The position numbers and the translations under genes are program-made. A stretch of DNA of 64,000 nucleotides from Bacteroidales bacterium. GTDB taxonomy: Bacteria; Bacteroidota; Bacteroidia; Bacteroidales; UBA932. The stretch spans positions 1-64,000 of the forward strand of contig JAFQGK010000015.1 of the NCBI GenBank assembly GCA_017398335.1, given 5' to 3'. Under the pieces are notes generated by a model, which was given only the letters and a program-made list of their open reading frames with translations, was not told the DNA's origin and did not search any database. Shown here piece by piece: positions 1 to 64,000 of the stretch (the first letter of the stretch is position 1; the number at the start of each line of letters is the position of its first letter).

Positions 1-195
1 ATGCCAAAGATGAAGACCAACTCCGGTTCAAAAAAGCGTTTCACGCTTACCGGAACGGGAAATGTTAAGAGAAAGCATGCTTTTAAAAGCCACATTCTCA
101 CAAAGAAGACCAAGAAGCAGAAGAGAAATTTGACTCACATCGGACTCGTAGCCAATGTTGACGAGAAGAGAGTCAAAGCTTTGTTGGGTATGTAA
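1..195 (+). CDS. rpmI: 50S ribosomal protein L35 (bL35)
   Basis: A 64-residue, very basic protein with the bL35 pattern: [14 protein letters not shown] at the N-terminus, then an [13 protein letters not shown] segment and a C-terminal KALLGM. The length is normal for the family. It is a structural protein of the large ribosomal subunit. The window opens exactly at its ATG, so its upstream signals and probable partner infC cannot be seen. rplT follows after a 95-nt spacer, the usual rpmI-rplT order. Identification is secure. Confidence 0.97.
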
Positions 196-235
196 TTTTA
201 GGATTACAAAAGTATTATTAAGTTAAACTTGGAAC

Positions 236-269
236 GCAGTCGGAAAGCTCCTGAAAGAAAGGACACTGC
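236..269 (+). promoter_or_regulatory. possible stem-loop in the rpmI-rplT spacer
   Basis: GCAGT (236-240) can pair with ACTGC (265-269) across a purine-rich loop containing CCTGAAAGAAAGG. It sits 21 nt before the rplT start. bL20 and its partners are autoregulated through mRNA structures in other phyla; a similar role here is only inferred, and a 5-bp stem is weak. Confidence 0.25.
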
Positions 270-290
270 CTCCATAAAACAGTTAAATTT

Positions 291-635
291 ATGCCAAGAT
301 CGGTAAATTCAGTTGCCTCAAGGGCACGCCGCAAGAAGATTCTTAAAAAGACCCGCGGCTATTTTCTTTCGAGAAAGAATGTTTGGACGGTAGCAAAGAA
401 CACCTATGAGAAGGGTCTTACTTATGCTTACCGTGACCGTAAGAACAAGAAGCGTTCATTCCGTGCGCTTTGGATCCAGAGAATCAACGCTGCTGCACGT
501 CAGTACGGTATGACTTATTCTCAGTTCATGGGTCGCATTGCTAAGCAGAACATCGGTTTGAATCGTAAGGTTCTTGCAGACCTTGCTATGAACAATCCTC
601 AGGCATTCGAGGCTATCATCAATTCTGTAAAATAG
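291..635 (+). CDS. rplT: 50S ribosomal protein L20 (bL20)
   Basis: A 114-residue basic protein with the canonical bL20 start [25 protein letters not shown], the [14 protein letters not shown] core and the [11 protein letters not shown] helix. Length matches the family (about 115-120). It binds 23S rRNA early in large-subunit assembly. It follows rpmI and precedes lepB by 9 nt, so the three genes are probably co-transcribed. No Shine-Dalgarno sequence is visible before the ATG, which is common in this phylum. Confidence 0.97.
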
Positions 636-644
636 TTTTGGCTG

Positions 645-1988
645 ATGAGCTTGAAGGAGTTATACCACAATAAATGGGTGAGGTTCGGCTTCTGGGCAGT
701 CCTCTACATTGCGTGGGTAATATGGCTCGGAAACTATTGGTGGCTCTTCGGACTCATTCCTATCTTTGACGGACACATCACAGGAAAGGTGAAGTGGATG
801 TTCTGGAAGAAGGAATATAAGGAAGGAGAGAAAAGAAATGCGCTGCTGGACTGGCTTGATGCCATCATCTTCGCCGTCGTGGTAGTGACATTTATCAACA
901 CCTTCTTTTTTCAGGCATTCAAGATTCCTTCATCCTCGATGGAAAGTTCCCTCTACACAGGGGATCACCTTTTTGTAAGCAAACTGGCTTATGGTCCAAG
1001 GATTCCTCAGACTCCTCTGACCATACCTTTCACTCATAATGTCATAGCTGGCAAAGAGTCATATTCTACTCTTATTCAGAATGACTACAGAAGACTGAAG
1101 GGCTTTGGAAAGGTCGAGACAGGAGATTATGTGGTTTTCGGATTCCCGCATGGAGATACCGTGTTGGTCAAGGCTCCGGCAGACGATTACTATATGGTCG
1201 AGAGGACATTGGGCAGAAAATACACGATTGATAATTATGGACCTGTGAAGGTGCGTCCTTCAGATAAGAAGGATCATTATGTCAAGAGATGTGTTGCAAC
1301 GGCCGGTGATACGCTGGAGATAAAGGACGGTCAGGTGTATGTGAATTCAGCAGCTCAGGAAGTATGGCCTGGCGTACAGAATTCCTATACTGTAGTAACC
1401 AACGGACAGAAGATCAATCCTGTCAATTTTGACAAGCTTGGACTGAATGTCGGAGAGTTATGGTATGACCCGTCACTTCCGGGATATCCTGCAATGCCGC
1501 TTACAGCGGAGATGCTGGAAACCGTAAAGACCTATTCCAATGTGGTTTCAGTGAAGCAGAACATAGATTCATATCCACCGGATTATCCGGATTCGGATCT
1601 GACCATCTTCCCGTTCTCGACTGAATACAGATGGACCAGGGATAATTTCGGACCACTATGGATACCATCCAAGGGAGCTACAGTAGAGCTTACAATAGAG
1701 AATCTGCCTCTTTATCAAAGAATCATAACCTCATATGAGGGAAATGAACTTGAAGTAAAGGATGGAATGATTTTCATCAATGGGGAAGCAGCTCATAGCT
1801 ACACTTTCGCGCAGGATTATTATTTTATGATGGGAGACAACAGGCACAATTCCCTCGACTCAAGATACTGGGGATTCGTACCGGAGGATCACATAGTCGG
1901 AAAACCCGCATTGATCTGGCTCTCAATCGATAGGAACAAGGAGTTCCCTAAAAATATCAGATGGCGCAGGTTCTTCAAATTTGTGTAG
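645..1988 (+). CDS. lepB: Signal peptidase I
   Basis: A 447-residue type I signal peptidase that cleaves signal peptides at the outer face of the inner membrane. The N-terminus has hydrophobic segments (about 13-42 and 72-90), followed by the catalytic box IPSSSM with Ser98 as likely nucleophile, the general-base box YVKRC (Lys214) and the GDNRHNSLDSR box (from Gly397). Between the Lys box and the GDN box lies an insertion of about 150 residues, making the protein longer than the roughly 320-residue E. coli enzyme; long forms are common in Bacteroidota. It is 9 nt downstream of rplT. Confidence 0.95.
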   Translation: MSLKELYHNKWVRFGFWAVLYIAWVIWLGNYWWLFGLIPIFDGHITGKVKWMFWKKEYKEGEKRNALLDWLDAIIFAVVVVTFINTFFFQAFKIPSSSMESSLYTGDHLFVSKLAYGPRIPQTPLTIPFTHNVIAGKESYSTLIQNDYRRLKGFGKVETGDYVVFGFPHGDTVLVKAPADDYYMVERTLGRKYTIDNYGPVKVRPSDKKDHYVKRCVATAGDTLEIKDGQVYVNSAAQEVWPGVQNSYTVVTNGQKINPVNFDKLGLNVGELWYDPSLPGYPAMPLTAEMLETVKTYSNVVSVKQNIDSYPPDYPDSDLTIFPFSTEYRWTRDNFGPLWIPSKGATVELTIENLPLYQRIITSYEGNELEVKDGMIFINGEAAHSYTFAQDYYFMMGDNRHNSLDSRYWGFVPEDHIVGKPALIWLSIDRNKEFPKNIRWRRFFKFV

Positions 1989-1993
1989 AATTT

Positions 1994-2024
1994 TTGCAAA
2001 TGCAATTTTTTTATGCGATATTTG
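1994..2024 (+). promoter_or_regulatory. promoter of the rpmB operon
   Basis: TTG at 1994-1996, then 20 nt, then GATATTTG at 2017-2024, one mismatch from the Bacteroidota -7 box TAnnTTTG. The rpmB ATG is 41 nt downstream of the box. Confidence 0.55.
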
Positions 2025-2064
2025 CAGCCCGCTAATAATGAATTAATTAAAAAAGTTATATACA

Positions 2065-2307
2065 ATGGCAAAGGTTTGTCAAGTTACAGGAAGAAAGAGA
2101 ATGGTCGGAAACAACGTTTCCCATTCTAAGAGACGCACAAAGCGTATCTTCGCCCTCAACCTCAAGACCAAGAAGTTCTGGTCAGAGGAGGAGCAGAGAT
2201 TCATCACCCTCAAGGTGTCTTGCAAAGGTATGAGGAACATCGAGAAGAACGGTCTCGACGCTACTATCAAAGACGCTCAGAAGAAAGGATTTATTAACCT
2301 TGTTTAA
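2065..2307 (+). CDS. rpmB: 50S ribosomal protein L28 (bL28)
   Basis: An 80-residue basic protein with the bL28 signature [29 protein letters not shown] near the N-terminus and the [14 protein letters not shown] segment near the C-terminus. Length is normal. It heads a compact ribosomal cluster rpmB-rpmG-DUF4295, with 11 nt to rpmG, that has its own promoter and ends at a strong intrinsic terminator. This three-gene arrangement is typical of Bacteroidota. Confidence 0.97.
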
Positions 2308-2318
2308 TTTTTTGGATT

Positions 2319-2507
2319 ATGGCAAAGAAAGCTAAAGGTAACAGGGTGCAGGTCATCCTTGAGTGCACTGAGCAGAGAGAAAGCGGTGTACCAGGTATCT
2401 CAAGATACATCACTACAAAGAACAAGAAGAACACAACTCAGCGTCTGGAGCGTAAGAAGTATAATCCGTTCCTGAAGAAGGTAACCCTTCATCGCGAGAT
2501 TAAATAA
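2319..2507 (+). CDS. rpmG: 50S ribosomal protein L33 (bL33)
   Basis: A 62-residue protein with the bL33 pattern: a [14 protein letters not shown] strand, [25 protein letters not shown] and the final HREIK. It lacks the CxxC pairs of the zinc-binding form, so it is the zinc-free type of bL33. It is a large-subunit protein near the E-site. It lies between rpmB and the DUF4295 gene in one operon. Confidence 0.97.
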
Positions 2508-2510
2508 TTA

Positions 2511-2516
2511 AGGAGG
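2511..2516 (+). promoter_or_regulatory. Shine-Dalgarno sequence of the DUF4295 gene
   Basis: AGGAGG eight nucleotides before the ATG at 2525. Strong SD sequences are rare in this window, so it is notable and it fixes the start of this short gene. Confidence 0.75.
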
Positions 2517-2524
2517 AAAAGTAA

Positions 2525-2680
2525 ATGGCAAAGAAAGCAGTCGCAACCTTCAAGGCAGGTACACTCAAGAAGATGGTTAAGTGTATCCGTATGGACAAGT
2601 CCGCTAAGACAGGTGCTTATGTATTCACTGAGCAGCTTGTAGAGGAGACTGAAGTAAAGGATTTCTTCGCAAAGAAATAA
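2525..2680 (+). CDS. DUF4295 family small basic protein
   Basis: A 51-residue lysine-rich protein beginning MAKKAVATFKAG and ending in VKDFFAKK. It matches the DUF4295 family, which in Bacteroidota is almost always encoded directly after rpmB and rpmG. The start is supported by AGGAGG eight nucleotides upstream. Its function is not known to me; size, charge and constant linkage to two ribosomal genes suggest a ribosome-associated protein. It is the last gene before the terminator at 2704-2734. Confidence 0.9.
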   Translation: MAKKAVATFKAGTLKKMVKCIRMDKSAKTGAYVFTEQLVEETEVKDFFAKK

Positions 2681-2703
2681 TTCTTTCTTAGTTTGAATGA
2701 ATG

Positions 2704-2734
2704 AGAGGATGACTATCTGGTCATCCTCTTTTTG
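2704..2734 (+). terminator. intrinsic terminator of rpmB-rpmG-DUF4295
   Basis: A 10-bp perfect stem, AGAGGATGAC (2704-2713) with GTCATCCTCT (2720-2729), has a 6-nt loop and is followed by a T-run. Confidence 0.9.
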
Positions 2735-2762
2735 TTTTTGTGCCGGATTATGGTTACATTTG
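2731..2762 (+). promoter_or_regulatory. promoter of ftsY-pheT
   Basis: TTTG at 2731-2734, 20 nt, then TACATTTG at 2755-2762, a full match to TAnnTTTG. The ftsY ATG is 20 nt downstream. The -33 element overlaps the T-run of the preceding terminator. Confidence 0.75.
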
Positions 2763-2781
2763 CAGGTTAAACCGTTAGACT

Positions 2782-3720
2782 ATGGGCATTTTTGATAAAG
2801 GAGTGAAGAAAACCAACCGAGGCTTCTTCGACAGGCTTTCGAGAGCGATTGTCGGCAAGGCTCAGGTGGATGAGGAACTGCTCGATGCTATCGAGGAGGC
2901 CTTGCTTGCTACTGATATGGGAGTCGATACCACAATGAAGATTATCGAGAATCTGGAGGAAAGGGTCAGCAGGGACAAATATGTATCTATAGATGAACTT
3001 ATCGACATACTTCGGGACGAAATAGCAGAGTTGCTTAATGTGAAGGAGGACGAAGAGTCCGATGACCAGGTGGTCCCTTTTGACTTCTCAAAAAAGCCAT
3101 ATGTCATTATGGTTGTCGGAGTGAACGGAGTAGGCAAGACAACAACAATAGGAAAGCTTGCAAGCAATCTGAGGGCCCAGGGCAAGAAGGTCGTGCTTGG
3201 TGCAGCAGATACATTCCGTGCCGCTGCAGTCGATCAGCTGACCATATGGGCGGAGCGTGCAGGAGTAGATATCGTTAAGCAGGCCATGGGTTCGGATCCT
3301 GCGTCTGTGGCTTTCGATACTGTGAAGTCTGCAGTTGCCAAGGATGCAGATGTTGTCATAATAGATACTGCAGGACGTCTCCATAACAGGATAGACCTGA
3401 TGAATGAGCTTACCAAGATACGTAATGTGATGAGAAAGGTGATTCCTGATGCTCCTCATGAGGTTCTTCTGGTTCTTGATGCATCTACTGGTCAGAATGC
3501 CTTCCAGCAGGCGAAGGAATTCTCAAGGGCGACCGATATAACCGCCCTTGCCATTACCAAACTGGATGGAACGGCTAAAGGCGGAGTGGTGATCGGAATC
3601 GTCGACCAGTTCCGTGTTCCGGTAAAATTTGTCGGTATAGGAGAAGGAATAGATGACCTGAAGGTCTTCAACAAGCGCGAATTCGTCGCTTCGCTCTTCT
3701 CTAAGGATGATTTAGTATAA
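2782..3720 (+). CDS. ftsY: Signal recognition particle receptor FtsY
   Basis: A 312-residue SRP-type GTPase. The NG domain shows the P-loop GVNGVGKTTTIGKLAS (about 112-127), DTFRAAAVDQL, the DTAGR box, TKLDGTAKGG and the closing GVGEGIDDL-type motif (here GIGEGIDDLKVFN). An N-terminal helical bundle precedes it, but the long acidic A domain of the E. coli protein is absent, a short form found in many bacteria. It docks ribosome-SRP complexes at the inner membrane. It has its own promoter, and pheT follows after 12 nt. Confidence 0.96.
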   Translation: MGIFDKGVKKTNRGFFDRLSRAIVGKAQVDEELLDAIEEALLATDMGVDTTMKIIENLEERVSRDKYVSIDELIDILRDEIAELLNVKEDEESDDQVVPFDFSKKPYVIMVVGVNGVGKTTTIGKLASNLRAQGKKVVLGAADTFRAAAVDQLTIWAERAGVDIVKQAMGSDPASVAFDTVKSAVAKDADVVIIDTAGRLHNRIDLMNELTKIRNVMRKVIPDAPHEVLLVLDASTGQNAFQQAKEFSRATDITALAITKLDGTAKGGVVIGIVDQFRVPVKFVGIGEGIDDLKVFNKREFVASLFSKDDLV

Positions 3721-3732
3721 AAGTTAATATAT

Positions 3733-6174
3733 ATGAAGATTTCGTACAATTGGCTCAAGGATTACCTTGAGTGTGACCTTACTCCGGAAGCAGTTGCAGA
3801 GGCTCTGACTTCCATTGGCCTTGAAGTGGATTCACTGGAACAGGTAGAGGAGATTCCGGGAGGACTTGCAGGAGTCATCGTGGCTGAAGTCGTGGAGTGC
3901 GTAGAGCATCCGGACTCGGACCACCTTCACATAACAAAGTTGAATACAGGTACGCCTGAGCTGCTTCAGGTAGTATGCGGAGCCCCTAATGTCGCTGCAG
4001 GTCAGAAGGTCCTTCTGGCAACAGTAGGTACAGTTCTCGGAGAGGATTTCAAGATCAAGAAGTCGAAGATCCGTGGAGTAGAGTCTTTCGGAATGATATG
4101 CGCAGAGGATGAGCTTGGAATCGGTGAGTCTCATGACGGCATCATGGTTCTTGAACCGGATGCTGTTGTCGGAACCCCGGCAAAGGATTATCTCGGTCTC
4201 GCGACAGATGCTATCATCGAGATAGGACTTACAGCCAATCGTGTGGACGCAGCTTCGCACATCGGTGTTGCCCGTGACCTGTATGCTTATCTGAAGCATA
4301 ATGGTATCCCTTGCAGCCTCAATATCCCTGACGTTTCGGCATTCACCGAAGGTGAAGGAGATGCTATCCCTGTCGAGGTTACTGCAGTTGATGGCGCTCC
4401 AAGATATACAGGTACCACTATCAAGGGTGTAAAGGTCGCTCCGTCTCCAGACTGGCTTCAGAAGAAACTTCTTGCGGTAGGCCTCAGACCTATCAATAAT
4501 ATCGTGGATATCACCAACTTCGTACTTCATGAGATCGGCCAGCCTCTTCATGCCTTTGATGCAGCAATGATCAAGGGTGGCAAGGTAGTCGTAAGAAGGG
4601 CTGAGGAAGGTGAGAAATTCGTTACTCTTGATGGCGTAGAGCGTACTCTCAGCGCATCAGACCTTATGATTGCCAATGCAGAGAAATCCATGTGCCTTGC
4701 CGGAGTATTCGGCGGCGAAGAATCAGGTGTTACAGATTCTACAGTAGATGTATTCCTCGAGAGCGCATATTTCAATCCTGTATCCATCAGAAAAAGCTCG
4801 AAAAGGCACACTCTCAAGACAGATGCTTCATTCCGTTATGAACGTGGAGCAGATCCGCTTGTAGTCGAGTATGCTGCAAGACGTGCTGCACTTCTTATCC
4901 AGGAACTTGCAGGTGGCGAAATCGTAGGAAAGGTCCAGGAGTTCTATCCGGAGAAGATAGAGAAGAAAGTTGTCGATCTTGATTATGACCGTATCGAGGC
5001 GTTTGTAGGAAAGAAGATTGGTCATAATGTCATTGAAGGCATACTTGAGTCACTTGCGTATGAGTTTTTGGAAAAGACGGAGTCGGGAGCTAAAGTGGCA
5101 GTCCCTTCATATATGATCGATGTATACAGAGAGTGTGACGTCGTCGAGGAAATTCTCCGTATATATGGATATAACAACATTGAGTTGCCGCAGGCAATGC
5201 GTATGTCAGTGAATGCACCTCAGAAACCTGAGCCTGAGCAGGTAAGGACTACAATATCAGATTTCCTGGCAGCCAATGGCTTCGTCGAGACAATGAATAA
5301 TTCGCTTACAAAGTCTGAATACTATTCTAAGCTCAAGACTTTCCCTGAGGAAAAGTGCGTCAGGATAATGAATCCGCTCAGTTCTGACCTTAATGTCATG
5401 AGACAGACTCTCCTTCTGAATGGACTTGAGGTCGTGGCCTACAATATCAACAGACAGATAACAAATATCAGGACATTCGAGTACGGATCGGTTTATTCTT
5501 TCAATCCGGAAATGGATGGCAAGACTCTCGATTCTTACGAAGAGCACACATGTTATGCTATGTTCATCAGCGGTCAGCCGGACAAATCATGGAGAGTCGA
5601 TCCGGGCAAGGGTAATTATTTCCAGCTCAAGGGATATCTGGAACTTCTTCTGAAGCGTTTCGGATGTGATATCTACTCTCTTGAGACTGAGGCAGCACCA
5701 GCTGATCTTTTCTCTGAAGGACTCGCATATAACCTTCCTGGCTCTCACCAGCCGCTGGCTGTGATGGGAACAATTGCACCGGCAAGACTCAAGCAGTTCG
5801 GTATCAAACAGCCGGTGTTTGCCGCTGAGATCAGCTGGCCTGCATTGTTCGAACTTGTAAAGAGAAACAAGATACGCTATAAGGAGCTTCCTAAGTTCCC
5901 GGAAGTAAGACGTGATCTCGCTCTTCTGCTTGATGAGTCTGTTTCATATGCAGATCTCAGAAAGAGTGCTCTCAGAGTAGGAAAGAAACTGCTTAAGCAG
6001 GTCAGCCTCTTTGACGTGTACAGAGGAGATAAGATTGCGGAAGGCAAGAAACAGTATGCTCTAAGTTTCGTGCTTCAGGATCTTGAGAAGACCCTTACAG
6101 ACAATGATGTGGAACGCGTAATGGGCAAGCTCCTGTCGACGTTCCAGAATGAATTCGGCGCAGTACTGAGATAA
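3733..6174 (+). CDS. pheT: Phenylalanyl-tRNA synthetase beta subunit
   Basis: An 813-residue protein of normal length for bacterial PheT. In order: the tRNA-binding OB fold (about 40-150, with EHPDSDHLHITKLN), the B3/B4 editing region (about 215-375, with DITNFVLHEIGQPLHAFDA), the B5 domain (about 405-475), the core catalytic-like domain with the pattern NPLSSDLNVMRQTLL, and the C-terminal FDX-ACB anticodon-binding domain (KFPEVRRDLALLLD). It pairs with PheS, which is not encoded in this window. It lies between ftsY and the DUF4296 gene, 2 nt before the latter. Confidence 0.97.
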   Translation: MKISYNWLKDYLECDLTPEAVAEALTSIGLEVDSLEQVEEIPGGLAGVIVAEVVECVEHPDSDHLHITKLNTGTPELLQVVCGAPNVAAGQKVLLATVGTVLGEDFKIKKSKIRGVESFGMICAEDELGIGESHDGIMVLEPDAVVGTPAKDYLGLATDAIIEIGLTANRVDAASHIGVARDLYAYLKHNGIPCSLNIPDVSAFTEGEGDAIPVEVTAVDGAPRYTGTTIKGVKVAPSPDWLQKKLLAVGLRPINNIVDITNFVLHEIGQPLHAFDAAMIKGGKVVVRRAEEGEKFVTLDGVERTLSASDLMIANAEKSMCLAGVFGGEESGVTDSTVDVFLESAYFNPVSIRKSSKRHTLKTDASFRYERGADPLVVEYAARRAALLIQELAGGEIVGKVQEFYPEKIEKKVVDLDYDRIEAFVGKKIGHNVIEGILESLAYEFLEKTESGAKVAVPSYMIDVYRECDVVEEILRIYGYNNIELPQAMRMSVNAPQKPEPEQVRTTISDFLAANGFVETMNNSLTKSEYYSKLKTFPEEKCVRIMNPLSSDLNVMRQTLLLNGLEVVAYNINRQITNIRTFEYGSVYSFNPEMDGKTLDSYEEHTCYAMFISGQPDKSWRVDPGKGNYFQLKGYLELLLKRFGCDIYSLETEAAPADLFSEGLAYNLPGSHQPLAVMGTIAPARLKQFGIKQPVFAAEISWPALFELVKRNKIRYKELPKFPEVRRDLALLLDESVSYADLRKSALRVGKKLLKQVSLFDVYRGDKIAEGKKQYALSFVLQDLEKTLTDNDVERVMGKLLSTFQNEFGAVLR

Positions 6175-6176
6175 CC

Positions 6177-6875
6177 ATGAAGAGGATATTTCTGCATATA
6201 CCGGCTGTTCTGGCAGCTCTGCTTTTATGCTTTGCCTGCTCGGATGACGAATCGAAAGTCATCTCGAGGGGCAAGATGGCGAAGATATATGCAGAGATGC
6301 TTGTGATGGACCAGTGGGCGGTTTCTGATTCCAGACTCAGACAGAAAGCTGATACTTCCCTCATTTATGAACCTATTTTTGAAAAATATGGTTATGATGG
6401 TGAGGACTACAGGGCTAGTGTCGAGTATTATATGAATGATCCTGAGAGATTTTCCAGAATCCTGCGCGAGTCAGCAGATATTCTGGATGCGCGCATCGAG
6501 GAACTTAAGAACCTCAAACAGGATTTGATGAGGCAGGAGAAGATCAATCGCCTGATTACTGATTTCGAAATATCGGATTTTTATCCATATCTCTCGTCTG
6601 AACCGTATGTGCATTATTATGACAGCCTTGCTGTTGAGCTTGATACGCTCTCTACATATCGCCTTGTGTCTATAGAAAGGGCTGATACGTTATACGATTG
6701 CCTGCGTATGATCGTGCAGACGGATACACTGAAAAATGTAGTTAAGGAGGAAGATGCTCAGAAGGACAGCGTAGCTGTTGAAAAGCCTGTAAGGCAGGAT
6801 GTCCTTAGAGAGGATATTCTGGGAATGCCAACCTTGGTCAAGCATAGTGAATTGAATTCATTGAGAAGAAAGTAA
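6177..6875 (+). CDS. DUF4296 lipoprotein
   Basis: A 232-residue protein with a lipoprotein signal peptide (lipobox LLLCFAC, Cys near residue 21) followed by a helical region. The pattern VISRGKMAKIYAEMLVMDQW and the later EPIFEKYGYDGEDYRASVEYYMNDPERF segment match DUF4296, a Bacteroidota family of unknown function often encoded beside housekeeping genes. A predicted coiled-coil (ILDARIEELKNLKQDL) follows. It is probably anchored in the cell envelope. The 2-nt gap to pheT suggests co-transcription. Confidence 0.85.
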   Translation: MKRIFLHIPAVLAALLLCFACSDDESKVISRGKMAKIYAEMLVMDQWAVSDSRLRQKADTSLIYEPIFEKYGYDGEDYRASVEYYMNDPERFSRILRESADILDARIEELKNLKQDLMRQEKINRLITDFEISDFYPYLSSEPYVHYYDSLAVELDTLSTYRLVSIERADTLYDCLRMIVQTDTLKNVVKEEDAQKDSVAVEKPVRQDVLREDILGMPTLVKHSELNSLRRK

Positions 6876-6880
6876 GCAGT

Positions 6881-8068
6881 ATGGATATTAGAAGGATAGC
6901 GGCTTCATTCGTATATACTCTGGATGCTCAGGAACCTATAAGGAATGGATTCGTCGAATATGATGCGTCTGATGGCCGCATCGTCAAAGTAGGAGAGTGT
7001 GAGCCGGATGAGGAAGTGGCCCAGGGTGCTGTCGTTCCGGGCTTTGTCAATTCACATTGTCATATAGAACTTTCCCATCTGCACAGGAAGTTCCGCAAAG
7101 GTACGGGAATGGCCGGTTTCATTGACCAGATCAATGCCCTCAGGGATTGGGCCGGATCCGATGTGAAGGCACGTCTTACCAAGGAATGGATGGACAAAAT
7201 GTGGAATGATGGTGTTTCGGCTATGGCGGATATCAGTAATGATGACTCGTCATTCAATGTGAAGGCTTCACATAGGCTTTATACAAGAACATTCCTTGAA
7301 GTGTTCGGGAGTGAACCGGAAATGTGTGAGGGAGTCATGTCGGATGTGATGAGCCTGAAAGAAGTGGCTGACGAAGCTGGCATAGATGCAGCTCCGACAC
7401 CGCATTCATGCTATACAATGAGTCCTCAGCTGCTTTCGGCATCTGCAGCAGCAGGTCTGGAGTCAGGTTTTCTTTCATATCATTCTCAGGAAAGTCAGGA
7501 AGAGGAAGACCTGTTGATCAATGGCTCAGGTGCTATGTATGAGAACAGAAAGCGTTCGGGAATGAGTACCCCTCCGGTTACAGGGGAGTCTTCTTTGAAA
7601 TATTTCATCGGAAGGCTTGCAGCAGTAAAGGCCGCTCCATATGATGAACATATACTTCTGGTGCATAATGTATGTCTTAGTCAGGATGACATCGATGCAG
7701 CCTTGAAAGTCATGAATAATGTGTATTGGGCGCTGTGCCCTCTCTCCAATATATTCATTCATAATGCATTGCCGCCGGTCCCTCTTATGAGGAAGAACGG
7801 CCTTGCAATCACAGTCGGAACAGATTCCTTGTCAAGTAATGACGATCTGGACATGGTGAAGGAACTGGTGTGCCTCCATACCAATTTCCCTGAAGTACCG
7901 ATGAATGAACTGCTTGTGTGGGCATGTCTGAATGGAGCGCGCTTCCTTTCGAAGGAATCATCGTTGGGAAGCTTGACTCCTGGCAAGACTCCGGGCATTG
8001 TATTTGTCTCGGATGTAGATGAATCAGGAGCCTTCACAGCAGCAAGCCGCTCAGAAAGAATAGCATAG
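6881..8068 (+). CDS. Amidohydrolase family protein (SsnA/TrzA-like)
   Basis: A 395-residue metal-dependent hydrolase of the cytosine deaminase/chlorohydrolase type. Metal-site motifs are visible: HCHIELSHL after GFVNS (about 50-65), a later HSQES (about 207), HNV (about 263) and GTDSLSSND (about 314), with the C-terminal barrel-closing GSLTPGKTPGIV. The substrate cannot be told from sequence; deamination of a purine-, pterin- or guanidine-like compound is plausible. It is cytoplasmic and lies 5 nt after the DUF4296 gene and 2 nt before a radical-SAM gene. Confidence 0.82.
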   Translation: MDIRRIAASFVYTLDAQEPIRNGFVEYDASDGRIVKVGECEPDEEVAQGAVVPGFVNSHCHIELSHLHRKFRKGTGMAGFIDQINALRDWAGSDVKARLTKEWMDKMWNDGVSAMADISNDDSSFNVKASHRLYTRTFLEVFGSEPEMCEGVMSDVMSLKEVADEAGIDAAPTPHSCYTMSPQLLSASAAAGLESGFLSYHSQESQEEEDLLINGSGAMYENRKRSGMSTPPVTGESSLKYFIGRLAAVKAAPYDEHILLVHNVCLSQDDIDAALKVMNNVYWALCPLSNIFIHNALPPVPLMRKNGLAITVGTDSLSSNDDLDMVKELVCLHTNFPEVPMNELLVWACLNGARFLSKESSLGSLTPGKTPGIVFVSDVDESGAFTAASRSERIA

Positions 8069-8070
8069 GT

Positions 8071-8829
8071 ATGCTCCATTTCGATGACATAGTGTTCGGG
8101 CCGATAACGAGCCGTCGTCTGGGTTCGTCTCTTGGGGTCAATATCCTGCCCTCAAAAGGCAAACTATGTAATTTCGACTGCGTATATTGTGAATGTGGTT
8201 GGAATAAGGATGGTGTGTCAGACAGGAGATTTCCGTCACTTGATGAAGTGGAGGCAGCTTTCGAAGCACGGATCCCTCATCTTGCGGCTGAGGGCGTGAA
8301 TGTGGATTCCATCACTTTTTCAGGTAACGGAGAACCTACATTGAACCCGTCTTTTCCTGAAATCATAGACCTGGTGTTGAGATACAGGGACAGATATTAT
8401 CCTTCTGCAAAGATCTCGGTACTGTCCAATGCAACCATGCTGGACAGGGCTGATGTTTTCAATGCTTTGAGGAAAGTTGATAATCCGATACTGAAGATTG
8501 ATGCTTCATCGGATCAGCTTATATCCCTTATCAACAGACCGCAGGGGGCATACAGACTTGAAAGAGTGTTGGAAAATCTGGTGAGAATGGAGGGCAGATT
8601 CATTCTACAGACAATGTTTCTCCGTTCACCGGAATTTGACACGGCTGATTCCCGGTCGCTGGAGGATTGGAGAGAAATCGTGAGACGATTGAAGCCGCGG
8701 GAAGTCATGGTCTATACCATTGACCGCGAGACTCCGGATAAGAGTCTGGGTAAGTACAGTGTCGAGGAAATGGCGGAGTTTGTCCGGCCTTTGGTGGACG
8801 AGGGCTTTAATGTACAGATAAGAGGTTAG
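8071..8829 (+). CDS. Radical SAM protein (COG0731-like)
   Basis: A 252-residue radical-SAM enzyme. The cluster motif CNFDCVYC (Cys33, Cys37, Cys40) follows GVNILPSKGK, and FSGNGEPTLNP is the GGE-like SAM-binding element. The overall pattern (GPITSRRLGSSLG at the start) is that of COG0731 Fe-S oxidoreductases, related to the wyosine-synthesis protein TYW1 but without its flavodoxin part. The bacterial function is not established. It sits between an amidohydrolase and dtd with gaps of 2 nt each. Confidence 0.85.
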   Translation: MLHFDDIVFGPITSRRLGSSLGVNILPSKGKLCNFDCVYCECGWNKDGVSDRRFPSLDEVEAAFEARIPHLAAEGVNVDSITFSGNGEPTLNPSFPEIIDLVLRYRDRYYPSAKISVLSNATMLDRADVFNALRKVDNPILKIDASSDQLISLINRPQGAYRLERVLENLVRMEGRFILQTMFLRSPEFDTADSRSLEDWREIVRRLKPREVMVYTIDRETPDKSLGKYSVEEMAEFVRPLVDEGFNVQIRG

Positions 8830-8831
8830 GA

Positions 8832-9287
8832 ATGAGGATAGTGATACAAAGGGTCAGAAATGCCGAAGTGGCTGTGCCTGACCGGAATTATAAGGTAGGA
8901 ATAGGACAGGGCCTTCTGGTTCTTGCAGCTTTCATTGATGAGGATACTTTAGAGGACCTGGAGTGGACAGCAAGAAAGCTGGTGGCGATGCGCATATTTG
9001 ATGATGCTGATGGGGTCATGAACCTTTCTGTGAAGGATGTGGGAGGAGAAATTATGGTTGTAAGCCAGTTTACTCTATATGCTTCGACAGTAAAAGGTAA
9101 CAGACCTTCCTATATTAAGGCAGCAAAACCTGATATTGCTGTGCCACTTTACGAAAAATTTGTATCTTTGGTGGAAGAACAGTCGGGCAACGAGGTTAAG
9201 TGTGGTATTTTTGGCGCTGATATGAAGGTATCGCTGCTGAATGACGGCCCTGTAACCATAATAGTTGACTCTAAATTAAAATACTGA
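8832..9287 (+). CDS. dtd: D-aminoacyl-tRNA deacylase
   Basis: A 151-residue protein of normal Dtd length, beginning MRIVIQRVRNAEV and carrying the two signature motifs SQFTLYA and NDGPVTI (the usual cross-subunit GP dipeptide). It removes D-amino acids, and glycine from mischarged tRNA, as a cytoplasmic homodimer. It is part of the long + strand run from ftsY to deoC, with 2 nt to the gene before and 5 nt to deoC. Confidence 0.96.
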   Translation: MRIVIQRVRNAEVAVPDRNYKVGIGQGLLVLAAFIDEDTLEDLEWTARKLVAMRIFDDADGVMNLSVKDVGGEIMVVSQFTLYASTVKGNRPSYIKAAKPDIAVPLYEKFVSLVEEQSGNEVKCGIFGADMKVSLLNDGPVTIIVDSKLKY

Positions 9288-9292
9288 TATAT

Positions 9293-10180
9293 ATGGATTA
9301 TCTTGCAAAATACGGGTATGCGCCTGATTCGGAGGCTATGGGAAGGGCATTGGAGATGGTCGCTGCAAATCTTGAGAATATAGCTTGTGAGCAGGTGTTC
9401 AAGGATTGTTTCTCGATGATGGACCTTACCACATTGAAGACAAACGACACCCCTGCATCGGTCACAAAGCTTGTCAATAAGGTGAATGATTTTCAGCTTG
9501 GCAGACCAGAGTGGCCGCTTCCGGCTTCTGTATGTGTGTATCCGAACTTTGCATCTGTCGTTAAGGATGCAAGGAAATGTGATTTCAACATAACGGTTGT
9601 TTCAGCATGTTTCCCTTCATCTCAGAGTTTTCTCGAGGTTAAGTTGAAGGAGTGTGAAATGGCGGTGGAGCAGGGTGCAGACGAGGTGGATATTGTACTT
9701 GCACTCAATGCATTTCTTGCAGGGGATTATGAGAAAGCCTCTGATGAAATCCGTCAGGTACGTGCATGTATCGATGCTGTGGCAGCCCGTCAGGGACGTG
9801 AAGTGCACCTCAAGGTAATTCTTGAGACAGGTCTGCTTCGTACACCTGAGGCGATAGCGAATGCTTCATTCCTTGCAATGGAGGCAGGTGCGGATTTTAT
9901 CAAGACATCTACGGGAAAAGTCGATGTAAATGCTACACCGGCAGCTGCTTATGTAATGTGTGAATGTATCGCAAAGTATTATGCAGCAACCGGAAAGATG
10001 ATCGGTTTCAAGCCGGCAGGAGGCATATCAACTGCAGCCGATGCCCTTTGCTATTATTCGATTGTATCTACTGTACTTGGAAAGGAGTGGCTTAATAAAA
10101 AACTTTTCAGATTCGGTGTAAGCCGCGTTGCAAATAGCTTACTTGCTGCTGTTGAGCAAGTTACGGTCTCATATTTCTAG
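9293..10180 (+). CDS. deoC: Deoxyribose-phosphate aldolase
   Basis: A 295-residue class I aldolase that splits 2-deoxyribose-5-phosphate into acetaldehyde and glyceraldehyde-3-phosphate. The Schiff-base lysine lies in GADFIKTSTGK (about 203-213), with EVDIVLALNAFLAGDY, the LKVILETGLL strand and IGFKPAGGIS also clear. It is longer than the roughly 220-residue short forms because of an N-terminal extension, as in E. coli-type enzymes. It ends the housekeeping run and is followed by a strong terminator. Confidence 0.95.
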   Translation: MDYLAKYGYAPDSEAMGRALEMVAANLENIACEQVFKDCFSMMDLTTLKTNDTPASVTKLVNKVNDFQLGRPEWPLPASVCVYPNFASVVKDARKCDFNITVVSACFPSSQSFLEVKLKECEMAVEQGADEVDIVLALNAFLAGDYEKASDEIRQVRACIDAVAARQGREVHLKVILETGLLRTPEAIANASFLAMEAGADFIKTSTGKVDVNATPAAAYVMCECIAKYYAATGKMIGFKPAGGISTAADALCYYSIVSTVLGKEWLNKKLFRFGVSRVANSLLAAVEQVTVSYF

Positions 10181-10224
10181 AATTTTGTTTCGTTTTATTG
10201 TAAATTCAAACAAAATTTCATGTT

Positions 10225-10261
10225 AAAAAGTGCCTTACAGATGCCTGTGAGGCACTTTTTT
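10225..10261 (+). terminator. intrinsic terminator after deoC
   Basis: A stem of about 14 bp (AAAAAGTGCCTTAC with GTGAGGCACTTTTT, one G.T pair), an 8-nt loop and a T-run. The symmetrical A/T ends could also act on the other strand. Confidence 0.9.
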
Positions 10262-10303
10262 GAAAATAAGCTCATACTTTTTCGGTAAATGGATAATCTG
10301 AAA

Positions 10304-10311
10304 TACTTTTG
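10304..10311 (+). promoter_or_regulatory. promoter -7 box of the fimbrial-type operon
   Basis: TACTTTTG matches TAnnTTTG. The expected start of transcription lies just before the ATG at 10336, which rules out the more upstream in-frame TTG at 10309. No clear -33 element was seen. Confidence 0.55.
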
Positions 10312-10335
10312 CCTCCGTATAAAAATGTTATTGCT

Positions 10336-11916
10336 ATGGGAGGTAAAATCAGATTTGTGCTGTCGGCATTGGCAATAATGTCCTGCAGCAAGGAGGGAAT
10401 GAATTCCGACTCCGGTTATGATTTCGATTATGGACGAAATCTTTCTCATGAACAGATCGTTCTAGGCAACCGTCTTGAAAATCCATACAAGACAGAGAAT
10501 ATAACCAAGGCACTTTTGGCGCTTTATCCGACAAAGGCAGACAGAGTCGAGGTGGAGCCGACGGACCTATACGTGCGCTTCCTTCCGAAAGATGATGCGC
10601 AGTGTCGTATATTGGAAGACATGGGGCTCAGACTTATCGATCATCCTCTTGATTATGACATTCTTGTCGAAGGTGACTGGTATCATGATCCGGAAGTCCC
10701 GGAGGAAGATGTGACATGGCAATATGCTGTAGTACCGGCGGACTTCAAATTCCCGGATATACCTTATCAGCTTATTCATAAGTGCTTCATCGCCGAAAAT
10801 AATCCGGAAACAAAATCTGATGGTATTGATTGGGAAGCCGTTGAAAGACAGGCATATATAATTACTGGGAATCAAGACCGTCTGGCGGAACCGATGTCCA
10901 CGAAGGCTGCGAAGGTCGCACCATCCGGACGGATAACCATTGTAGATGATAAAGCTAACGGTGGAAAGCCATTCGGAGTTGCCGGAGTCCAGGTGTCCTG
11001 TAACTCTTTCGTGAAGTTCGCCAGTGCATATACGGATAGAGACGGCTATTATACGATGCCTAAACAATTCTCATCGAATCTTCGTTACAGACTGATATTT
11101 GATAACGAAAAAGGATTCTCGATAGGATTCAATCTCATACTGGTGCCGGCATCTGTCTCTACACTAGGAAAGTCCGGACCGGAAGGAGTAAGCATCACAG
11201 TGACATCGGAGTCAGAAGCCAAACTGTTCCGCAGATGCGTTGTCAATAATGCTGCCTATGACTATATTTCAAGATGTGGCGAAGAGGATATGGATATAGC
11301 TCTTCCTCCTAAGGACCTGCGGATCTGGCTCTTCCATTTCATGAAGGCGAGCAGTGCTGTCATGGTTCATCATGGAGCATTGTTAAGTGTAGAACTCCTT
11401 CAGGCATTTTTGGGAGATTACGCTTCTTTGCTACGATATTTCATGCCGGATGTCACAATCGGTGTAAAGGATACAGATACTTATAGTTCCATATACTCGG
11501 ATGTCTGTCACGAACTGGCGCATGCGAGCCACTTCTCTCAGGTCGGCACGGAATATTGGAACAAGTATATAAGATATATCGTGGAGACATATCTTCAGAC
11601 TGGAGGAATGACGTATGGTGACGGAACAGCAGAAGGAGCCGGATATTGCGAAATAGGTGAAAGCTGGGCCTATTATCTTGAAAGCATGATGTATAAGGAA
11701 AGATACGGGGGCAGCATCCCGTCTTTTGGAACCGGATACTGGTTCTATCCTCAGATATTCCGATATCTGGATGAGAGGGGACTGACACGTTCTTCTATAT
11801 TCTCAGTACTGGATGAATCCGTAAAGTCAAGGGAAGAACTCAGAACAGCACTTATAGGGGCGTTCCCAGAAAAGAGAACAATAATAGAGCAGGTATTCGG
11901 AAGATATGGGAACTGA
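10336..11916 (+). CDS. Lipoprotein with an HExxH metalloprotease-like motif
   Basis: A lipoprotein of 526 residues from the ATG at 10336 (signal peptide ending ALAIMSC). The N-terminal half contains a carboxypeptidase-regulatory-like beta segment (GVAGVQVSCNSFVKFASAYTDRDGYY). The C-terminal half carries HELAHASHF (His392, Glu393, His396), the zincin HExxH pattern; a nearby ESWAYYLESM could supply a third ligand. I do not recognise a named family. It opens a surface operon and overlaps the next gene by 11 nt. A zinc protease acting on surface proteins is plausible but not shown; the rest of the active site was not verified. Confidence 0.7.
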   Translation: MGGKIRFVLSALAIMSCSKEGMNSDSGYDFDYGRNLSHEQIVLGNRLENPYKTENITKALLALYPTKADRVEVEPTDLYVRFLPKDDAQCRILEDMGLRLIDHPLDYDILVEGDWYHDPEVPEEDVTWQYAVVPADFKFPDIPYQLIHKCFIAENNPETKSDGIDWEAVERQAYIITGNQDRLAEPMSTKAAKVAPSGRITIVDDKANGGKPFGVAGVQVSCNSFVKFASAYTDRDGYYTMPKQFSSNLRYRLIFDNEKGFSIGFNLILVPASVSTLGKSGPEGVSITVTSESEAKLFRRCVVNNAAYDYISRCGEEDMDIALPPKDLRIWLFHFMKASSAVMVHHGALLSVELLQAFLGDYASLLRYFMPDVTIGVKDTDTYSSIYSDVCHELAHASHFSQVGTEYWNKYIRYIVETYLQTGGMTYGDGTAEGAGYCEIGESWAYYLESMMYKERYGGSIPSFGTGYWFYPQIFRYLDERGLTRSSIFSVLDESVKSREELRTALIGAFPEKRTIIEQVFGRYGN

Positions 11917-12475
11917 TTTACGAAGGACTTTAATCTGCGGTGTTGTTCTGCTTTCTGTCAGCCTTTCCTTGAAGGCTCAGAAATTCAGTCTGTCGACGGA
12001 TATTCTTGATTATGCCTGCCTGGGAACATTGAACGTGGATGTTTCATATGCAGTAGCCAGACATTGGAGTCTTACAGCCGGAGCAAGATACAATCCTTTT
12101 ACATTCAGGAAAGGAGATGTACTGAAGCAGTTTCAGATGCGTCAGCAGTCATATGCTGTCGGGGCCCGTTTTTGGCCATGGCACATATGGTCCGGATGGT
12201 GGTTTGCCGGGAAACTGCGCTGGCAGGAATATAATCAGGGAGGAATCATATCACGCAGAACCTCTGAGGGTGACCGTTTCGGAGCTGGTCTGTATGCCGG
12301 TTATACCCATATGCTGGCACCTCATCTGAATATAGAGTTCGGTCTGGGCCTATGGGCTGGTGCAGATAAGTACAAGACTTATTCGTGCCAGACTTGCGGA
12401 CTTACCATTGAGCAAGGGCGTAGGGCATTCGTTCTTCCCGATGATATTATGATATCCATAGCCTATGTGTTCTAA
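11906..12475 (+). CDS. DUF3575 family outer-membrane protein
   Basis: A 189-residue protein with an N-terminal signal peptide ending near SLKAQ, then alternating aromatic beta-strand patterns (WSLTAGARYNPF, QQSYAVGARFWPWHIWSGWWFAGKLRW, GAGLYAGYTHML) that fit DUF3575, a small outer-membrane barrel family. In Bacteroidales such genes often sit in fimbriae-like loci, as here. It overlaps the genes on both sides by 11 nt, which suggests translational coupling. Its exact role is unknown. Confidence 0.85.
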   Translation: MGTDLRRTLICGVVLLSVSLSLKAQKFSLSTDILDYACLGTLNVDVSYAVARHWSLTAGARYNPFTFRKGDVLKQFQMRQQSYAVGARFWPWHIWSGWWFAGKLRWQEYNQGGIISRRTSEGDRFGAGLYAGYTHMLAPHLNIEFGLGLWAGADKYKTYSCQTCGLTIEQGRRAFVLPDDIMISIAYVF

Positions 12476-14351
12476 AGCGAGACTTGCTCTGTTACTGGCC
12501 ATTATGGCTACTGTCTCCTGTACTTCATACAGAAAGGTACAGAGGATACGCAGCGGAGAGCTTGCAATGGAGCTTTCTGTTGCCGAAGAGGAATCTGTGG
12601 AAGAGGAGGAAGAGCCTGTCATTGACAGCATACGCAGCTCTTTGTCAGACGGTCCCTTGATAATGAATGCTATACGAGATGATGAGACGGGGGAAATGGT
12701 GGCTACGGATGTGATCGATGCTTCTCGCGTAGTTGCAAGATTCAGGAATGTGGCGGAGAGAGCAGGATATGTCTCGGTCTCTTTTGATGTCATTGTCCCT
12801 GAAGGGATGGCTGATTCGAAGTGGCAGCTGCGTATTAATCCTTTCATCACTCTGAAGGATGAGAGGGAACCGCTTGAAGCTGTATATGTTACAGGACGAA
12901 AGTACCGTGCAGCCCAATTGAGAGGCTATGAGAGGTATCAGAAATTCATCTCTACGATTATTACGGATACTTCCAGGTTTATAAAACTGCATCAGCTGGA
13001 AATATTCCTGAAAAGGAATTTTCCTGAAACATATGCCATGAAGACTGATTCATCGATTGTGTCGGAGCCTCTTGCAGAAAGTCTTTTCGGTGTTTCACAG
13101 ATTGAAGCCTTGCGGCATTATACGGACAGACTGAAGCAAAAAAGGAACGAACACAGGATCTCCAGAGTCGACAGAATGTACAGAAAGTATGTCAAGGATC
13201 CGATACCTGAGGATGGTGTCAGACTTGATACGGTGATTCACTCGGATGAAGGAGAGTTCCTGTACAGGTATACCCATACGTTCAGGTCCCGGCCGAATCT
13301 GAAGAAAGCGGTGATATCTTTGGAGGGTGGCCTGTATGAGGAGGGTGTGTCGGTTGCCGATATGACGTTCCCTGAGGATATAACATTTTATATCAGTTCA
13401 TTATCAGCTTTGATGGATGACCGCCCCAAATACAGGATGGTGATTCTTGAGAGAAGGGTATATGATAATACCAAGGCTCTGATTGACTTCGCTGCAGGAA
13501 GTGCGACGGTGGATACGACTCTGGGTGACAATGCTTCTGAACTTGCAAGGGTGCTGAGATGTGTCGAGGATGTTTCTTTGCGGACTGAATATGCCTTGGA
13601 TTCGCTTGTCATCATGGCCTCCTGCTCGCCCGAGGGAAGTTATGAAGCCAATAGGATTCTCTCGCGAAAGAGGTCGGAGGCGGTTCGTAAATATATATCG
13701 CAATATGTGTCAGATGCCTGGCGTGACAGCCTGCGCATTTCGGAAATGCCGGAAAATTGGGAGCAGCTGATCAAACTTGTTCGGAATGATACAATCTTAG
13801 GAGATGCAGCAAGAACCAAGGTGCTTGCCTTGGCGGATAAGGCCGGAGCAGATCCGGATGTGGCAGAGCGGGCAATGTCACGTCTTCCTCAATACCGCTA
13901 CCTGCGCGAAAAGATATATCCGAAACTCAGGAGTGTGCGGTTTGATTTTCACCTGCATAGGGTCGGAATGCGGAAGGACACTGTCCATACGACGGAATTG
14001 GATACGCTATATATGGCTGGGCTGAGGGCATTGAAGGAAATGGATTACAAGAAGGCGGTCGAAATACTCAGACCATACGATGACTATAATTCAGCCCTTG
14101 CGTTCATGTCTGCCGATTATAATCATTCGGCTCTGGATGTGTTGCAGAGACAGGATGATACCAAACCTCGTGTATGCTATCTTAAAGCGATGGTCCTTTC
14201 CCGTCTAGGTCTTATCGACGAAGCCTTGAAGTATTATACTCTCAGCATAGCATATGATCCGAGTCTCCAGTTTCGAGCCAATCTCGATCCGGAAATGTTC
14301 CGGGTCGTCAATAAATACAAATCAATTAACAAAAACAAAGATGAAATCTAA
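12465..14351 (+). CDS. OmpA-like/TPR lipoprotein of a fimbrial locus
   Basis: A 628-residue lipoprotein (signal ending ATVSC). After an acidic linker (EEESVEEEEE) comes a beta-rich region similar to the DUF3868-type proteins of Bacteroidales fimbrial loci. Around residues 345-405 there is an OmpA-C-like peptidoglycan-binding pattern (IDFAAGSATVDTTLGDN, then MASCSPEGSYEANRILSRKR). The C-terminus looks like TPR helices (AGLRALKEMDYKKAVEILRPYDDY, SRLGLIDEALKYYTLSIAYDP). It probably links outer-membrane components to the cell wall during fimbria assembly. It overlaps neighbours by 11 nt on each side. Confidence 0.75.
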   Translation: MCSKARLALLLAIMATVSCTSYRKVQRIRSGELAMELSVAEEESVEEEEEPVIDSIRSSLSDGPLIMNAIRDDETGEMVATDVIDASRVVARFRNVAERAGYVSVSFDVIVPEGMADSKWQLRINPFITLKDEREPLEAVYVTGRKYRAAQLRGYERYQKFISTIITDTSRFIKLHQLEIFLKRNFPETYAMKTDSSIVSEPLAESLFGVSQIEALRHYTDRLKQKRNEHRISRVDRMYRKYVKDPIPEDGVRLDTVIHSDEGEFLYRYTHTFRSRPNLKKAVISLEGGLYEEGVSVADMTFPEDITFYISSLSALMDDRPKYRMVILERRVYDNTKALIDFAAGSATVDTTLGDNASELARVLRCVEDVSLRTEYALDSLVIMASCSPEGSYEANRILSRKRSEAVRKYISQYVSDAWRDSLRISEMPENWEQLIKLVRNDTILGDAARTKVLALADKAGADPDVAERAMSRLPQYRYLREKIYPKLRSVRFDFHLHRVGMRKDTVHTTELDTLYMAGLRALKEMDYKKAVEILRPYDDYNSALAFMSADYNHSALDVLQRQDDTKPRVCYLKAMVLSRLGLIDEALKYYTLSIAYDPSLQFRANLDPEMFRVVNKYKSINKNKDEI

Positions 14352-15297
14352 AGTAATGATGATGGCCGTGCTGACTATGTGCGGCTGCGGCGAAATGAGT
14401 GAAGACTGCTCTTTTCAAGAGCATGAGATGGTGGAGTTGAGTTTCAGTGTGCCACGTCAGAGTATGACCAGATTAAGTGGAGCAGTGAGTGAAGATGCGG
14501 TGAATGATCTTCAGATCTTTGTCTTCGGCTTGGACGGACAACTTCAGGCATATGGCCATTCAGATACCGATGAACTGACTTTGACCTGCAGTACCGGAGA
14601 TAAGCGTGTGGCAGCCCTGGTAAACTCTCCATTGAAAGAAGATGTGACTGATGAGGCCTCCTTGAAGCGTCTTGTTTCTTCCTTCTCGGATAATTCGGTG
14701 ACCGATTTTGTGATGTCCGGTCTGGTTGACGCGAAAGTAACCAGAACAGAATCAGTAGTCGTGCCGGTGAATCGTCTGGTCTCTAAGATTATTCTCAAGA
14801 GTGTCAGGAATGAATTCGAATTGCCTCAGCATAGAGAAATCGAATTCTCCGTAAAGTCGGTTTTTATAACAAATGCGCCGAAGGATATGGGTTATTTTGC
14901 TCATATGGCTCCTTCCGGATGGTATAATAAGGATGTCTCGGATATGGGGCAGATAATTGCACAGGCAGGGACTATGATGTATGAGGATCTGGGGCTGAAG
15001 AAATTACCATATGGTGAGGCATATGAACCGAAGACCTTCTTCTACTGTTATCCTAATGATCTTGCCGATAATGCAGCTCCTACATATCTGGTGGTAGAGG
15101 CAATGTTTGGCAACAGTCTCTATTATTATCCTGTGGATCTTCCGGCTATGGAGTCCAATAAATGTTACAGTGTGTCGCTTACTGTATGCCGTCCTGGATC
15201 TGATTCTCCGGATACTCCGGTGGAAAAGACAGATGCCAGGTTCGAAGTCAGTGTGCAGCCGTGGGCTGATAATGTCTCAGTCGATGAAGTCATTTGA
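14341..15297 (+). CDS. Fimbrillin-family lipoprotein (Mfa-like)
   Basis: A 318-residue lipoprotein starting at the ATG at 14341 (MKSKVMMMAVLTMCGCG, lipobox Cys). It shows the fimbrillin pattern: an early VELSFSVPRQSMTR segment, DLQIFVFGLDGQLQAYGHSD, VAALVNSP and a later RLVSKIILKSV strand, ending in FEVSVQPWAD. It is probably a structural or minor subunit of a Mfa/Fim-type fimbria, exported as a lipoprotein and processed outside. The longer in-frame ORF from 14254 is rejected because it runs inside the previous gene and hides the signal peptide. Confidence 0.8.
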   Translation: MKSKVMMMAVLTMCGCGEMSEDCSFQEHEMVELSFSVPRQSMTRLSGAVSEDAVNDLQIFVFGLDGQLQAYGHSDTDELTLTCSTGDKRVAALVNSPLKEDVTDEASLKRLVSSFSDNSVTDFVMSGLVDAKVTRTESVVVPVNRLVSKIILKSVRNEFELPQHREIEFSVKSVFITNAPKDMGYFAHMAPSGWYNKDVSDMGQIIAQAGTMMYEDLGLKKLPYGEAYEPKTFFYCYPNDLADNAAPTYLVVEAMFGNSLYYYPVDLPAMESNKCYSVSLTVCRPGSDSPDTPVEKTDARFEVSVQPWADNVSVDEVI

Positions 15298-16075
15298 TTG
15301 TCATATAGCAGGTTACGGGCTGTTCTCCCTGTTGCTCGCGCTGCTCCTCTTCGGAGGTTGCGTTAAGGAAAACAGGGAAGAATGCCCTTGCCGGCTGCTT
15401 GTAGATCTGTCAGAAGTCGATTCTTTGAATATTCCGGTGGTAGACATCAGTGTGGCCGGAGCGAATGAGTTTCTGTTCAGCTCACATAAGCCTGTAGGAG
15501 AAAGTAATGAAGAAATGATTCTGGTTCCCCGTGGCGGGGCTTTCCTCAATGTCTGTTATGGCGATGAGGGAATGACCCGGAAAGAAGGATTATATATCCC
15601 TGTAGGAGATGAGTGTCCCCCTGTATATATGTATTCGGCTTTAGTGGACACTGATTCTGAATTCGTAAGAGAGACTGTGTATTTAAGGAAGAACCATTGT
15701 GTAATTACCTTGTGTATAGAAGGGGAGAGGGATGATTTCCCGTTTGACCTGACTTTGAGAGGGAATGTCTGTGGCTATGATACGGCCGGTGTACCCTTGT
15801 CTGGTAATTTCATGTACAGACCGAAGCCTGATGAAAATATGCAGTTCATGGCAGTTCTTCCTCGTCAGAATGATTCTTCTCTTCTTCTGGATATAGTTGA
15901 TGGTGAGGAAATAGTAAGGACCTTTGCCATAGGTGAATATATCAGGGCGTCAGGTTATGACTGGACCGAAGCTGATCTGAAGGATGTTACTGTAGGAATA
16001 GATTATTCACGTACAAGGGTCAGTATCGTTGTTAAGGGTTGGGATGAAGTTTATGAGTTTGATGTTGTGATTTGA
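15284..16075 (+). CDS. FimB/Mfa2-family fimbrial anchor lipoprotein
   Basis: A 263-residue lipoprotein from the ATG at 15284 (an ATG at 15272 is an alternative). The signal ends LLLFGGC, then REECPCRLLVDLSEVD, which fits the Cys-rich CPC-containing start of the FimB/Mfa2 (PF08842) family, and a C-terminal VTVGIDYSRTRVSIVVKGWDEV. Members anchor or cap the fimbrial shaft and limit its length. It is the last of five overlapping genes; only 33 nt separate it from tRNA-Leu, with no clear terminator between. Confidence 0.82.
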   Translation: MKSFDCHIAGYGLFSLLLALLLFGGCVKENREECPCRLLVDLSEVDSLNIPVVDISVAGANEFLFSSHKPVGESNEEMILVPRGGAFLNVCYGDEGMTRKEGLYIPVGDECPPVYMYSALVDTDSEFVRETVYLRKNHCVITLCIEGERDDFPFDLTLRGNVCGYDTAGVPLSGNFMYRPKPDENMQFMAVLPRQNDSSLLLDIVDGEEIVRTFAIGEYIRASGYDWTEADLKDVTVGIDYSRTRVSIVVKGWDEVYEFDVVI

Positions 16076-16094
16076 AAAATAATTGCTATCTTTG
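16065..16094 (+). promoter_or_regulatory. promoter of tRNA-Leu(CAG)
   Basis: TTG at 16065-16067, 19 nt, then TATCTTTG at 16087-16094 (TAnnTTTG). The tRNA begins 15 nt downstream. The -33 element lies inside the end of the preceding CDS. Confidence 0.7.
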
Positions 16095-16108
16095 CTGAAC
16101 TTTATCAA

Positions 16109-16189
16109 GCGCGTGTGGTGAAATGGTAGACACGCTCGTTTCAGGTGCGAGTGCTTCACGGCGTGTAGGTTCGACTCCTATCACGCGCA
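16109..16189 (+). tRNA. tRNA-Leu (anticodon CAG)
   Basis: The acceptor stem GCGCGTG pairs with CACGCGC (16182-16188) with discriminator A16189. The anticodon stem CTCGT/GCGAG encloses loop TTCAGGT with CAG at 16142-16144. A long variable arm and the T-arm GTAGG-TTCGACT-CCTAT mark a class II tRNA. CCA is not encoded. Confidence 0.95.
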
Positions 16190-16198
16190 CATTTTAGG

Positions 16199-16228
16199 AC
16201 GAGGAGGAATTTAAGGATTCTTCCTCGT
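16199..16228 (+). terminator. hairpin after tRNA-Leu(CAG)
   Basis: A 12-bp stem (ACGAGGAGGAAT with ATTCTTCCTCGT, one G.T pair) and a 6-nt loop start 10 nt after the tRNA. The T-run is weak. Confidence 0.65.
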
Positions 16229-16242
16229 TAAGTTTATAAGAT

Positions 16243-17169
16243 ATGAAGATAGTCTTTCTTGATGCGGCGACGATGGGAGATACCTCATTTGCGCCGATAG
16301 AACGCTTAGGCTCGCTTGTCTGTTATGAGAGTTCCACTCCTGAAGAAGCTTTGGAACGAGTTGCTGACTGCGATGTCCTTATTGTCAACAAGGTACGGGT
16401 CACTCCTGAACTGATAGATGCTGCGCCATGTCTGAAGCTCATTTGCGAATCTGCGACCGGGGTCAACAATATCGATCTGGAATATGCAGCTTCAAAAGGA
16501 ATTCCAGTCAGGAATGCAGTAGGGTATTCTACCATGACAGTCGTTCAGGCTACCTTCATGCATATTCTCTCTCTGACAGGTCATGGACCTTATTATGACA
16601 GGGTCGTGAAGGATGGAAGCTATTCTGCTTCAGGAATGTTTACTGATGTTAAAGTAAACTGGTGGGAACTTGCCGGAAAGACCATAGGTGTCATCGGATT
16701 AGGAAATATCGGCCTTCGCGTCGCCAAGGTTGCTGAAGCATTTGGCATGAATGTGTGCTATTATTCAACTTCCGGTACATCTCATAATAAGGATTATCCA
16801 AGTCTTCCTTTGAAAAAGCTTCTGGCAGTATCGGATATAGTCTCAATCCATGCTCCTCTCAATGAAAAGACCAGGGGTCTCATAGGAAGCCGTGAGCTTT
16901 CCATAATGAAACCATCTGCCTATATTGTGAATATGGGCAGGGGAGGGATAGTTGAGGAACAGGCTTTGGCAGCGGCAGTGGACAATGGAGTCATTGCGGG
17001 TGCGGCCCTTGATGTCTTTGAAGTTGAGCCTCTTCCAAAGGACAGCTGTTTTCTCAAGGTAAGGCATCCGGAACGATTCAGACTTGCTCCGCATGTGGCC
17101 TGGGCCAGTGTAGAAGCACGTGAGCGTCTGGTCGGTATGATTGCAGATAATATAGCAAAAGGTTGGTAA
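16243..17169 (+). CDS. D-2-hydroxyacid dehydrogenase (NAD-dependent)
   Basis: A 308-residue protein of the D-isomer 2-hydroxyacid dehydrogenase family. The Rossmann motif GVIGLGNIGLRVAK (about 149-162) and the catalytic Arg/Glu/His set are recognisable in CESATGVNNID, DVFEVEPLP and APHVAWAS. The closest functional types are glycerate/hydroxypyruvate reductase and 2-ketogluconate-like reductases; substrate cannot be assigned. It lies 4 nt before a DeoR-type regulator, so the pair may be a small sugar-acid module. Confidence 0.85.
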   Translation: MKIVFLDAATMGDTSFAPIERLGSLVCYESSTPEEALERVADCDVLIVNKVRVTPELIDAAPCLKLICESATGVNNIDLEYAASKGIPVRNAVGYSTMTVVQATFMHILSLTGHGPYYDRVVKDGSYSASGMFTDVKVNWWELAGKTIGVIGLGNIGLRVAKVAEAFGMNVCYYSTSGTSHNKDYPSLPLKKLLAVSDIVSIHAPLNEKTRGLIGSRELSIMKPSAYIVNMGRGGIVEEQALAAAVDNGVIAGAALDVFEVEPLPKDSCFLKVRHPERFRLAPHVAWASVEARERLVGMIADNIAKGW

Positions 17170-17173
17170 CATT

Positions 17174-17941
17174 ATGATTACATCTTCTGAAAGACATAAA
17201 TATATCCTTGAACAGCTCAGCAGGAAAGGCTTTGTCCGTGTAACCGAGATATCCGAGCAGCTTGGCGTTTCTGGAGCCACAATAAGAAAGGATCTCAGAA
17301 TACTTGAGAGCCAGCACCTTCTGTACAGGAACCATGGTAGTGCATCATTGATGACACCCAAGGTTGTGGATCTGCCGGTTCAGGAGAAGAGCAGGATAAA
17401 TTCAGAGCAGAAGCTTCACATCGCGCGATTGGCTGATTCTCTTATTGATGATGATGATTCTTTGATACTGACATCTGGTTCCACAATCGAATCTCTGGCT
17501 TTGGCATTGACCTCTCACGGTCACCTTAATGTCGTGACGCCCTCTATACGTGTCGGAGTATATTTGAGTGAGAAGGAGAACATTGATATCATGATGCTGG
17601 GAGGTCGTCTAGTGGTAAAGTCGCTTTCTGTGCGCGATTCTTATTCAGAGGAAGGACTTAAGTATGTCAATTGTTCCAAGATGTTCTGCAGTTGTGATGG
17701 ATTGGATGTGGAAGCAGGTGTCACGACTGCTTTTGTTGAAGAGGCCAGAATCACGAGTTCGATGATGGATGCAGCATCTCAGGTCATACTTCTGGTGGAT
17801 TCCTCCAAGATAGGCAAGTCAGGCTTTGGAAAGATATGTGACATAGCCCGTATAGATGTACTTATTACCGATTCCGGAATTTCCGCATCTGTCAAGGAAC
17901 AGATCGAGGAGTTGGGAGTTCAGGTTCTGATAGCTGAATAG
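17174..17941 (+). CDS. DeoR-family transcriptional regulator
   Basis: A 255-residue regulator with an N-terminal DeoR helix-turn-helix (about 17-50: GFVRVTEISEQLGVSGATIRKDLRILE) and a C-terminal sugar-phosphate-sensing domain of the DeoRC type (LTSGSTIESLALALTSHGHLNVVTPSIRV, VILLVDSSKIGKSGFGKI, DVLITDSGIS). Such proteins usually repress sugar metabolism genes and are released by a phosphorylated sugar. The likely target is its own operon with the dehydrogenase just upstream, but no operator was identified. Confidence 0.92.
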   Translation: MITSSERHKYILEQLSRKGFVRVTEISEQLGVSGATIRKDLRILESQHLLYRNHGSASLMTPKVVDLPVQEKSRINSEQKLHIARLADSLIDDDDSLILTSGSTIESLALALTSHGHLNVVTPSIRVGVYLSEKENIDIMMLGGRLVVKSLSVRDSYSEEGLKYVNCSKMFCSCDGLDVEAGVTTAFVEEARITSSMMDAASQVILLVDSSKIGKSGFGKICDIARIDVLITDSGISASVKEQIEELGVQVLIAE

Positions 17942-17957
17942 CATCTATATAAAAAAT

Positions 17958-17989
17958 ATCGGCCGTCCTTGATTACCAAGGCGGCCGAT
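17958..17989. terminator. bidirectional terminator between the DeoR gene and gpsA
   Basis: ATCGGCCG pairs with CGGCCGAT around an inner CCTTG/CAAGG stem. A T-run is present on the minus strand side (TATTTTTTAT), so it mainly serves gpsA; it lies between the two convergent stop codons. Confidence 0.8.
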
Positions 17990-18008
17990 GTCGTATATTA
18001 TTGTAACA

Positions 18009-19061
18009 TTATTTTGTCTGGTCGAATGTGAATGCCTCCCATGGAAGCTGAGCATCCTTACCTTCTTCGAGAACGGCGTTTGCGTGGCAAAGCATAGGGA
18101 ACTGGCTGAGGTCCGCCTGTCCGAGTTCTGCCTTACGTGCCATTGCAGCATATACTCTGCGTGCCACAACCAGACTTTCGAGAGTCACACCGGCTAGAAT
18201 TTCGAGAGCCTCATCGTAGGTCTTTCCTTCTCCGAGGAGAATTCCGATCTTTCTCGTGCGTCCTCCATATACAGTCACATAAAGGTCTCCGATTCCGATG
18301 TTCTCGCAGTCACGGGTAGCTCCCTGCATCTCCAGAAGATAGCGCATTTCCTTTACAGCCTGATAGAATGCTCCTGCCTGTGAGTTATAATGAAGGCCGG
18401 CTTCTGAGCCATGCTCGCGGTTCACGAGGCCGATTGTCATGGCGATAGCAAGTGCATACCCGTTCTTTAATGCTACAGCGCTTTCAAGGCCTATAACATC
18501 GTTTGTGAGTGAAATGTGGTAATAGTCTGTAGCCATCGCCTCTTTCATCATCTTGAGGACGGCTGTGTTCTTTCCGCAGAATGCTACTTCAGTCTGATCG
18601 TGGAATACGAGTTCATATGATGTACAAGGGCCGCCGATTGCGCAGACCTCTCTGATGATACCTTTCTTGGCAAGTTCTCTTTCCCAATAGTCAGGATATG
18701 AAATGAGTGTGCCGTCTTCCAAGTTGATGAGACCTTTTGTAACAGACAATACAGGCATCGCCGGGTCAAGGTACGTAAGGACTTCTTCGAGGAACCAGTC
18801 TACACCGAAAGATGAAACTCCACCAATTACGAAATCTGCTCCTTCTACAGCCTCTTTCCAGTCCTCGAACTGATAGTACCTGATGCCTTCAGGGAAAGGA
18901 ATGTCGAACTTCAGGTGCTTGTTGCTTTTTTTGCATTCGTCGATGATGTCTCTGTCTAGCGGAGTACCTACAAGCCTGACCTCATTGCCGTTTTCAAAAG
19001 CCGGATATGCCAGTGCCGATCCCATCATGCCGGAGCCGATGATTGTAATTGTCTTTTTCAT
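18009..19061 (-). CDS. gpsA: Glycerol-3-phosphate dehydrogenase (NAD(P)+)-like
   Basis: A 350-residue protein starting at MKKTITIIGSGMMGSALAY. Features include the nucleotide-binding GSGMMG, the VTKGL motif, ALKNGYALAIAMTIGL with the likely catalytic lysine, and GIGDLYVTVYGGRTRKIG. It would reduce dihydroxyacetone phosphate to sn-glycerol-3-phosphate for phospholipid synthesis. It diverges somewhat from E. coli GpsA, so a related substrate is possible. The 11-residue upstream extension is rejected because the promoter -7 box (19092-19099) overlaps it. Confidence 0.85.
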   Translation of the reverse strand: MKKTITIIGSGMMGSALAYPAFENGNEVRLVGTPLDRDIIDECKKSNKHLKFDIPFPEGIRYYQFEDWKEAVEGADFVIGGVSSFGVDWFLEEVLTYLDPAMPVLSVTKGLINLEDGTLISYPDYWERELAKKGIIREVCAIGGPCTSYELVFHDQTEVAFCGKNTAVLKMMKEAMATDYYHISLTNDVIGLESAVALKNGYALAIAMTIGLVNREHGSEAGLHYNSQAGAFYQAVKEMRYLLEMQGATRDCENIGIGDLYVTVYGGRTRKIGILLGEGKTYDEALEILAGVTLESLVVARRVYAAMARKAELGQADLSQFPMLCHANAVLEEGKDAQLPWEAFTFDQTK

Positions 19062-19091
19062 GTTATGATTTTCTGAGTTGTTAATCGGGTG

Positions 19092-19099
19092 CAAATATA
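19092..19099 (-). promoter_or_regulatory. promoter -7 box of gpsA
   Basis: On the minus strand it reads TATATTTG, a full match to TAnnTTTG, 30 nt before the ATG. No clear -33 element. Confidence 0.65.
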
Positions 19100-19157
19100 G
19101 TTTTAAATTTTCATATATGAAAAAATGAAAGCATAATATTAGTTTGCCTGTGAAAAG

Positions 19158-19189
19158 TTTTGCAGTCTGAAACCTATAACTTATATTTG
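19158..19189 (+). promoter_or_regulatory. promoter of the metallo-hydrolase/esterase pair
   Basis: TTTTG at 19158-19162, 19 nt, then TATATTTG at 19182-19189. The gene start at 19211 is 21 nt downstream. Confidence 0.75.
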
Positions 19190-19210
19190 CTTTATCTAAA
19201 TTTAAAAAAC

Positions 19211-20494
19211 ATGAAGCACATCAAGACGATAAGTCTGCCCGTCCTCATAGTGGCGGCGCTGATTCTTAACATCAACTCTGCCTACGCTTTAAAGAAAGCC
19301 AAGGTAGGCAAGGCTGTTCCTGCATGGAAGGAAGGTTACCTTGATATTCATTTCATCAATACTGGAACAGGAGAGTCCACCTTTATAATTATGCCGGATG
19401 GTACCCAGATGCTGGTGGATATGGCAGGAGCGGTTCTGACCCCGGAGGAAGATCCGATGTGGATAAAGCCGCTTCCGAATGATTCCAGAAGACCGGGAGA
19501 ATGGATCAACCGTTATGTCGCCCGTTGTATGAAATGGACAAAGAATGAAAAGATTGACTATGTTTCAATCACTCATACGCATGGAGACCATATGGGAAAT
19601 TGCCCGGATAGACTGCCAAAGTCGCCTAAGGGTAACTGGAAGGCAATGTCTGTTACAGATGTTCTTGATGGTAACAAGGTGGGAAAGCTTGTTGACAGAG
19701 CATATCCTGATTACACTTATCCTCGGGATATGAATGATAATCTGCCTGTTTCAAATTATCTCAAATGTGCCAGATGGCATGTTGCGACGGGCAGTATGAA
19801 GATGGAAAGATTCCTGCCTGGATCAGACACCCAGTTTGCCATGCTTTATGATGGAGATTCGTATCCGGAGTTCAAGATTCGGAATATTGCTGCCAACGGT
19901 CAGGTCTGGACAGGCAAGGGATTGGAGACGAAGTGTGCATTCCCTGACCAGTCTGCATTTGAAGGACGTGGAAAAGGTAAGGAGCCGAGCCCTGCAGAAA
20001 ACATACTCAGCTCTGTCTTCAAGCTTTCGTACGGTAAGTTCGACTATTATGCTGGAGGTGATGCCTCCCATAACGGAGCGGAGTATTTTGACTGGAAGGA
20101 TGTCGAGACACCGATTGCAGATGCTGTAGGTTGTGTGGAGGTAATGAAGGCCAATCATCATGGTTCAAAAGATGCCAACAATGAATATATAGTCAGGACT
20201 CTATCTCCTCAGACAGTAATAATAAATGTATGGAGGAATGTCCAGCCGACTGGAGGCATCAGAAAGTATCTTGGTCCTGATGTCAACGATGGCAAGGCTG
20301 ATCTGTTCATGACCAATCTTCTCCCTGAGACTGAAGAATCTTTTGGTGACGATATGTCGAGAGTTCTCAGCAAACAAGGACATATCGTTGTACGTGTCGC
20401 TCCAGGAGGAGACTCATATTCGATAATTGTTCTCAGAGACAGTGATGAGTCAATGAAGGTGACAGGTGTTTATGGCCCATACTATAGCCGCTAA
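19211..20494 (+). CDS. Exported metallo-beta-lactamase-fold hydrolase
   Basis: A 427-residue protein from the ATG at 19211, with a signal peptide (LPVLIVAALILNINSAYA). The MBL-fold metal motif HTHGDH is at about residues 122-127, preceded by a DIHFINTGTGESTFI strand of the ComEC/Rec2-type subgroup, and followed later by AGGDAS and ANHHGSKDA, also typical of that subgroup. Unlike ComEC it has no membrane channel; it is a periplasmic or secreted hydrolase of unknown substrate. The upstream in-frame TTG overlaps the promoter -33 and is rejected. An esterase gene follows after 17 nt. Confidence 0.8.
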   Translation: MKHIKTISLPVLIVAALILNINSAYALKKAKVGKAVPAWKEGYLDIHFINTGTGESTFIIMPDGTQMLVDMAGAVLTPEEDPMWIKPLPNDSRRPGEWINRYVARCMKWTKNEKIDYVSITHTHGDHMGNCPDRLPKSPKGNWKAMSVTDVLDGNKVGKLVDRAYPDYTYPRDMNDNLPVSNYLKCARWHVATGSMKMERFLPGSDTQFAMLYDGDSYPEFKIRNIAANGQVWTGKGLETKCAFPDQSAFEGRGKGKEPSPAENILSSVFKLSYGKFDYYAGGDASHNGAEYFDWKDVETPIADAVGCVEVMKANHHGSKDANNEYIVRTLSPQTVIINVWRNVQPTGGIRKYLGPDVNDGKADLFMTNLLPETEESFGDDMSRVLSKQGHIVVRVAPGGDSYSIIVLRDSDESMKVTGVYGPYYSR

Positions 20495-20511
20495 TCTTTA
20501 AATGTAATCAT

Positions 20512-21801
20512 ATGAGACGTTTTCTTCTATCTCTTGCTCTTGTGATCATGGCAGTCTGCAGCCATGCACAGCCTAAAAAGACCATAGTTACGGTTGCAGT
20601 AGCTCCTGAAAATGCTGATTGGCAGTACGCTTGTGGCGAAAAGGTAACCTTTGACCTGTCTGTCCTGAAGGCTGGAGTCCCTCTTGACGGTGCTGAGGTA
20701 TATTATGAAATCTCGGAGGATATGCAGGAGCCTTTGAAGAAGGAGAATCTTACTCTTAAGAGTGGTACGGCTCAGATCAATGCCGGTACTATGAAGAAGC
20801 CCGGTTTCCTTCGCATACGCGTGTGGGCAACTCATGAAGGTGTACGTTATTACGGTCTTGCTACGGCAGGTTTCGATATAGATAAGATTGAGCCTACCAC
20901 AACGGTTCCGGAGGATTTCGATGAATTCTGGGCCAAAGCTTTGGCAGATAACAATAAACTGCCTATGCTTCCTCAGCTTGAACTGGTGCCTGAGAAATGT
21001 ACTCCTAAGGTCAATGTATATCTGGCAAGTTTCCAGAACCTTCGCAAAGGATGCCGTATGTATGGTACGATGTGCGTTCCTGCTGATATGAAGCCAGGTG
21101 ACAAGCTTCCTGCTATCCTTATTGTGCCGGGTGCAGGCTGCCGTGCCCGTACTGGCTTTTATGCAGAGGCTGAGCAGGGATTCGTGACATTGGAGATGGG
21201 TATCAATCATATCCCGACAGTCATGGATGATGAAATCTATGCACAGCTGAAGGCCGGAATGATGGCAGAGTATCAGTTCTATAATATGGACGACAAGAAT
21301 AAATATGTTTATAAGGGAATTTATGCCGGCTGTGCACGTGCAGTCGATTTCCTTGCCGGACTGGACTTCGTCGATCCGGAACGCATAGGTGTTACCGGTG
21401 GCTCTCAGGGTGGTGCGTTGTCAATCACGACTGCCGTCCTCAATCCTAAGGTGAAGTGTCTTGCGGCATTCTATCCGGCTCTCTCAGACCTGACCGGCTA
21501 TCTGTATGGTCGTGGCGGCGGCTGGCCTCATGCCTTCCGTAACGGTTATATGGCTACCAAGGAGCGTATCGAGACCTCACGTTACTATGATGTTGTGAAT
21601 TTTGCACGCAAGGTCAATGTTCCGGCATTTGTCTCGTATGGCTTCAATGATATGGTTTGCTGCCCAACTTCAACAACAGCTGCCTACAATGCTATTCCAA
21701 CCGCAGATAAAGAGCGCTGGATTGTACCTGAAATTGAGCACTGGACCTATCCTGAGCAGAATGCTGCCCGTTCGAAATGGATGATGGACCATTTGAAATA
21801 A
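20512..21801 (+). CDS. Exported acetyl-xylan-esterase-like hydrolase (AXE1 family)
   Basis: A 429-residue secreted protein (signal ending CSHAQ). After an N-terminal Ig-like beta domain (about 25-125) comes an alpha/beta-hydrolase of the AXE1/CE7 type: the oxyanion region PAILIVPGAGC, the nucleophile elbow GGSQGG (Ser298), FNDMVCCPTST with the likely acid, and EIEHWTYPEQ with the histidine. CE7 enzymes remove acetyl groups from xylan or cephalosporin-like compounds. Pairing with a metallo-hydrolase suggests breakdown of an acylated extracellular substrate; the substrate is inferred only. Confidence 0.85.
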   Translation: MRRFLLSLALVIMAVCSHAQPKKTIVTVAVAPENADWQYACGEKVTFDLSVLKAGVPLDGAEVYYEISEDMQEPLKKENLTLKSGTAQINAGTMKKPGFLRIRVWATHEGVRYYGLATAGFDIDKIEPTTTVPEDFDEFWAKALADNNKLPMLPQLELVPEKCTPKVNVYLASFQNLRKGCRMYGTMCVPADMKPGDKLPAILIVPGAGCRARTGFYAEAEQGFVTLEMGINHIPTVMDDEIYAQLKAGMMAEYQFYNMDDKNKYVYKGIYAGCARAVDFLAGLDFVDPERIGVTGGSQGGALSITTAVLNPKVKCLAAFYPALSDLTGYLYGRGGGWPHAFRNGYMATKERIETSRYYDVVNFARKVNVPAFVSYGFNDMVCCPTSTTAAYNAIPTADKERWIVPEIEHWTYPEQNAARSKWMMDHLK

Positions 21802-21842
21802 TATATTCCTAACTTTACACCTATAAATCGGGATTTGCCCTC

Positions 21843-21863
21843 ATCCCCGGCTTGACCGGGGAT
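21843..21863. repeat. REP-like palindrome
   Basis: A perfect 8-bp stem, ATCCCCGG/CCGGGGAT, encloses a 5-nt CTTGA loop, 42 nt after the esterase stop. There is no T-run, so it is not a typical terminator. The GC-rich form recalls dispersed REP elements; copy number elsewhere is unknown. Confidence 0.55.
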
Positions 21864-21886
21864 CAAGGTTTACTCGACTGAGAACT

Positions 21887-21987
21887 GTGACAGATTTTGA
21901 GCAAAAAGTGACACAGCTATGGCGAAATCAGTTATAAAACGATGAAAATCAATAGCGCTGTGTCACAAAATACAGAAAAACTGTCAC
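21887..21987. repeat. bipartite inverted repeat with four GTGACA sites
   Basis: The left arm 21887-21917 is GTGACAG-N14-GTGACACAGC. The right arm 21957-21987 is the same pattern in reverse orientation with a different N14. The two sites in each arm are 21 bp apart, about two helical turns, and 39 bp separate the arms. It could be a MITE-like element or a protein-binding site. It contains no gene. Confidence 0.75.
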
Positions 21988-22037
21988 GGCTCTTAAATAT
22001 TAAATTCCCATTTGTGTATCTAACAAATATTAGGACT

Positions 22038-22556
22038 ATGAAAAGAATATTTAATATTTGCGCTATTTTCCTTATTGCTGCCAGCTGTGAGAACACTCTT
22101 ATAGATAATGACTTACAGCCAACATCAGATGCAGAACTTGGAGATAATTTCAAGGTATTCGAGTCTTGGATTGATATGTCGCAGACAAACAGGTTTAACG
22201 AGAGTCTGTTCTGCAAAGACTGGAATTTGTCAAGAGTAACCTACGAGACATATGTTGACGGGATCCTCACCGAAACTCAAGATGCTACAGACTGGTGGAG
22301 CAAGATGGAATATTCCATTAAAGAAGATCACACATTACAAAGTGGATCTTCCAAAGGTGTCTGGCTATATTCGCACAATTTCATTATGATGAAATTCAAC
22401 GGTGGCTATTATTACTATGAGGTTGTTGAATCTAAGCCGGATAAGCTATGCCTAAAATCTGAAGAATTTCCTATCGGCATTACTTTCACCCCGTATTATA
22501 CAGATAAAAGCGGAGAACACAATTTTAATATTTTTGAATACGTAACCACAAACTAA
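22038..22556 (+). CDS. Hypothetical lipoprotein
   Basis: A 172-residue lipoprotein (MKRIFNICAIFLIAASC, lipobox AASC). The mature part has aromatic-rich beta patterns (WNLSRVTYETYVDG, GYYYYEVVESKPDKLCL) resembling small lipocalin-like Bacteroidota lipoproteins, but no family could be named. The start at 22038 is chosen because it gives the signal peptide; the ORF extends upstream to 21942 inside the inverted repeat. It lies in the accessory stretch, alone, with no Bacteroidota promoter consensus seen. Confidence 0.7.
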   Translation: MKRIFNICAIFLIAASCENTLIDNDLQPTSDAELGDNFKVFESWIDMSQTNRFNESLFCKDWNLSRVTYETYVDGILTETQDATDWWSKMEYSIKEDHTLQSGSSKGVWLYSHNFIMMKFNGGYYYYEVVESKPDKLCLKSEEFPIGITFTPYYTDKSGEHNFNIFEYVTTN

Positions 22557-22854
22557 ATTTGAATTTACCTGTCGGCAATCGCCATCCATGTAACCCCTAA
22601 GCACGGTATTGTGTCATGTGAGCCATATATGACTGATTCATGTGCTTAGTGGTCACATCCTCGATACCCCTAAACACGTCAACTGTGAGCACGGAGCAAT
22701 AGAGATAAATTTACGTGCTCGGCGGTTTACAAAGTGGGCATTCTTGCCTCCAATGCGCGACATATCTCCGATGGGTCGAAGTTTATTCTTCTGTTAATGG
22801 GCAGATGCATAAAATACACATTGATACTCCAGATCAATTCTAAAAGGCCTAGCG
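22557..22854. repeat. non-coding stretch with short repeats
   Basis: About 300 nt with no convincing gene. It holds a direct repeat (ACCCCTAAGCACG at 22593-22605 and ACCCCTAAACACG at 22665-22677), an inverted pair CTAAGCAC (22597-22604)/GTGCTTAG (22642-22649), and a hairpin GAGCACG (22687-22693)/CGTGCTC (22714-22720). This could be decayed mobile DNA or a structured RNA. Confidence 0.45.
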
Positions 22855-23037
22855 ATGCATTTGTATGACGGATTCTACATATCACTTGTTGAAAGATTCG
22901 GAAACATTTTGAATGAAAAGGAAATCAGCGTGGTGACCCAGCAGTCCGTCCGCACAGTCTACCAGCGCAAGAGCACTATCCGCCAGACCTTTGAGATGCC
23001 GGAAGGAGAGGATATCGCTTCATTCCTGAAAAAATAA
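22855..23037 (+). pseudogene. fragment resembling the C-terminal HTH of a regulator
   Basis: A 60-residue ORF. The part from ILNEKEISVVTQQSVRTVYQ through RKSTIRQTFEMPEGEDIASF resembles the C-terminal LuxR/effector-type helix-turn-helix at the end of large Bacteroidota TPR or hybrid regulators, where a pattern like LSVRTVYQ..KIR..L.LP.GEDL..FL is usual. The first 18 residues do not fit and there is no sensor part. The frame is closed upstream by a stop at 22822. I read it as a remnant of a larger gene; a genuine small DNA-binding protein is possible. Confidence 0.4.
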
Positions 23038-23133
23038 GAGGCTGCCCAATCGTTACAGCTTATCGAACCTTTGTGTATGTTTATTTCTTAACTTTATCCG
23101 ACAAATCAGGATTTAAGCATTAATTACAAAGGT

Positions 23134-23460
23134 ATGAAACGGTTTCACTTAACTTCTAATCAGATCCAAAACCTTATTGAACCTATGGGATATTGTATTG
23201 CTTCTGACCGAATTACAGTAGATGGAGGAAAAGTCGGATATATGTATCGGGAAGAGGGAGATTATTCCAATGATAGTGGATGGAGATTCTTTGAAGGAAG
23301 TGAAGACCAAGAATATGCTGATGATAACAGCCATTTTGAAGTATATGATGTCAATACTATTGCGAATTATGATATGGAGATAATTCCTTTATTGGGTTCA
23401 CCTATTGGCAGTGCTTTTGAAAGAACGGCAAATGGCTTTGAACCAGTTCCTAAAGAATAG
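23134..23460 (+). CDS. DUF2185 (Imm33-type) protein
   Basis: A 108-residue protein with the DUF2185 pattern: CIASDRITVDGGKVGYMYRE, DSGWRFFEGSEDQEYADD, then YDVNTIANYDMEIIPLLGSPIGSAFER. DUF2185 is also classed as immunity domain Imm33, found in polymorphic-toxin loci and as free-standing genes. No toxin, secretion or rearrangement gene is next to it, so it is an orphan. It is soluble, with no signal peptide. Its A/T-richer sequence and position beside tRNA-Leu suggest acquired DNA. An immunity role is inference. Confidence 0.8.
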   Translation: MKRFHLTSNQIQNLIEPMGYCIASDRITVDGGKVGYMYREEGDYSNDSGWRFFEGSEDQEYADDNSHFEVYDVNTIANYDMEIIPLLGSPIGSAFERTANGFEPVPKE

Positions 23461-23470
23461 TCATATCGTA

Positions 23471-23488
23471 GATTCCCTTCGTCTGCAC
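23471..23488 (+). repeat. inverted near-copy of the tRNA-Leu(UAG) 3' end
   Basis: These 18 nt match the sense sequence of the tRNA-Leu 3' end (minus strand 23564-23547) at 16 positions; both differences are C to T. The copy is in inverted orientation to the tRNA, 58 nt away, with two hairpins between. Confidence 0.7.
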
Positions 23489-23489
23489 G

Positions 23490-23510
23490 GTTTTCGGCTG
23501 TGCCGAAAAC
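23490..23510. terminator. hairpin upstream of the main terminator
   Basis: GTTTTCGGC-TGT-GCCGAAAAC, a perfect 9-bp stem with a 3-nt loop. It adjoins the terminator at 23511-23544 and could assist termination of the Imm33 gene. Confidence 0.6.
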
Positions 23511-23544
23511 AAAAATGACCCAGCTGGAAAGCTGAGTCATTTTT
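23511..23544. terminator. bidirectional terminator between Imm33 and tRNA-Leu(UAG)
   Basis: AAAAATGAC-C-CAGC pairs with GCTG-A-GTCATTTT around a TGGAAA loop, with T-runs on both strands. It serves the + gene and the minus tRNA, whose 3' end is 4 nt away. Confidence 0.85.
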
Positions 23545-23547
23545 GAG

Positions 23548-23629
23548 TGCGGGCGAAGGGAATCGAACCCATACGCCTCTCGGCACCAGATCCTAAGTCT
23601 GGCTTGTCTACCAATTTCAACACGCCCGC
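23548..23629 (-). tRNA. tRNA-Leu (anticodon TAG)
   Basis: On the minus strand, GCGGGCG (23629-23623) pairs with CGCCCGC (23555-23549), discriminator A at 23548. The anticodon stem CCAGA/TCTGG encloses CTTAGGA with anticodon TAG. A long variable arm and a normal T-arm are present; CCA is not encoded. Confidence 0.95.
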
Positions 23630-23642
23630 GACAATCGGACTG

Positions 23643-23673
23643 CAAATATATGAATATTTTTCGTTCCTGCAAA
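23643..23673 (-). promoter_or_regulatory. promoter of tRNA-Leu(UAG)
   Basis: On the minus strand: TTTG (23673-23670), 19 nt, TATATTTG (23650-23643), 14 nt before the tRNA. Confidence 0.75.
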
Positions 23674-23694
23674 AAATTGATTTCTGGCAGAATG

Positions 23695-24549
23695 TTATTT
23701 TCTGAATTTGATGCAGCACCAGTTATCCATCGAGTCGTGACTGACGTATTCCAGACCGGAATTTGTCGCCATGGCTACAATCATCGGCATGTCCTCTACA
23801 TAGAAACCGCTGACAAAGAGGAGACCGCCCTTGTGGAGCGAATGCGCATAGGTAGGGATGTCCTGCAGCAAGATGTTCCTGTTGATGTTCGCTAGGAGTA
23901 CATCATAGGTGTTACGCTGGAGCAATGAAGCGTCACCGCAATATGTTTCTACCAGTTTTCCCACGCGGTTAGCCCTTGCGTTGTCATATGCTGAGATGGC
24001 AGCAACTGCATCAATGTCAATGCCATATACCTTGGAAGCCTTCATCTTGGCAGCCAGAATTGCCAGAACAGCCGTTCCGCATCCCATATCCATCACAACC
24101 TTTCCCCTGACAGCTTCTTCGTTTTCAAGAAGGGCGCGGCACATCATATAAGTGGTCTGATGGTGGCCGGTTCCGAATGCCATCTTAGGGTCTATGGTAA
24201 TGTTGTACCGTGTACGTTTCAGACCCTCGTGGAATGATGCCTTGATTGTACATCTGCCATCGACTACTATAGGTGTGAACTGACTCTCCCATACGGCATT
24301 CCAGTTCACCGCAGGCATCAGATTGGCTGAGAATTCCACATCAAATCCAAGTCCTTCCAGCCCTCCAAGAACTACTTTAAGCATCTGAGCATCATAGAGT
24401 TCCTTCTGTATGTAACATTTCAGATACGGTTCTTCGCTTGTGAAGGACTCAAATGGAAGTTCACTTACTTCTGCTGTGACAATTTCTGCATTCTCTTCAC
24501 TGAAAGGAGTTATCTTAACTGCGACTTCAATATATTCCTGACTGTTCAT
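23695..24549 (-). CDS. prmA: Ribosomal protein L11 methyltransferase
   Basis: A 284-residue SAM-dependent methyltransferase of the PrmA family. After an N-terminal substrate-recognition domain come the SAM-binding motif VMDMGCGTAVLAILAAK (about 150-166), IDIDAVAAISAYDNARAN and LLANINRNILLQDIP, the NINR form being the catalytic-loop pattern of this family; TIDPKMAFGTGHHQTT is the family signature. It trimethylates uL11 in the cytoplasm. It follows the AsmA-like gene by 12 nt on the same strand, so the two are likely co-transcribed. Confidence 0.94.
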   Translation of the reverse strand: MNSQEYIEVAVKITPFSEENAEIVTAEVSELPFESFTSEEPYLKCYIQKELYDAQMLKVVLGGLEGLGFDVEFSANLMPAVNWNAVWESQFTPIVVDGRCTIKASFHEGLKRTRYNITIDPKMAFGTGHHQTTYMMCRALLENEEAVRGKVVMDMGCGTAVLAILAAKMKASKVYGIDIDAVAAISAYDNARANRVGKLVETYCGDASLLQRNTYDVLLANINRNILLQDIPTYAHSLHKGGLLFVSGFYVEDMPMIVAMATNSGLEYVSHDSMDNWCCIKFRK

Positions 24550-24561
24550 ATCTGTTTATTG

Positions 24562-27500
24562 TTAATCCTTCTGTTCTGCCTGTGTTGTCTCAGGGGCTGC
24601 TGGTGCTGCACTTTGATCTCCTGCAGACTCACCCTGCTCTTCCGCTTCCGCTGCGGCTTCTTCCGCTTCAAACTGCTTCTGCTCTTCCTCAGAAAGTGCT
24701 TCAAGTTCCTGATCCACAGCTCTTACATATTTAAGTCTCTTCTTATGCTCGCTTATCGCATCCAGATTACTTGATCTGACGGCTGCATCAACACCTTTCT
24801 TGAAGATATCCTCGATTGATTTCACAAGGTTTATCTTTGTTTCATCGATTACAGATGAGAAGACCGGCACTTCTGCATTCTTGTATTTTGGCTTGCCTAT
24901 CTTGAATTTCCAATTCTCAAAATCGTCTCCATAGACATCTATGCCAAGTTTGAACAGGAATGGTGATTTGATGATCGATGCATGATACTTGAAGGACATG
25001 TCCAGATTCTGAATGCCGCTCAATGCAAGAGTATACCTGTCCATCTTTACGATGAACGGGAATATCTCAGCCGTGCTGTCCGATATTATGCCTTCAACCG
25101 ACATATGTTCGATATGACCTTCCTTCTTATTTTTGAAAAGCAGTTTTCTCGCAAGCTTGCGGAATACCTGGTTCTCAGTTATAGCCAGATCGTCTCCTGT
25201 AATCCTCATTATGCCGTTGATGCTAGGGATTACAAGATTCATGTTTGTATCCAGCTGTGCGGTTGCGGCAACTTCACAGTTAAGCTTGCCTTGGAATGAC
25301 TTGAGTACAGGCATCAATGTGTCGACTGCAGGAATCAGCGAAATGACTTTTTCTGCAGTTATGTCCTTGAAATTCAGGTTGAATCCGGTCTGGAGATCCG
25401 TCTTGCTTCTGGTTGCATAAAAGCCGTCGAAACTGATTATACCGGCATTTGAATTTGCCGAGGTGTTCGTAATCTGAACGCACCTTTCTTTCATTACGGC
25501 ATTGGCCGTCAGCTTGTCGATGAAAAGATCCGAGTACCTGATGTCTTTTGCATTCAGCCTAATGTCTGCATTGAGGTTTGAAGGTATGACGATAAGACGG
25601 GAGTATTCAGTGTCCAGCGCAGTTGTATCGGTGGTCACGATTTCCAGAAATTCCTCATCGGATGCTTCAGTATATTTCTTTGTTGCAGACGCAGGACTGA
25701 AACGTGACCCTATGGTGTATGCCTTTAGAAGTTCGTTCGCATTCATTCCGTCTGATGTGATGTCGACGTCAAGCTTGAGCATATTCCTGCCCCTTCCGCT
25801 GAGTATCTTCTGCAGGCCGCTCAGTGTGCCTTTGGCGTAAAGGTTTGATGTTCCTGATTTTATGCCGAGATTGTCTATACGTATCTGGTTATTGTTGAAA
25901 TGACCCTCAAATCCGAGAAGCGAGTTCCTCAATGGGAAATAAGGTGTTATGAGCATACCTTTTTCCATAGAAATCATTCCATTGAAGTCCCATTCGCGGA
26001 AATGCTTGGCAAGGGTCTCGTCAAGTCTGAAATTGATGTCCTGCTTGCGGAAATCCTCCTCTTTCAGCCATTCAGGAAGTCTTGCATCCTTTCTTTGGGC
26101 AGGTCTTGCATAAAACAGCAGAGAGTCTCTAGGGACACCCGGATATTTCTTTGCGAGAGAATCACGGAAAGCCTTGACTTTCTGTTTCCTTTCTATGGAA
26201 TTCATGGTCGCATCTGCGCCAATGACAGCATTGTTTACGATGACTCTGTTTACATCACTTTTGAGGAAAATGACATTGTTGCGGCTGGTAAGAGTCATGA
26301 CAGGAACTGCAGGATTGCTCTTTTTAGGTAAAATCTGGAATCCGTTTTCACTTCCGTTTATTCCAACCACCATTCCATCCTTGCTTGCTGCTATCAGCCT
26401 GTCTGCCTTGATTCTGCCGCCGAAACGGTGTACTTCTCCTTTCTTTCCGGATCCTGCATTGTCGGTTGAGTTCATTGCAAGCAGGCTCATGCCTTTACCT
26501 TTGATAGCCAGAGTGCCGAATGTGACAGATGTACTGTCTATATCGCCTTTCAATGCCAGCATCCTGAAACTTTCTCCTGTCTTCGAAGATGTCTTGGTCT
26601 CAGGGGCCAACGTTATTTCAGCCTTGTTTATGAATGCGGCCAATGTGTCTTCAGGGTATACGGCCTGTACGTCTTCTATGGTAAGTTTGCCTGTCAGTTC
26701 CGCTTCGGAAAATCTGTTCATGTCAAGCTGCGAGAGTCTGATGGTGCCGGCAAGCCCGGCATCGATTGTACCGGATGCACTGACGCCAAGACTGTCAGGC
26801 AGCATGGTTACCAACGAGTCCAGCTTGAGATTTATGCTGCCGTCAATATTCGCTGCCGGATCCCCGCATAAAAGATCGCTTAATTTTCCCTTGACTTTCA
26901 GGTCAGCTCCTCTTGTATTGACATATATCTTCTTGATTCCGGCGTTAAGCCTTCCGTCGTCGTCAGTTGCAGCGTTGATAGCTATGTCCACGTCAAGACC
27001 GTCAGGAAATCCCTCGTAACGTATCTCTGATGAAGGGATATCCAGTGAGGCTGTTATTGCAGGCAGACTGCCTGTTTCGTATATGTAGTCACCGGTCGCC
27101 TTGGCCTTGAAATCAAGTATAGCATTGGTGCTGATCTTCCTGGAATCCGGTATGATGTTCACTGCAATGCCTCTGAGGAGGTCATTCAGATGGCATTTCT
27201 CAATACCTGCATCGATGTCCATTGACAGTCTGTCGTCCTGGAATGTGAGTTCTCCTGCGGCCTTCATCGGTACGGAAGCGACGTTGGCTGTAAGAGTGTT
27301 TATGGTGACGGTATGCCCGATTCTGCCCGGCATGGTGATATCTCCCTTGATTTCAATCGGAATCATCATTCTGCCGAGTGCGCTGGTAGCAGCAAAAGCC
27401 TTAGCAACAGCATGCAGCTTTACATCTCTGCTCTTTTCATAGATTCCAAGATGGTCAAGTCCGAATGCAAGAGTATCGCTTCCTGTGCGGCCAGCGAGGA

Positions 27501-28188
27501 AGAGACTGTCTACTGTGAGACCTATCCTGCTGTTCTTCAGCTTCTTGGTCTCAAGCCTTCCATTGAAGTTCATCTGCCTGAGATTCACAAGAGCGAAAAG
27601 TGTGTCCTGGCTGTCTGTGTATACGATTCTCGGCTTGCCGTTCAGGCTTATCCTGCCAAGCTGTATGTCAGGGAGTCCGGCACTGGTGGTGTCGCTTTCC
27701 TCTGTGGCATCTTCTGAAGTCTTGAATATGTTCCAGTTTGATACCCCTTCGCTATAATGATGAGCGAATATCCTTGGACCGGATAATTCGACGTGCGGTA
27801 TCTTGATCTTTCCGGTAATGATCGGAAGGATTCTGATGCTTGCCGAGAATCTATCGAATGAGGCAAGCGTGTCGCTCTCTTCTCCGCATCCTTGCTTCAG
27901 AAGCCATCCTTGCGGTCCCGACTGCTCTGCAAGATCGAATCTGTCAGACGGATATGTAATGGAGAAGTCTTCCAATGTAATGCTTGCGCTAGGAAAGCGC
28001 TTGAACATGGACAGTTTGACCTTGCCGAATGAAAGTTCACCGTCTATGAACTCTGCCGCCACCTTATTGACGAGGCTGGTCAGAGCAGAGGACGTCATGA
28101 ATATTTCAACCGCAGCCAGGATAATGATCCAAGTTCCGCAGAACCATCCTATTCCTTTCAGAATCTTCTTGATCACAGTGTTTTTCAT
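24562..28188 (-). CDS. AsmA-like outer-membrane biogenesis protein
   Basis: A protein of about 1208 residues with one N-terminal membrane segment (GWFCGTWIIILAAVEIFM) and a very long periplasmic region of repeating beta-strand units, ending in the AsmA-C-type pattern (NLDMSFKYHASIIKSPFLFKLGIDVYGD) followed by an acidic, Ala/Glu-rich tail with EEEQKQFEAEEAAAEAEE. The early GKVKLSMFKRFPSASITLEDFSI is the AsmA start pattern. AsmA-like proteins are thought to help lipid traffic between membranes. An ATG at 28197 is also possible, but the promoter -7 box would leave almost no leader. Confidence 0.85.
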   Translation of the reverse strand: MKNTVIKKILKGIGWFCGTWIIILAAVEIFMTSSALTSLVNKVAAEFIDGELSFGKVKLSMFKRFPSASITLEDFSITYPSDRFDLAEQSGPQGWLLKQGCGEESDTLASFDRFSASIRILPIITGKIKIPHVELSGPRIFAHHYSEGVSNWNIFKTSEDATEESDTTSAGLPDIQLGRISLNGKPRIVYTDSQDTLFALVNLRQMNFNGRLETKKLKNSRIGLTVDSLFLAGRTGSDTLAFGLDHLGIYEKSRDVKLHAVAKAFAATSALGRMMIPIEIKGDITMPGRIGHTVTINTLTANVASVPMKAAGELTFQDDRLSMDIDAGIEKCHLNDLLRGIAVNIIPDSRKISTNAILDFKAKATGDYIYETGSLPAITASLDIPSSEIRYEGFPDGLDVDIAINAATDDDGRLNAGIKKIYVNTRGADLKVKGKLSDLLCGDPAANIDGSINLKLDSLVTMLPDSLGVSASGTIDAGLAGTIRLSQLDMNRFSEAELTGKLTIEDVQAVYPEDTLAAFINKAEITLAPETKTSSKTGESFRMLALKGDIDSTSVTFGTLAIKGKGMSLLAMNSTDNAGSGKKGEVHRFGGRIKADRLIAASKDGMVVGINGSENGFQILPKKSNPAVPVMTLTSRNNVIFLKSDVNRVIVNNAVIGADATMNSIERKQKVKAFRDSLAKKYPGVPRDSLLFYARPAQRKDARLPEWLKEEDFRKQDINFRLDETLAKHFREWDFNGMISMEKGMLITPYFPLRNSLLGFEGHFNNNQIRIDNLGIKSGTSNLYAKGTLSGLQKILSGRGRNMLKLDVDITSDGMNANELLKAYTIGSRFSPASATKKYTEASDEEFLEIVTTDTTALDTEYSRLIVIPSNLNADIRLNAKDIRYSDLFIDKLTANAVMKERCVQITNTSANSNAGIISFDGFYATRSKTDLQTGFNLNFKDITAEKVISLIPAVDTLMPVLKSFQGKLNCEVAATAQLDTNMNLVIPSINGIMRITGDDLAITENQVFRKLARKLLFKNKKEGHIEHMSVEGIISDSTAEIFPFIVKMDRYTLALSGIQNLDMSFKYHASIIKSPFLFKLGIDVYGDDFENWKFKIGKPKYKNAEVPVFSSVIDETKINLVKSIEDIFKKGVDAAVRSSNLDAISEHKKRLKYVRAVDQELEALSEEEQKQFEAEEAAAEAEEQGESAGDQSAAPAAPETTQAEQKD

Positions 28189-28208
28189 AGAAATCATATA
28201 TAAAGTTA

Positions 28209-28216
28209 CAAATATA
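28209..28216 (-). promoter_or_regulatory. promoter -7 box of the AsmA-like gene
   Basis: On the minus strand it reads TATATTTG. It is 20 nt before the ATG at 28188. No convincing -33 element; it is part of a 106-117-nt divergent region. Confidence 0.55.
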
Positions 28217-28250
28217 ACAAATTATTGCAATTTGAATGTTAACATTTTTG

Positions 28251-28281
28251 TTGCATAAGTATGCGCGATATCTTAAATTTG
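28251..28281 (+). promoter_or_regulatory. promoter of the ATPase-sirtuin pair
   Basis: TTG at 28251-28253, 20 nt, TAAATTTG at 28274-28281. The ATPase gene starts 22 nt downstream. Confidence 0.7.
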
Positions 28282-28303
28282 CATAGTCTTTAAATGGAAT
28301 GCT

Positions 28304-29443
28304 ATGGATACCCCTTTTATATATGACAGATTTGTCACCGGCAAGAACTTCATAGGCCGAAAGACCGAATGTACGATCATGTCAAATCTCCTTGAATCCG
28401 GGGAAAATGTGATGTTGTACGGACGTCCGAAGTCAGGAAAAATGTCCATTGTGCAGCAGACTCTGTTCAACAGACGTCTTTCTGGCAAGCAGTTCATGGT
28501 GGCACATGTATGTCTGTCGAATGTAAGGAACCTCGAACACTTCCTGTTGAAATTCGGTACGGCAGTCATTAAGTCTGTGTCGTCGACTGCAGATGAGTAT
28601 GAATCTCTGATACTCAAATATCTGGATGGCACTCATTTCGTCTTTGACAGGGCAAGATTTGCATCCTGTGACGAAGTAGTATCGATGAACTGGACTCCGG
28701 ATATGAATGATGTGTATAAGATGATAAGGCTTCCTCACCGCATAGCAGAGGAACGTGGCCGTCCTTACTATGTGATACTTGAGGACTTTCAGAACATTAT
28801 GCTTGCTGATGAATATGAAGAGGTCTTCAAGACTATGGAAGAACTCTTCAGAGAACGCAGCAGGTCTGTATCCTTCATACTTATAGGCTCGCAGGTCAAT
28901 GCCATGAAATATATATTCGAGGAGAAGAAATATTTCTACAGGCTTGTCGAAAAGCTGCCGATGAGTGCCGTAGACGACAGGGAAATCATCGAATATATCG
29001 TGAAGGGATTCATGGTCAGCGGTAAGGTTATAGAGAGAGACCTTGTTCTGGGAGCATGCAAGCTCTTCAGAGGAGATATGTGGTATCTGAATCATTTCAT
29101 TTCCATATGTGACACGATGTCGCGAGGATTTATAAATGAGGGTATCCTGATGGAAGCATTGAGAACCATAATCTCTATCCATGAGCCTCGCTTCTATGCT
29201 ATCGTGAATGACCTGACGGATCATCAGCTCAGCCTTTTGCTGGCAGTCCTGGACGGAGTAGTGAGATTCAGTGCATCTGATGTAATCGAAAAATACCGCT
29301 TGAATTCTTCTGCAAATGTCCGCAGGGTCAAGGATGCCCTGAAGAAGAAGGAAGTCATCACATTCAATGAAAAGGACGAGCCTGTAATACTGGACCCTCT
29401 TTTCGAGTACTGGGTGAGCAACAATTATTTTGAAAGAAGATGA
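28304..29443 (+). CDS. AAA/STAND-type ATPase (archaeal-ATPase-like)
   Basis: A 379-residue cytoplasmic ATPase. The N-terminus has an IGRKTE box typical of this superfamily, the P-loop GRPKSGKMS (about 40-48, with Met where Thr or Ser is usual), the Walker B YYVILEDFQN (about 154-163) and a sensor-like FILIGSQVNAM. The C-terminal part looks like a winged helix (DVIEKYRLNSSANVRRVKDALKKKEVI) and ends DPLFEYWV, as in the archaeal-type ATPase family found in Bacteroidales. Its function is unknown. Its stop overlaps the start of the sirtuin gene by 4 nt. Confidence 0.8.
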   Translation: MDTPFIYDRFVTGKNFIGRKTECTIMSNLLESGENVMLYGRPKSGKMSIVQQTLFNRRLSGKQFMVAHVCLSNVRNLEHFLLKFGTAVIKSVSSTADEYESLILKYLDGTHFVFDRARFASCDEVVSMNWTPDMNDVYKMIRLPHRIAEERGRPYYVILEDFQNIMLADEYEEVFKTMEELFRERSRSVSFILIGSQVNAMKYIFEEKKYFYRLVEKLPMSAVDDREIIEYIVKGFMVSGKVIERDLVLGACKLFRGDMWYLNHFISICDTMSRGFINEGILMEALRTIISIHEPRFYAIVNDLTDHQLSLLLAVLDGVVRFSASDVIEKYRLNSSANVRRVKDALKKKEVITFNEKDEPVILDPLFEYWVSNNYFERR

Positions 29444-30144
29444 AAAAGAAGAAGATAACCGTGCTTACAGGTGCCGGGGTCAGTGCAGAAAGCGGCATAA
29501 GCACATTCCGTGACAGTGATGGCTTATGGGAAAACCATAATGTCGAAGATGTGGCATCTATAGAAGGCTGGTACCGTAATCCGTCGCTTGTCCTGGATTT
29601 CTACAATGCGAGAAGGGCACAGTTGCCGGATGTGCGTCCTAATGCTGCCCATGCCGCAATTGCAGGTCTGGAGAAGGATTATGATGTGACTGTAGTAACT
29701 CAGAATGTTGATAATCTCCATGAGAGAGCGGGCAGCACAAGGATAATCCATCTGCATGGAGAACTGACCAAAGTACGTCCGGAGAACTGCTGCAACGAAA
29801 GGGACGGTTTCTCAGAGGAAACGGTCTTTGATATAGGAGCGGATGCCATTCATATCGGTGATCTTGCTCCGAACGGAGCCCAGCTGAGACCTCATATCGT
29901 GTGGTTCGGGGAGGCTGTTCCGAAGATTGAAGCCGCGATAGAAGCCGTTGAGGCTGCGGATATCCTTCTGATTGTAGGTACTTCACTTCAGGTGTATCCG
30001 GCAGCCGGTTTGTACAGATATGCGGGACGGGATACTCCGATATATATAATCGATCCTAAGGATGTACCTGTAAGGGACGGAAGGATAACCCATATAAAGG
30101 ATGTGGCGACCAAAGGAATGCAGACTTTCCTTGAACAGCTGTAA
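29440..30144 (+). CDS. Sir2-family NAD-dependent protein deacylase (zinc-cysteine-free)
   Basis: A 234-residue sirtuin with GAGVSAESGISTFRDSDGLW (11-30), TQNVDNLHERAG and HLHGEL (catalytic His106). The FYNARR segment (Tyr55, Arg58) is the YxxR signature linked to desuccinylase and other acyl-lysine activity, as in CobB. The usual four zinc cysteines are missing: only an adjacent CC pair (117-118) remains where two CxxC motifs are expected. The protein is likely a cytoplasmic deacylase. Its ATG overlaps the ATPase stop, suggesting translational coupling. Confidence 0.88.
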   Translation: MKKKKITVLTGAGVSAESGISTFRDSDGLWENHNVEDVASIEGWYRNPSLVLDFYNARRAQLPDVRPNAAHAAIAGLEKDYDVTVVTQNVDNLHERAGSTRIIHLHGELTKVRPENCCNERDGFSEETVFDIGADAIHIGDLAPNGAQLRPHIVWFGEAVPKIEAAIEAVEAADILLIVGTSLQVYPAAGLYRYAGRDTPIYIIDPKDVPVRDGRITHIKDVATKGMQTFLEQL

Positions 30145-30156
30145 ATAAAATGAGAC

Positions 30157-30180
30157 GCGGAGGACCGATCGGTCATCCGC
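30157..30180. terminator. hairpin between sirtuin and lipoprotein genes
   Basis: GCGGAGGACC-GATC-GGTCATCCGC, a 10-bp stem with one G.T pair. T-rich sequence is better on the minus strand, so it may end both convergent units. Confidence 0.65.
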
Positions 30181-30200
30181 TTCTGTCATTATGTGGTGGT

Positions 30201-31793
30201 CTATTTCTCTTCAGTAAGCTTGTCCATTCTCAGGAGAGCGGTGACTGAAGCGTATGTACAGTTTACCCAGAAAGTCCTGTTCTTGTGACGGGCAGGGGTT
30301 CTGAAATCCCATGTGGTAGGCATCTGGCCGTTGCCCTTGTTCTGGACGATGGTCATATTGTCTATCAGGGCTTTGGCCTTTGCGAATGCAAGCTTGTCCC
30401 CGGTCTCCTCGTACAGGTCGAGGAATGCCATCGCTACATTGTGGGCGCTTGCGTCTACAGGAGTCTGGTATTTGTATTGTTCGAAGACGCATGGAGTCGC
30501 AATCTTTCTCAGTCCAAGCTCATTAGGCATAGTGTCCCAGAAAGTGAACTGGTCCTCGCTGAGCCTTATGAGGTCAGTTGCATCCTGAAGCTCTTTTTTT
30601 GTGATCTTTTCTTTGTTGAGGAGATATGATGCGTATGGAGCGGCAGTACAGTTAGTGAGGTTTTCGTATGGCTCGAGATCCAGGACGTTCACGTCTTCGA
30701 ACTGTCCTGTCATATTGAAAGTCTCGATGGCTACCTCTTCCATCCACTTCTCTCCCTTTTCTGTAATGATGTCATATTTTGTAATGCCATACTGATTGTG
30801 CAGGCGGAGGACGTAGTTCAGAAGCGGATGCAGCATGGCGCTTACTTCGTTCACCGGTTCACCTGTGATGAAGTCTACCTTGATAGGAAGAGAACCGTCT
30901 TCTCTCTGGAGCTTGAGATATGTGTCGGCGATTCCCAATGCGTGTTCATAGTACATCTTGTCTCCGGTATAGTCGTACAGATCAAGAAATGCGTGTCCTG
31001 CGCTGCATGCTTCCAGCGTCATTGTCTTGCCCTGATTCCATGCTTCTTTTGAGTGAACCAGATCAAGGTAATATGTCGGAGGAAAATATGCAAGGGGAGC
31101 GTCGGCAGGTCGGCTCATATTCATTAGGAATGTCGCAGCATTCTTTGCCATTGCAATAGCATCCTCGGCGAGTGTCGGGAATTCGCGGGCAACCAGAACT
31201 TCGTTACGGATCGTCGCTCCTATGATCTTGCAGGGATAGGTGTTGTGGGAATAGCTCATGTCAGGAATGATGTCTGTCTTCCAGCTCTGGATTGCAGGCA
31301 TCATATGTATATAGTATATGGCCATCCTGGCAGCATCCTTATAATCACGCACAGCATCATGATAAGGTCCTTCAAACGGAAAGTCCCTGAGGAACCTGCG
31401 CTCTCCGACTGTCTTGATTACATTTCCGTCTGCATCGACAGCCTCTACTGTAAGGACAACGTTGCCGGGAGTGATGTCATTCCATACCGGACTGAGCGGA
31501 GCTGTCGGTGTGTCCGCAGTAAAGGTCCATGATGTTATGGTATTCTCCTGTGCAGGCCTGATGGTGAACCTGTATGCTGTGGCACCTTCAGCGGCAGGGA
31601 AATCAAATGTCGGAGCGTAGATGAATTTCTTGGCGAACTTGTTCCAGAACGGGTTTCTCCCTTCATATCCGGGACGTATCGGCTGGAGATACTCTTCGGT
31701 AGCCTGTGCGTTTAGCACCTCATGTTCGGGAACATTCTGGCAACCGGCAAAAAGTACCATAGCGAATAAAATCGGATACAATATCTTTTTCAT
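30201..31793 (-). CDS. Lipoprotein with a helical (six-hairpin-like) domain, copy 2
   Basis: A 530-residue lipoprotein (signal ending LFAGC). An N-terminal Ig-like beta part (about 40-135, with AYRFTIRP and WTFTADTPTAPLSPVW) is followed by a long alpha-helical region with repeated helix pairs (AGHAFLDLYDYTGDKMYYEHALGIADTYL, HNVAMAFLDLYEETGDKLAFAKAKALID). This resembles alpha/alpha-barrel glycosidases or epimerases (six-hairpin fold), which is inferred. It is the tandem partner of 31804-33408, only 10 nt downstream of it, and by eye most residues are identical. Confidence 0.7.
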   Translation of the reverse strand: MKKILYPILFAMVLFAGCQNVPEHEVLNAQATEEYLQPIRPGYEGRNPFWNKFAKKFIYAPTFDFPAAEGATAYRFTIRPAQENTITSWTFTADTPTAPLSPVWNDITPGNVVLTVEAVDADGNVIKTVGERRFLRDFPFEGPYHDAVRDYKDAARMAIYYIHMMPAIQSWKTDIIPDMSYSHNTYPCKIIGATIRNEVLVAREFPTLAEDAIAMAKNAATFLMNMSRPADAPLAYFPPTYYLDLVHSKEAWNQGKTMTLEACSAGHAFLDLYDYTGDKMYYEHALGIADTYLKLQREDGSLPIKVDFITGEPVNEVSAMLHPLLNYVLRLHNQYGITKYDIITEKGEKWMEEVAIETFNMTGQFEDVNVLDLEPYENLTNCTAAPYASYLLNKEKITKKELQDATDLIRLSEDQFTFWDTMPNELGLRKIATPCVFEQYKYQTPVDASAHNVAMAFLDLYEETGDKLAFAKAKALIDNMTIVQNKGNGQMPTTWDFRTPARHKNRTFWVNCTYASVTALLRMDKLTEEK

Positions 31794-31803
31794 AGTGGTA
31801 TTA

Positions 31804-33408
31804 TTAATTATGATCTTCAGTTGCAGTCAGTCTGTCCATTCTGAGGAGTGCGGTCACCGCAGTGAATGTGCAGTTGGTCCAGAATGCTCTTCTGCTGTCA
31901 TGTGCAGGAGTCCTGAAATCCCATGTAGTCGGCATCTGTCCGTTACCTTTGTTCTGAACGACAGTCATGTTGTCGATCAGGGCCTTGGCTTTTGCGAAAG
32001 CAAGCTTGTCTCCTGTCCTTTCATAGAGGTCGAGGAATGCCATAGCCACGTTGTGGGCGCTGTTGTCCACAGGCTTCTGATATTTGTACTGCTCGAATAC
32101 ACAAGGAGTTGCGATCATCCTGAGGCCTAGCTCGTTAGGGAGCGTGTTCCAGAATGTGAACTGGTCTTCGCTGAGCCTGATGAGGTCGATGGCATCCTGA
32201 AGTTCTTTCTCTGTCATATTCTCTTTGTTGAGAAGGTACGAAGCATATGGGGCGGCCGTGCAGTTGGTGAGATTCTCATATGGCTCAAGTCCGACAACGT
32301 TGACATCCTCGAACTGACCGGTCATGTTGAATGTCTCGATTGCAACTTCATTCATCCATTTCTCACCTTTCTCAGTGATGACGTCATACTTGGTGATGCC
32401 GTACTGGTTGTGGAGACGGAGTATGTAATTGAATATAGGATCAAGCATGGCGCCTACTTCATTCACTGGTTCTCCAGTGATGAAATCCACCTTGATCGGG
32501 AATGAACCGTCTTCTCTCTGAATCCTGAGGTATGTGTCGGCAATTCCGAGGGCATGCTTCAGGTATATCTTTTCTTCCGTATAGTCGTAAAGGTCAAGGA
32601 AGGCGTGTCCTGCGCTGCAGCCCTCAAGAGTCATGGTCTTGCCCTGGTTCCAGTCCCATTTTGAATCCACGAGGTCGAGATAGTATGTAGGAGGGAAGTA
32701 TGCAAGTGGGGCATCTGCCGGACGACTCATGTTTATAAGGAACGAAGCAGCGTTCTTTGCCATGGTGATGGCCTCGTCGGCAAGCTGAGGAAACTCGCGG
32801 GCAACGAGTACTTCGTTGCGGATGGTGGCACCTACGATCTTGCTCGGGTATGTATTATATGAATATGACATGTCAGGGACAAGGTCAGTCTTCCAGCTCT
32901 GGATTGCCGGCATCATATGAATATAGTATATAGCCATTCTTGCGGCATCCTTGTAGTCCCTTACCGCATCATTGTAAGGCCCTTCGAAAGGGAAGTCCCT
33001 GAGGAACCTGCGCTCTCCGACCGTCTTGATTACATTACCTTCTGCGTCAATCGCATCTACTGTAAGGATAACGTTGCCCGGGGTAATGTCATTCCACACC
33101 GGACTGAGCGGTGCGGTAGGAGTGTCTGCTGTGAATGTCCATTCGGATGTTGCGTCTTTGCACTCTGGCTTGATCGTGAATCTATATGCTGCCGCGCCCT
33201 CGGCAGCAGGGAAGTCAAATGCTGGCGCGTATATGAATTTCTTGGCGAACTTGTTCCAGAAAGGATTTCTGCCTTCGTATCCGGGACGTATCGGCTGAAG
33301 ATACTCCTCGGCAGCCTGTGCGTTCAGTACTTCATGTTCAGGGATGTCAGTCTGGCAGCCGGCAAAAAGAGCGGACGCCAGAAGAACTGTAGTCAGTGTC
33401 TTTTTCAT
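31804..33408 (-). CDS. Lipoprotein with a helical (six-hairpin-like) domain, copy 1
   Basis: A 534-residue lipoprotein with the same architecture as its tandem neighbour: signal peptide (ALFAGC), Ig-like N-terminal part, then a helical domain. Differences cluster in a few loops, for example the segment ECKDATSEW versus QENTITSW near residue 80 and the C-terminal tail. Probable role is degradation of a polysaccharide or glycosaminoglycan at the cell surface, but no catalytic residues were identified. No SusC/SusD pair is next to it. A promoter -7 box lies 84 nt upstream. Confidence 0.7.
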   Translation of the reverse strand: MKKTLTTVLLASALFAGCQTDIPEHEVLNAQAAEEYLQPIRPGYEGRNPFWNKFAKKFIYAPAFDFPAAEGAAAYRFTIKPECKDATSEWTFTADTPTAPLSPVWNDITPGNVILTVDAIDAEGNVIKTVGERRFLRDFPFEGPYNDAVRDYKDAARMAIYYIHMMPAIQSWKTDLVPDMSYSYNTYPSKIVGATIRNEVLVAREFPQLADEAITMAKNAASFLINMSRPADAPLAYFPPTYYLDLVDSKWDWNQGKTMTLEGCSAGHAFLDLYDYTEEKIYLKHALGIADTYLRIQREDGSFPIKVDFITGEPVNEVGAMLDPIFNYILRLHNQYGITKYDVITEKGEKWMNEVAIETFNMTGQFEDVNVVGLEPYENLTNCTAAPYASYLLNKENMTEKELQDAIDLIRLSEDQFTFWNTLPNELGLRMIATPCVFEQYKYQKPVDNSAHNVAMAFLDLYERTGDKLAFAKAKALIDNMTVVQNKGNGQMPTTWDFRTPAHDSRRAFWTNCTFTAVTALLRMDRLTATEDHN

Positions 33409-33491
33409 TTGTAGGGTTAATTAGTTAAGATTTATATGTATAACCACAGTGTTTCAATAGCTTAAGAGTAGAAATTGTGAAAAAATGTATG

Positions 33492-33499
33492 CAAATTTA
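33492..33499 (-). promoter_or_regulatory. promoter -7 box of the lipoprotein pair
   Basis: On the minus strand it reads TAAATTTG, matching TAnnTTTG. It implies a 5' leader of about 75 nt before 33408. The opposing rpsU box is only 34 nt away. Confidence 0.55.
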
Positions 33500-33532
33500 A
33501 TCAAAAAATATCGAATATTAAATTATTATGCA

Positions 33533-33540
33533 TATCTTTG
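33533..33540 (+). promoter_or_regulatory. promoter -7 box of rpsU
   Basis: TATCTTTG matches TAnnTTTG. It is 33 nt before the rpsU ATG, leaving a short leader that holds the Shine-Dalgarno sequence. No strong -33 element. Confidence 0.65.
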
Positions 33541-33554
33541 CAGCCCTATAATGA

Positions 33555-33566
33555 AAAGGAGGTGAT
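33555..33566 (+). promoter_or_regulatory. perfect extended Shine-Dalgarno sequence of rpsU
   Basis: AAAGGAGGTGAT is fully complementary to the 12-nt 3' tail of bacterial 16S rRNA, 6 nt before the ATG at 33573. Most genes in this window have no SD. In Flavobacterium johnsoniae an unusually strong rpsU SD is linked to autoregulation by bS21. Confidence 0.9.
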
Positions 33567-33572
33567 AAGAGT

Positions 33573-33767
33573 ATGATTATAGTTCCGGTAAAGGATGGCG
33601 AGAGCATTGAGAAGGCACTCAAGAAGTTCAAGAGAAAATTCGAGAAGACTGGTGCAATCCGTGAGCTCCGCGCAAGAAAGACTTTCTTGAAGCCGTCAGT
33701 AAAGAAGAGAATGCAGATGCAGAAGGCAATCTACGTTCAGCAGATGCAGCTCCAGGACGAGCAGTAA
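33573..33767 (+). CDS. rpsU: 30S ribosomal protein S21 (bS21)
   Basis: A 64-residue basic protein with the bS21 pattern: IIVPVKDGESIEKALKKFKRKFEKTG, then RELRARKTFLKPSVKKRMQ. Length is normal for Bacteroidota. In this phylum bS21 helps to bury the anti-Shine-Dalgarno tail of 16S rRNA, which explains why most mRNAs lack SD sequences. Here the gene itself has a perfect SD, consistent with the known autogenous control. It begins a ribosomal set followed by rplU and rpmA. Confidence 0.96.
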   Translation: MIIVPVKDGESIEKALKKFKRKFEKTGAIRELRARKTFLKPSVKKRMQMQKAIYVQQMQLQDEQ

Positions 33768-33786
33768 TTTATAAAGAAGAATTTAT

Positions 33787-33835
33787 ACAGATTGTCAGGC
33801 CATGATAAAGAGCTGAAAGTTCAGCCGCCTGCTGT
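33787..33835 (+). promoter_or_regulatory. structured leader before rplU
   Basis: Nested helices: ACAG (33787-33790)/CTGT (33832-33835), CAGGC (33796-33800)/GCCTG (33827-33831), and GCTGAA (33812-33817)/TTCAGC (33820-33825) with a 2-nt loop as written. No T-run follows. It may be a ribosomal-protein leader controlling rplU-rpmA; this is inferred from structure and position. Confidence 0.5.
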
Positions 33836-33863
33836 CTAAAACTTTTAATATTTAAGTTTTCAT

Positions 33864-34175
33864 ATGTACGCAATTGTAGATATTGCAGGCCAGCAGTTCA
33901 AAGTAGAGGCTGGTATGGAAATCTTCGTAAACCGCCTCGCGGCTGAGAAGGATGCAGTTGTCGAGTTCGACAAGGTTCTCCTTATCGACGCAGACGGAGC
34001 AGTTAAGGTCGGTGCACCTTATGTTGATGGCGCAAAAGTTACAGCTACTGTACTTGACGACACTTGCAAGGGCAAGAAGGTTCTTGTTTTCAAGAAGAAG
34101 CGTCGTAAAGGTTACCAGAAGTGTAACGGTCACCGTCAGTATCTTACTAAACTTCAGATCAATTCGATCGCTTAA
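33864..34175 (+). CDS. rplU: 50S ribosomal protein L21 (bL21)
   Basis: A 103-residue protein with the bL21 pattern: [28 protein letters not shown] and the C-terminal [23 protein letters not shown]. Length is normal. It is a large-subunit protein, co-transcribed with rpmA (20 nt downstream), the standard rplU-rpmA pair. A structured leader lies upstream. Confidence 0.97.
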
Positions 34176-34181
34176 TTAATT

Positions 34182-34188
34182 GAGGAGG
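34182..34188 (+). promoter_or_regulatory. Shine-Dalgarno sequence of rpmA
   Basis: GAGGAGG, 7 nt before the ATG at 34196, one of the few strong SD sequences in the window. Confidence 0.75.
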
Positions 34189-34195
34189 AATAATT

Positions 34196-34456
34196 ATGGC
34201 ACATAAAAAAGGCGTCGGTAGTTCCAAGAACGGTCGTGAGTCACATAGCAAACGACTCGGTATCAAGAAATTCGGTGATCAGGTAGTAAAGGCTGGCAAC
34301 ATCCTCGTTCGTCAGAGAGGTACAGTTCATAACCCAGGTCTGAATGTAGGTATGGGTAAGGACCACACTCTTTACGCGCTGATCGACGGAAGAGTATGCT
34401 TCCGCAAGAAGGCTGACAACAGATCATATGTCTCGGTACTCCCTTTTGAGAACTAA
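34196..34456 (+). CDS. rpmA: 50S ribosomal protein L27 (bL27)
   Basis: An 86-residue protein with the bL27 start [22 protein letters not shown], then [21 protein letters not shown] and a C-terminal [16 protein letters not shown]. Unlike Firmicutes forms it has no cleavable N-terminal extension. bL27 lies near the peptidyl-transferase centre. It is followed by the terminator-like element before serS. Confidence 0.97.
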
Positions 34457-34457
34457 G

Positions 34458-34518
34458 ACTCGGGATCTGATCAAAAAGATAGAGGACTGGTTGCCCGAGT
34501 GGCTGCAGTCCTCTTTTT
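34458..34518 (+). promoter_or_regulatory. rpmA-serS attenuator-like element with a tRNA-Ser-like loop
   Basis: A 9-bp terminator hairpin, AGAGGACTG (34481-34489)/CAGTCCTCT (34506-34514), with a T-run to 34518. Its 16-nt loop GTTGCCCGAGTGGCTG resembles the 5' D-arm region of bacterial tRNA-Ser. ACTCGGG (34458-34464) can pair with CCCGAGT (34494-34500) inside that loop; both helices cannot coexist in a nested fold. The gene just downstream is serS. It could be a plain terminator, or a regulatory site bound by SerRS. Confidence 0.6.
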
Positions 34519-34537
34519 ATATTAAACAAGAATTATT

Positions 34538-35809
34538 ATGCTTACACTCAAATTGCTTCGTGAAAATCCGGAATTCGTGATCGCGAAGCTCGCTGTAAAG
34601 AATTTTGATGCAAGGGAGATCGTAGAAAAGATCAACTCTCTCGATCAGAACAGAAGATCCCTTCAGGTTGAACTTGATGGCTGCCTGTCAGAGCAGAAAA
34701 AGAAAGCCGCTCAGATCGGCGGTCTTATGAAGGAAGGCAGGAGAGAAGAGGCTGAGGCAATCAAAGCTGAGGTTGCTGCTCTCAAGGCTCGTTCTTCAGA
34801 AATAGAGAAGAATTCTCAGGAGAACAATACAGAGCTGGAGTCCCTGCTCGTTCTCCTTCCAAATATTCCATGTGACCAGGTGCCTGAAGGTAAAGGCGCT
34901 GAGGATAATGTCGTGGTAAAGACAGGAAATGATATTCCGGAGCTCGGCGAAAACAATCTTCCGCACTGGGAGCTTGCAAAGAAGTACGACATAATCGACT
35001 TCGATCTTGGCGTCAAGCTTACAGGAGCAGGCTTCCCGGTATATAAGGGCAAGGGTGCAAGACTTCAGAGAGCTCTCATCAACTTCTTCCTTGATGCAAA
35101 CACCGAGGCCGGCTATCTTGAGGTTGAGCCGCCGATAATGGTGAACGAGGCTTCCGGTTTTGGTACAGGACAGCTTCCGGACAAGGAGGGTCAGATGTAT
35201 CATGCTACAGCTGATAACTTCTATCTCGTGCCGACAGCCGAGGTTCCGGTAACCAATATCTATAGAGATGTCATCCTCGGTAACAATGATTTCCCTGTGA
35301 AGATGACGGCATATACTCCATGCTTCCGTCGTGAGGCCGGTTCATATGGCAAGGATGTGCGTGGATTGAACCGTCTTCATCAGTTCGATAAGGTGGAGAT
35401 TGTACGTATCGAGAAGCCGGAGGAGTCATATGCAGCTCTTGATGAAATGATCGCTCATGTAGAAGGACTTGTGAAATCACTCGGCCTTCCTTACAGAATA
35501 CTCCGTCTTTGCGGTGGGGATATGAGTTTCACTTCAGCAATCACATACGACTTCGAGGTGTATTCGGCAGCTCAGGGCAGATGGCTTGAGATCTCGTCGG
35601 TTTCAAACTTTGAGTCATATCAGGCTAACCGCTTGAAACTCAGGTATAAGGATGCGGACGGAAAGACTCAGCTTGCTCATACTCTCAACGGAAGTTCGCT
35701 TGCGCTTCCTCGCGTGGTTGCAGCACTTCTCGAGAACAATCAGAAGGGCGACCGCATCGAGATTCCTGAAGCACTTCGTCCTTACACAGGATTTGACTAT
35801 ATTGATTAA
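34538..35809 (+). CDS. serS: Seryl-tRNA synthetase
   Basis: A 423-residue class II synthetase. The N-terminal long antiparallel coiled-coil (about 35-105) that binds the variable arm of tRNA-Ser is followed by the catalytic domain with class II motifs: motif 1 near YLEVEPPIMVN, motif 2 TPCFRREAGSYGKDVRGLNRLHQFDKVEI, and motif 3 with LNGSSLALPRVVAALLEN. Normal length. It charges tRNA-Ser in the cytoplasm. It follows a terminator-like element whose loop resembles tRNA-Ser, which raises possible self-regulation. ruvC follows after 17 nt. Confidence 0.97.
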   Translation: MLTLKLLRENPEFVIAKLAVKNFDAREIVEKINSLDQNRRSLQVELDGCLSEQKKKAAQIGGLMKEGRREEAEAIKAEVAALKARSSEIEKNSQENNTELESLLVLLPNIPCDQVPEGKGAEDNVVVKTGNDIPELGENNLPHWELAKKYDIIDFDLGVKLTGAGFPVYKGKGARLQRALINFFLDANTEAGYLEVEPPIMVNEASGFGTGQLPDKEGQMYHATADNFYLVPTAEVPVTNIYRDVILGNNDFPVKMTAYTPCFRREAGSYGKDVRGLNRLHQFDKVEIVRIEKPEESYAALDEMIAHVEGLVKSLGLPYRILRLCGGDMSFTSAITYDFEVYSAAQGRWLEISSVSNFESYQANRLKLRYKDADGKTQLAHTLNGSSLALPRVVAALLENNQKGDRIEIPEALRPYTGFDYID

Positions 35810-35826
35810 CCGTCGTCCTGAATAAA

Positions 35827-36393
35827 GTGGAGAAAAACTCTAAAGATAAAATCATATTAGGCATTGACCCCGGAACCCAGATTTTAGGTTTCGGGGTTAT
35901 TGGCATCAACTCGAAGGGACCATATTATATTGATATGGGCGTATTCGATCTTCGTAAAATCGAAGATCCTTTTGAAAAACTGGCGAATATCTCCGCAGGA
36001 GTGACCGAACTGATCGAAGAGTATCAGCCTGACCAGCTTGCCGTCGAGTCTCCTTTTTATGGCAAGAACGCCCAGGTGATCCTGAAGCTCGGACGTGCTC
36101 AGGGAGCTGCATTGACTGCAGCAGTGATGCGTGGCATACCGGTCGCGGAATATGCTCCGAGAAAAGCCAAGATCGCTATATGCGGAAATGGTGCAGCCTC
36201 AAAGGAGCAGGTTGCAATGATGATTTCAAAGACGTTGAAAGTAGAACTGAACCCGAAGTACCTTGATGCGACGGACGCATTGGCTATTGCTCTTTGTCAT
36301 CATTATCAGCTCTCTAGTCCTCTTGCCTCTGCTGTAGGTAAAGGGGATTGGAAGAAATTTCTGGAAGCACATCCTGAAAGAGTGAAAAAATGA
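35827..36393 (+). CDS. ruvC: Holliday junction resolvase RuvC
   Basis: A 188-residue nuclease, with GTG as start. The RNase-H-fold catalytic acids are visible: GIDPGTQ (Asp14), VESPFYGKN (Glu, about residue 74) and DATDALAIALCHH with the last aspartates, plus the family motifs KLGRAQGAALTAA and EYAPRKAKIAICGNGAASKEQVA. It resolves Holliday junctions with RuvAB. It lies 17 nt after serS and 68 nt before the outer-membrane barrel gene. Confidence 0.95.
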   Translation: MEKNSKDKIILGIDPGTQILGFGVIGINSKGPYYIDMGVFDLRKIEDPFEKLANISAGVTELIEEYQPDQLAVESPFYGKNAQVILKLGRAQGAALTAAVMRGIPVAEYAPRKAKIAICGNGAASKEQVAMMISKTLKVELNPKYLDATDALAIALCHHYQLSSPLASAVGKGDWKKFLEAHPERVKK

Positions 36394-36461
36394 CAGGAAC
36401 CTTAAACTTTCAGGCTTGGATGTTGTCAAAGACAGGTGTTTTGTAAAACTTGAACTATAAT

Positions 36462-39455
36462 ATGTTTAGAAACTCGATTGTAGGATTCTTGAAGACAGTA
36501 CTGGCTGTCATTATTCTATTTATTGCCTTGCCTCTCTCGGCACAGGCGCAGTATTCGATAAAGGTAAGACTTGTTGATGAAAAGACCGGGGAACCGGTGG
36601 CATTTGCTACCACATCCCTTACTCCTAAGGGCAGTACCACGGCTTCGAAATATGTGCTTACAGATGATAAAGGACAGGCAACTATCACCAAGGTCGCGAA
36701 AGGTACTTACACATTCAAGGCTGAGCTGATGGGATACAAGACTCATCTTCAGGAGATTACGGTTGAAAAGGCTGTCAATCTCGGTGATATCAGGATGTTA
36801 GAGGATGCTGTAGCTCTGGATGCGGCAAAGGTGTCGGCTGTAGGTAATCCCATAGTGATAAAGAAGGATACGATTGAGTACAACGCTTCATCATTCAAGA
36901 CATCTGATAATGATATGCTTGAGCAGCTTCTAAAGAAACTTCCGGGAGTGGAGGTGGAGGCTGACGGCTCCATCACGGCCAACGGTGAAACAATCAAGAA
37001 GATTACGATTGATGGAAAGACATTCTTCCTGGACGACCCTCAGCTGGCATCGAAGAATATTCCAGCGAAGATCATCGAAAAGGTGAAGGTCGTGGAGAAA
37101 AAGTCGGATCAGGCGATGTTTACCGGAATCGATGACGGTGAGGAGGAGACGATCATTGATCTTAAGCTTCGTCCGGGAATGGCTGAAGGCTGGTTTGGCA
37201 ATGTCATGGCCGGAGGCGGACATGATGTACCCGGAGGTGGGTCGGATATGAATGACTGGCGCTATCAGGGAGCTGCTATGATAGGACGTTTCACCGACAA
37301 GAGCCAGCTCAGCATCATCCTCAATGGCAACAATACCAACAACCGTGGCTTCAATGACATTGCCGGAAGCATGATGCAGGGTATGCGAGGTGGTCGTGGT
37401 ATGGGCCAGGGTATGGGCGGCTGGGGCCGCAACAACGGAATCTCTACATCGTGGATGGGTGGTGTGAACGGAGCATTCACCTTGTGTGACGGTGATATGG
37501 ATCTTGCAGGAAACTATCTCTATAACGGATCGGACAAGGCTGTGGAGGAAAGTTCCGACAAGATAACATATATGGAGGATGGAAGCAGGCTTATAAACAA
37601 GGAGAACGGTCATAGCGGTACTTTGACTCAGGGACATCGTTTCGGTGTACGTCTTGAGCATAAGTTCTCGGAGAATACCTCTATCCTCTTTGAGCCTCAG
37701 TTCAATTTCGGAAGCGGTCATTTCGATGAGTATTCTAAATTCTCGACCCGTTCTCTTGCACAGGGCGCCAGTGACACATTGATGGTAAATGATGGTTTTA
37801 CATCAAATGACGGATGGAACGATAGCTGGTCAACCAGCGGATTCCTTCTTTTCCGTCAGAGACTTGGCAAGGCGGGAAGAACGATTTCGGCTAATTTCCG
37901 ATATAGCTTCAGCAACAATGATATGGTAGGGCATAACCAGTCATATACACAGGCAGGCTATAATTACGAGGCAGACGTGGCCAGGGAACCGGATGTAGTC
38001 AATCAGAGATTCGACAGGAATTCGAAATCCACATCTCTCAGCGCCCGTCTCGTCTATACCGAACCGATTGCAAAGAATCTCTTCCTTGAAGCCAACTATT
38101 CTTATTCCTGGGGTAGGAATACTTCGGTGAAGAATACATATTCAAGTCTGACGAATGACCAGTATGTGGATGATATGGGAGAGCAGAGGCTCATATACAA
38201 TGTTGTCGGCGAGGTATTCGACCCTATATATTCCAACACGATCCTCAATGTTTATCATAACCAGCGTGCCGGCCTGAACCTGAGCTATCAGCTCAAGAAA
38301 TTCCGCGCCCAGCTCGGTGCTTCGATGAATCCGACCAAGACATACAATGAGACCAGCGGTATCGAGAAACCATATGAGAACAAGGTCATCAACAGGTCGC
38401 CTCAGGCGATGCTTTTCTATACTCCGAATGACAATCTCAACATCAGAATGTTCTATTTCGGACGCTCATCGCAGCCTTCTACCTCACAGCTGATGCCGGT
38501 GCCGGATAATTCGGACCCTCTGAATGTCTCTCTCGGTAACCCTCACCTGAATCCATATTTCAACCATGATATAAGGGCAAGGATCGGATATACCAACAAA
38601 AAGACATTTACATCCGTGAATTTCAATCTTGGTGGTTCAATGGTCAAGGATCCGATCACATCGGCGAACTGGTATGACAATCAGGGAAGAAGATACTCAA
38701 TCCCGGTAAATGGTCCTATGACAGGTTCGGCTAATGCACGACTCTTCATCAATTCGCCGTTCGGCAAATCGGGCTTCTCGATATTCTCGATGACATTCGC
38801 CAATTATAACGAGTCGTCATCCTATATCGGTACGGACAAGTTCCAGAAGCAGGAGGCTGATAAGTATTATGATCCTGAGAATGCTGAATTTGACTATGAT
38901 CAGTTCCACAGTGATTATCCGACTCTTGACAATCCTGATATGTTTACCCGTAATCTGACTCAGACGGTCAGTGCCATGCAGAGACTTCGTTTTACATATA
39001 GAAACGATTTTGTGGAACTTAATGTCGGCGGACGTACAAGAATGTCAAAGTCCTGGTACACAATTCAGAACAGTAACCAACAGTTTACCTGGAGCAATCA
39101 GGCGGATGCCTCCATGAACTGGACAATTCCGGGAGGCCTTAATCTTATAGCGGATTTCAACTATAACTGGTACAGGGGCTATACCACACCTCAGGATGAT
39201 GAGATCATTCTCAATGCCGAGATTACGAAGCTTCTTTTCAAGAAGAAGTTCACACTTGCTCTTAAGGCCTATGATATCCTCGGACAGTCAAAGAACCTGT
39301 CTGTAAGTGACAGCTCGAACATTCACAAGGAGACCCGTAACAATACGTTAGGACGTTATGTCATCCTGTCCTTGACTTATCGTTTCGGTAATTTCAATCA
39401 GGGTGGAGGACGTAGAGGACCTGGTGGCCCTATGGGCGGAGGCCCTCGCAGATAA
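36462..39455 (+). CDS. Outer-membrane beta-barrel protein (PF14905-like, TonB-receptor-like)
   Basis: A 997-residue protein with a signal peptide ending PLSAQAQ. It has an N-terminal carboxypeptidase-regulatory-like domain (about 27-105: RLVDEKTGEPVAFATTSLTPKG), a plug-like region (NASSFKTSDNDMLEQLLKKLPGVEV, about 140-165) and a long beta-barrel with many aromatic strands. This is the pattern of the Bacteroidota outer-membrane barrel family. Gly/Met-rich (GMRGGRGMGQGMGGWGRNN) and C-terminal Gly/Pro/Arg segments are unusual. No SusD partner is adjacent. The upstream in-frame TTG at 36450 is rejected in favour of ATG 36462. Confidence 0.82.
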   Translation: MFRNSIVGFLKTVLAVIILFIALPLSAQAQYSIKVRLVDEKTGEPVAFATTSLTPKGSTTASKYVLTDDKGQATITKVAKGTYTFKAELMGYKTHLQEITVEKAVNLGDIRMLEDAVALDAAKVSAVGNPIVIKKDTIEYNASSFKTSDNDMLEQLLKKLPGVEVEADGSITANGETIKKITIDGKTFFLDDPQLASKNIPAKIIEKVKVVEKKSDQAMFTGIDDGEEETIIDLKLRPGMAEGWFGNVMAGGGHDVPGGGSDMNDWRYQGAAMIGRFTDKSQLSIILNGNNTNNRGFNDIAGSMMQGMRGGRGMGQGMGGWGRNNGISTSWMGGVNGAFTLCDGDMDLAGNYLYNGSDKAVEESSDKITYMEDGSRLINKENGHSGTLTQGHRFGVRLEHKFSENTSILFEPQFNFGSGHFDEYSKFSTRSLAQGASDTLMVNDGFTSNDGWNDSWSTSGFLLFRQRLGKAGRTISANFRYSFSNNDMVGHNQSYTQAGYNYEADVAREPDVVNQRFDRNSKSTSLSARLVYTEPIAKNLFLEANYSYSWGRNTSVKNTYSSLTNDQYVDDMGEQRLIYNVVGEVFDPIYSNTILNVYHNQRAGLNLSYQLKKFRAQLGASMNPTKTYNETSGIEKPYENKVINRSPQAMLFYTPNDNLNIRMFYFGRSSQPSTSQLMPVPDNSDPLNVSLGNPHLNPYFNHDIRARIGYTNKKTFTSVNFNLGGSMVKDPITSANWYDNQGRRYSIPVNGPMTGSANARLFINSPFGKSGFSIFSMTFANYNESSSYIGTDKFQKQEADKYYDPENAEFDYDQFHSDYPTLDNPDMFTRNLTQTVSAMQRLRFTYRNDFVELNVGGRTRMSKSWYTIQNSNQQFTWSNQADASMNWTIPGGLNLIADFNYNWYRGYTTPQDDEIILNAEITKLLFKKKFTLALKAYDILGQSKNLSVSDSSNIHKETRNNTLGRYVILSLTYRFGNFNQGGGRRGPGGPMGGGPRR

Positions 39456-39479
39456 CCTGGCTTATCCGGTAATACACAT

Positions 39480-39532
39480 ATCAGCAGCTGAAGGCTCTCC
39501 TTTTGGGGAACTGATACCTTCGGCTGCTGATT
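39480..39532. terminator. long hairpin after the outer-membrane barrel gene
   Basis: ATCAGCAGCTGAAGG pairs with CCTTCGGCTGCTGAT with one mismatch around a 23-nt loop. It lacks a good T-run, so its termination activity is uncertain. Confidence 0.55.
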
Positions 39533-39577
39533 CTATATGCGGGTACTCCATGACTGTGTGTCCGGTATGTATAAAGA

Positions 39578-39610
39578 AAGAGGAGCATCCATTTCTGGAA
39601 TGCTCCTCTT
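39578..39610. terminator. terminator-like hairpin between the barrel gene and rpsT
   Basis: An 11-bp stem around AGAGGAGCAT/ATGCTCCTCT. It lies 35 nt past the rpsT stop and could end transcription from either strand. Confidence 0.65.
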
Positions 39611-39644
39611 CTGCTATAAGAAACCTTTAAAAGGTACGCTTTCT

Positions 39645-39899
39645 TTATGAAAGTTTGTTGATATACACTGCGATACCGCTCTTAAGGTTTGCAGCCTTGT
39701 TCTTGTGGATAACGCCGATCTTTGCGAGCTTGTCGATCATTGCATAAACCTTTGGTGCGTTAGCCTCTGCTGCTGCCTTGTCTGAAGTGTTACGAATCGC
39801 ACGAATTGCGTTTCTTGTTGTCTTTGCATAATATTTATTATGCAATCTGCGCCTTTCGCTCTGGCGATAGCGCTTTTCTGCTGAAGCGTGATTTGCCAT
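39645..39899 (-). CDS. rpsT: 30S ribosomal protein S20 (bS20)
   Basis: An 84-residue basic protein with the bS20 pattern: [24 protein letters not shown], then [10 protein letters not shown] and a C-terminal [22 protein letters not shown]. Length is normal. It binds 16S rRNA in the small subunit. It starts 25 nt after the end of tRNA-Glu on the same strand, so it is probably read from the tRNA promoter. Confidence 0.96.
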
Positions 39900-39923
39900 T
39901 GTTTTTATTTTTTATATTTCTTG

Positions 39924-39995
39924 TAGTCGGTAGGGGAATCGAACCCCTCTTGCAAGAATGAAAATCTTGAGTCCTAACCGATAGACGAACCGACC
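39924..39995 (-). tRNA. tRNA-Glu (anticodon TTC)
   Basis: On the minus strand, GGTCGGT (39995-39989) pairs with ACCGACT (39931-39925) with a terminal G.T pair, discriminator A. The anticodon stem CAAGA/TCTTG encloses TTTTCAT with anticodon TTC. CCA is not encoded. Confidence 0.94.
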
Positions 39996-40023
39996 TTAAA
40001 CCCATTTTTGGTAATTGGGAGTG

Positions 40024-40054
40024 CAAAGGTATGAAATATTTTTAAACTGACAAA
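40024..40054 (-). promoter_or_regulatory. promoter of tRNA-Glu (and probably rpsT)
   Basis: On the minus strand: TTTG (40054-40051), 19 nt, TACCTTTG (40031-40024). Confidence 0.75.
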
Positions 40055-40064
40055 ATATTTTCAC

Positions 40065-41093
40065 TTATTTCTTTGCATCTTCCCCTTTATTGTCCGATTT
40101 TTTCCACTCGAAAGAGTAAAGGATTGACTCTACCTGTCTAAGGTACTGTCTCTTGTCATATTTTGGAGCATATACAAACCCTTCCATAACAATCATATCC
40201 TTGCCATCCTGGCTGTAGAAAGCATGAGCTACGAACGGACCGCCCATGAAATCGTTATATACTTCCCAATATCCTCTCATCTCGGCAAAGTCGCGACCTT
40301 TATATTTGAGATATTCTATAGAAGGTCTGGCAAATGTGCTGGTAGTCATATACGTATTCTCGAACATTCCTGGCACATTCTCCTTGAGCACGGCGTTGTT
40401 TTCTGCAATGAGGTTGTCGAGGTCCATCATTTCCTCTCCCTTCACGACAGGGTACTTGTATATCAGTATACCCTGAGTGACATATTGTACGCTGTATTCG
40501 ATCCAGATGAAGTCATCAGTCTTCTTCTTCAGCTTATAGCCTGAAGGGAAATGTGGAGAACCTCCTATCATATTCTGAACGACAGGAGCGAGACTCAGTT
40601 CTTCGTATTTCTTTGAGTTGGCGATTATCCTGTCGCGCTCAGCCTGCTCGAGTGCGGCCATTATGCGTTTGCTGTTGTCCTTGATGAGCTGCACGGCAGA
40701 ATCGCTGTCAATAGCATTGATGGAAATCACGCACTGAGGCCTTGCCCATACGTCTTGTCTGAGAGTCACTCCAGGTTCGGTCACATCATTCCCGATACGG
40801 ACGATAATGATGTTCCTATGCAGCTGGAACATGCTTGTAAAGCTTGTAGGCGGAACATCGGCAAGGGTGTATAGAGGCTCTTTCTGAGGAAGGAACGGGC
40901 AATCTTGTGCAAGTGTGTCCCTGAGGGTGGTTCCTACGGCACCTTCCCAGTCTCCCTTGTTGATTACAACGATGACTTCTCCTGCCTTGCCGCTGATGTT
41001 CGGCAGCAGAGCCTTTTTCTTTGCTGTTTCGTTGCAGGATAAGATGGCGAGCAGAGCTGCAGCCAATGCCAAAAGTCTTACTGTTCGTTTCAT
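40065..41093 (-). CDS. DUF4837 lipoprotein
   Basis: A 342-residue lipoprotein (signal ending AILSC) matching the DUF4837 family, with GKAGEVIVVINKGDWEG, SFTSMFQLHRNIIIVRI and QLIKDNSKRIMAALEQAERDRII. The family occurs in Bacteroidota and its function is unknown. It ends the minus operon M23-dxr-rseP-DUF4837, with 18 nt to rseP. An envelope role is likely from its lipoprotein signal and neighbours. Confidence 0.85.
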   Translation of the reverse strand: MKRTVRLLALAAALLAILSCNETAKKKALLPNISGKAGEVIVVINKGDWEGAVGTTLRDTLAQDCPFLPQKEPLYTLADVPPTSFTSMFQLHRNIIIVRIGNDVTEPGVTLRQDVWARPQCVISINAIDSDSAVQLIKDNSKRIMAALEQAERDRIIANSKKYEELSLAPVVQNMIGGSPHFPSGYKLKKKTDDFIWIEYSVQYVTQGILIYKYPVVKGEEMMDLDNLIAENNAVLKENVPGMFENTYMTTSTFARPSIEYLKYKGRDFAEMRGYWEVYNDFMGGPFVAHAFYSQDGKDMIVMEGFVYAPKYDKRQYLRQVESILYSFEWKKSDNKGEDAKK

Positions 41094-41111
41094 GATATAA
41101 TGATGTTAAAA

Positions 41112-42449
41112 TTATCTGAATAATCTTGCAATATCATTGCCGAATGCCAGGAACATAAGTCCGAATATGAGGATCATACCGATGATCTGCGTCACATAAA
41201 GGAACTTGTCGCTAGGCTTTCTGCCGGTAATCATTTCATATAACGTGAAGAGTATATGTCCTCCGTCCAATGCTGGTATTGGGATCAGATTCATCACTCC
41301 GAGCATCACAGAGAGAAGGGCCAGAATGTTCAGGAAACTGTACCAGTCCCATGCTGAAGGGAATATCTGACCTATGGCGATGAAGCTTCCGACTGATTTG
41401 TATGCTTCTGTGCTTGGCGTCGCTACCAGCTTCAGATCCTTTAGATATCCTCCAATTGTCGAGAATGTCTTCCTGAAACCAGCCGGAATGGCTGATATGA
41501 AGGTATATTCCTTGCTTTTTATCTCCGGCTGCTGCAGCATTACTCCTATAAGTCCCGATGTGTCCACCTGCATTTCCCTTGAAAGGGTGTCGGCACCGCG
41601 TATCAGGTCGAGAACAACAGTGTCACCGGCAGCGGACTTGAGTATAGGCCTTGAATCCTGGATGAATCTTACGGATTTGCCTTCAATGCCGATTATCCTG
41701 TCACCGGCAGTTATGTCCTTGCCATAATTGATGGATGTCTCCGGCACTTCGCTGATTATGAACGGAAGAGCCAGATCGAACATGCCCGGGGTCTGGAGGA
41801 CCTCACCTATCATATTGTGGTCTATGTAAATATCAAGCGTGTCCCCGTCTCTGAGAACGGTGGCTTTTCTTGCCGTCTGTCTTGCAAGGTCGGCCTGAAG
41901 CATGGCAAAATTTTCCGGCACGTATCCGTCAAAGCATAGGATATGGTCTCCGTTTCTGAATCCCATCTCATAGGCGAGTTCGTTCACGTATATGGCATTG
42001 CCTTCGTTGCTTATGTACTTCTCTCCCCATCCTGCCAGCAGTGATGTGAATACGACAATGGCAAGTATGAAATTGAACAGCACTCCTCCTGCCATGACAA
42101 AAAGACGCTGCCATGCAGGCTTCGACCTGAATTCCCATGATTCCGGCTCGCTCTTGAGATACTCGGTGTCCATCGATTCGTCGATCATTCCGCATATCTT
42201 GCAGTAACCTCCGAGGGGAAGCCATCCGATGCCGTATTCGGTCTCCCATTCTGCTGCCTTAGGGAAAATCTTCGTAAACCATCCGCTTTTGGTGCTGAAC
42301 AGCTTCACGTTGCCGGCATCAAAGAACAGGAAGAATTTTTCCACACGGATGCCGAATATCTTCGCAAAGAAGAAATGGCCGAATTCGTGTATAAGTATGA
42401 GAATTGAAAGTGCAAGTATTACCTGCAGGGCTTTTATGAGTACAATCAT
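41112..42449 (-). CDS. rseP: Site-2 metalloprotease RseP
   Basis: A 445-residue intramembrane zinc protease. The active site HEFGH is at residues 21-25 in the first membrane helix, and the second metal motif NLIPIPALDGGH is near residue 395. One or two PDZ-like segments lie between (about 150-300, with NGDHILCFDG and ITAGDRIIGIEG), and further membrane helices close both ends. In other bacteria RseP cleaves anti-sigma factors and signal-peptide remnants. It follows dxr with 3 nt, the common dxr-rseP arrangement. Confidence 0.93.
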   Translation of the reverse strand: MIVLIKALQVILALSILILIHEFGHFFFAKIFGIRVEKFFLFFDAGNVKLFSTKSGWFTKIFPKAAEWETEYGIGWLPLGGYCKICGMIDESMDTEYLKSEPESWEFRSKPAWQRLFVMAGGVLFNFILAIVVFTSLLAGWGEKYISNEGNAIYVNELAYEMGFRNGDHILCFDGYVPENFAMLQADLARQTARKATVLRDGDTLDIYIDHNMIGEVLQTPGMFDLALPFIISEVPETSINYGKDITAGDRIIGIEGKSVRFIQDSRPILKSAAGDTVVLDLIRGADTLSREMQVDTSGLIGVMLQQPEIKSKEYTFISAIPAGFRKTFSTIGGYLKDLKLVATPSTEAYKSVGSFIAIGQIFPSAWDWYSFLNILALLSVMLGVMNLIPIPALDGGHILFTLYEMITGRKPSDKFLYVTQIIGMILIFGLMFLAFGNDIARLFR

Positions 42450-42452
42450 TTT

Positions 42453-43634
42453 TTACAAGCAGTTTGTCTTGCCGGACAGTGTGTCAATCATTTCTCCGGC
42501 GATTTCAAGTGTTTCCTTATTGGTCCTGAAAATGTCATCCAGGTCCGGTGCGGCCATGAAAGGACCTTCGGCCATACATCTTTCCACTACGTCAGTAATG
42601 TCATAGAATCCGATTCGTCCTTTCAGGAAAGCAGCCACAGCGGCTTCATTTGCGGCATTCATGATGCAGGCCATGTTGCCTCCTTTTTCCAGAGACTTGT
42701 AGGCCAGTCCCAGAGCGGGAAACTTTTCAAGGTCAGGTGCTGCAAAAGTCATGCTTCCGAGCTCTGCGAAATTCAGTTTCCTGTTGTTGAGGGGGAGACG
42801 GTATGGATAGCTGAAGGCGAACTGTATGGCTTCGCGCATGTCCGGATGCCCCATCTGTGCTATTACAGAGCCGTCTGCATATTCCACCATCGAGTGAATT
42901 ATGGATTCCGGATGCACTACGACATTTATCTTTTCACCCGGAGTACCGAAAAGCCATCTGGCTTCGATGATCTCCAGTCCCTTGTTCATCATGGTTGCAG
43001 AGTCGATGGTTATCTTGCTGCCCATGCTCCAGTTGGGATGTTTGAGGGCCTGAGCCGGAGTCGCGACACTGATGTCCTCGCGGTTCCATGTCCTGAAAGG
43101 GCCTCCGGATGCTGTCAGATGGATCTTTTCGATTTCTGCTCCAGCTGACCCCATGAGGCATTGGAAGATGGCGGAGTGCTCTGAGTCGACTGGCAGGATC
43201 CTCGCATGATGCTCAGCAGCGAGATCCATGACAAGCTGTCCTGCCGCAACGAGAGTCTCCTTGTTGGCAAGGGCGATGGTCTTGCCGGCCTTTACTGCCG
43301 CTATTGTAGATTCCAGACCGCTGAATCCGACCATGGATGTCAGTACTATGTCTATGTTGTCGCCTGTGACAAGGTCGCAGACTGACTTCATTCCGGCAAA
43401 GACCTTTATATAATGAGGCTGAAGAGCTTCCGCAACCTCATCGTATTTAGCTTCATTGCAGATCACCACTGCATTGGCATTGAACTCGATCGCCTGGCTG
43501 ACAAGGAGTTCGGAGCTGTTGTTCGCTGTAAGCAGTTCAACTTCAAAAAGATCCTTGTGCTGGCTTATCACATCCAGTGCCTGCCTTCCTATGGAGCCGG
43601 TCGAGCCTAAGATCGCTATCCTTCTCTTTTCCAT
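42453..43634 (-). CDS. dxr: 1-deoxy-D-xylulose 5-phosphate reductoisomerase
   Basis: A 393-residue enzyme of the non-mevalonate isoprenoid pathway that turns DXP into MEP with NADPH. The NADPH-binding GSTGSIGRQALDVI (10-23), ALANKETLVAAG, PVDSEHSAIFQCL and the substrate region LTASGGPFRTW are all clear, with the metal-binding aspartate in the VDSEH motif. Length is normal. It lies between M23 and rseP with gaps of 4 and 3 nt. Confidence 0.96.
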   Translation of the reverse strand: MEKRRIAILGSTGSIGRQALDVISQHKDLFEVELLTANNSSELLVSQAIEFNANAVVICNEAKYDEVAEALQPHYIKVFAGMKSVCDLVTGDNIDIVLTSMVGFSGLESTIAAVKAGKTIALANKETLVAAGQLVMDLAAEHHARILPVDSEHSAIFQCLMGSAGAEIEKIHLTASGGPFRTWNREDISVATPAQALKHPNWSMGSKITIDSATMMNKGLEIIEARWLFGTPGEKINVVVHPESIIHSMVEYADGSVIAQMGHPDMREAIQFAFSYPYRLPLNNRKLNFAELGSMTFAAPDLEKFPALGLAYKSLEKGGNMACIMNAANEAAVAAFLKGRIGFYDITDVVERCMAEGPFMAAPDLDDIFRTNKETLEIAGEMIDTLSGKTNCL

Positions 43635-43638
43635 CCCT

Positions 43639-44490
43639 TTAGAAACTTATATATTTAGTAGGGTCAACAGTCTCCCCCTTGTGCCACAATTCGAAGTGCA
43701 GGTGTGTGCCTGTCGTCATCTCTCCTGTGTTGCCTACAAGTGCGATAGGTGCGCCTGCGGCTACCTTGTCTCCGGTCTTTTTCAGGAGCTTCTCATTGTG
43801 CTTGTATATGGAAACGATGTCTCCGTCGTGCTGAATCTGTATCGTGTGGCCGGCGTCATCGCTCCATCCTGCAAAAATGACGGTGCCGTCGAGTGCCGCC
43901 TTGACCACCGAACCGGCAGGGGCCGTAATGTCTATGTAAGGATGGATGGCAGGGTCATATCCCTGTGACACGACGCCTTTCAGAGGAGTAAAGAAGAGCA
44001 CGCCTTCGATAGGAAGGTCGCGATGGCTTCTTGCTGAAATGTTGAACTGCTCCTCTTCCATGACGGTCTGTCTCAGAACCGAATCTTTCTTGAGCAGGCT
44101 TGAAATGTCGGCTGCTGCATCGGAAGCCTTGGCCGAATTCAGGAGGATGCTGTCTATCTTGACAGCCTCTTCTCCCGCAATCACCCTCTTCAGATTCTCA
44201 GAATAAAGTTCCCACCGGAAGATCACGCTTTCAAGGGAGTCCACCTTGATGGCATTCTGAATCGCAGCCCTTTTGGAGAGTGCGTCAGGGTAGCCGGGGA
44301 TGAATGTCCTGACAGGAGTGTATGCTATGATGGAATATATTATAGCGCAGAACATTACCATGACGGTGACTATCGCGACGAAGGCTCCCGTCCTTGTGAA
44401 ATGCAGGGTAAGGAGCTGCTCGTGCGACTTGTCATCCATTATTGCAAGTCTGAAGTTGGTTCTTTTGTTGTCTTTGTTGTGTTTAGCCAT
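43639..44490 (-). CDS. M23 family metallopeptidase (membrane-anchored)
   Basis: A 283-residue protein with one N-terminal membrane helix (AFVAIVTVMVMFCAIIYSIIAY, about 32-53), a coiled-coil-like middle part and a C-terminal M23 domain: HPYIDITAPAGSVVKAALDGTVIFAG, then GDIVSIYKHN and the final HLHFELWH motif. M23 enzymes cut peptidoglycan peptides or activate other hydrolases. It is the first gene of the minus operon with dxr, rseP and DUF4837, and its start lies under the ruvX promoter. Confidence 0.9.
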   Translation of the reverse strand: MAKHNKDNKRTNFRLAIMDDKSHEQLLTLHFTRTGAFVAIVTVMVMFCAIIYSIIAYTPVRTFIPGYPDALSKRAAIQNAIKVDSLESVIFRWELYSENLKRVIAGEEAVKIDSILLNSAKASDAAADISSLLKKDSVLRQTVMEEEQFNISARSHRDLPIEGVLFFTPLKGVVSQGYDPAIHPYIDITAPAGSVVKAALDGTVIFAGWSDDAGHTIQIQHDGDIVSIYKHNEKLLKKTGDKVAAGAPIALVGNTGEMTTGTHLHFELWHKGETVDPTKYISF

Positions 44491-44506
44491 AAAAATCTTA
44501 ACTTTG
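44477..44506 (+). promoter_or_regulatory. promoter of ruvX
   Basis: TTG at 44477-44479, 19 nt, TAACTTTG at 44499-44506, 8 nt before the ruvX ATG. The -33 element overlaps the start of the divergent M23 gene, so a nearly leaderless mRNA is expected. Confidence 0.7.
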
Positions 44507-44514
44507 CACTTTCA

Positions 44515-44928
44515 ATGGACAGGATCATCGGCATAGATTACGGGCGGAAACGCGTAGGGGTTGCGGTCAGCGATCCCCTGGGAATCTTTGCCTCTGCCTT
44601 GGAGACAGTACATTCTGCAAAGATAATAGAATATCTTAGAAATTATGCGCAAAAAGAGAATGTCGTGCGTTTCGTGGTGGGGTATCCCATCAATATGAAC
44701 GGAGCTCCGTCAGAGGCAGCAAAGGATATAGATGTATTTCTGAAACAGCTTGCAAAGGCTTTCCCGGACATACCGGTGACATTGGAGGACGAACGCTTCA
44801 CTTCCGTTCTGGCGCATAGGGCTATGATTGACGGAGGAATGAAGAAGCAGGACAGGATGAAGAAGGAGTCCGTCGACAAGATCAGTGCGGCCATCATCCT
44901 GCAGAGTTATATGGACAGAGTGAAATGA
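44515..44928 (+). CDS. ruvX: Putative Holliday junction resolvase/pre-16S rRNA nuclease
   Basis: A 137-residue YqgF/RuvX-family protein from the ATG at 44515. It has the RNase-H-like pattern RIIGIDYGRKRVGVAVSDPLGIFA (2-25), VVGYPINMNG, the acidic LEDERFTSVLAHRAM and KKESVDKISAAIILQSYMD. In E. coli YqgF processes 16S rRNA. The in-frame extension to 44401 is rejected because it covers the divergent promoter. It is 7 nt before def. Confidence 0.93.
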   Translation: MDRIIGIDYGRKRVGVAVSDPLGIFASALETVHSAKIIEYLRNYAQKENVVRFVVGYPINMNGAPSEAAKDIDVFLKQLAKAFPDIPVTLEDERFTSVLAHRAMIDGGMKKQDRMKKESVDKISAAIILQSYMDRVK

Positions 44929-44935
44929 TAAGAAT

Positions 44936-45487
44936 ATGATATTACCGATTTATTTATATGGTTCACAGATCCTTCGTAATGAGAATACGGAGGTGGACCT
45001 TCAGGACAAGGAAGGAGTCCTGAAGCTGATCGAAGATATGAAGGAGACACTGAAGGTTGCGGACGGTTGTGGTCTGGCTGCTCCTCAGGTAGGCGTGAAC
45101 AAGCGCCTTGTCATTGTGGACGGCAGGGAACTGTCTGACACATATGATTATCTCAAGGACTTTTTCAGGGTCATGATCAATCCTGTTGTACTCGAGGAAA
45201 GCGAGGAGACCTGCGAATATTCGGAAGGGTGTCTGAGCGTTCCCGGCATATATGCGGAGGTGCGCCGCCCTTCGAAGATAAAGGTGGAATACTACAATGA
45301 GAACTTCGAAAAGGTGGTCGAGGAGTTCGATCAGTTCGGATGCAGAATGGTCCAGCACGAACTTTCGCATCTGGAAGGCAATCTTTTTGTAGATAATCTT
45401 TCGCCGCTTCGCCGTAAGATGCTTGCCCGCAAGCTGCAGGCAATATCAAAGGGATCGGTCCAGACAAGATATAAATCCAGGAAATAG
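44936..45487 (+). CDS. def: Peptide deformylase
   Basis: A 183-residue metalloenzyme that removes the formyl group from new proteins. All three motifs are present: GCGLAAPQVG (motif 1), EGCLSVPG (motif 2, metal-binding Cys) and QHELSHLEG (motif 3, HExxH). Length is normal. It is part of a + run ruvX-def-phosphohexomutase-M23, with a 1-nt gap to the next start. Confidence 0.96.
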   Translation: MILPIYLYGSQILRNENTEVDLQDKEGVLKLIEDMKETLKVADGCGLAAPQVGVNKRLVIVDGRELSDTYDYLKDFFRVMINPVVLEESEETCEYSEGCLSVPGIYAEVRRPSKIKVEYYNENFEKVVEEFDQFGCRMVQHELSHLEGNLFVDNLSPLRRKMLARKLQAISKGSVQTRYKSRK

Positions 45488-45488
45488 T

Positions 45489-46844
45489 ATGGGAGCATTC
45501 CACGCATATGATATAAGGGGAGTCTATAATGTGGACTTTGACAAGGAAGTAGCCTACAAGGTAGGATATTTCCTTCCGGAACTTCTTTCAGCAGAAAAGG
45601 TGCTTGTGGGAAGAGATGCACGCGTGTCGTCGGATGAGATACACGAATGGCTTCTGAAAGGTATTACCGATGCAGGAGCGGATGTGTATGATGCAGGTCT
45701 CTGCACCACTCCGATGGTATATTTCGGCACTGCCTTCTATGGTTTCAAGGCGTCGGTGCAGATTACGGCTTCGCACAATCCTGCCGAGTACAACGGTATG
45801 AAGGTATCAAGGGAGAATGCCCTCCCTGTGGGATATGACACAGGTCTGGGACAGATAAAGGAATGGATAGAGACAGGCAGGGAATGCCCTGTGGCTGAAA
45901 AGCGTGGCGAGGTACATCAGATTGACGTCCGCAAGGACTATCTGCCTTTCCTTCTCAAGTACAAGGAAGACTGGTCAGGACTGAAGATCGCGATGGACGT
46001 GTCTAACGGCATGGCTTCGCTTTTTGTGCATGAGATTTTCGGCGATGAGCCGGCATATATATATGACAATATGGACGGCACCTTCCCTAACCATGAACCG
46101 AATCCTCTGGTACCGAAGAATGTCGTTGACCTTCAGATGCTTGTAGCTGCAACAAAGGCCGACATCGGAATCATCTTTGACGGAGACGCGGACCGCGTGA
46201 TGTTCGTGGACGAAAACAGCCGTTTCATATCTCCTGACCTTATGATTGCCGTTCTGGGACATTATTTCCTGGAAGAGAGGGGAGAGAAGGGATATATCCA
46301 TCAGGATATCAGAAGCTCGAAGGCTGTGGGCGAATACCTTGCGCCGATGGGAGGAGTGATGAATACCTGGAGGGTAGGACGTGCATATGCGGCGCTGAAG
46401 CTCCGTGAGCTTGACGGAGTGTATGGTGGCGAACTTGCCGGTCATTACTATTTCCGTGATTTCTTCTATTCTGACAGCGGACTTCTTGCAGCGATACTCA
46501 TCGTCAACGTAGTCGCCAGGATGAAGGCTCAGGGCGTGTCACTCAGCCAGCTGATCGGCCGCATAGAGAAGTATCAGAATTCAGGAGAGATAAACTTCCG
46601 TCTGGAGGACAAGAAGGGCGCCATGGATGCTGTCCGTGACTATTTCATGCAGAACGAGAAGTCTACGGCATATATGGATTTTGACGGCTACCGCGTGGAA
46701 TTCCCGGACTGGTGGTTCAATATAAGGCCTTCAAATACAGAGCCTTATCTCAGATTCATATGCGAGGCGACCTCGAAGGAACTGCTTGATGAAAAGGTGG
46801 CGAAGGTAAGGGAGATACTAACTGATCAGTTCGGAGCGAAGTAA
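45489..46844 (+). CDS. Phosphomannomutase/phosphoglucomutase family protein
   Basis: A 451-residue alpha-D-phosphohexomutase from the ATG at 45489. It shows the start FHAYDIRGVYN, the phosphoserine loop TASHNPAEYNGMK (about 95-107), the metal loop DGDADRVMFVDE, the sugar-binding GGELAGHYYF and the C-terminal phosphate-binding RPSNTEPYLR. It interconverts hexose 1- and 6-phosphates for cell-surface sugars. Sequence does not separate mannose, glucose or glucosamine use. The longer frame inside def is rejected; the next gene overlaps the stop by 1 nt. Confidence 0.93.
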   Translation: MGAFHAYDIRGVYNVDFDKEVAYKVGYFLPELLSAEKVLVGRDARVSSDEIHEWLLKGITDAGADVYDAGLCTTPMVYFGTAFYGFKASVQITASHNPAEYNGMKVSRENALPVGYDTGLGQIKEWIETGRECPVAEKRGEVHQIDVRKDYLPFLLKYKEDWSGLKIAMDVSNGMASLFVHEIFGDEPAYIYDNMDGTFPNHEPNPLVPKNVVDLQMLVAATKADIGIIFDGDADRVMFVDENSRFISPDLMIAVLGHYFLEERGEKGYIHQDIRSSKAVGEYLAPMGGVMNTWRVGRAYAALKLRELDGVYGGELAGHYYFRDFFYSDSGLLAAILIVNVVARMKAQGVSLSQLIGRIEKYQNSGEINFRLEDKKGAMDAVRDYFMQNEKSTAYMDFDGYRVEFPDWWFNIRPSNTEPYLRFICEATSKELLDEKVAKVREILTDQFGAK

Positions 46845-47866
46845 TGAGGAAGGCAGGAATATTTGTTTTGCTGCAGGCTTTGCTCTTCCTGTGTGCAGAC
46901 GGCCTTCTGGCCCGCGACTTGTCCCGGATTGACACGGTAAGGACACATCTGGTGATACCGCGTCCGGCACTTCAGCCTCTTAAGTCGCTCGTGACGTCGG
47001 ATTCGGATCCCATCGACACACTTTCCACTGCGAATGAGTATATAAAGGTTGTCCTTTTTGCCGATAATACATGGCAGTATATCAAGCTGCCGGGCTATCA
47101 GGCTGAGAAGGATGTGTTTGAAAAGAACTGGGACACAGTCGCTTCAAACCCATATAAGCTGGAGCAGAAGGACCTGCCATATTCATGGTCCATCTGGCTG
47201 GTGGACAGTCTTGACCAGTATCACTGCCCGTTCCAGGGAGACATTCATCCGAGGGGCAAGTTCGGCCCGCGCAGAGGACGTCGCCATCAGGGAGTGGACA
47301 TCCCGCTCAAGACAGGAGACCCTATATATGCGACCTTCACCGGTAAGGTCAGAATGTCAAAATATCTCGGGGGATACGGAAACGTCGTTGTCATAAGACA
47401 CGAGAACGGTATAGAGACCTTCCACGGTCATCTTTCCAAGAGAATGGTGGAAGTGGGAGACTGGGTGAATGCAGGCGATGTCATCGGACTCGGTGGCTCG
47501 ACAGGACGTTCGACAGGCCCTCACCTTCATTTCGAGACGAGATATCAGGGCTTTGCCTTTGACCCTCAATGGCTTATAGATTTCAAGACCGGTGACCTCA
47601 GACATCGTCTCTTCGTCCTGAAGAAGAAGTATTTCAGCCAGTACAGCAACTACGAGCAGGATTTCGAGGACGAATGGAAGAATGAGGAGGAGGACAAGAA
47701 GGAGGATGCCGAACGCGCGGCGATGAGATGGCATACCATCAAGTCAGGTGATACCCTCGGCCGTATCGCCATCAACAACGGCACGACAGTCTCTGCCCTC
47801 TGCAAGCTGAATGGCATCACCCCGAAGACGGTCCTGAAGATCGGCCGCCGCATAAGAGTACGCTGA
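46844..47866 (+). CDS. M23 metallopeptidase with LysM domain
   Basis: A 340-residue exported protein (signal near QALLFLCADGLLA). The M23 domain at about 140-240 shows HQGVDIPLKTGDPIYATFTGKV, FHGHLSKR and the final HLHFETRY. After an acidic linker (DFEDEWKNEEEDKKEDAE) a C-terminal LysM domain (HTIKSGDTLGRIAINNGTTVSALCKLNGI) gives peptidoglycan binding. It is probably a cell-wall endopeptidase involved in growth or division. A strong hairpin follows. Confidence 0.92.
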   Translation: MRKAGIFVLLQALLFLCADGLLARDLSRIDTVRTHLVIPRPALQPLKSLVTSDSDPIDTLSTANEYIKVVLFADNTWQYIKLPGYQAEKDVFEKNWDTVASNPYKLEQKDLPYSWSIWLVDSLDQYHCPFQGDIHPRGKFGPRRGRRHQGVDIPLKTGDPIYATFTGKVRMSKYLGGYGNVVVIRHENGIETFHGHLSKRMVEVGDWVNAGDVIGLGGSTGRSTGPHLHFETRYQGFAFDPQWLIDFKTGDLRHRLFVLKKKYFSQYSNYEQDFEDEWKNEEEDKKEDAERAAMRWHTIKSGDTLGRIAINNGTTVSALCKLNGITPKTVLKIGRRIRVR

Positions 47867-47890
47867 TATGGAACAATGGACAGGTGATAA

Positions 47891-47928
47891 ATAAAATACG
47901 TGCTGCCGAAAGGTAGCACGTATTTTAT
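47891..47928. terminator. bidirectional terminator between the M23-LysM gene and guaA
   Basis: A perfect 14-bp stem, ATAAAATACGTGCT/AGCACGTATTTTAT, with a 10-nt loop, located between two convergent genes; A/T tails on both sides allow both directions. Confidence 0.9.
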
Positions 47929-47955
47929 TATAATATGCTGTCCCTGGGACAGATG

Positions 47956-49263
47956 TTATTCCCACTCGATGGTTGCAGATGGCTTCGGCGAGAGGTCGTA
48001 GCATACGCGGTTCACATTCGGAACCTCTGCAAGGATACGGTCTGTGATCTTGAGGAGGACAGGCCATTCGATCTGCTCTATGCTTGCTGTCATTGCGTCG
48101 ATAGTGTTGACGGCGCGGATGATTACAGGCCAGTCGTATGAACGTGCGTTGTTGCGTACGCCGACAGACTTGAAGTCAGGAACCACTGTGAAATACTGCC
48201 AAACCTTCTTGTCAAGGCCTGCCTTTGCGAACTCCTCACGAAGGATTGCATCAGCCTCGCGGAGCGCTTCAAGACGGTCGCGGGTGATGGCTCCGAGGCA
48301 GCGTACTCCGAGGCCCGGACCTGGGAACGGCTGACGGTAAACCATTTCGTAAGGAAGACCGAGCTCAACACCGCATGCGCGTACCTCATCCTTGAAGAGC
48401 TGCTTCAAAGGCTCGACAAGTTCGAACTGAAGGTCTTCAGGAAGACCTCCTACGTTGTGGTGCGACTTCACCATCTTCGCGGTCTTTGTGCCGCTCTCCA
48501 CGATGTCCGGATAGATTGTGCCCTGACCGAGGAAGTCGATTCCGTCAAGCTTGCGTGCCTCTTCCTCGAACACGCGGATGAATTCTCCGCCGATGATCTT
48601 TCTCTTCTGCTCAGGGTCTGCGACGCCTTCGAGGAGACCGAGGAAACGGTCAGTCGCATCAACATATATAAGGTTTGCGCTAAGCTGGTTGCGGAATACT
48701 TCCACAACGTTTTCAGACTCTCCCTTGCGCATAAGTCCGTGGTTTACGTGAACGCAGACAAGGTTGTCTCCGATAGCCTTGAGAAGGAGGGCTGCAACTA
48801 CCGAGCTGTCAACTCCGCCTGAAAGTGCAAGAAGAACCTTTCTGTCTCCGACCTGCTTGCGCACGAGCTCCACCTGGTCTGCAACGAAGTTCTTCATGTT
48901 CCAGTTGGCTTCTGCCTTGCAGGTGTCGAATACGAAGCCTTTGACTGCCTCCTTTACTGCAGCTTCGTCGTTGCCGAACTGTGCGAGCTTGACTTCGCAG
49001 AGTGCCTTTTCATGACCGGCTGCCATTACAGGATACCCGGCTTCATAAATTTCAGGAAGAACGTCGATGGCAACACCGTCGATGACATTGTTCGGGCCAC
49101 CGTTGATGATGATACCTTTAACATTTGGAAGTGCCTTGAGTTCGGCTGCTGTAATGTCGTGCGGGTAGATTTCACTGTACACACCCAATGCACGGACCGC
49201 TCTGGCCACCACTGTGTTTTCGTGGCTGCCAAGGTCGAGAATGACGATCATGTCCTGTTTCAT
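47956..49263 (-). CDS. guaA: GMP synthase with a degenerate glutaminase domain
   Basis: A 435-residue protein; usual GuaA is about 510-525. The ATP-pyrophosphatase half is intact: LLALSGGVDSSV (P-loop), IGGEFIRVFEEEA, LGQGTIYPDIVES, KSHHNVGGLP, the FPGPGLGVR motif and the end KPSATIEWE. The N-terminal class I glutaminase is shortened by about 75 residues. It starts normally (ILDLGSHENTVVARAVRALGVY, then IINGGPNNV), but the GVCYG nucleophile cysteine and the later His-Pro-Glu are gone. It can still make GMP from XMP, but probably needs free ammonia or a separate glutaminase. No frameshift is seen. Confidence 0.9.
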   Translation of the reverse strand: MKQDMIVILDLGSHENTVVARAVRALGVYSEIYPHDITAAELKALPNVKGIIINGGPNNVIDGVAIDVLPEIYEAGYPVMAAGHEKALCEVKLAQFGNDEAAVKEAVKGFVFDTCKAEANWNMKNFVADQVELVRKQVGDRKVLLALSGGVDSSVVAALLLKAIGDNLVCVHVNHGLMRKGESENVVEVFRNQLSANLIYVDATDRFLGLLEGVADPEQKRKIIGGEFIRVFEEEARKLDGIDFLGQGTIYPDIVESGTKTAKMVKSHHNVGGLPEDLQFELVEPLKQLFKDEVRACGVELGLPYEMVYRQPFPGPGLGVRCLGAITRDRLEALREADAILREEFAKAGLDKKVWQYFTVVPDFKSVGVRNNARSYDWPVIIRAVNTIDAMTASIEQIEWPVLLKITDRILAEVPNVNRVCYDLSPKPSATIEWE

Positions 49264-49305
49264 AGTACTATAGTATTAGTTTCGTTTGTTCTATGTTTTC
49301 GGGCG

Positions 49306-49313
49306 CAAAAATA
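49306..49313 (-). promoter_or_regulatory. promoter -7 box of guaA
   Basis: On the minus strand it reads TATTTTTG, matching TAnnTTTG, 42 nt before the ATG at 49263. Palindromic ATAGTACTAT (49262-49271) lies at the start codon. Confidence 0.6.
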
Positions 49314-49346
49314 TAAAAAGAGTTTTAAATATTTTATAAAAATATC

Positions 49347-49354
49347 TAATTTTG
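49347..49354 (+). promoter_or_regulatory. promoter -7 box of typA
   Basis: TAATTTTG matches TAnnTTTG. It implies a leader of about 60 nt that contains a small CTGG-TAGTG-CCAG hairpin. Confidence 0.55.
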
Positions 49355-49422
49355 CAAATCTTTTTCGGCTGGTAGTGCCAGTCGGGTGGCTTTATGCTGC
49401 TAAATGATTAATTATCAGTTAT

Positions 49423-51231
49423 ATGCAGGATATCAGAAACATCGCTATCATCGCCCATGTCGATCATGGTAAGACGACACTTGTGGACAGGATGATTTAT
49501 CAGGCGCGTCAGGCGCGTGAGCAGGAGAAGCTGGGAGAGCTGATCCTTGACAATAATGACCTCGAGAGAGAAAGAGGTATCACGATTCTCGCAAAGAACG
49601 TATCTGTAGTGTATAAAGGGGTGAAAATCAATGTGATCGACACTCCGGGCCATAGTGATTTCGGTGGTGAAGTGGAGCGTGTCCTTAATATGGCTGATGG
49701 AGTCATCCTTCTTGTGGATGCATTCGAGGGATGTATGCCTCAGACAAGATTCGTGCTTCAGAAAGCCATTGAGATGGGCAAGAAGCCGGTGCTTGTCATC
49801 AACAAGGTGGATAAGCTCAACTGCCGTCCGGAAGAAGTGCAGGAGGAGGTCTTTGACCTCATGTTCTCTTTGGGTGCTACTGAGGACCAGCTTGATTTCC
49901 GTACCGTATACGGAAGTGCCAAGCAGGGATGGATGTCGCATGACTGGAAGCAGCCTACAAATGATATAACAGCGCTCCTGGATACTATTCTTGAGGTTAT
50001 CCCTTCTCCTGAGATTGTGGAAGGAACTCCTCAGATGCTGATCTCATCATTGGAGTATTCTCCATACGTAGGCCGAATCGCTGTCGGTCGCGTGACCAGA
50101 GGAAGCCTTCAGGCAGGAATGAACATAACTCTCTGCAAGAGATATGACATACAGCAGAAGCAGAAGATCAAGGAGCTTATGATATTCGACGGTCTCGGAA
50201 AATCAAAGACTGACGAGGTTCAGTGTGGTGATATCTGTGCTGTAGTAGGTCTTGAGGGCTTCGAGATTGGAGATACGATCGCAGACTTTGAGAATCCGGA
50301 GGCTCTTCCTCCGATCGAAGTAGATGAGCCTACGATGAGCATGCTCTTCTGTATCAATAATTCACCGTTCTTCGGAAAGGAAGGAAAGTTCGTGACTTCA
50401 CGCCACCTCAAGGAGCGTCTTGAGAAGGAGCTCGAGAAGAATCTTGCTCTCAGGGTGAAACCGGGCCCTAATGCCGATTCTTTCGTTGTATATGGTCGTG
50501 GTGTCCTTCATCTTTCAGTGCTCATCGAGACAATGCGTCGCGAAGGTTTCGAGCTTCAGGTAGGACAGCCTAAGGTGCTTGACAAGGTAATCGGAGGTCA
50601 GCGCTGTGAGCCTATCGAGATGCTTACAATCGATCTTCCGGAGGAGTTTGTCGGCAGGGCGATCGAGATGGTTACCCGCAGGAAAGGTGCCTTGATCCAG
50701 ATGGAAGGCAGGGGGGACAGGACCCATCTTGAGTTCGATATCCCTTCACGCGGCCTTATGGGATTGAGAAGCAACCTGCTTACGGCGACCCAGGGAGAGG
50801 CTGTAGTCGCTCACCGTCTTAAGGGATACGAGCCTTATAAGGGTGATATCGAGCGCCGTACGAATGGTTCTCTCGTGTCGTTGGAGACCGGTCTGTCCGT
50901 GGCATATTCTATGGACAAGCTTCAGGACCGCGGACGTTTCTTCATCGAACCCGGAGTGGAAATATACGAGGGTCAGGTGGTAGGAGAGCACACCCGCGAC
51001 CGCGATCTCAACATCAATATATGCAAGACCAAGAAACTGACAAACATGCGTGCTTCCGGCAGCGATGACAAGGTTATGCTCCCTCCTCCTGTAGTCTTTT
51101 CTCTGGAAGAGGCTCTCGAGTATATCCAGGAAGATGAGCTTGTCGAGGTTACTCCGAAGTCTATGCGTTTAAGGAAGATTATCCTCAATGAACTTGAGCG
51201 CAAAAGAAAAAGTTCGGATATAAATTGCTAA
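49423..51231 (+). CDS. typA: Translational GTPase TypA/BipA
   Basis: A 602-residue translation-factor GTPase of normal length. The G domain has AHVDHGKTTLVDRM (G1), RGITI (G2), DTPGHSDFGGEVERV (G3) and INKVDK (G4), followed by domain II, EF-G-like domain III and the C-terminal BipA-specific domain with MVTRRKGALIQMEGRGDR and NMRASGSDDKVMLPPP. BipA acts on the ribosome under stress and during assembly. It is divergent from guaA, and DUF177 follows after 51 nt with its own promoter. Confidence 0.96.
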   Translation: MQDIRNIAIIAHVDHGKTTLVDRMIYQARQAREQEKLGELILDNNDLERERGITILAKNVSVVYKGVKINVIDTPGHSDFGGEVERVLNMADGVILLVDAFEGCMPQTRFVLQKAIEMGKKPVLVINKVDKLNCRPEEVQEEVFDLMFSLGATEDQLDFRTVYGSAKQGWMSHDWKQPTNDITALLDTILEVIPSPEIVEGTPQMLISSLEYSPYVGRIAVGRVTRGSLQAGMNITLCKRYDIQQKQKIKELMIFDGLGKSKTDEVQCGDICAVVGLEGFEIGDTIADFENPEALPPIEVDEPTMSMLFCINNSPFFGKEGKFVTSRHLKERLEKELEKNLALRVKPGPNADSFVVYGRGVLHLSVLIETMRREGFELQVGQPKVLDKVIGGQRCEPIEMLTIDLPEEFVGRAIEMVTRRKGALIQMEGRGDRTHLEFDIPSRGLMGLRSNLLTATQGEAVVAHRLKGYEPYKGDIERRTNGSLVSLETGLSVAYSMDKLQDRGRFFIEPGVEIYEGQVVGEHTRDRDLNINICKTKKLTNMRASGSDDKVMLPPPVVFSLEEALEYIQEDELVEVTPKSMRLRKIILNELERKRKSSDINC

Positions 51232-51255
51232 TAACAAAAGTTTTTGTTACCTTTG
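51225..51255 (+). promoter_or_regulatory. promoter of yceD-rpmF
   Basis: TTG at 51225-51227 (inside the end of typA), 20 nt, then TACCTTTG at 51248-51255. The gene start at 51283 is 27 nt downstream. Confidence 0.7.
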
Positions 51256-51282
51256 CGGGCTCAATTCTATTTACGGGTCGGA

Positions 51283-51810
51283 ATGAACGATAAATTTATA
51301 ATACCTTTAAATGGATTGACTGCTGGAGAAAACCGTTTTTCCTGGCAGGTTGGCAAGGAGTTCTTCGAAAGTTTTGAAAACACTGAAGTTCTTGATGCTC
51401 AATTGGATATTGATGCTTCAGTCGAGAAATCCGGACGATATGTCGGAGTGGATTGTGGTGTGGAAGGAAGGCTTGTGGTCGAGTGTGACAGATGTCTTGA
51501 AGACCTTGAGATGCCGGTCGATGTGAAGATAAGCCTAAGTGTGAAATTCGGCGAAGCTGACTCATCTGATGAGATGCAGGAAGGAGAAAGGGAAGTTATT
51601 TTCATCCCGGTCGAGAATACGGAGCTTGATATGGCTCAGATAGTATACGACTATGTGTGTACTTCTCTTCCGCTCCAGAAGACCCATGCTCCCGGGGAGT
51701 GTAATCCGGAGGCGATGAAGTACTTCGGTACTGACGGGCAGGAATCTTCCGGAAATGCAGTCGAGGCGGATAACCCTTTTGCTGCCCTCAAGGATATGTT
51801 CAGACAGTGA
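51283..51810 (+). CDS. yceD: DUF177/YceD family protein
   Basis: A 175-residue acidic protein from the ATG at 51283, the DUF177 (YceD) type, with VECDRCLEDLEMPVDVKI and the distal YVCTSLPLQKTHAPGEC segment; paired cysteines suggest a metal or disulfide site. YceD proteins are linked to 23S rRNA and large-subunit assembly, and the gene is typically placed right before rpmF, as here (44 nt). The extended frame from 51244 is rejected because it covers the promoter. Confidence 0.9.
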   Translation: MNDKFIIPLNGLTAGENRFSWQVGKEFFESFENTEVLDAQLDIDASVEKSGRYVGVDCGVEGRLVVECDRCLEDLEMPVDVKISLSVKFGEADSSDEMQEGEREVIFIPVENTELDMAQIVYDYVCTSLPLQKTHAPGECNPEAMKYFGTDGQESSGNAVEADNPFAALKDMFRQ

Positions 51811-51854
51811 CTTTCGGGAGAAATTGATAATTAATAATTTAAAAATATAGAACA

Positions 51855-52037
51855 ATGGCACATCCAAAACACAAAGTCTCTAAGCAGAGACGTGACAAAA
51901 GAAGAACACATGACGTGGCAGTAGTACCTACTCTCGCGACTTGTTCAAACTGCGGTGCAACTATCATGTACCACAGAGTATGCCCAGAGTGTGGCTACTA
52001 CAGAGGTCGTCAGATCATCGAGAAGAAGGCTGAGTAA
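51855..52037 (+). CDS. rpmF: 50S ribosomal protein L32 (bL32)
   Basis: A 60-residue basic protein with the bL32 start MAHPKHKVSKQRRDKRRTHD and a zinc-ribbon of two CxxC pairs (CSNCG and CPECG). Length is normal. It is the usual partner of yceD. tRNA-Arg starts 15 nt after the stop, so it is probably transcribed with it. Confidence 0.97.
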   Translation: MAHPKHKVSKQRRDKRRTHDVAVVPTLATCSNCGATIMYHRVCPECGYYRGRQIIEKKAE

Positions 52038-52052
52038 TCAGTCTCCCGACTC

Positions 52053-52124
52053 GGCCCTGTAGTTCAACGGATAGAATGGAAGTTTCCTAAACTTTAGATA
52101 GCAGTTCGATTCTGCTCGGGGCTA
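52053..52124 (+). tRNA. tRNA-Arg (anticodon CCT)
   Basis: GGCCCTG (52053-52059) pairs with CGGGGCT (52117-52123), with G.T pairs at the first and sixth positions, discriminator A124. The anticodon stem GAAGT/ACTTT encloses TTCCTAA with anticodon CCT. The T-arm is AGCAG-TTCGATT-CTGCT. No CCA. It reads the AGG codon. Confidence 0.9.
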
Positions 52125-52125
52125 C

Positions 52126-52161
52126 AAAAATGGAATTCTGATTACTCAGAATTCCATTTTT
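52126..52161. terminator. terminator after tRNA-Arg
   Basis: A 15-bp perfect stem, AAAAATGGAATTCTG/CAGAATTCCATTTTT, with a 6-nt loop, immediately after the tRNA; ends in a T-run. Confidence 0.92.
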
Positions 52162-52165
52162 GTGT

Positions 52166-52173
52166 TATATTAG
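52166..52173 (+). promoter_or_regulatory. weak promoter -7 box of the surface lipoprotein pair
   Basis: TATATTAG, one mismatch from TAnnTTTG, 25 nt before the gene start at 52199. No clear -33 element. Confidence 0.35.
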
Positions 52174-52198
52174 CACTTGATTTTTAGGAATTGAATAT

Positions 52199-55100
52199 AT
52201 GAAGCTCACTTTCGAAAAACTTCTTCTGTTTACGTCAAGTCTCTTATGTCTGCTTGCATCATGTACCGATGAGATCGTCGGAAGCGCTGAAAATGATGTC
52301 GTCAATCCGGGAAATGTCGCTTCAATGCAGGAGCAGATCAGCTCCATGAAGCTCTCTCTTGAGGATATAGCAGTTGTAAAAGCTGCTATGGATCCCGGGA
52401 CCAAGGATGATCCTGTCATTTCCGATATGGCAGCAAGGTGGGATGGAATAGCAGCAGAGATATGTTCTCATATCTCAGAATATGAACGGTCAGAGGCATG
52501 GTCGGAAATGTCCTGTGCAACCCTTTCTTTGCAGCACCGGCTTGCTGGCATTTCAGGAACTTTCCGTGGATGTCTGGAGAATTCCGATGTGTCGCGGCAG
52601 ATTGAGGACCAGTTGTCCAGCACATTGGATGTATTGGATGAAAGGGCTTCCGGATGGCTCGGGTCAGGATTTGATTGCCTGTATGCGGTTTCCGTGGCGC
52701 AGGCGCGGGTTGAGACTGTCGTGTCTGACCTGGACAAGCATATAGCGTCCCAGAAATATGAAGTATCAAGACTGCTGGATGGGGATCTTCCGGAAGATCT
52801 GATAAGTCAAAGTAAGGAAATGGATTCGACGCTTTCCGGGAATGCCGGCCAAGCGGGTGAACTGACTGTACGCTTGGATTCATTGTATGATGAGGTGCGG
52901 GTCTGCTATGTTCAGATGATAGAGGCATCTTTGGTGCAGCCTGACAAATTCGATTCCGGGAAACTGGAAAAAGTCAATAGGAATGCCTCTGCTGTCCTGA
53001 AGAGTACTGACAATACGCTGACAGATCTGATTCAGAGGGTGGCCGATTGCGAGGCGGCCATCGCTTCAATTCTGGAACGCTTGGAAAAGTTGGAGGAAGA
53101 CGTGGATGCTGTGCTGGGGATGATACAGTCTCTGTCGTTTGTCTCTGTACATTCCGGAGGATCTGCTGTGGCTTATTATGAATTGGCAGAAGATTCGGAT
53201 GGAGATGGCGTGATGGAAAGAAAGCCTGTAACTCCTTTCGAATTGAATTATATCATAACTCCTGCTTCCGCAGCTTCTGCCTTAGTGGATCCGGAACTTT
53301 GGAACAATGGACTGACTGTCAAAGGGTATTATGCCCGGTCCTACCAGTTGTATTCTGCAGAATTTGACTTTTTCAATCTTAAGATTTCAGATGTGACCGC
53401 AGATTCGGAAAGCGGGCTTGTCAAAGTCTGTGTTGACAATGCTTTCGATAATGCTTTCTATTATAATGAGACAGGTGCAAGAGTGGCTCTCTCCATTATT
53501 AGTGGAGCTACAGACATGACTTCCGGCTTTGTCGATGTCGTACCTGTGGATATAAGCAATGATGTATATGTCGAGAGTCTGACTCTGTCGGAATCAGCTA
53601 TACATGTAGTTAAAGGTGAGACGGCACAACTTGCAGCGATAGTGACTCCAGAGGATGCCACAGTGAAGACCTGTACATGGAAATCCTATGATACAGAGGT
53701 GGTTACTGTGGATGCTGCTGGAAAACTGACTGGTGTCAAGGCCGGAGAGACATATGTGGAGGCGACAACGGACGGAACAGATAAGTCGGGTGTAAGGCTC
53801 ACAGCCAGGTGCAAGGTGATAGTGGAAGAGGTGCTTGAAATTCTCGGACCATCTTATGTTGAAGTCGGTTCGACGGCGCAGATGTCTATTGATTGTCCGT
53901 CGTCCATGACTATAGAATCTGCCGTGTGGTCAACATCGAATCAGAATCTTGCTACGGTCACACAAGACGGACTGGTTACGGGAATAGCCGCGGAGTATAA
54001 TGATAAAACCTATTCCTCAATAGATGTGACCTGTGTGGTGAATGGCGAGATAACTCTTGTCGCTGAAATGTTGGTGGTATACGTGCAACCGTCAGGCGTA
54101 ACCCTTTATTCGCTTGGTGATGAGGAAGATAGAGTGGTATTGAAGATAGATGAGACATTCAGTCTTGCCGGACAGATATATCCTTCTGACGTGGATCAGT
54201 CTCAGTATCATCTGAATTACAGGAGTGCTGATGCAAGTGTGGTCAAGGTTGATTATTACACCGGAGATGTCATCCCGTACTCACCGGGAACTACTTATGT
54301 GGAGATCGGAGTGTATGATGAGCAGAACTATTATGCTCCAGGACGCTATGTCAGGAGAATAGTCAGCTTCGATATCGAGCCGTATTGGGTAGAGACAATT
54401 TCACTGCCTTCGTCCACCCAGCTTGAAGTCGGGGTGATGACGTCTCTTGATGTGGAGTTTACATCTGATGTAAGTGGTGTTCAGCCGACTTATAAGAATG
54501 TTGTGTGGTCGTCGTCAGATGAGACGGTGGCTTCAGTCAACAGAACGACGGGAGAAATTGTCGCAAAGTCTGCCGGTACGGCATATATCAGGGCTACTGC
54601 TTCCGGCCAATGGGCTGTCAGGGGAGGTGGAGAATTGTACGCAGAGTGCTGTCTTACGGTAAGCGAGCCTTCTGTGGCCTTGAATGTCGGCGATTTCTAT
54701 TATTCAGACGGAACATGGTCTTCTGCACTTGACCCTGCCAAGGATGTCATAGGAGTCGTATTTGCCAAGGTGAATTCAACGGTAGCTGACCAGCATGTCG
54801 GAATTGATTGTCCTGAATGTACGCATGGACTCGTTGTGGGACTTCAGGAGTATACATCCTCTTATCGTACAGACAGTTGGAGTATGACCAACCTGCTGGA
54901 GCCATGGCTTTATGAAAACGGTTATCCGCAGTATTCAAATGTCAATGTTCCTGTAGGATATTCCAATACCAAGGGAGTGTTCGCTGCTGAGCAGGCAGAC
55001 AGTTCTATTGATTTCACGGTCTTCGATTGTGTCAGGACATATAGGACGGCTGTACCTGCACCGGCGACAGCAAGTCCTTGGTATCTGCCTTCGTTCAAGG

Positions 55101-55327
55101 AAATGCAGCTGATTTCTGAAAATGTTGCAACGGTGAATGAATCATTGTCAAAGGTTTCCGGAGGAAGGGAGATTTCTGTCGGCGCCAATGCAAAATACTG
55201 GTGCAGTACCTTTGATTACAATGCCTATGGTACAAGGCCGGTGGTAGTGAACGGTTCAGGAAACTGGTACGCCTATGTGCAGCCGGTGTCGACTGTCAAT
55301 CAGGTAAGGGTAGTACTGGCATTCTAA
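52199..55327 (+). CDS. Large surface lipoprotein with coiled-coil and four Ig-like (BIG2) domains
   Basis: A 1042-residue lipoprotein (signal ending LLASC). An N-terminal helical part (about 25-310) closes with a coiled-coil (ASILERLEKLEEDVDAVLG). A beta module (about 315-455) shared with the next gene follows, then four BIG2-like domains (about 458-825: ATVKTCTWKSYDTEVVTVD, SAVWSTSNQNLATVT, a more diverged third, and NVVWSSSDETVASVN). The C-terminal DUF1566-like domain (about 825-1042) contains ASPWYLPSFKEMQLI and KYWCSTFD. It is probably exposed on the cell surface and may bind another molecule. No enzyme motif was found. Confidence 0.75.
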   Translation: MKLTFEKLLLFTSSLLCLLASCTDEIVGSAENDVVNPGNVASMQEQISSMKLSLEDIAVVKAAMDPGTKDDPVISDMAARWDGIAAEICSHISEYERSEAWSEMSCATLSLQHRLAGISGTFRGCLENSDVSRQIEDQLSSTLDVLDERASGWLGSGFDCLYAVSVAQARVETVVSDLDKHIASQKYEVSRLLDGDLPEDLISQSKEMDSTLSGNAGQAGELTVRLDSLYDEVRVCYVQMIEASLVQPDKFDSGKLEKVNRNASAVLKSTDNTLTDLIQRVADCEAAIASILERLEKLEEDVDAVLGMIQSLSFVSVHSGGSAVAYYELAEDSDGDGVMERKPVTPFELNYIITPASAASALVDPELWNNGLTVKGYYARSYQLYSAEFDFFNLKISDVTADSESGLVKVCVDNAFDNAFYYNETGARVALSIISGATDMTSGFVDVVPVDISNDVYVESLTLSESAIHVVKGETAQLAAIVTPEDATVKTCTWKSYDTEVVTVDAAGKLTGVKAGETYVEATTDGTDKSGVRLTARCKVIVEEVLEILGPSYVEVGSTAQMSIDCPSSMTIESAVWSTSNQNLATVTQDGLVTGIAAEYNDKTYSSIDVTCVVNGEITLVAEMLVVYVQPSGVTLYSLGDEEDRVVLKIDETFSLAGQIYPSDVDQSQYHLNYRSADASVVKVDYYTGDVIPYSPGTTYVEIGVYDEQNYYAPGRYVRRIVSFDIEPYWVETISLPSSTQLEVGVMTSLDVEFTSDVSGVQPTYKNVVWSSSDETVASVNRTTGEIVAKSAGTAYIRATASGQWAVRGGGELYAECCLTVSEPSVALNVGDFYYSDGTWSSALDPAKDVIGVVFAKVNSTVADQHVGIDCPECTHGLVVGLQEYTSSYRTDSWSMTNLLEPWLYENGYPQYSNVNVPVGYSNTKGVFAAEQADSSIDFTVFDCVRTYRTAVPAPATASPWYLPSFKEMQLISENVATVNESLSKVSGGREISVGANAKYWCSTFDYNAYGTRPVVVNGSGNWYAYVQPVSTVNQVRVVLAF

Positions 55328-55338
55328 CGGAGATTGAT

Positions 55339-58215
55339 ATGAAGACAATAAGAATATTATGCGTCTGCGCGGTCATCATGCCTCTGCTCCTGTCATGTAA
55401 TCATGATGAGAACGGATTCGATCCGTCTCCGTTCCGTAAGGTAATGCTGACGGCTGTATCCGATGAATCAAGGACTTTTCTTGATGGGAATGCAGTGAAA
55501 TGGGTCGATGAAGATAGGATTGCTCTGGTTTTTTCTGATCCATCAGCTTCCCGCGTTGCAGAACTGTCTGCGGAAATTGAGGGGAATGCGCCTGTTTCAT
55601 CGGCAGTGTTTACAGGTGTGCTGGATGAAGTGGTCAGTGTGGCTGGCGGTTACGATGACAATGGTCTTGCTGTATATCCGTCTGTTGCGGTAAATGAAAG
55701 TGGCAAGATTGATTTCACATTGCCTGATATACAGGTCTCCGACCCGAAGTTCTTTTCTGAAAACAACCTTTCGTCAGCGGCAGTTTCCCTGTCCGATATT
55801 GAAGAGGATGGCAAGGCATATTCATGTTTTCGTAATGCTCTGTCAATTCTCAGGTTTACTCTTTCATCTGAAGTTACCTCCTTCTCATTGACGGGGACAT
55901 GTCCTATGGCAGGAAAAGCGCCTCTGGAAGTCATATACAGCAACGATGATTCAAACGGAAGACTCCGGCTTCTGGAAAATGGCCGGTGGACGGATCCTGA
56001 AAATACCGTGATATTGCAGCCGGAATCAGGAGCGGAGTCCTTTACAGACGGACAGATATGCAATCTTCTTGTATGGCCAGGAGCTCATTCCTCCCTTACA
56101 TTGAAAGTGACTTATGGGGATGGAAGGGTGTACGAAAAGACATCTTCCGGAAGCTTTACTCTGGAGCCGGCCAGATTCTATACTCTTGACTTCGATCCGG
56201 ATTCAGAAGTGCTTCTGTCTGATCTGCAGGAGCGTGTAGGGACGATTGAAGATGTTTTGAAGGATATGGATGACAGCCTGGATGAGATGGGTGGCGTCTT
56301 GTCTCAGATTCAGTCTGTCGTGACGGTTTCAGAATATACTGGTAATATGGCGACTGCACGTTATTCAGTTTTCTCATCCTCTAAGATCAAGGATTGCATC
56401 AGCATCAGTTATCTTGTCCGTCCGGCAGCGATGGCATCTGAAACAGTGGATAAATGTACGGATGTGATGAGTGCCAGAGTCATATGCCGGAGCAGTGAAG
56501 GTGAGGTTCAGTCTGTGCAGCTGCCGGTTGTCGAGGCTGTGCTTGCGGATCCGGATGCCGGTCTTATTACAGTGTCTTACGATGCATCGCAGCTGCCTGA
56601 TAGGTTTTATGATGGTTCGGTGGAAGCGGAACTTGCCCTTCATGTTTCAGACGGAACGACAGACGTGATCTCCGATTTTATCACTCTTGTGCCGAAATTG
56701 GGCCCTGGCGTGGATATAAGAAGGGTAAAGGATATACCTGTCCTTAAAGAGGCAACTATGTCTGTTCCATTCTCTTATTCTCTTGTTTCCGATGATGGCA
56801 ATGTTACTGTTTCAGGAGAGGGAATCGATGAGGATAAGATAAGTCTGGTATATTATGAGGCTTCGAGGACCGGATATCTGTCAGTGCGATTCGGAGCTGA
56901 GGATCTTTCTGCGGTAAAAGTCTTTCTGCATATACATTCCGGAGAGGAAGAGTTCGTTCAGCCTTTGACCTTTGTTGACGGAGGTGTATTCGAAGTAGAG
57001 GATAACGGTGCTGTCGACTATGTCGGAGGAGAGGTGGTCCAGACTGTCACCGCCAATTCGTTCGGCAGTTATTCGTCTATCCTGTCCGGTGGAGGAGATT
57101 GGGTTACTTCATATGGCTCAGGAATATATTCAGTGGCTCCAAATACCGGTATGGCTCAGAGGAGTGCTGAGGTCGTGTATAATATTTCAAATGGCAATGT
57201 AGCGGAGAATGGCTCCATCGTTTATTATAAGTATGTTCCTATCGTGCAGTATGGTACATCTGTTCCATTACAGAGAGGGTATTATGCAGATGGACAGAAG
57301 CTTGTGCTGAATGCCGCATCTCCGTCATATACCCCTCTGAATCTGGTGATCCTCGGTGACGGTTATCAGAAGAAGGACCTTTCAGCAGGAGGACGGTTTG
57401 AGAGGAATGCACGTTCTGTAATGGGTAATTTCTTTGCAGTAGAGCCGTTTAAGAGCTTTGTCGACCGTTTCAATGTGTATATGGTGTCGTATGAGTCTCA
57501 GGATGAAGGTCCGGACCTTATGTCTGACAACATTGAGTGGAATACGTATTTCGGTACTGAATACAAAGGAGGTGGCAATACATATGTCAATTGCAGGGGT
57601 GGCAATTATGACAAGGTGACCGATGTCATCAGGAGTGTTCTGGGTCTGTCTTCTGATGAGGCATATTACAGAACGATCGTAATACTTCTTGTAAACACGT
57701 CGGAGAATCTGGGCTCTACGGCATATCCTCAAAGGACAACGATAGATGTATCTGTTACAGGAGACGGATTTGCGTCGTTTGCGATAGCTATGCTTGCGTC
57801 AGGATCGACCGGTACGGGTGGCCTTGTCAGACACGAGGCAGGAGGACATGCATTCGGTCGTCTTGCAGATGAATATGTCAGCGGAAAAGGGGAGGCAGGC
57901 GCAACAGTCGCTTCAGAACTGGAATCATGGCATTCGAAGGGTTTCTATAGGAATGTATGCACGGATATGGCATATTGGAATGAATTTTCCGGTCTGGAGG
58001 GATATGAGAGTGTCGGTTATTATGAAGGTGCCTGGAGCTATACCAAAGGAGTATATCGCCCTACAGCATCGAGCATTATGCTGAATAACAACGGACAATT
58101 CAATGCTCCGTCAAGACGCGCCATATATGAACGTATCATCAGACAGACCGAAGGATACGATGCATATTCTTTTGCTGGTTTCCTGACTTACGATAAAGTG
58201 AACACCGGGAACTAG
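55339..58215 (+). CDS. Surface lipoprotein with fimbrillin-like, BACON-like and M64 peptidase domains
   Basis: A 958-residue lipoprotein (lipobox LLLSC). Order: fimbrillin-like domain (about 28-285: ESRTFLDGNAVKWVDEDRIALVF), coiled-coil (about 293-325), the beta module shared with the previous gene, a BACON-like domain (about 555-625: YVGGEVVQTVTANSFGSYSS), then an M64 peptidase (about 665-940) with HEAGGHAFGRLADEY (from about 831) and a SIMLNNN Met-turn-like site. M64 includes IgA peptidases and other secreted zinc proteases. It lies 11 nt after the partner lipoprotein. The target is unknown. Confidence 0.82.
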   Translation: MKTIRILCVCAVIMPLLLSCNHDENGFDPSPFRKVMLTAVSDESRTFLDGNAVKWVDEDRIALVFSDPSASRVAELSAEIEGNAPVSSAVFTGVLDEVVSVAGGYDDNGLAVYPSVAVNESGKIDFTLPDIQVSDPKFFSENNLSSAAVSLSDIEEDGKAYSCFRNALSILRFTLSSEVTSFSLTGTCPMAGKAPLEVIYSNDDSNGRLRLLENGRWTDPENTVILQPESGAESFTDGQICNLLVWPGAHSSLTLKVTYGDGRVYEKTSSGSFTLEPARFYTLDFDPDSEVLLSDLQERVGTIEDVLKDMDDSLDEMGGVLSQIQSVVTVSEYTGNMATARYSVFSSSKIKDCISISYLVRPAAMASETVDKCTDVMSARVICRSSEGEVQSVQLPVVEAVLADPDAGLITVSYDASQLPDRFYDGSVEAELALHVSDGTTDVISDFITLVPKLGPGVDIRRVKDIPVLKEATMSVPFSYSLVSDDGNVTVSGEGIDEDKISLVYYEASRTGYLSVRFGAEDLSAVKVFLHIHSGEEEFVQPLTFVDGGVFEVEDNGAVDYVGGEVVQTVTANSFGSYSSILSGGGDWVTSYGSGIYSVAPNTGMAQRSAEVVYNISNGNVAENGSIVYYKYVPIVQYGTSVPLQRGYYADGQKLVLNAASPSYTPLNLVILGDGYQKKDLSAGGRFERNARSVMGNFFAVEPFKSFVDRFNVYMVSYESQDEGPDLMSDNIEWNTYFGTEYKGGGNTYVNCRGGNYDKVTDVIRSVLGLSSDEAYYRTIVILLVNTSENLGSTAYPQRTTIDVSVTGDGFASFAIAMLASGSTGTGGLVRHEAGGHAFGRLADEYVSGKGEAGATVASELESWHSKGFYRNVCTDMAYWNEFSGLEGYESVGYYEGAWSYTKGVYRPTASSIMLNNNGQFNAPSRRAIYERIIRQTEGYDAYSFAGFLTYDKVNTGN

Positions 58216-58227
58216 TACATCTTCATC

Positions 58228-58258
58228 TTTGTCGATTCCCGAATAATTCGTATATTTG
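58228..58258 (+). promoter_or_regulatory. promoter of the ridA operon
   Basis: TTTG at 58228-58231, 19 nt, TATATTTG at 58251-58258. It implies a leader of about 55 nt before 58319. A full-consensus match. Confidence 0.8.
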
Positions 58259-58318
58259 CATTAATATGCGTATGTGTGTGCGCAAGTGTAAATATAATAG
58301 ATTGAAGGTAAATCAGTT

Positions 58319-58693
58319 ATGAAGAAAGTAATAGCAACTCCCGATGCTCCTAAGGCTGTAGGTCCTTATTCTCAGGCAATTGAAGTGAACGGTACACTTT
58401 ATATTTCCGGACAGATTCCTGTAAATCCGGCAGACGGACAGATTCAGGAGGAAATCACTGCTGCCGCTCACCAGTCACTGAAGAATATCGGTGCAATTCT
58501 CAAGGAAGCAGGCATGACGTATGATAATGTCGTTAAGACTACAGTCCTCCTTGCTGATATCGCTGATTTCAAGGCAGTCAACGAAGTGTATGCGGAATAT
58601 TTTACAGGTGACAAGCCAGCAAGAGCATGCTATCAGGCTGCTGCACTTCCGCTTGGAGTCAAGTTGGAGATTGAGGCTATAGCTGTGAAATAA
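58319..58693 (+). CDS. ridA: RidA family enamine/imine deaminase
   Basis: A 124-residue protein of normal RidA length: AVGPYSQAIEVNGTLYISGQIPVNP, KTTVLLADIADFKAVNEVYAEYF and the RACYQAAALPLGVKLEIEAIAV end, with the substrate-binding Arg in PARAC. RidA hydrolyses reactive enamine/imine intermediates such as 2-aminoacrylate. It has its own promoter, and its stop overlaps the start of the next gene by 1 nt. Confidence 0.95.
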   Translation: MKKVIATPDAPKAVGPYSQAIEVNGTLYISGQIPVNPADGQIQEEITAAAHQSLKNIGAILKEAGMTYDNVVKTTVLLADIADFKAVNEVYAEYFTGDKPARACYQAAALPLGVKLEIEAIAVK

Positions 58694-60882
58694 TGAGTAG
58701 AAAGTCCCTGATAATCTGTGTGGCGGTTCTTGCCGTCATGGTCATCGGTATAGGTGTGGCTGTCTCTGTGCTTTATTCAGGGACAGGTTCGCAGAAAGAA
58801 GTCGTTGAAAAGGTTTCTGATGATTCCAGGTATCTGCTTCTTCCTGCCGTTCCTTCCGATGCAGTGGTCTTGTGCTGTCTTTCCGCTCCGGAGAAGGCAC
58901 TTCCTGATATAATCGCAGGATCGGAATTCCCTTCGGAACTGGCTTCTGCTATGGCAAATGCCGGTGTAAAGATCGGCAGGATGACCGTTTCCCTGCATTT
59001 TTCAGGCAAACTCACCCCTCTGTATATCTTCGATTTGGGCAAGGCTTCGGCCCAACCGTCAGAATCGGCGGCTCTTGTCATGCAGACGGCTGCCAGCCAT
59101 GGTCTGTCTGCGGAATATCAGGACTGTTCGACTACAGGTTCGGAATCGGCCATCGCCGGGCATTCCATTGTCGTAGCTTCCCCTTCTGAAACCCTGGTAA
59201 AATCATCTCTCAGGCACCTTCAGAAAGCAGTTTCCATTATGGATGCACCAGGTTTTGCAGAGGCTTCTTCGTGTGTCGCTGCAAAGGATGTTGTCTTTGT
59301 TGCCAATGAGACTTCAGGCAAGATAATATCTTCTCTTTTTACAGGAAAATACAATTCCTGGGCTTATTTTGCTCCGAAGGTATCGGACTGGATGGCTTTT
59401 GATGCAGAAGCATTCGGCAATGCTCTGACTCTTAGGGGAGAAGCTGTAACGGATGGTGACTTCTCGGATTTCATCACTGTCTTCGGAAAGACCGGTACCT
59501 CATCATCGGCTCTTTCTGCGGTGTTGCCTTCTTATACTTTGTCTGCAATGACACTTCCTGTCAAGAATACTGCAGATTATATAGCTGCCTATCAGACATA
59601 TCTTGATGCAAGACAGTCTCTTCAGACAAGGCAGGGCAAGATAGAGGCAGCGGAAAAAGAAAACGGGGTGTCTCCTCTGGCATTCTTTACAAGACTGGAG
59701 ACAAAAGAGGTCGCTACTGCATCGTTCATAAGCGGTGGCAAGCTTGAAAAAGTCAACCTTATAAGGGTGGCGAAGCCGGATACACTCAAGAACATATCAG
59801 GAGTCCAGCCTTGCAGATACCCATCATATGCTTCTCTCATTTTCGGAGGAATCTTTGAACTTCCGGATGAATCGTACTTTACTTATCGTGACGGCTGGCT
59901 TGTTTCCGGAAGTCAGAGAGGCGTGCAGGAGTTTGCAGAAGGAAGAACTTCAGAGTATACATTAAAGGAATATATGGTGAATGCCGGTCTTGACGACCTT
60001 TTCGCATCAGAACCGGCATCATTCATGGCATATCTTTCACTGACGGAAGATAGGGGAACATTGCAGAATATCTTCAGATCGGGTGTCGTCAACGCAATTT
60101 CATCCCTGACAGACGGGTCGGATTACGGTGGAGTATTCATCTCTGCCGGTCAGCCTAAGCTTCCTGCTTCACTGACATTGTCAGTATTCAGCAAGGAGGT
60201 GAAGAAATCAAAGCCTGTAGCGGAAAGGGAGGTGACGGTGACTGTGCCTAAGGGACCGTTCAAGGTCAAGAACTCCGGTACCGGAAAGATGAACCTTTTC
60301 TATCAGCAGGACAATATGTATCTCTGCCTTAAGGAGGAAGGTGGCAAGGGACTTTGGGGAGTACCGTTCTCCGACCCTATCTGCGGTACGGCAGGTACGA
60401 TAGATTACTATGCAAACGGCAAGCTCCAGATTCTTTTCGGAGCGGGTTCAAAGCTATACCTCATAGACCGTCTGGGACGTTTTGTGACAGGTTTCCCTGT
60501 GGACCTTAAGAAAGATATCCTCATCGGCCCTGCAATTTACGATTTCAATGGTGCGCGCAGATATAATGTGCTGGTGCTGCATAAGGACAATACTATAGAG
60601 ATGTATAATCTCAAGGGCCAGAAGCCGGCATCATGGAGCGGAATCAGACCATCTGAAATCATCCGCGGTCTGCCGGAGAGGATAATAGTAGGAGGAAATA
60701 CATTCTGGGTAGTCCGGACTTCGGTTCAGACACTCATATATTCTTTTGGCGGCGGTCAGCCGCTTACTGCCTTCCAGGGCGACCAGATGGTGTTGCCTGA
60801 CAGCGAAGTGAAGGTGGTTGACGGTTCAGCTGTAGAGCTGCAATGTTATGACGGCAGATCACGGACCGTAAAGCTTAAATAG
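58693..60882 (+). CDS. Conserved membrane-anchored protein with a beta-propeller-like C-terminus
   Basis: A 729-residue protein with an N-terminal membrane helix (IICVAVLAVMVIGIGVAVSVLY, about 7-28). The long middle part has an alpha/beta pattern recalling DUF3352-type periplasmic proteins. From about residue 510, repeated short segments (NLFYQQDNMYLCL, GTIDYYANGKLQILF, AIYDFNGARRYNVLVLHKDN) resemble PQQ or WD-like propeller blades. I do not recognise a named family, and no catalytic residues were found. It lies directly after ridA and before an acyl-CoA synthetase (25 nt). Confidence 0.65.
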   Translation: MSRKSLIICVAVLAVMVIGIGVAVSVLYSGTGSQKEVVEKVSDDSRYLLLPAVPSDAVVLCCLSAPEKALPDIIAGSEFPSELASAMANAGVKIGRMTVSLHFSGKLTPLYIFDLGKASAQPSESAALVMQTAASHGLSAEYQDCSTTGSESAIAGHSIVVASPSETLVKSSLRHLQKAVSIMDAPGFAEASSCVAAKDVVFVANETSGKIISSLFTGKYNSWAYFAPKVSDWMAFDAEAFGNALTLRGEAVTDGDFSDFITVFGKTGTSSSALSAVLPSYTLSAMTLPVKNTADYIAAYQTYLDARQSLQTRQGKIEAAEKENGVSPLAFFTRLETKEVATASFISGGKLEKVNLIRVAKPDTLKNISGVQPCRYPSYASLIFGGIFELPDESYFTYRDGWLVSGSQRGVQEFAEGRTSEYTLKEYMVNAGLDDLFASEPASFMAYLSLTEDRGTLQNIFRSGVVNAISSLTDGSDYGGVFISAGQPKLPASLTLSVFSKEVKKSKPVAEREVTVTVPKGPFKVKNSGTGKMNLFYQQDNMYLCLKEEGGKGLWGVPFSDPICGTAGTIDYYANGKLQILFGAGSKLYLIDRLGRFVTGFPVDLKKDILIGPAIYDFNGARRYNVLVLHKDNTIEMYNLKGQKPASWSGIRPSEIIRGLPERIIVGGNTFWVVRTSVQTLIYSFGGGQPLTAFQGDQMVLPDSEVKVVDGSAVELQCYDGRSRTVKLK

Positions 60883-60907
60883 AAAACTGTACTTTAACTT
60901 AGATAAA

Positions 60908-62563
60908 ATGGAATTCACATCAGTAAACAAAATTTTTGAAGCATCTTTCAAAAAGCATTGGGACCGCCCGGCGATCTCAAACTATCAGGGCGTTACCCTG
61001 CATTACAGGGATGTCGCCCGCAGAATAGAAAAGCTCCACATAATGTTTGAGGAGTGCGGACTTCAGAAAGGAGACAAGGTGGCTCTCTGCTCAAGAAATC
61101 AGGCCAACTGGGCTGTGGCTTTTCTGTCAACCATGACTTACGGAGCTGTTCCGGTACCTTTGCTGCATGAGTTCAAGTCAAGCAATATCCATCATCTGGT
61201 AAATCACTCTGAAGCAAAGATCCTTTTTGTCGATGACGTAATCTGGGAGGGCCTTACCGAGACGGAAATGCCTGATTTGCATGCAATCATCCAGGTGAAT
61301 ACATTCAAGCTGCTTTATGCTGCCGATGAAAAGATTACGGAGGCTAGGGAACATCTGAACGAGCTCTTTGGAAGGAAATATCCAAATGTGTTTACACCGG
61401 ATGCTCTGGATTATTATGAGGATTCAGCTGAGGAACTTGCTATAATCAATTATACATCAGGTACTTCCGGTTTTTCGAAGGGAGTCATGATTCCATATAG
61501 GGCTATCTTGTCCAATCTTGAATTCGGACGCAAGGTTCTTCCTGAGCTTGACCATACAAAGAATATGGTTTCCATGCTTCCGTCTGCCCATATGTATGGA
61601 CTGATGTTCGAGCTTCTTTACGAGTTGAGTGTGGGTGCCCATGTTCATTTCCTCTCAAGAGTTCCGAGTCCGAAGATCATCATGCAGGCAATGTCTGATG
61701 TAAAGCCGTACCTGGTCATAGCAGTTCCTCTGGTGATCGAGAAGATCTACAAGAGCAAGGTCAAGCCTATACTTGAGAAGGAAGGAATCAGATTCCTCAT
61801 GAAGGTTCCCGGACTCAATCAGGTCGTGATGAACAAGATCAAGACAGAACTTGTGAATGCTTTCGGAGGCGAGTTCTATCAGGTGATTATCGGCGGTGCG
61901 GCATTCAACAAGGAAGTGGAGGCCTTCTTCAAGAAGATCGGTTTCCCTGTGACGGTAGGATATGGTATGACTGAGTGCGCACCTATCATAACATATGATG
62001 ACTGGAATGTCGAGAAGCTTTATTCGTGTGGCAAGGCAGCCCCTAATCTTGAGGTCAGGATTGATTCGACAGATCCTGCAAATGTTCCTGGAGAGATTCT
62101 TATCAAGGGTGCAAATGTGTTCCTCGGTTATTTCAAGAATGAGGAAGCTACCAAGTCTGTATTCACGGATGACGGCTGGTTCAAGACAGGAGATATGGGT
62201 GTCATCGATCAGGATGGCAGTCTCTTCATCAAAGGCCGTTCGAAATGTATGATTCTTGGTCCAAGCGGTCAGAATATATATCCGGAGGAAGTTGAGACTG
62301 TGATCAACAGCCAGCCTTATGTGGTTGATTCCCTCGTTGTAGAGGATAATGGCGGACTTACAGCCCTTATCTATCCAGACTTTGCGCAGGGAGCAAAGGA
62401 TGGTATGGATCAGGATGCATTCGTCAAATATATGGAGGGTACTCTTCCTGAACTCAATAAGGAACTTCCTAATTATGCAAAGCTCAAGAAGATTGAGGTG
62501 ATGTCCGAGGACTTCGAGAGAACCCCTAAGAAGAGTATCAAGAGATATCTTTATCAGAGATAG
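60908..62563 (+). CDS. AMP-dependent acyl-CoA/long-chain fatty-acid synthetase
   Basis: A 551-residue member of the AMP-forming synthetase family. The P-loop-like YTSGTSGFSKGVMI (about 180-193), YGMTECAPI, TGDMGVID and the C-terminal lysine region TPKKSIKRYL are all present, in the order of long-chain acyl-CoA ligases. It activates a carboxylic acid (likely a fatty acid) by adenylation and then thioester formation; substrate is inferred. It has no signal peptide and is followed by the deaminase gene after 1 nt. Confidence 0.88.
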   Translation: MEFTSVNKIFEASFKKHWDRPAISNYQGVTLHYRDVARRIEKLHIMFEECGLQKGDKVALCSRNQANWAVAFLSTMTYGAVPVPLLHEFKSSNIHHLVNHSEAKILFVDDVIWEGLTETEMPDLHAIIQVNTFKLLYAADEKITEAREHLNELFGRKYPNVFTPDALDYYEDSAEELAIINYTSGTSGFSKGVMIPYRAILSNLEFGRKVLPELDHTKNMVSMLPSAHMYGLMFELLYELSVGAHVHFLSRVPSPKIIMQAMSDVKPYLVIAVPLVIEKIYKSKVKPILEKEGIRFLMKVPGLNQVVMNKIKTELVNAFGGEFYQVIIGGAAFNKEVEAFFKKIGFPVTVGYGMTECAPIITYDDWNVEKLYSCGKAAPNLEVRIDSTDPANVPGEILIKGANVFLGYFKNEEATKSVFTDDGWFKTGDMGVIDQDGSLFIKGRSKCMILGPSGQNIYPEEVETVINSQPYVVDSLVVEDNGGLTALIYPDFAQGAKDGMDQDAFVKYMEGTLPELNKELPNYAKLKKIEVMSEDFERTPKKSIKRYLYQR

Positions 62564-62564
62564 T

Positions 62565-62972
62565 ATGGAAAAATTCGATCAGAGTTACATTGAAATGGCC
62601 GGCGTCTGGGCTCGCAATTCATATTGCAAGCGTCGTCAGGTCGGTGCATTGATTGTCAAGGACAGAATGATTATATCAGACGGATACAATGGTACACCGT
62701 CCGGATTTGAGAATATCTGCGAGGATGAGAATGGTGTGACCAAGCCATATGTGCTTCATGCCGAGGCAAATGCCATTTCAAAGGTAGCTCAGTCGGGTAA
62801 CAGCAGCAAGGACGCTACCTTATATGTGACTGCGTCTCCATGTATGGAGTGCGCCAAGCTGATCATACAGGCCGGCATCAAAAGAGTGGTATATAGGGAT
62901 TCCTATCGTCTGACTGACGGCATTGACCTGCTTAAACGCGCCGGAATAGAAGTGGAGCAGGTGACTGAATAG
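62565..62972 (+). CDS. dCMP deaminase family protein
   Basis: A 135-residue zinc-dependent deaminase. The zinc site is visible: HAEANAISK with the His and the proton-shuttle Glu, and PCMECAK with the two cysteines. The N-terminus (MAGVWARNSYCKRRQVGALIVKDRMIISDGYNGTPSGFEN) fits ComEB-like dCMP deaminases, which make dUMP for thymidylate synthesis. It lies between the acyl-CoA synthetase and an S41 protease, separated by 1 and 4 nt. Confidence 0.9.
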   Translation: MEKFDQSYIEMAGVWARNSYCKRRQVGALIVKDRMIISDGYNGTPSGFENICEDENGVTKPYVLHAEANAISKVAQSGNSSKDATLYVTASPCMECAKLIIQAGIKRVVYRDSYRLTDGIDLLKRAGIEVEQVTE

Positions 62973-62976
62973 GATT

Positions 62977-64000
62977 ATGAAGAAATTCGAATATAATTCG
63001 TTTACAGCACTTCTAGGCGTCGTTCTGGGAGTGCTTCTTACCTTATTTGTGGTAAGGATGGTGGATAAGAGGAAGAAGTTTGACGGCGATTATAACAGAT
63101 GGCGTAAATTGAATCTTATCCTGCAGGAGGTTCAGAGGAATTATGTCGATACGATCGATATGGCGGCTATGACTGATGCAGCTGTCGCTGCTGCTCTTGC
63201 CGAACTTGATCCCCATTCTGTCTATCTGCCTCCTGTCGAGCTGACAGAGTCAGAGAGTGAGCTTTCAGGTAATTTCGAGGGCGTCGGTATTGTCTTCAAT
63301 GTTCCGAATGATACTGCCATTGTGCTCAATGTAGTGCCTGGAGGACCTTCTGAGAAGGCCGGCCTCGTGCAGGGCGACAGAATCATCAAGGTCGGTGAAA
63401 AGGTTATTGCCGGAATCAAGACCCCTCAGGATTCTATGGTCCGGATGATGAAGGGCCCTAAAGGAACCAAGGTGAAACTTACCGTCAATCGTGCAGGTAC
63501 GGATATCCCTTTTGATATAACCAGAGACAAGATACCTGTTCATTGCGTAGATGCGGCCTTCATGATAAATGATACGACCGGATATATCAAGCTTTCCAAG
63601 TTTACCCGTACGACTTACAAGGAGGTCAAGGAGGCCTCCCAGAAGCTGCTTGAACAGGGGATGAAACGCCTTCTGTTCGACCTCAGGAATAATTCCGGCG
63701 GTTATTTTGATCAGGCTCTTCTTCTTTCTAACGAGTTTCTCGAGAAGAAGGATGCAATTGTTTATATGGAAGGCCTTCACAGGGACAGGCAGACTTATGA
63801 TGCAGACGGAAGAGGAGCGCTCAAGGATATAGAACTTTCTGTTCTCCTTGATGAAGGTTCCGCGTCTTCAAGCGAAATTTTTGCTGGAGCTATTCAAGAC
63901 AATGACAGGGGAGTCATTGTGGGAAGACGTTCTTTCGGCAAGGGCCTTGTCCAGGAACCGGTGAATTTTACTGATGGTTCAGGTATACGTATCACTGTGG
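62977..64000 (+). CDS. S41 family (C-terminal processing) protease, partial
   Basis: The first 341 residues are in the window; the gene continues past the edge. A membrane anchor (SFTALLGVVLGVLLTLFVVRMV, about 8-29), a PDZ domain (about 90-170: FEGVGIVFNVPNDTAIVLNV, GDRIIKVGEKVI) and the S41 core (YIKLSKFTRTTYKEV, LLFDLRNNSGGYFDQA, LDEGSASSSEIFAGAIQDN, RRSFGKGLVQE) are seen. The catalytic Ser is in GSASSSE and the Lys in FGKGL. Such proteases process C-termini of periplasmic proteins. It lies 4 nt after the deaminase gene. Confidence 0.93.
   Translation, partial: MKKFEYNSFTALLGVVLGVLLTLFVVRMVDKRKKFDGDYNRWRKLNLILQEVQRNYVDTIDMAAMTDAAVAAALAELDPHSVYLPPVELTESESELSGNFEGVGIVFNVPNDTAIVLNVVPGGPSEKAGLVQGDRIIKVGEKVIAGIKTPQDSMVRMMKGPKGTKVKLTVNRAGTDIPFDITRDKIPVHCVDAAFMINDTTGYIKLSKFTRTTYKEVKEASQKLLEQGMKRLLFDLRNNSGGYFDQALLLSNEFLEKKDAIVYMEGLHRDRQTYDADGRGALKDIELSVLLDEGSASSSEIFAGAIQDNDRGVIVGRRSFGKGLVQEPVNFTDGSGIRITV

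Follow-up and report, generated by a model that had tools for sequence, protein, structure and literature searches.

A GuaA without a glutaminase core in gut Bacteroidales is a probable ammonia-dependent GMP synthetase

The gene on the minus strand at positions 47956..49263 of the window, by which we mean the whole 64-kb stretch of Bacteroidales DNA that was analysed, encodes a GMP synthetase (GuaA) of 435 residues that lacks the catalytic core of the glutaminase domain. We consider it very probable that this short GuaA is a functional, ammonia-dependent enzyme, where the use of ammonia is what we infer from its architecture, its conservation and the gene content of the genomes that carry it.

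The open reading frame, profile searches and an alignment with Escherichia coli GuaA divide the protein into three parts. Residues 1-80 (49024..49263, minus strand) are a remnant of the class-I glutaminase fold including the helix alpha-1 segment; the Pfam profile PF00117 (GATase) matches residues 7-80 with only positions 1-76 of its 190. Residues 81-106 (48946..49023, minus strand) are, by alignment, a short linker that replaces about 105 E. coli residues bearing the catalytic Cys, His and Glu. Residues 107-435 (47959..48945, minus strand) comprise, by profiles and alignment, the complete ATP-pyrophosphatase and dimerisation domains with the motifs SGGVDSS, DxxES, KSHHN, KDEVR and the C-terminal KPSATIEWE. 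The GMP_synt_C domain is complete (PF00958, 127 bits against a Pfam cut-off of 27), and both the synthetase profile TIGR00884 (458 bits, cut-off 339) and the two-domain GuaA profile NF000848 (545 bits, cut-off 400) were passed, whereas the glutaminase profile TIGR00888 scored 50 bits against a cut-off of 172, so that a complete class-I glutaminase domain is missing. The protein does not belong to NadE either, with 42.5 bits against a cut-off of 255 for NF010587. The match to E. coli GuaA stops at E. coli residue 87 (residue 84 of the window protein) and restarts at residue 193 (106), and the columns of Cys86, His181 and Glu183, which we take to be the glutaminase triad in E. coli numbering, are all gaps. 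Such a triad of Cys, His and Glu is characteristic of the glutaminase (PMC10526850). The preliminary description of this gene as a guaA without a glutaminase core was thus right in its coordinates, in the complete synthetase half and C-terminus, and in the continuous frame, which runs open from ATG to the stop with zero internal stops; it was also right about the missing triad, while the loss it put at about 75 residues comes to about 84 net in the E. coli alignment. The gene is flanked by the divergent typA (49423..51231, plus strand) and on the other side by a convergent gene (46844..47866, plus strand) that is presumably M23-peptidase-like; the synteny of the latter is kept in part of the named loci. 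A search of the 64-kb window with E. coli GuaB as the query gave zero matches.

Formation of adenyl-XMP and binding of XMP need DxxES, KSHH and a C-terminal Lys, Arg and Glu (PMC10526850). All of them are invariant in our 36-row alignment, so the residues for adenylation and XMP binding are in place. We propose that the synthetase half would adenylate XMP and that the amide nitrogen would be taken from free ammonia entering from solution, not from channelled glutamine nitrogen. An enzyme run on ammonia would be workable because the isolated ATPPase domain of Plasmodium falciparum GMP synthetase makes GMP from ammonia, with kcat reduced 5.9-fold and Km for NH4Cl reduced 2.7-fold relative to the whole enzyme (PMC4673825). 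The first 80 residues may serve as a compact cap over the synthetase interface, devoid of a catalytic centre. They retain helix alpha-1, the element that docks on alpha-11 and alpha-12 of the synthetase in two-domain enzymes. A basic residue of alpha-1 pairs with acidic residues of alpha-12 in the P. falciparum enzyme (PMC10526850); the equivalents by alignment, R21 and D292/E293, are invariant in the 36 rows, and so is R24.

The short form is a conserved gene. In a scan of species genomes, the best 80 of 591 related stretches all cover residues 1-435 at 89-98% identity. Among these best 80, 79 are titled MAG, many of them from ruminant cecum, colon or rectum, and one is the cultured strain Bacteroides fluxus YIT 12057. 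The predominance of metagenome assemblies among the named records (79/80) is what would favour an assembly or sequencing artefact or a recent pseudogene, an explanation to which we assign a negligible probability, since the identical deletion recurs in 80 records including a cultured strain and the dN/dS ratios of about 0.03-0.05 speak against it. We read the 73 loci with ungapped 435-codon genes, omitting the seven with 436 codons, and all 73 had an open frame followed by a stop. For residues 1-80, 81-106 and 107-435, dN/dS was about 0.03, 0.115 and 0.05, respectively; these are rough ratios from 269 pairs with pS of 0.1-0.6, in which dS is near saturation and which are non-independent as they share loci. 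The remnant and the synthetase are under purifying selection, and the ratios argue against neutral decay. Assembly error, named beforehand as a possible refutation, was thereby excluded by the 80 like records together with this selection. Erosion of the domain in the sense of decay was not supported either: the short form is a single clade with a selected remnant and was probably acquired ready-made by the window lineage.

Profile searches of the window's own genome (86% complete, where a missed gene is possible) returned the short guaA alone with PF00958, and only the short guaA and CarA with PF00117. The search for a second guaA or a stand-alone glutaminase that had been advised was thus carried out in this genome and found neither a second guaA nor a stand-alone glutaminase of the GuaA type; a second full-length guaA was rejected on the PF00958 result. 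In nine of 28 genomes of our choosing (G000, which is the window's own, G026, G032, G021, G024, G178, G349, G350 and G414), PF00958 matches no gene other than the short form; these nine are 58-99% complete, three of them 96-99% (G178 and G349 99%, G350 96%). G007 holds a second short-form fragment of 49 residues and G024, at the end of a contig, a 21-residue piece of another short form, hence some of these assemblies are mixed or two-copy. Two of the named loci are the same as sampled genomes (L035 is G026 and L096 is G349), so that the scan of species genomes and the order and genus counts given below overlap and are non-independent.

When 19 genomes were searched with TIGR00888, the cut-off was not reached in any of the 14 that have no GuaA but a glutaminase-less one, and the five that passed it were exactly those with a full-length GuaA. 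Four genomes (G004, G006, G009 and G011, 72-85% complete) had no PF00117 match at all. A separate GuaA-type glutaminase subunit of the archaeal kind was not found, and a GuaA-type glutaminase acting in trans was rejected on the own-genome PF00117 search and the 0/14 result. Because the glutaminase core is gone and neither a second guaA nor a GuaA-type glutaminase was found, the short form would depend on free ammonia; this part of the preliminary description gained support, with the use of ammonia itself still read from gene content. Ammonia could instead be supplied by an unrecognised glutaminase in trans, either non-homologous or another class-I enzyme docking on the synthetase, as the synthetase keeps the docking motif KDEVR (for its role, PMC10526850). 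We regard this as unlikely in view of the 14 genomes without a GuaA-type glutaminase over the cut-off and the four without any PF00117 match; moreover, the proposed cap would fill the docking site, and in a second glutaminase-less clade, which has no remnant, the docking Asp equivalent to D292 is Tyr in 5/5 proteins.

A full-length GuaA accompanies the short form in five genomes (G124, G226, G314, G141 and G325) and in B. fluxus. In G124, G314, G141, G325 and B. fluxus, the two genes lie in tandem on the same strand, 35-128 bp from stop to start. Among the 80 named loci, the fetched flank contained a full-length GuaA in three (L059, L101 and L111), with at least 1.8 kb upstream available in 61 of the 73 loci read. 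In tandem lineages, the two proteins would possibly offer two nitrogen sources for one step. Across families, the amount of change in residues 1-105, a stretch that includes the linker, was 0.4 to 4 times that in the synthetase. Because they change fastest in the tandem families (0.135 versus 0.033 for the synthetase between G141 and G124), the cap is less constrained there. The close same-strand arrangement would also suit a heterodimer, in which the short protein pairs with full-length GuaA by way of the C-terminal dimer face and receives its ammonia from that partner, and dimerisation does reside in the synthetase half (PMC4673825). The short form nevertheless stands alone in nine genomes, where a full-length partner is not needed, and we give the heterodimer little credence. 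Less probable still, in our estimate, is that the short protein acts on another acceptor substrate and is not the GMP synthetase of the cell. The long branch (0.98) separating it from full-length GuaA, the replaced second proline of the C-terminal KPP in all 30 short forms of the tree and its position as a paralogue next to full-length GuaA in tandem genomes would fit such a change of substrate, but the XMP-contact residues are invariant, no other GuaA was found in the nine genomes, and in the window lineage the gene occupies the native guaA place.

A GMP synthetase run on ammonia thus remains our preferred reading, and the survey of how widely it occurs, also advised beforehand, found the short form in 39 of the 400 genomes sampled from the window's genus, conceivably GTDB Cryptobacteroides, in 10 of 393 of the order, spread over five families, and in 2 of 395 of the phylum at E <= 1e-120, namely the own genome and G141. 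A synthetase-only relative that starts near residue 124 and is 65-81% identical occurs in 99 of the 400 genus genomes. Both genus counts were made by hand, the 99 being re-counted and including rows cut by contig ends; other GuaA genes were checked in part of these 99 genomes. For a synthetase tree built by a quick method, we used 18 of the 80 named short loci together with genome loci, keeping one row per distinct sequence that reaches residue 435 and starts at or before residue 126. In the resulting 75-row tree, a branch with support of 100 separates a set of 30 short forms and nine synthetase-only proteins, itself on a long branch, from E. coli and the full-length rows. By this tree, the short form is one clade in Bacteroidales.

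Five more synthetase-only proteins (from G035, G023, G018, G004 and G011) make up a clade of their own on the side of the full-length rows, and the starred branches force two changes to the synthetase-only state. The second, independent form shows an Asp-to-Tyr change in KDEVR (L197, L198 and L199, that is, G023, G018 and G011). In G023, G018, G011, G006 and G009, the synthetase-only gene lies directly behind a gene that is presumably guaB-like, judged by how its start reads. The motif KPP near the C-terminus is present in 31/31 full-length rows, E. coli included, and its second proline is replaced in 30/30 short forms; 13 of the 14 synthetase-only proteins, and 43 of all 44 glutaminase-less rows, are without KPP. 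Loss of the second proline is thus a possible signature of glutaminase-less forms. In the window protein, the site is K427-S429 in the C-terminal loop (47977-47985). KDEVR was scored in 23 of the 30 short forms, as an earlier VFKNQ stretch was matched first in the other seven, and is found in 36/36 rows of the alignment; a KSHH/KAHH match is absent in one of the 14 synthetase-only rows.

The short GuaA of the window's family is 85-92% identical to that of four other families, whereas TypA is 66-70% identical; the comparison covers 10 of 14 genomes and has TypA as the sole marker for the window's family. Because of this difference, the data point to horizontal transfer of the short form into the window lineage, with direction and donor being what we infer. 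Within families, dN of the short form is 1.0-1.9 times that of TypA. Between the families of the tandem genomes, the synthetase of full-length GuaA is 73-82% identical, and that of the adjoining short protein 91-96%. Among themselves, the families f25, f28 and f88 show no excess of short-form identity over TypA, and vertical descent is possible there. Some mobile elements integrate at the 3' end of guaA (PMC5704250), and we considered whether short guaA might have spread with such elements. An Rfam search of ten fetched guaA loci, chosen from outside the window, detected only one sRNA and one tRNA, each of them at a distance from guaA.

A full-length guaA occupies the same place beside typA in G404 and G061 of the same genus and in G162, G260 and G341 of the same family. 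G033, also of the genus, carries a pair of full-length and synthetase-only genes at a distance of about 10 kb from typA. In the remaining families that have the short form, typA lies in another place. A 47-row TypA tree divides the genomes with a short guaA beside typA into two groups, and the starred branches force two changes; G024 and G007 were scored in this state from fragments at contig ends. The first group comprises 24 rows including the window, next to G404 and G061, and the second L073, L074, L076, L077, L092 and L112, next to G260 and G341, with TypA about 80% identical to that of the window. Because each group stands next to relatives with a full-length guaA, the simplest account would be that short guaA took the place of the full-length gene at this locus on two separate occasions. 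In the window lineage, the transferred short form would have replaced the native full-length guaA beside typA and become the only GMP synthetase.

In CarA of the own genome (L001, G000:C65), the nucleophile Cys is Gly and the catalytic His is Asn, and Cys to Gly with His to Asn or Ala is seen in all three short-form genomes in which CarA was found and read (G000, G021 and G026); no CarA was seen in G007, G024 and G032. We read 21 CarA-like proteins. Both residues are kept in 14 of them, namely in 13 whose genomes have a full-length GuaA and in that of G035; the last counts against a link, as G035 has a synthetase-only GuaA. Both residues are present in E. coli CarA and lost in the three short-form genomes and in G018, which has a synthetase-only GuaA. 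G003b and G036, two divergent CarA-like proteins whose genomes carry a full-length GuaA as well, have lost the Cys; G001b has lost the His. At the loci L220 and L221 (G003 and G036), the divergent CarA-like proteins have Gly for Cys and keep the His. At G404:C51 (L213), a TAA lies within the CarA match according to the profile search, although a 361-residue frame is open there.

CTP synthase (PF06418) was found in none of the six short-form genomes of the genus (own, G007, G021, G024, G026 and G032; 58-91% complete). In the seven genus genomes whose sole GuaA is synthetase-only, CTP synthase is present in one, seen as a 67-position fragment in another and absent from five; it is absent in 4 of the other 24 genus genomes. 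Against a tight link, it is lacking in G404, a 100% complete genome with full-length GuaA, and pyrG is present in the short-form genomes of other families, including the f25 and f28 genomes that have only the short form. PurF (Cys after the propeptide) and PurL (Cys, His and Glu), read from about 239 kb of further own-genome sequence, look glutamine-competent; a general loss of glutamine-dependent amidation is rejected on account of these retained catalytic residues, and by the sequences the shift away from glutamine is selective. With a CarA devoid of glutaminase residues, carbamoyl phosphate would be made from ammonia in the window lineage too. The idea of a metabolic adaptation has become more credible given the inactive CarA motifs in the same genome. 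On balance, we lean slightly towards a joint reading in which, in this gut Bacteroidales lineage, free ammonia would have taken over from glutamine in several steps of nucleotide amidation: a GMP synthetase confined to ammonia and spreading horizontally would have displaced the glutamine-using one in situ, on at least two occasions at the typA locus, CarA would have lost its Cys and His, and CTP synthase would have been dropped, while a second, unrelated glutaminase-less GuaA arose in the genus.

With two-domain GuaA such as the E. coli enzyme (1GPM), the short form shares the synthetase and dimerisation domains, the P-loop, the lid and the C-terminal loop, but it has no Cys-His-Glu, its glutaminase is cut to about 80 residues and the second proline of KPP is replaced. 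Like subunit B of the archaeal two-subunit GMP synthetase (2DPL, 6JP9), it is a synthetase chain without a fused active glutaminase; unlike that type, it has an inactive remnant at its N-terminus, and our searches found no separate GuaA-type glutaminase to go with it. Single-domain NadE is a related synthetase that uses free ammonia in vivo, with losses of one of its forms and with transfers (PMC3376133), albeit with a different substrate. Vertebrate CPS1 keeps its amidotransferase domain, with the catalytic Cys replaced (Ser in human), and uses ammonia (PMC4655335). It parallels the CarA of the window genome, possibly the bacterial counterpart of this ammonia-using enzyme, and is no relative of the short GuaA, which lost most of the domain.

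A table from 2012 lists GMP synthetase as 100% fused, with none lacking the glutaminase, over 730 genomes (PMC3376133), and a 2023 review describes a two-domain enzyme for bacteria and eukaryotes and a two-subunit one for many archaea (PMC10526850). A GMP synthetase tree of 2022 admitted a sequence only if its alignment covered 80% or more of the canonical domains and, because of this filter, could not have shown the short form (PMC9312489). In our searches of open-access literature, we recognised no printed account of a glutaminase-less bacterial GMP synthetase. Our best reading is that the short protein is GuaA by descent, would depend on ammonia and falls outside the two published types. 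If this is true, a stand-alone bacterial form without glutaminase, common within a single gut genus, would be a third type of GMP synthetase, and free ammonia could be the in vivo donor for GMP. The tandem pairs of full-length and short genes would provide a test case for the passage from a channelled to an unchannelled enzyme, and the presence of short guaA in a genome could be taken as a marker that a gut bacterium depends on ammonia.
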